From a bacterium (GTDB lineage Bacteria; JAJVIF01; JAGGVT01), in NCBI GenBank assembly GCA_021157815.1, contig JAGGVT010000139.1, forward strand, positions 1 through 11,769: DNA of 11,769 nucleotides. Direction: 5' to 3'. Below, piece by piece: positions 1-11,769 of this stretch. The translations under genes and the position numbers were made by a program. Below the pieces are notes generated by a model. It saw only the letters and a list, made by a program, of their open reading frames with translations, did not search any database and was not told the origin of the DNA. The stretch's first letter is position 1. Every line of letters starts with the position of its first letter.

Positions 1-87
1 ATTTCAATGTCCGGCTTTACAGTTCATTGCGATTTTACAGTAGTTTAAAGTAGCTTTTTCAAGGATAAATAACTTAGCGCTTATGCC

Positions 88-210
88 CCAGCCTCCCCGC
101 GAGCGGGGAGGGAGAATGTTGTCTCTTACCTTCGCAAGCATATAGGTCGGATATGTTGTTTACAAATGCGAAAAGCATTTCCCCCCGCTCGCGGGGGGAT
201 TAAGGGGGGG
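88..210 (-). repeat. Paired GC-hairpin (REP/BIME-like) element downstream of the HEAT gene
   Basis: Two GC hairpins lie in opposite orientation 69 nt apart. The one at 181-198 has an 8-bp stem of CCCCCCGC type with a 2-nt loop and is followed by ATTAAGGGGGGG. The one at 92-111 has stem CCTCCCCGC, loop GA, and is flanked by a CCCAG tract. Read on the minus strand, this begins about 50 nt after the HEAT gene stop and has the same order as the element after the gene at 9951-11480. The loops (CGAG versus CTCG) are complementary, so the two units are related inverted copies, as in BIMEs. No transposase is present. The rest of 1-260 is AT-rich and I see no gene or promoter in it. Confidence 0.75.
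181..198 (-). terminator. Possible terminator hairpin of the HEAT lipoprotein gene
   Basis: On the minus strand this is CCCCCCGCGAGCGGGGGG, a very stable 8-bp GC stem (or 7 bp with a 4-nt loop), about 60 nt after the stop. It is followed by AAATGCTTTT, so the T-tract is short and displaced. It may terminate transcription or block 3' exonucleases. The call rests on structure only. Confidence 0.4.
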
Positions 211-260
211 AAGTGAATTTTAGTTTGCAGCATTTCCCGACAACTTACAAATGCATCTCA

Positions 261-1520
261 TTATTCTGATTTCTCACGCGAAATGATATTTAAAACAGCT
301 ACCGCCGCGGTTGCGCGTATTTGTAATTCATCATCTTTAAGAAAAGGCGCGAGTATGTTGATTGTACTCATGTCGCCGATTTTCCCCAAGGTTGATATCG
401 TGGCTTCAAGCACTTTTGGATGTTCATCTTTTAATCCGGTTTCTTCCAGAGCGCGTCGAACTTCAGGAACATCAGGCAAATTGGCAAGCGATATAATCAC
501 TTGTTCCCTGACTCCAGGCACTTCAGATTCCATTCCGCTTAATAAAAATTCAAGAGCATCCCGGTTGTTTGAGTAATCCAGTGAGACAATCAGTCGTGCG
601 GACGCGTATCGCTCTAGCGGTGAAGCGGATGACATAAGTTTTTTCAACGAATCGATCATCTTCAAGTCATGCTTTTTTTCAATCATTTCAAGCAGGTCAT
701 ACATGACGAATTTTTCAGTGTTTACTAGTTTTTCCTTCAGCAATTCCCGGGCTTCGTCATCATCCCATTCATAAAGAATGCGAAGAGCCTCGCTGCTGAC
801 AAGTGTTTTATCATTCCTGGCAAACTCCAACAGGTTGTCCCTGTATTCTTTCAGGTCGAATTCATCGATTAACTTAACCGCACCGGCACGGGCTATAATC
901 CCATCACTTTCGAGAAGTTCAGCGATATCACCAAGAACCGATTCATCACCAAGTCGCGCGAGAGCGGTTTTGGCTTTTATTCGAACGATAGCTTCATTGT
1001 CGTCAAGATAGATCCGAAGTTTTTCCTCAGCGCCGCTGCCTTTATATTTGCCATACATTTCAACCGCTTCAGCGCGATCTAAAGGCGTAAGGCTTCGCAT
1101 GCCTTTCTCAATGTTTTCTTCGATATCATCAGCGCCAAGTTCGATGAGAGTATCAATGAGCTCGCTGTCGAAACCGGTTCCAAGCTCATCCCGGATTATA
1201 TCTTTTGAGGATGGGTCGTGGAAGAAAATGAGCCTTTTTATCGCTGTTTCAACGATTTTGGATTGCCTGTCATTAATTGCAATATCAAGCAATGGCAGAG
1301 CTTCATCAACCTCCATTGAGGAGGTTAGTTTGACAATCATTTTACGAGTTGACTCGGGGCCTGTTTTAATGCCATCGGACAATATTTCACGAGCGGTTTG
1401 CGCTGCCAATTCGGGGTCAACGCTGGCAGACTGCTCGCATCCACTGATTAATACTGATGCCAAAAAGAGTATCATTACCGGAATAATTACGCTCTGAAAT
1501 CTGTTTATCGAACTTTTCAT
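261..1520 (-). CDS. HEAT-repeat lipoprotein, function unknown
   Basis: Predicted 419-aa lipoprotein. The N-terminus (MKSSINRF, then a hydrophobic core at about residues 11-25) ends in the lipobox I-S-G-C with Cys28; Glu29 follows, which does not signal inner-membrane retention, so outer-membrane anchoring facing the periplasm is likely. From about residue 35 to the end it is a run of paired amphipathic helices of HEAT/PBS-lyase type, clearest in segments such as IVRIKAKTALARLGDE, ERYASARLIVSL, VREQVIISLANL and IRATAAVAVLNII. Such solenoids usually bind proteins. The frame is open to an ATG at 1613, but I chose 1520 because AGGTGGAG lies just upstream, a promoter at 1550-1578 would start mRNA inside the longer version, and only this start puts the signal peptide at the N-terminus. 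It is transcribed alone, divergently from the three-gene operon. The partner is unknown. Confidence 0.85.
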   Translation of the reverse strand: MKSSINRFQSVIIPVMILFLASVLISGCEQSASVDPELAAQTAREILSDGIKTGPESTRKMIVKLTSSMEVDEALPLLDIAINDRQSKIVETAIKRLIFFHDPSSKDIIRDELGTGFDSELIDTLIELGADDIEENIEKGMRSLTPLDRAEAVEMYGKYKGSGAEEKLRIYLDDNEAIVRIKAKTALARLGDESVLGDIAELLESDGIIARAGAVKLIDEFDLKEYRDNLLEFARNDKTLVSSEALRILYEWDDDEARELLKEKLVNTEKFVMYDLLEMIEKKHDLKMIDSLKKLMSSASPLERYASARLIVSLDYSNNRDALEFLLSGMESEVPGVREQVIISLANLPDVPEVRRALEETGLKDEHPKVLEATISTLGKIGDMSTINILAPFLKDDELQIRATAAVAVLNIISREKSE

Positions 1521-1549
1521 ATCTCCACCTGAACTTAGTGATTTCAGGA

Positions 1550-1578
1550 ATTTTAAATCAACCTTACGGCTAAAGCAA
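1550..1578 (-). promoter_or_regulatory. Predicted sigma70 promoter for the HEAT lipoprotein gene
   Basis: On the minus strand there is a -35 TTGCTT (1573-1578), a 17-nt spacer and a -10 TAAAAT (1550-1555). The expected transcript start near 1543 gives a leader of about 23 nt that includes the AGGTGGAG ribosome site at about 1523-1530 and the ATG at 1520. Confidence 0.55.
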
Positions 1579-1615
1579 CAGGATGAAACCTGATTTTCCA
1601 GATGAACCATCATGT

Positions 1616-1694
1616 GTAGGGGCGCCGCTTGCTGCGTCCCAGATGTGCCGTATTGGAAGCGGCAACTTCAGGGCGCAGCAAGCGGCGCCCCTAC
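1616..1694. repeat. Palindromic intergenic element, 21-bp perfect arms
   Basis: The left arm (1616-1636, then T, then CCC to 1640) and the right arm (1671-1694) are reverse complements: 21 bp perfect including GGGGCGCCGCTTGCTGCG, then one bulged T and three more pairs. The loop is 30 nt. The arms are far more GC-rich than the surroundings, as expected of a mobile palindromic repeat (MITE/REP type). It carries no gene. It sits exactly between the two divergent promoters at 1550-1578 and 1715-1743. Confidence 0.8.
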
Positions 1695-1714
1695 TTAAGA
1701 GAAATTTATCCGGT

Positions 1715-1743
1715 TTGAATTTAACTCAATTAAGCTTTATCAT
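1715..1743 (+). promoter_or_regulatory. Candidate promoter of the three-gene operon
   Basis: There is a -35 TTGAAT (1715-1720), a 17-nt spacer and a -10 TATCAT (1738-1743). Transcription would begin near 1749-1751, at or next to the ATG at 1752, so the mRNA would be leaderless or nearly so. No Shine-Dalgarno sequence precedes that ATG, which agrees with this. Both boxes are only moderate matches. Confidence 0.4.
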
Positions 1744-1751
1744 TCCATATT

Positions 1752-2555
1752 ATGATTAAGGACGAGCGCACATTAAACAGTTACGCGCTCCGTAATGCCC
1801 TGCTTCTCGCAGCGTATGGCGTTTACGGTATCTTGTTGCTTCCCAGAATCTTTACTCTTTTTAAAGACCCATTTGAGGGCGGACTGGGATGGGTTGTACG
1901 GATTGTGGTGCTTGTTTTATATATCTGCTACATATTCCTTGGCATGGCTGCCATGATGACTAAATCGAAAATCAAATCCAATCATCATCTTATAAACGTG
2001 CTATTCTTTGTCATTTTCCTTGATTGTACTTTCCTTGGATTTTACCTGACATCTAAAAACGGATTTGAATCGCTGGCGCTTATCGCGCTCTCTCTGTCAT
2101 CGATACTTATCGTTGGCGTAATTATCTACTATTTCACGATTTTCCAAATTAAGAGCCAGGAAATAAACGCGCTCAGAATGATGTCCGCGACGCTTTTGTT
2201 TTTCTCCGGCGGGGGCGAGATATTCTTTCATCACATGGCGTATGTCAACACAATCATGGGATGGTTCATGATTTGGATGTCGCTGAACGGCCCCGGTCGC
2301 CCGTTGTGGAAATCATTCGCATTAAGCCTTGTTGGCAGTTTCATGTTCTTTTTGCCACGGCATGGCATATATGATGCGACACTGCTGGAGTTTCTCAGAA
2401 ATTTCCTGATTGAGAACCAGATACCGCCTTTATATTCAATCTATGTTACTTTCGGATTGGTGTTCCTTATTGTTGTTTTCATGCTTAGAATCAAGTTACG
2501 GTCAATAGATGTCGATTCCAAAAATAGTAATGATGTAGTTAATACTGAACTCTGA
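1752..2555 (+). CDS. Multi-pass inner-membrane protein, family not recognised
   Basis: 267-aa integral membrane protein with about seven or eight hydrophobic segments, at roughly residues 14-32, 48-69, 79-100, 107-130, 142-158, 163-178, 186-200 and 228-247. A short charged N-terminus (MIKDERTLN) and a polar tail of about 20 residues would be soluble. A glycine/histidine patch, SGGGEIFFHHM (residues 152-162), lies in a membrane segment and is the only motif-like stretch. No transporter, kinase or protease signature is seen. It is the first gene of an operon: the next gene starts 8 nt after its stop and the third 8 nt after that. The ATG has no ribosome site and lies close to the predicted transcript start; there is no other Met before residue 65, so this start is the most reasonable. 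It probably forms the membrane part of whatever the operon builds. Confidence 0.75.
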   Translation: MIKDERTLNSYALRNALLLAAYGVYGILLLPRIFTLFKDPFEGGLGWVVRIVVLVLYICYIFLGMAAMMTKSKIKSNHHLINVLFFVIFLDCTFLGFYLTSKNGFESLALIALSLSSILIVGVIIYYFTIFQIKSQEINALRMMSATLLFFSGGGEIFFHHMAYVNTIMGWFMIWMSLNGPGRPLWKSFALSLVGSFMFFLPRHGIYDATLLEFLRNFLIENQIPPLYSIYVTFGLVFLIVVFMLRIKLRSIDVDSKNSNDVVNTEL

Positions 2556-2563
2556 AAGAAAAA

Positions 2564-3232
2564 ATGAGTCTTTTTGAACCGTACATAGATGTCAGGGAAT
2601 ACATCCTGCCCGGATATATTAGTTTGATGGACAGCTATTTTGACCTGTTGAGAAAACAGGAATTGAATCCATCAAAAGGACTCGTTTTCACTCAGGTACT
2701 GGAGGATGAATGGGAGGATAAGCTGATAGTTGCACTTGTGGATGGCCTTCACAGGAATCGTTCAGCATATATCATTCTCGATTTTGACGACTACATTGTC
2801 GAGCGCGTGGAGCATCAGGAGGATTTCAACAGGTTTTTCCAGAATATCTGGGAACTGGGAGAGCCGGATTTTGAGTTTGAAAAGAAAGAATATCTTGAGC
2901 GAATCGAGCGAGTCATGCGCCGTCACGCGGAATCTGATTCTGAGCGATGCACACAGCTTATTGTGAAAAACCTTCCCCCGATTGCCGAAATGGATATGGA
3001 AACGCTTGAGAAATTCAAGGAACTGCTATTCAGGCGGATGGAGAACAACCTGCCTTTGTTCCTGATGTTTCGCGAGGATTATTCGCAGTTAATGCGGGAC
3101 TCGGCGCGGCTTCCCGATATTATCTGGGCGCTGGATGAGTGCACATATCCGGCGGAAAGATATTTATTCCACCCTTACGGGCTGCGGTATATCGCATTGA
3201 TGAATCGCAGGCGGATTCACCCGTACTTCTAA
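2564..3232 (+). CDS. Hypothetical soluble protein (222 aa)
   Basis: I do not recognise the family. The protein is soluble and rich in charged and aromatic residues, with no signal peptide or membrane helix. The middle (residues 105-122) is a strongly charged helix. It is followed by a likely strand (TQLIVKNLPPI, 130-140), a helix (MDMETLEKFKELLFRRMENN, 143-162) and another strand (LPLFLMFREDY, 163-173). That strand-helix-strand pattern recalls the Walker B to sensor-1 part of AAA+/STAND folds, but there is no P-loop and no acidic pair at the end of the first strand, so an ATPase is not supported. The C-terminus is basic (NRRRIHPYF). It starts 8 nt after the membrane-protein stop behind a weak GAAAG ribosome site and is probably translationally coupled. 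Confidence 0.7.
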   Translation: MSLFEPYIDVREYILPGYISLMDSYFDLLRKQELNPSKGLVFTQVLEDEWEDKLIVALVDGLHRNRSAYIILDFDDYIVERVEHQEDFNRFFQNIWELGEPDFEFEKKEYLERIERVMRRHAESDSERCTQLIVKNLPPIAEMDMETLEKFKELLFRRMENNLPLFLMFREDYSQLMRDSARLPDIIWALDECTYPAERYLFHPYGLRYIALMNRRRIHPYF

Positions 3233-3240
3233 ATCGAAAA

Positions 3241-4032
3241 GTGGCACGAAGAGGATACATAGCACATCTCCCCTTGAAGTATTTCAGCGACATTTCTCTG
3301 GAACTGTTTCCGGGTAAACTCATTAGAGGCCGAATAATTTCAGTGAAGGATGGAAACGCTCGGATTGAACTGGGTGGAGCTCAACTTGAGGCTCAAACAT
3401 CACGCATATTTAACAAGGGCGATTCAGTTACGCTGCGAGTTACTGATGTTACGAAAGACGGCTTATCGCTTGAAATAGTCGATTCCAAAACCACAACAGG
3501 TTCACAGGCAAAACCATCACAGGCTAACGCTGATGTTCAATCCCCAATCGCACAACTCGCAAGTGTGAGAGAGCAAATCAACAAACTGATGGGGATGGCA
3601 TCATCAGCGCAAAAAACAGCCGCGGAAAATTCTCTTGCGGATACTTTGAAGAATCTGCTGGAAATTAAGAGCAAGCACGATTTTTTCTTTCTCGTTGTTC
3701 CCATTTATCTTGATGACGGCAAGCATCGACAGTTTGAGCTATTGATGCGCAAGATAGGGGATGAGAAGAACGAAGAAGAGAAATCGACATCAGAGTTTCT
3801 TTTTTCAGTGTCAACATCAAGGCTGGGCGATATATCAGGCAGGATTCTAAGCGTCGGAAGGCAGTTACGTGTTGATTTAAACGCTGAAAGTGAATCCACG
3901 GTTAACGAGCTAAAAAGCATATCAGAACCTCTGAGCGAGGCGTTGTCGCGGATGGGGTTTTATATCAGCATGATGAAAATAAGCAAAGGCAGGACACTTG
4001 GTCCGATTGAGCGATTTGTTGCGGGAGAGTGA
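3241..4032 (+). CDS. FliK-like protein (possible hook-length-control C-terminal domain)
   Basis: 263 aa counted from a GTG start. Residues about 25-80 look like a small beta-barrel (GKLIRGRIISV, then GNARIELGGAQLEAQ, then GDSVTLRVTDV), the pattern found N-terminally in many FliK-like proteins. A low-complexity Ser/Ala/Gln linker follows (about 82-135). Residues about 148-249 match the FliK C-terminal pattern: VVPIYLDDGKHRQFELLM, an acidic gap, FLFSVSTSRLGDISGRI, QLRVDLNAES, then a final helix and strand ending in RMGFYISMMKIS. FliK measures hook length and switches flagellar export specificity, but no flagellar gene is present here, so the role is open. Start choice: the frame extends up to a GTG at 3139, which would overlap the previous gene by 94 nt; GTG 3241 keeps the same 8-nt spacing as the upstream pair. 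Neither start has a good ribosome site. Confidence 0.65.
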   Translation: MARRGYIAHLPLKYFSDISLELFPGKLIRGRIISVKDGNARIELGGAQLEAQTSRIFNKGDSVTLRVTDVTKDGLSLEIVDSKTTTGSQAKPSQANADVQSPIAQLASVREQINKLMGMASSAQKTAAENSLADTLKNLLEIKSKHDFFFLVVPIYLDDGKHRQFELLMRKIGDEKNEEEKSTSEFLFSVSTSRLGDISGRILSVGRQLRVDLNAESESTVNELKSISEPLSEALSRMGFYISMMKISKGRTLGPIERFVAGE

Positions 4033-4082
4033 ATTAGACTTTTCTGAATAACCATGTTTCAAATGTGAGATAAATGTTTTTT

Positions 4083-4261
4083 CCTGGGAGCGCTGGTCTC
4101 TGACCGGCATCTGAGCAGGTTAACTTGAAATGAAAAAAGGGAATCTTTCGAGCATGGTTGATAAACTAAACTTTTTTCTTTTGGTATGTTGTCTGTTAGA
4201 TATACTCTGTTGATTTCTATTTACCTTGTCCAGGTGCCGGTCAGAGACCAGCGCTCCCAGG
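4083..4261. repeat. 179-bp element with perfect 27-bp terminal inverted repeats
   Basis: Positions 4083-4109 and 4235-4261 are exact reverse complements over 27 bp and enclose 125 bp with no reading frame. Each arm contains its own small hairpin, GCTGGTC-TCT-GACCGGC. I see no target-site duplication. The structure fits a MITE or REP pair. It occupies most of the 284-nt gap between two convergent genes and could end transcription from both sides. The rest of the gap is AT-rich and apparently empty. Confidence 0.85.
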
Positions 4262-4316
4262 TTCAGCATTTTACCGTTACGATAAAACCACCAGGTTCTA
4301 AATATTCAACTGCCAG

Positions 4317-5255
4317 CTATTTCCTTTGCGTCAAAGCTCGAAGGAACGCCTTGTGATGCGCTAAAATGGGAGCGACCCGCTTTTTCCTGCCACTGGGAAA
4401 CCAGCCGGTTACTGTCAGATAAACAATCTTCAACGCGCTTGCAACTACATTAGCCGTAAGATAAAGGTTGCACAATCCCGGTGGATAATGCAGTTTGAAA
4501 AACCGTTTTGCGCTTGAGACAAATATCTCCATTTTCTTATACGGTATTTCACTGAATGACTGCCCCTCGAAATGATGCACTACCGCGTTGGGAATGTACA
4601 TCACACGGTAACCTTTCGATTTCAACCGGATGCACCAGTCTGTTTCCTCAAAGTAAGCGAAGTAATTCTCATCAAGCTGCCCGACTGCGTTCCAGATATC
4701 TCGTTTAGTCATCAGGCATGCGCCTGAAACGTAATCGACATCAAACGGAGCGGTAATGCTGTCATCCGGCGCGATTCCCAGCCCTCCCGATTTAGGATTC
4801 TGAAATCGTCTCGGCATGAAAGCATCCGCGAGTATTCCCCTGGTAGTGGGAAACCATCCGAACGATACGGTATTATCGCCATTAGCATCGATTAGCCTCG
4901 GGCCAATCGCACCGTAATCATCGTTTTGCCTTATCTGTTCAATCAGAATATCAAGAGCGCCATCGGTAACTTTCGTATCCGGGTTTAAAAGGAGAATCAG
5001 TTCACTATCAGTTTCAGCAATCGCCTTGTTGTTGCCGGCGGCGAATCCGAGGTTATCCCGCGATTCAATAAAGCGAAAATTATCATCGCCCGACACGGCA
5101 TCCATAGCCTGTTTAAGGCTGTCATCGCTTGAATCGTTATCGATAACAACAGCGTTCCAGCTGACTGACGGCGGAAACTCCCTCAACGAGAAAAGCGTCT
5201 GCGCGAGGTAATTTCCGGAGTTGTAATTGACTATGATTATTGACAGTTCAGGCAT
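4317..5255 (-). CDS. Glycosyltransferase family 2 (rhamnosyltransferase-like)
   Basis: 312-aa GT-A fold enzyme, expected to move a sugar from a nucleotide-sugar to a growing glycan at the cytoplasmic face. Visible motifs in order: SIIIVNYNSG (5-14) and VVIDNDSSDDS (36-46) for nucleotide binding; NLGFAAGNNKAI (68-79); LLLNPDTKV (88-96), the metal-binding DXD-equivalent; SGACLMTKRDIW (177-188); and FAYFEETDWCIRLKSKGYRV (199-218) with the likely catalytic acidic residues, followed by HH at 227-228. This order is typical of the WbbL/rhamnosyltransferase group, but the sugar cannot be read from sequence. A hydrophobic stretch near 264-284 may touch the membrane. It is the last gene of the polysaccharide operon. 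The ATG at 5253-5255 lies on the junction of an insertion, with AT from the insert and G from the duplicated target, and has only a poor ribosome site. Confidence 0.92.
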   Translation of the reverse strand: MPELSIIIVNYNSGNYLAQTLFSLREFPPSVSWNAVVIDNDSSDDSLKQAMDAVSGDDNFRFIESRDNLGFAAGNNKAIAETDSELILLLNPDTKVTDGALDILIEQIRQNDDYGAIGPRLIDANGDNTVSFGWFPTTRGILADAFMPRRFQNPKSGGLGIAPDDSITAPFDVDYVSGACLMTKRDIWNAVGQLDENYFAYFEETDWCIRLKSKGYRVMYIPNAVVHHFEGQSFSEIPYKKMEIFVSSAKRFFKLHYPPGLCNLYLTANVVASALKIVYLTVTGWFPSGRKKRVAPILAHHKAFLRALTQRK

Positions 5256-5399
5256 TTGTTTTCTGCTCGTAACTTGTTACTGGTAACTTGTTACTCGTAA
5301 CCCGGCGTCCCTTCGCCGGGGTTTATGCGTAAATTAGCCACTGTATTTCCCGGTTAATGAGAAACCGGGCTACAATCTATGATTATTGACAGTTCAGGC
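5231..5399. mobile_element. 123-bp palindromic insertion flanked by a 23-bp direct duplication
   Basis: Positions 5231-5253 and 5377-5399 are identical over 23 bp and enclose 5254-5376. The insert contains GTAACTTGTTAC twice (5269-5280, 5283-5294) plus GTAAC (5297-5301), a hairpin CCCGGCG/CGCCGGGG with flanking AACC/GGTT (about 5298-5322), and a hairpin CCCGGTT/AACCGGG (5349-5355, 5363-5369) with outer TAGCC/GGCTA arms. It has no coding capacity. The duplicated stretch is the first codons of the glycosyltransferase, and the upstream copy now covers the stop codon of the ligase-like gene. Removing the insert and one copy restores an in-frame overlapping start, so a real insertion is the simplest reading. 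Confidence 0.7.
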
Positions 5400-5407
5400 G
5401 TCAGCAT
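5354..5407 (-). pseudogene. 17-codon remnant of the original glycosyltransferase start
   Basis: Reading ATGCTGACGCCTGA from 5407 gives MLTPELSIIIDCSPVSH and then TAA. Residues 4-10 (PELSIII) match residues 2-8 of the intact glycosyltransferase, after which the frame enters the insert and stops. It overlaps the end of the ligase-like gene by 14 nt. It probably marks the ancestral start codon. It might still be translated as a short leader, but nothing shows that. Confidence 0.5.
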
Positions 5408-6908
5408 TCTCCGCTGATTTGCGCTCCGCGAAAATTAAAATCGCGAAAATGAAACTGACAAAGATAATCCCCTGTACAGCCGCGATAACATTATTCGTTA
5501 TCGCAATTGGCAGTATTCCAATCATCGAGGCGGATGTCCCCGCGAGCATGGCTTGCAAAAGAGTCGGCGAGCCGCGCATCTGTGTTTTGAGCGAGATGAA
5601 ATATCGCGCGAATAATACAAAAAGGAAAATCAGCCCTATGATTCCGAATTTCAATACAAACCACAGGTAACCGTTATGAACGTACGGCTCCTCCGATGCT
5701 GAAACGTAAGTGAACATGCGCTTTTTGGTCTGCTTGCCGGGACCGAATCCAATAATAGGCGATTCTGAGATATTCTCCAGCACCATGTCGGTTTCCAGCA
5801 TCCTGTATTTTAATGATCCCTGCGATATCGCTCCGGCGCCGGATTTGCCGCCCTCTGTTGTTCGTGATCCAATTAACTTGAATCCAATCATTGCCATTTT
5901 CGGGCTTATCGCAAAAAGCAGAAGGCAGAATACCGAAACATAAACCAGCTGCCGTTTGATTTGCGCCAGATACAAAACACGATTCTCTTTTGGCAGAAGG
6001 AAATAAAGGGCGATAACGGCAAAGAAAACTTGCAGCATAGCGCCGCGCGAAAGGCAGAGAACGGTTCGTACGCTGAACAGAAAGATGATTAACGGATAAT
6101 ATTTTTCCAGTATGGAACGTTTTTCAGGATAATTAACCGAAAGAATCGCCAGCATCAACGGGATGAAAGGCGCGTATATATCGCTTGAGCCCTGGATGAA
6201 TCGAAGCAGTGACATGAAAAACATTATCTGCGTGTACAAATGCTGTTGAAAGAAAAGCCCGATTAGAAATACCCATTGAAGAAGGCTGAAAATAATCAGG
6301 AAATTAAACAGGGAGCGAAAATCCTGCGCCGATTTAAACGACCTTGCAGCGAAAATTCCGAATGTGTATAGCATTATCACATGCAGGTCATTGAGGATTG
6401 TCAGTGGAAAATGCTCATTCGCGATTGCTAGCGCTGTCCATGAGATACAGAACAGAAGAAAAGCTATTAACATTCCCTCAAATTTGGTAATGGCATATCG
6501 TTTTGTGCCGAGCCATTCACGTGCGATGAATCCCAACAGATATGATGTAAACAGCACAACCAGCGGTACAACCAGCAGTCCGCGGTCATCGATCACAAAG
6601 GAAATCGTGTAATCGAGGCCTATCATCGATGGCGCAATCGCCATCAGGTTAATGTAAATCACAAGGACATAGGCTGTTTCAGCGCCGTAAATAACATACA
6701 GGCCATATTTGGGAGAGAAAAACGCGATTACCACAAGCGCGATAAAAACAATCGCAAAAGCTAGTTTAACAGGTCCAAGAAACATCATGCCGCCGGTGAG
6801 AATCAGCAAACCAACAGCAAGAAGAATCCAATCAGTGATTAACAGTTTTCGGTGAATTGGCAGTGTAGGGTCTGGAGGATTTATTTCAGTACCGCTATCC
6901 CTCATCAT
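5394..6908 (-). CDS. O-antigen ligase / Wzy-type polymerase-like membrane protein
   Basis: 504-aa inner-membrane protein with about ten to twelve hydrophobic segments, close to the usual 400-500 aa of the family. The diagnostic part is a large periplasmic loop (about 345-412) containing SLKYRMLETDMVLENISESPIIGFGPG-type sequence (365-391) and ending in the conserved VHNGYL (410-415), followed by more helices. His411 and the basic residues R369 and R288 (in LSRGAML) fit the arginine/histidine positions thought to handle the undecaprenyl-linked glycan. Such enzymes either polymerise repeat units (Wzy) or transfer the chain to an acceptor (WaaL); sequence alone rarely separates them. The ATG at 6908 overlaps the previous gene by 14 nt (TAG at 6895-6897), implying coupled translation; a second ATG follows directly. 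Confidence 0.85.
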   Translation of the reverse strand: MMRDSGTEINPPDPTLPIHRKLLITDWILLAVGLLILTGGMMFLGPVKLAFAIVFIALVVIAFFSPKYGLYVIYGAETAYVLVIYINLMAIAPSMIGLDYTISFVIDDRGLLVVPLVVLFTSYLLGFIAREWLGTKRYAITKFEGMLIAFLLFCISWTALAIANEHFPLTILNDLHVIMLYTFGIFAARSFKSAQDFRSLFNFLIIFSLLQWVFLIGLFFQQHLYTQIMFFMSLLRFIQGSSDIYAPFIPLMLAILSVNYPEKRSILEKYYPLIIFLFSVRTVLCLSRGAMLQVFFAVIALYFLLPKENRVLYLAQIKRQLVYVSVFCLLLFAISPKMAMIGFKLIGSRTTEGGKSGAGAISQGSLKYRMLETDMVLENISESPIIGFGPGKQTKKRMFTYVSASEEPYVHNGYLWFVLKFGIIGLIFLFVLFARYFISLKTQMRGSPTLLQAMLAGTSASMIGILPIAITNNVIAAVQGIIFVSFIFAILIFAERKSAENADA

Positions 6909-8349
6909 CTTTGTATGCCAGGCTGCCTTTTTCCAGATAGAAGGATTGCATTAGCAGGAAAGCGAAAGCAAGAATCGCGAAGCCGATAGAATAAGGCATC
7001 TTTCGAGGCCGTGCCGGGCGATTTTCCCTGACCGCCGGGTCAAGAATTTGGAAAGTTGTTTCAGGGCGGTCCTCCGCGAGAAGCGCCTGTTCATGTTCCT
7101 GCATTAGAAGCGTGTAAACCTCTTCATAGACATTCTGGTCGCGAAGCAGCCTCAGGAGTTTCGCTTCATTTTCAGGATAGGATGCCATCTTCTTTTCGAT
7201 ATCCTGAACAATGCTGGTGATAACATCCCGTTTCGCTTCAAAAGCCAGTTTTTCAATATCAAGGGACAAAACCGCGCTTGAAGTGTAGTTTTTTAATTCC
7301 ACAAAGAGCATTCGTTTGGCATCGTAAATTCGTTTTGTCAGCGCGATTAAATCTGGATGATCATCCGTAAACAACAGCCTTTTATGTTCGAGTTCAAGTG
7401 TAAGTTCACCGATATCTTTTCGCAGGCGCGCGATGCTGTCATCCTGCAACGCCTCAACCGCGGGAACTCTGTCCAGAATCACACCGTTGTCATATAGCGT
7501 GATAATCGGATCCTCCGCAATTTGCGAAAGGTCGAAAATATCCCTGCGAGGCACGTTTTCAACAATATATCGCGCCAGATCATCCTTCTCATCGTTGAGC
7601 AGTTTATGTTTTGTAGCGGCTTCGATGAACTCCATTTCAGCCTGTGATAAATCAAGCTGAAGCTGAGAATATGTTTTAATCATCTCGACCGCCTGATCAT
7701 CGACCGCGAGGATTTTACTCTCCTCTTTGAAATCACGCACTTCATCATCAGCTTTGTTCATCTTCACTTCGATAAACTCAATCCTTGAATTTAGGAAAGT
7801 GCTGATGAAATGAGCGTTTTCCTGGTTTAATTCCTCCAGGGCGGTTTGCATTTCAGCGACAAGATTATTCGCAAGCTGCGCGGCGATATCCGGATCTCCC
7901 CAGTAAACACTGACAAGGAGAAAACCATCCATGCTGTCGTCGATTTTAACAAATTTGTTGAATTTCTTCACGAGACGGCCTTCATCAAGAGTGCCGCCTT
8001 TATCCAGTTTCTCGCGAACTCCCGGTACGCTGTCGATGACCCTTAAGAGAACTCTACGGCTTTTCATAACCGGAATATTATTGTACGCGCTGGCTGAGCC
8101 TCCGAGAATGCCTCCAAGGCCGCCGAGTGGGATGTCCAGACTTCCAAGCGTTCGCTTAATCGCAAGTGATGATTTCTGGAGAGGGTAGATTATCCCAACC
8201 GAACTGCGCCATTTTTTCTGCATCGGGGGGATTCCAAGCGTACACCAAATGAACATCAGAAAAAAGGCGATCAAAGTTCCAACGATTATCCGAACCTTGT
8301 GCTTTGCGAAAACACTGAAGTAACTCATATATTGAACGTCATTTTCCAT
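6895..8349 (-). CDS. Polysaccharide co-polymerase / chain-length determinant (Wzz-GNVR type)
   Basis: 484 aa. It sets the length of, or helps export, surface polysaccharide as an oligomeric inner-membrane protein with a large periplasmic domain. Membrane helix 1 is at about 19-38; then comes the Wzz beta/alpha domain with a Gly-rich stretch (DIPLGGLGGILGG, 72-84). Long coiled coils run at about 165-260 and 300-430, including FTDDHPDLIAL (327-337). The GNVR-like segment LLRLLRDQNVYEEVYTLLM (398-416) follows, then the proline-rich lead-in ENRPARPRKMPY (442-453) and membrane helix 2 (about 453-471). It ends about 13 residues later, so no fused tyrosine kinase is present. The first gene of its operon. 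An in-frame ATG at 8328 is an alternative start; neither has a clear ribosome site. Confidence 0.9.
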   Translation of the reverse strand: MENDVQYMSYFSVFAKHKVRIIVGTLIAFFLMFIWCTLGIPPMQKKWRSSVGIIYPLQKSSLAIKRTLGSLDIPLGGLGGILGGSASAYNNIPVMKSRRVLLRVIDSVPGVREKLDKGGTLDEGRLVKKFNKFVKIDDSMDGFLLVSVYWGDPDIAAQLANNLVAEMQTALEELNQENAHFISTFLNSRIEFIEVKMNKADDEVRDFKEESKILAVDDQAVEMIKTYSQLQLDLSQAEMEFIEAATKHKLLNDEKDDLARYIVENVPRRDIFDLSQIAEDPIITLYDNGVILDRVPAVEALQDDSIARLRKDIGELTLELEHKRLLFTDDHPDLIALTKRIYDAKRMLFVELKNYTSSAVLSLDIEKLAFEAKRDVITSIVQDIEKKMASYPENEAKLLRLLRDQNVYEEVYTLLMQEHEQALLAEDRPETTFQILDPAVRENRPARPRKMPYSIGFAILAFAFLLMQSFYLEKGSLAYKDDEG

Positions 8350-8414
8350 TATTAAGGGCGACGAAAAGAGTCGGTATCATGATTAAACACATTTAACATT
8401 AATTAAAACAGTGA

Positions 8415-8443
8415 ATTATAACAGAGGGGGTTAATGGGTGCAA
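8415..8443 (-). promoter_or_regulatory. Strong sigma70-type promoter of the polysaccharide operon
   Basis: On the minus strand there is a -35 TTGCAC (8438-8443), a spacer of exactly 17 nt and a perfect -10 TATAAT (8415-8420). The transcript should start near 8408, giving a leader of about 59 nt before the ATG at 8349. The best promoter match in the window; it makes the operon independent of guaB3 upstream. Confidence 0.75.
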
Positions 8444-8470
8444 TCCTTCGATTTCGCTTATGGCAACAAA

Positions 8471-8510
8471 GCCCCCGGGACAGGGGCGACACAGCCGGCG
8501 AGACGCCAGC
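8471..8510 (-). repeat. Double-hairpin element after guaB3
   Basis: Read on the minus strand, 10 nt after the guaB3 stop codon, there is a hairpin GCTGGCG-TCT-CGCCGGC (8510-8494; 7 bp with one T-G wobble). A second follows, GCCCC/GGGGC with a 7-nt loop (8487-8471), then TTTGTT. The first shares the core AGCGCTGG, loop TCT and CCGGC with the arms of the 4083-4261 element. It may end guaB3 transcription, but the T-tract is weak. Confidence 0.6.
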
Positions 8511-8519
8511 GCTACGTAT

Positions 8520-9683
8520 CTATTTCCCCATGCCGACTCGCTGGTTTATTTGGAATGTCTTTCCCTCAGTCAGGAAATTCGGGCAAATCACCATGTTGGC
8601 TTTTTGAAGTTCCTTGAGGTTACGGCATCCGAGCACGCCCATCGCCTCTCGAAGAGCGCCGGTCAGATTCAATGAGCCATCCGAACGATTAAGCGCGGGA
8701 CCTAAAATCAATTCCTCAAGGCTTCCCAGTTTTTCGACTTTTATTCTGGTACCTCGCGGGAGTGTCGGATGTCCTGTCGCCATGCCCCAGTGGTAACCCT
8801 GTCCGGGGGATTCATTCGCGCGAGCGAACGGAGTTCCAATCATTACAGCATCCGCGCCTGACGCGAAAGCTTTCACAACATCCCCGCCCCTTGCGATTCC
8901 ACCATCGGTGATAATTTGAACGTAGCGGCCTGATTCCTTGAAATAATCATCACGAGCGGCGGCGGAATCAGCGGTTGATGTTACCTGCCCCGCGCCGACT
9001 GCTAAAACTCCGCGAGTGGTGCATGTCGCGCCGGGACCAATTCCCACCAGAATTCCCGTTGCGCCGGCACGCATGATTTCAAGCGCGACCTCATAAGTAA
9101 CACTGTTTCCAATTACCACCGGTACGCCGGCTTTTTCGCAAATCGATTTTAACGACAACGATTCAAAACGGCTCGATTCATGTTCAAGCGATGTTACAGT
9201 TGACTGCACAACAAGAATATCAAGCCCGGCCTCGACTGCTTTTAATCCAAGGCTGTCGGCTGATTTGGGAGTGAACGAACCGCACGCGATACATCCGGCA
9301 TCCTTGATTTCCCTGACACGTTTAACAACCAATTCATCCTTAACCGGTATTGCGGCAAGTTCCTGGATAACACGTGTCGATTCCTCAACCGGTGCTTTTC
9401 TAATTTTTTTAAGCGCGTCCTCGGGATTTTCAAACTTGGTCTGGATCCCCTGCATGTTCATTACAGCAAGTCCGCCGAGACGATGAATCTCCTTAATTAC
9501 ATTCAGGTCAACAGTTGAATCCATCGCGCTGGCAAGAATGGGAATATCGAATCTGAAATCGCCGATGTTCATTGAGATATCAGTGTCAACAGGATCGGTT
9601 GTTTTCATTCCGGGGACAAGGGCTATGTCATCAAAACCATAGGATTGATATGCGAATTTGTTACGGCCAACCTGGATGTTCAT
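8520..9683 (-). CDS. guaB3: IMP dehydrogenase of the GuaB3 family
   Basis: 387-aa TIM-barrel enzyme. IMP dehydrogenase oxidises IMP to XMP with NAD+, the committed step of GMP synthesis in the cytoplasm. Visible features: ASAMDST (51-57) at the barrel start; VVIGNSVT (189-196); the catalytic loop GIGPGATCTTR (214-224) with nucleophile Cys221; the phosphate-binding ITDGGIARGGDVVKA (258-272); and MIGTPFARANESPGQGYHWGMATGHPTLPRG-type flap sequence (281-311), which is characteristic of GuaB3 rather than classical GuaB. There is no CBS pair. A cyanobacterial GuaB3 is known to be an active IMP dehydrogenase; older annotations read 'IMPDH-related'. The frame is open to an ATG at 9728, but ATG 9683 has GAGG 6 nt upstream and begins where the family's conserved sequence begins. 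A single-gene unit with its own promoter. Confidence 0.9.
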   Translation of the reverse strand: MNIQVGRNKFAYQSYGFDDIALVPGMKTTDPVDTDISMNIGDFRFDIPILASAMDSTVDLNVIKEIHRLGGLAVMNMQGIQTKFENPEDALKKIRKAPVEESTRVIQELAAIPVKDELVVKRVREIKDAGCIACGSFTPKSADSLGLKAVEAGLDILVVQSTVTSLEHESSRFESLSLKSICEKAGVPVVIGNSVTYEVALEIMRAGATGILVGIGPGATCTTRGVLAVGAGQVTSTADSAAARDDYFKESGRYVQIITDGGIARGGDVVKAFASGADAVMIGTPFARANESPGQGYHWGMATGHPTLPRGTRIKVEKLGSLEELILGPALNRSDGSLNLTGALREAMGVLGCRNLKELQKANMVICPNFLTEGKTFQINQRVGMGK

Positions 9684-9762
9684 GGCAAACCTCATCGAAG
9701 CGGATTTCAGATATAAAAATAGCCCCATCAGTGGGGATAAACCATCAAAATATTAATCCTGC

Positions 9763-9790
9763 ATTTTAAACGACTGAATGAAATTGTCAA
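9763..9790 (-). promoter_or_regulatory. Predicted sigma70 promoter of guaB3
   Basis: On the minus strand there is a perfect -35 TTGACA (9785-9790), a 16-nt spacer and a -10 TAAAAT (9763-9768). A start near 9756 gives a leader of about 73 nt to ATG 9683. The leader contains a short CCCC/GGGG hairpin followed by TATTTTTATA (about 9710-9737); the 4-bp stem is too weak to call an attenuator. Confidence 0.6.
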
Positions 9791-9871
9791 GGATTAATTT
9801 GTAAAAGGGTTGGTTAAATATTATAAAATCCACTGGATATTAATTATTGTCAAATGTTCTCTTAATCGAAC

Positions 9872-9901
9872 TTGATATAAAGCACCAATTTTGATTAAAT
9901 A
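9872..9901 (+). promoter_or_regulatory. Candidate promoter of the zinc/FGE-fold protein gene
   Basis: There is a -35 TTGATA (9872-9877), an 18-nt spacer and a -10 TAAATA (9896-9901), about 50 nt before the ATG at 9951, with the ribosome site GGAGGTG at 9940-9946 between. The region is very AT-rich, so chance matches are possible. Confidence 0.35.
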
Positions 9902-9950
9902 TAAGTGGTTCGGTACTTAACGATTATCCCTATCTACTTGGAGGTGTTGC

Positions 9951-11480
9951 ATGGCATTTAGGCATGCCTCTGATAAAACTTATCCTTGCCCTATTTGTGG
10001 CAAAGAAAACACACCGCATGAAACATTCAGATGCCGCAGATGCGGCAGGCAATACCTGTGCGTTGAGCATCTGGATCCAGTAGAACGTGTCTGCGAGGAA
10101 TGTGTAAGCATCAAGAAAAAAGAAATCACAGGCGAGCCGGGCATGGTCACTGTTCATGAGGGAGAGTTTTTCATTGGTCTTGATGGTGATGATGAGAATC
10201 TGGATGCTGCCCCGCTCCATGAAATCAGGCTTGAGCAATACCTGATTGATAAGGATCTTGTTACAAACGGGGAATTCAAGAAATTCAAGCCTGAACACAC
10301 ATATCCCGAGGGCATGGATGATGAACCTGTTGTGAATGTTAATTTTAATGATGCGAAAGCGTATGCCGAATCGCAAGGAAAGCGGCTCCCGACTGAACCT
10401 GAATGGGAAAAAGCGGCACGCGCCAGGGATAAAAGAGTATATCCGTGGGGAAGGGATTTACCGGAAAAAGCAATCAAGGAAGCGGATGGTAACGTTCGGA
10501 AGGGTTTGAAAAAATATAACTTGAGCCCATACAGAGTTCGAGACATGGTAGGTGGACCGTGGGAATGGATAGACAGCGATTATGAGCCGTATCCGCATGG
10601 AAACACGGCGATTTCGGGATACTACCAGGGTAACAAGGTCATAAGGGGTGGCGAGACAGGTATTGGACAGCCAGCTAAAACATTTGAACGAAGATTCGCT
10701 CATCCCATGGACGCACGCGAAGATATCAGTTTCCGATGCGTTAAAGGCGCACCGCAGGAATATGATCCGATTTATGCAGGTACGGATATCAGGCGTACGA
10801 AAAGGAATGATTCACATGACGCGCCACCGCCTGAATTCAAGAGGTTTCATGAGGCAGATGACAAAGTTCATACTCTGGAGCATCTCGATTATGAAGGTGT
10901 TACAGTTAAAGACGCAATCAAGCAAGCCACTGAACGAGTTAAAAAAGTGGAGGAAAATAAAGCTGAAGATGGAAAAGGCGCAAAAGCATCAGCAGATAAA
11001 AAAGCGCCACCCACATCTGGTAAATCCGCGGGAGAGTGGACGCCCGCACCAGCGAAATCCGGTTTATCAACCGGAGTGCTCATCGGAATCATAATTGTCG
11101 TTATCGTTGTAGCGGGATTTTTTATCATGAAAGGCCGCCAACCCACATCTGATGAACCCGTATCACCTCAGATATTTCAAACTCCGGTTACAAGCGTTGT
11201 ACGGCTCACCTCCGGCAATGTTGTAGGGCCTACGAGAATTAATGCCAATATCGGAGATAGAATTTCAATAACTGTCCAGGGATGGATGAAGAAAGATGAT
11301 GAGGTGCCGCCTCTTATGGTTATGATTGGAGATGGTGCGGAAATCCCGGTTGGCGCCCAAAAGACTTTTATCGCTGAACAGGCAGGTGAGATAAAACTTG
11401 TTTACAGGGAAGATTCGGTAATTCCGCCTTCCGCGAGGGAATCGTTCCTTGTGGAGATCAAGGTGGAGAAAAAGAAATAG
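9951..11480 (+). CDS. Zinc-finger / inactive FGE-fold / TM / LecA-like lectin-domain protein
   Basis: 509 aa; the start is fixed by GGAGGTG 4 nt upstream. Domains in order: (a) residues 13-51, eight metal ligands as CxxC-x11-CxxC-x5-CxxH-x7-CxxC, enough for two zinc ions in a RING/B-box-like arrangement; (b) residues about 63-266, formylglycine-generating-enzyme (SUMF1) fold, with GMVTVHEGEFFIG, LPTEPEWEKAARA, YPWG, VRDMVGGPWEWIDSDY, VIRGGE and ISFRCVKGA; (c) a charged, low-complexity linker about 267-370; (d) one membrane helix about 372-393; (e) C-terminal beta domain about 412-507 that follows PA-IL (LecA): GDRISITVQGW, LMVMIGDGAEIPVG, GEIKLVYRED, ESFLVEI. True FGE needs two cysteines in the segment after RGG; here it reads ETGIGQPAKTFERRF with none, so sulfatase activation is unlikely. 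LecA's calcium ligands also look replaced. By charge, the zinc and FGE parts are probably cytoplasmic and the lectin-like part outside. It may link an outside ligand to an inside partner, which is inference. Confidence 0.85.
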   Translation: MAFRHASDKTYPCPICGKENTPHETFRCRRCGRQYLCVEHLDPVERVCEECVSIKKKEITGEPGMVTVHEGEFFIGLDGDDENLDAAPLHEIRLEQYLIDKDLVTNGEFKKFKPEHTYPEGMDDEPVVNVNFNDAKAYAESQGKRLPTEPEWEKAARARDKRVYPWGRDLPEKAIKEADGNVRKGLKKYNLSPYRVRDMVGGPWEWIDSDYEPYPHGNTAISGYYQGNKVIRGGETGIGQPAKTFERRFAHPMDAREDISFRCVKGAPQEYDPIYAGTDIRRTKRNDSHDAPPPEFKRFHEADDKVHTLEHLDYEGVTVKDAIKQATERVKKVEENKAEDGKGAKASADKKAPPTSGKSAGEWTPAPAKSGLSTGVLIGIIIVVIVVAGFFIMKGRQPTSDEPVSPQIFQTPVTSVVRLTSGNVVGPTRINANIGDRISITVQGWMKKDDEVPPLMVMIGDGAEIPVGAQKTFIAEQAGEIKLVYREDSVIPPSARESFLVEIKVEKKK

Positions 11481-11495
11481 GGGAGAGTTGTGATT

Positions 11496-11624
11496 CCCCC
11501 CCTTAATCCCCCCGCGAGCGGGGGGAAACGTTTTTTATATTCCCTCCTTATTAATTCCTGAGCATGGAGAAATTAGCCTTGCATTCAAAAACTCCCTCCC
11601 CGCTCGCGGGGAGGGCTGGGGAGG
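11496..11624 (+). repeat. Paired GC-hairpin (REP/BIME-like) element, right copy
   Basis: It has the same layout as the element at 88-210 read in the direction of its gene: CCCCCCCTTAAT, hairpin one (11508-11525), 68 nt, then hairpin two with stem CCCTCCCCGC and loop TC (11594-11615), followed by CTGGGGAGG. The spacing of 68 nt versus 69 nt is nearly constant although the spacer sequences differ. The G-tracts at 11608-11629 (GGGGAGGGCTGGGGAGG and on) could also form a G-quadruplex. Confidence 0.75.
11508..11536 (+). terminator. Hairpin plus T-run after the zinc/FGE-fold gene
   Basis: The hairpin CCCCCCGCGAGCGGGGGG (11508-11525) is followed by AAACG and six Ts (11531-11536), 27 nt after the stop. 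The stem is strong, but the 5-nt offset of the T-run makes this less than canonical. It is also half of the repeat at 11496-11624. Confidence 0.5.
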
Positions 11625-11769
11625 GGGGGATTTGAGTTTTCCATCTATTATTTCTCTTGTGAGCGTGGGGAAACGTTTTTTATATTCCCTCCTTATTAAT
11701 TCCTGAGCATGGAGAAATTAGCCTTGCATTCAAAAACTCCCTCCCCGCTCGCGGGGAGGGCTGGGGAGG
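11516..11769 (+). repeat. Partial tandem duplication, 145-bp period, running off the window
   Basis: Positions 11516-11624 recur at 11661-11769 with one mismatch (gagcgg versus gagcgt) over 109 bp; a 36-nt linker (11625-11660) separates them. The second copy starts inside the loop of hairpin one, so it lacks that hairpin's 5' arm. The match continues to the last base, so the array may extend further. Apart from these repeats, nothing else is visible in 11481-11769. Confidence 0.9.

Follow-up and report, generated by a model that had tools for sequence, protein, structure and literature searches.

A REPIN between 23-bp direct repeats at a probable former gene overlap in a bacterial polysaccharide operon

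In the window, an 11,769-nt stretch of bacterial DNA, the genes of a family 2 glycosyltransferase (GT) and a Wzy_C/O-antigen ligase family protein (ligase-like gene) are separated by an insert that is flanked by a 23-bp direct duplication. The core of the insert is a REPIN/BIME made of two inverted GTAR-tagged REP hairpins, and the best reading of the locus is a target-duplicating insertion into an overlapping gene pair, which would have created a new start codon. Taking all the evidence together, it is probable that the REPIN entered the GT/ligase overlap along with adjoining array DNA and that 23 bp of the target were duplicated as a one-off. The features concerned are compiled in Table 1.

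Table 1. Features of the insert and of the surrounding genes (positions in the window)
Feature	Position	Strand	Remarks
Glycosyltransferase family 2 (GT)	4317–5255	-	312 aa counted from the new ATG
Left copy of the 23-bp duplication	5231–5253	-	Present GT coding sequence: G of the new ATG, then P-E-L-S-I-I-I; perfect repeat
Insert	5254–5376		123 bp, between the 23-bp copies
Stretch without recognised family	5254–5265		12 bp; on the minus strand, its last two bases are the AT of the new GT start codon
Array of 14-bp units (CTCGTAACTTGTTA)	5266–5301		2.6 units; runs into the REP edge; single copy in the genome
Complete REPIN	5297–5373		77 bp; two inverted REPs, tags outward; one of the 58 genome hits
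REP hairpin GTAACCCGGCGTCCCTTCGCCGGGG	5297–5321	+	
REP hairpin GTAGCCCGGTTTCTCATTAACCGGG	5349–5373	-	Inverted relative to the first REP
Old GT start and 17-codon remnant (MLTPELSIIIDCSPVSH)	5354–5407	-	Remnant stop at 5356–5354
Right copy of the 23-bp duplication	5377–5399	-	Contains the ligase-like stop codon (5396–5394); perfect repeat
Wzy_C/O-antigen ligase family protein (ligase-like gene)	5394–6908	-	
Polysaccharide chain-length-determinant-like protein	6895–8349	-	14-nt overlap with the ligase-like gene

The two copies of the 23-bp repeat (CTATGATTATTGACAGTTCAGGC) are identical without a mismatch, and their positions and that of the insert agree with those given in an earlier note on this DNA. 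A repeat of this length has an expectation of ~1e-6 in a random 11.8-kb sequence. The same note had named the 23-bp repeat without the insert elsewhere as evidence that would speak against its reading; a search of the whole assembly (3.2 Mb, metagenome-type, 221 contigs), allowing up to 3 mismatches, gave zero occurrences beyond the two sites in the window. Being confined to these two sites, the 23-mer represents a duplicated target, and its assignment as a part of the REPIN was rejected. Furthermore, both the ligase-like gene and the GT gene continue naturally from the duplicated stretch, which makes the reconstruction of the empty site convincing. Computational joining of the flanks yielded ...GGAGAATGCTGACGCCTGAACTGTC..., with a translation opening MLTPELSIIIVNYNSG... 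in a 314-aa frame that has a terminal stop only. The GT gene so rebuilt starts ATGCTGACGCCTGA and shares its first 14 nt with the end of the ligase-like gene, an overlap as long as that found one gene upstream (ligase-like and chain-length-determinant ORFs). In the present sequence, the GT ATG (5255–5253) is composite, its AT belonging to the insert and its G to the 23-bp repeat. The earlier note had proposed that removal of the insert and one repeat copy restores an overlapping GT start, that the upstream gene pair has an equal overlap, that the present ATG spans the insert junction, and that the old start now opens a 17-codon remnant, and all four points were borne out. Its central proposal, an insertion that split an overlapping gene pair and made a new start, holds as the best reading, on the grounds that the 23 bp are unique and continuous into both genes and that the insert is a dispersed repeat; the parts that did not hold concern the repeat itself, which is an element of a known kind, and the bearing of the duplication on its mechanism, as described below. 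We infer the ancestral gene overlap and the order of events, and the empty site is predicted to be an uninterrupted ATGCTGACGCCTGAACTGTCAATAATCATAGTCAATTAC. Relatives were compared by a GTDB protein scan and in 59 relative genomes, the nearest of which belong to the same class and none to the same genus. The GT homologues found there have identities of at most ~38%, and the ligase-like protein, compared by tblastn with the loci around these homologues, matched nothing outside the window's own locus.

The palindrome-rich segment of the earlier note turned out to be a REPIN/BIME with abundant relatives and a RAYT gene bordered by similar REPs. BLAST of the insert against its own genome, a check proposed in that note, gave 58 hits, nearly all to the right-hand 80 bp, in both orientations and with diverged identity; the best match is 90% over 79 bp, and the genome yielded no identical donor for the insert. 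The window copy is located between two ORFs. The family copies have a common build consisting of a GTAG/GTAA-tagged hairpin, a ~25-bp spacer, and a second inverse hairpin, 75–80 bp in all as a GTAR...YTAC unit, and nearly all of 28 distinct doublets (inverted REPs at fixed spacing) fall within this length. Both REPs of the insert are imperfect palindromes within the 20–40 bp class and are tagged with GTAG or a close variant. This two-hairpin, inverse-orientation anatomy is that of REPINs (PMC3116915); GTAG-tagged REPs so arranged have also been termed an HH dimer (PMC3733652). The REPIN family was not found in three genomes of the same class. RAYTs are Y1 HUH transposases, and nine Y1-transposase matches are present in the window's genome. 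A RAYT gene of 172 aa on contig C182 (L037:1357–1875, minus strand) scores 135.6 bits against NF047646, the NCBIfam entry for REP-associated tyrosine transposase (cut-off, 80 bits), and is directly bordered at both ends by REPs of the insert's type (1305–1329 and within 1898–2111 of L037). The REPIN is a non-autonomous repeat, most likely dispersed by a RAYT, for which the product of this gene is the candidate. In the same region (L037:1305–2180), the DNA downstream of the RAYT 5′ end contains REPs and then a diverged second copy of the 3′ end of the RAYT gene, suggesting a past local duplication of REP plus RAYT DNA.

On one side, the insert extends past the REPIN by 43 bp, made up of the 12-bp stretch and the 14-bp-unit array, and the inserted unit is therefore not a clean REPIN. 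No second copy of the array was found in the genome; having GTAAC in common with the REP edge, it looks like a product of slippage from that edge. Other REPINs in the genome also adjoin simple arrays, with a unit different from that in the window, and arrays of TTAGTAAGTTAGCAGG-like units directly adjoin several of them (L002, L003, L007, L012, and L024). Neither junction of the insert shares microhomology with the native or displaced neighbours, and both are blunt. The junction at 5376/5377 falls at the REPIN edge, 3 nt beyond the terminal GTAG, and the other is 43 bp past the opposite REP.

Several further repeats were observed in the window. A second REPIN-like family is represented at 1616–1694 (GTAGGGGCGCCGCTTGCTGCG...CGCAGCAAGCGGCGCCCCTAC; 25 genome hits), and an element of 179 bp, whose inverted ends are imperfect and 64 nt long (GGGAGCGCTGGTCTCTGACCGGCA), is located between two genes at 4083–4261, its end sequence also being found beside the REPIN in L009. 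Palindromes of the type TCCCCCCGCGAGCGGGGGGA and their relatives occupy both contig ends (92–212 and 11494–11769), the right end has a 145-bp tandem unit, and the contig breaks fall within the TCCCCCCGCGAGCGGGGGGA-type repeat.

Whether the duplication is a trait of the repeat was assessed from the longest exact word common to the two 150-bp flanks of a copy, relative to mismatched flank pairs (median, 7; 99th percentile, 11–13), for 33 copies of the window's family (family 1) and 12 of the second (family 2), a subset of all copies and with exact words only, so that decayed duplications could escape. Six of the 33 family-1 copies have common words of at least 14 bp. Five of these six are explained by neighbouring REPINs or repeated units (C163, C117, and C82) or by simple TAACTTACTAACC arrays (C213 and C218), and the window copy is the sole REPIN that stands alone and has unique sequence in its long duplication. 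The 12 family-2 copies showed no flanking duplications, and no target-site duplication of constant length was seen across the other lone REPIN copies tested. A regular 23-bp target-site duplication of the REPIN family was accordingly rejected. The comparison of flanking duplications proposed in the earlier note thus singles out the window copy. Since the long duplication is missing from the other copies tested, it is not characteristic of the insertion mechanism of the repeat, and the earlier suggestion of an unusual mechanism is not supported as a trait of the family. In the literature on REPINs together with target-site duplication, we found no report of such a duplication made by REPIN insertion. 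Duplicated units of flank plus REPIN occur elsewhere in the genome, namely a repeated 28-bp flank in C117 and tandem REPINs in C163.

In the history that we consider probable, a REPIN with some adjoining array DNA would have entered the stretch in which the start of the GT gene lay within the end of the ligase-like gene, in an event that duplicated 23 bp of the target. The right copy would have preserved the stop codon of the ligase-like gene, and the left copy the conserved ELSIIIVNYN start of the GT protein, while the AT|G junction would have supplied the new ATG, so that the GT would have lost two N-terminal residues (MP in place of MLTP). For the duplication itself, a one-off event of repair or replication is probable, which may have been the fill-in of a widely staggered break or a partial tandem amplification of flank plus REPIN. 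The blunt junctions without microhomology are more in keeping with a filled-in staggered break than with template switching, a choice that sequence alone cannot decide. Against this history count the failure to find an identical donor copy in the genome, the occurrence of the array at this place alone, and the extra 43 bp beyond the REPIN. A duplication-free insertion into the overlap would have hurt one of the genes, and a duplicating one would have been tolerated. It may be that the rare duplicating event is seen at this copy and not at others because it was the only kind tolerated here, being retained by selection. The site appears to be a clear case of a mobile repeat entering a gene overlap without destroying either gene, the overlap being duplicated and a start codon formed at the junction. 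It also offers one REPIN insertion whose position is anchored and whose empty site can be predicted, for an insertion step that has not been worked out.

Alternatively, the locus might be the remnant of a tandem amplification, in which a REPIN at the border was amplified with its 23-bp flank and one REPIN copy was later lost. Tandem units of REPIN plus flank are present in the window's genome (C117, C82, and C163) and have been described in Pseudomonas fluorescens (PMC3116915) and in GTAG families (PMC3733652). This route is nevertheless unlikely, as two steps are required and a REPIN present at first on one side only of the 23 bp would have cut the GT at III|VNYN or removed the ligase-like stop codon. 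Still less favoured, and quite improbable, is a 23-bp target-site duplication made by RAYT-catalysed REPIN insertion itself, with those of the other copies lost by decay. One junction coincides with the REPIN edge, and both are blunt without microhomology, like those of target-site duplications; on the other hand, the 33 family-1 and 12 family-2 copies included no other lone REPIN with a unique-sequence duplication near 23 bp, and single-strand transposition of the IS200/IS605 type is not known to leave a target duplication. That RAYT-dependent REPIN insertion can at least sometimes use a ~23-nt staggered cut duplicating the target is, in our estimation, very doubtful; if true, such a cut would be a physical signature for the poorly understood insertion step.

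It is also conceivable that the spacer with its hairpins was kept for regulation, through mRNA stabilisation or attenuation between the ligase-like gene and the GT gene, or through uncoupling of translation. The insert folds better than shuffled sequences (z = -3.7), and mRNA stabilisation and transcription termination are roles that have been proposed for REPs and BIMEs (PMC3733652). The insert, however, is a repeat of a generic, dispersed sort whose conservation at this site is not demonstrable, and we regard a regulatory role as quite improbable. An assembly artefact at the repeat is extremely improbable: although contig ends of this assembly do fall at repeats (C117, C82, and the palindromes at either end of the window), both flanks belong to one operon with both frames kept, the 23-mer is unique, and a misjoin through a REPIN would not yield a matching duplication.

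Among known systems, the insert resembles a classical MITE in being a short non-autonomous element between direct repeats of its target, but 23 bp is far above the usual length of a target-site duplication and the insert has no mutual inverted repeats at its outer ends. It begins ATTTGTTTTCTG and ends GGGCTACAAT, its only inverted repeats being the inner REPs and the GTAAC/GTTAC array; lacking terminal inverted repeats, and with no target-site duplication of constant length in the other lone copies, it does not fit a classical MITE. Inverted ends GACCTCTGAAAA/TTTTCAGAGGTC enclose a complete REPIN in a MITE-like element observed at L150:1128–1255, L151:976–1103, and L159:978–1105, with apparent 6–7-bp target duplications (CCTGAT, CATCTAG, and CCATAC); this is a REPIN riding in a classical MITE and a different element from the window insert. 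Tandem REPIN clusters with repeated flanks (PMC3116915 and PMC3733652) are similar in that flank DNA is repeated along with the repeat, whereas a single REPIN lies between the flank copies in the window. The closest likeness is to GTAG-tagged REPINs/BIMEs with a RAYT: the 77-bp core has inverted palindromes with GTAG/GTAA tags outside, and the genome has many diverged copies and a cognate RAYT bordered by REPs. Unlike these, the window copy carries 43 bp of extra sequence on one side and the 23-bp flanking duplication, the latter missing in other copies, and its host stands outside the well-studied Pseudomonas and enterobacterial cases. The REPIN element itself is ordinary and of a known kind; what is unusual is the long duplication, a single case.
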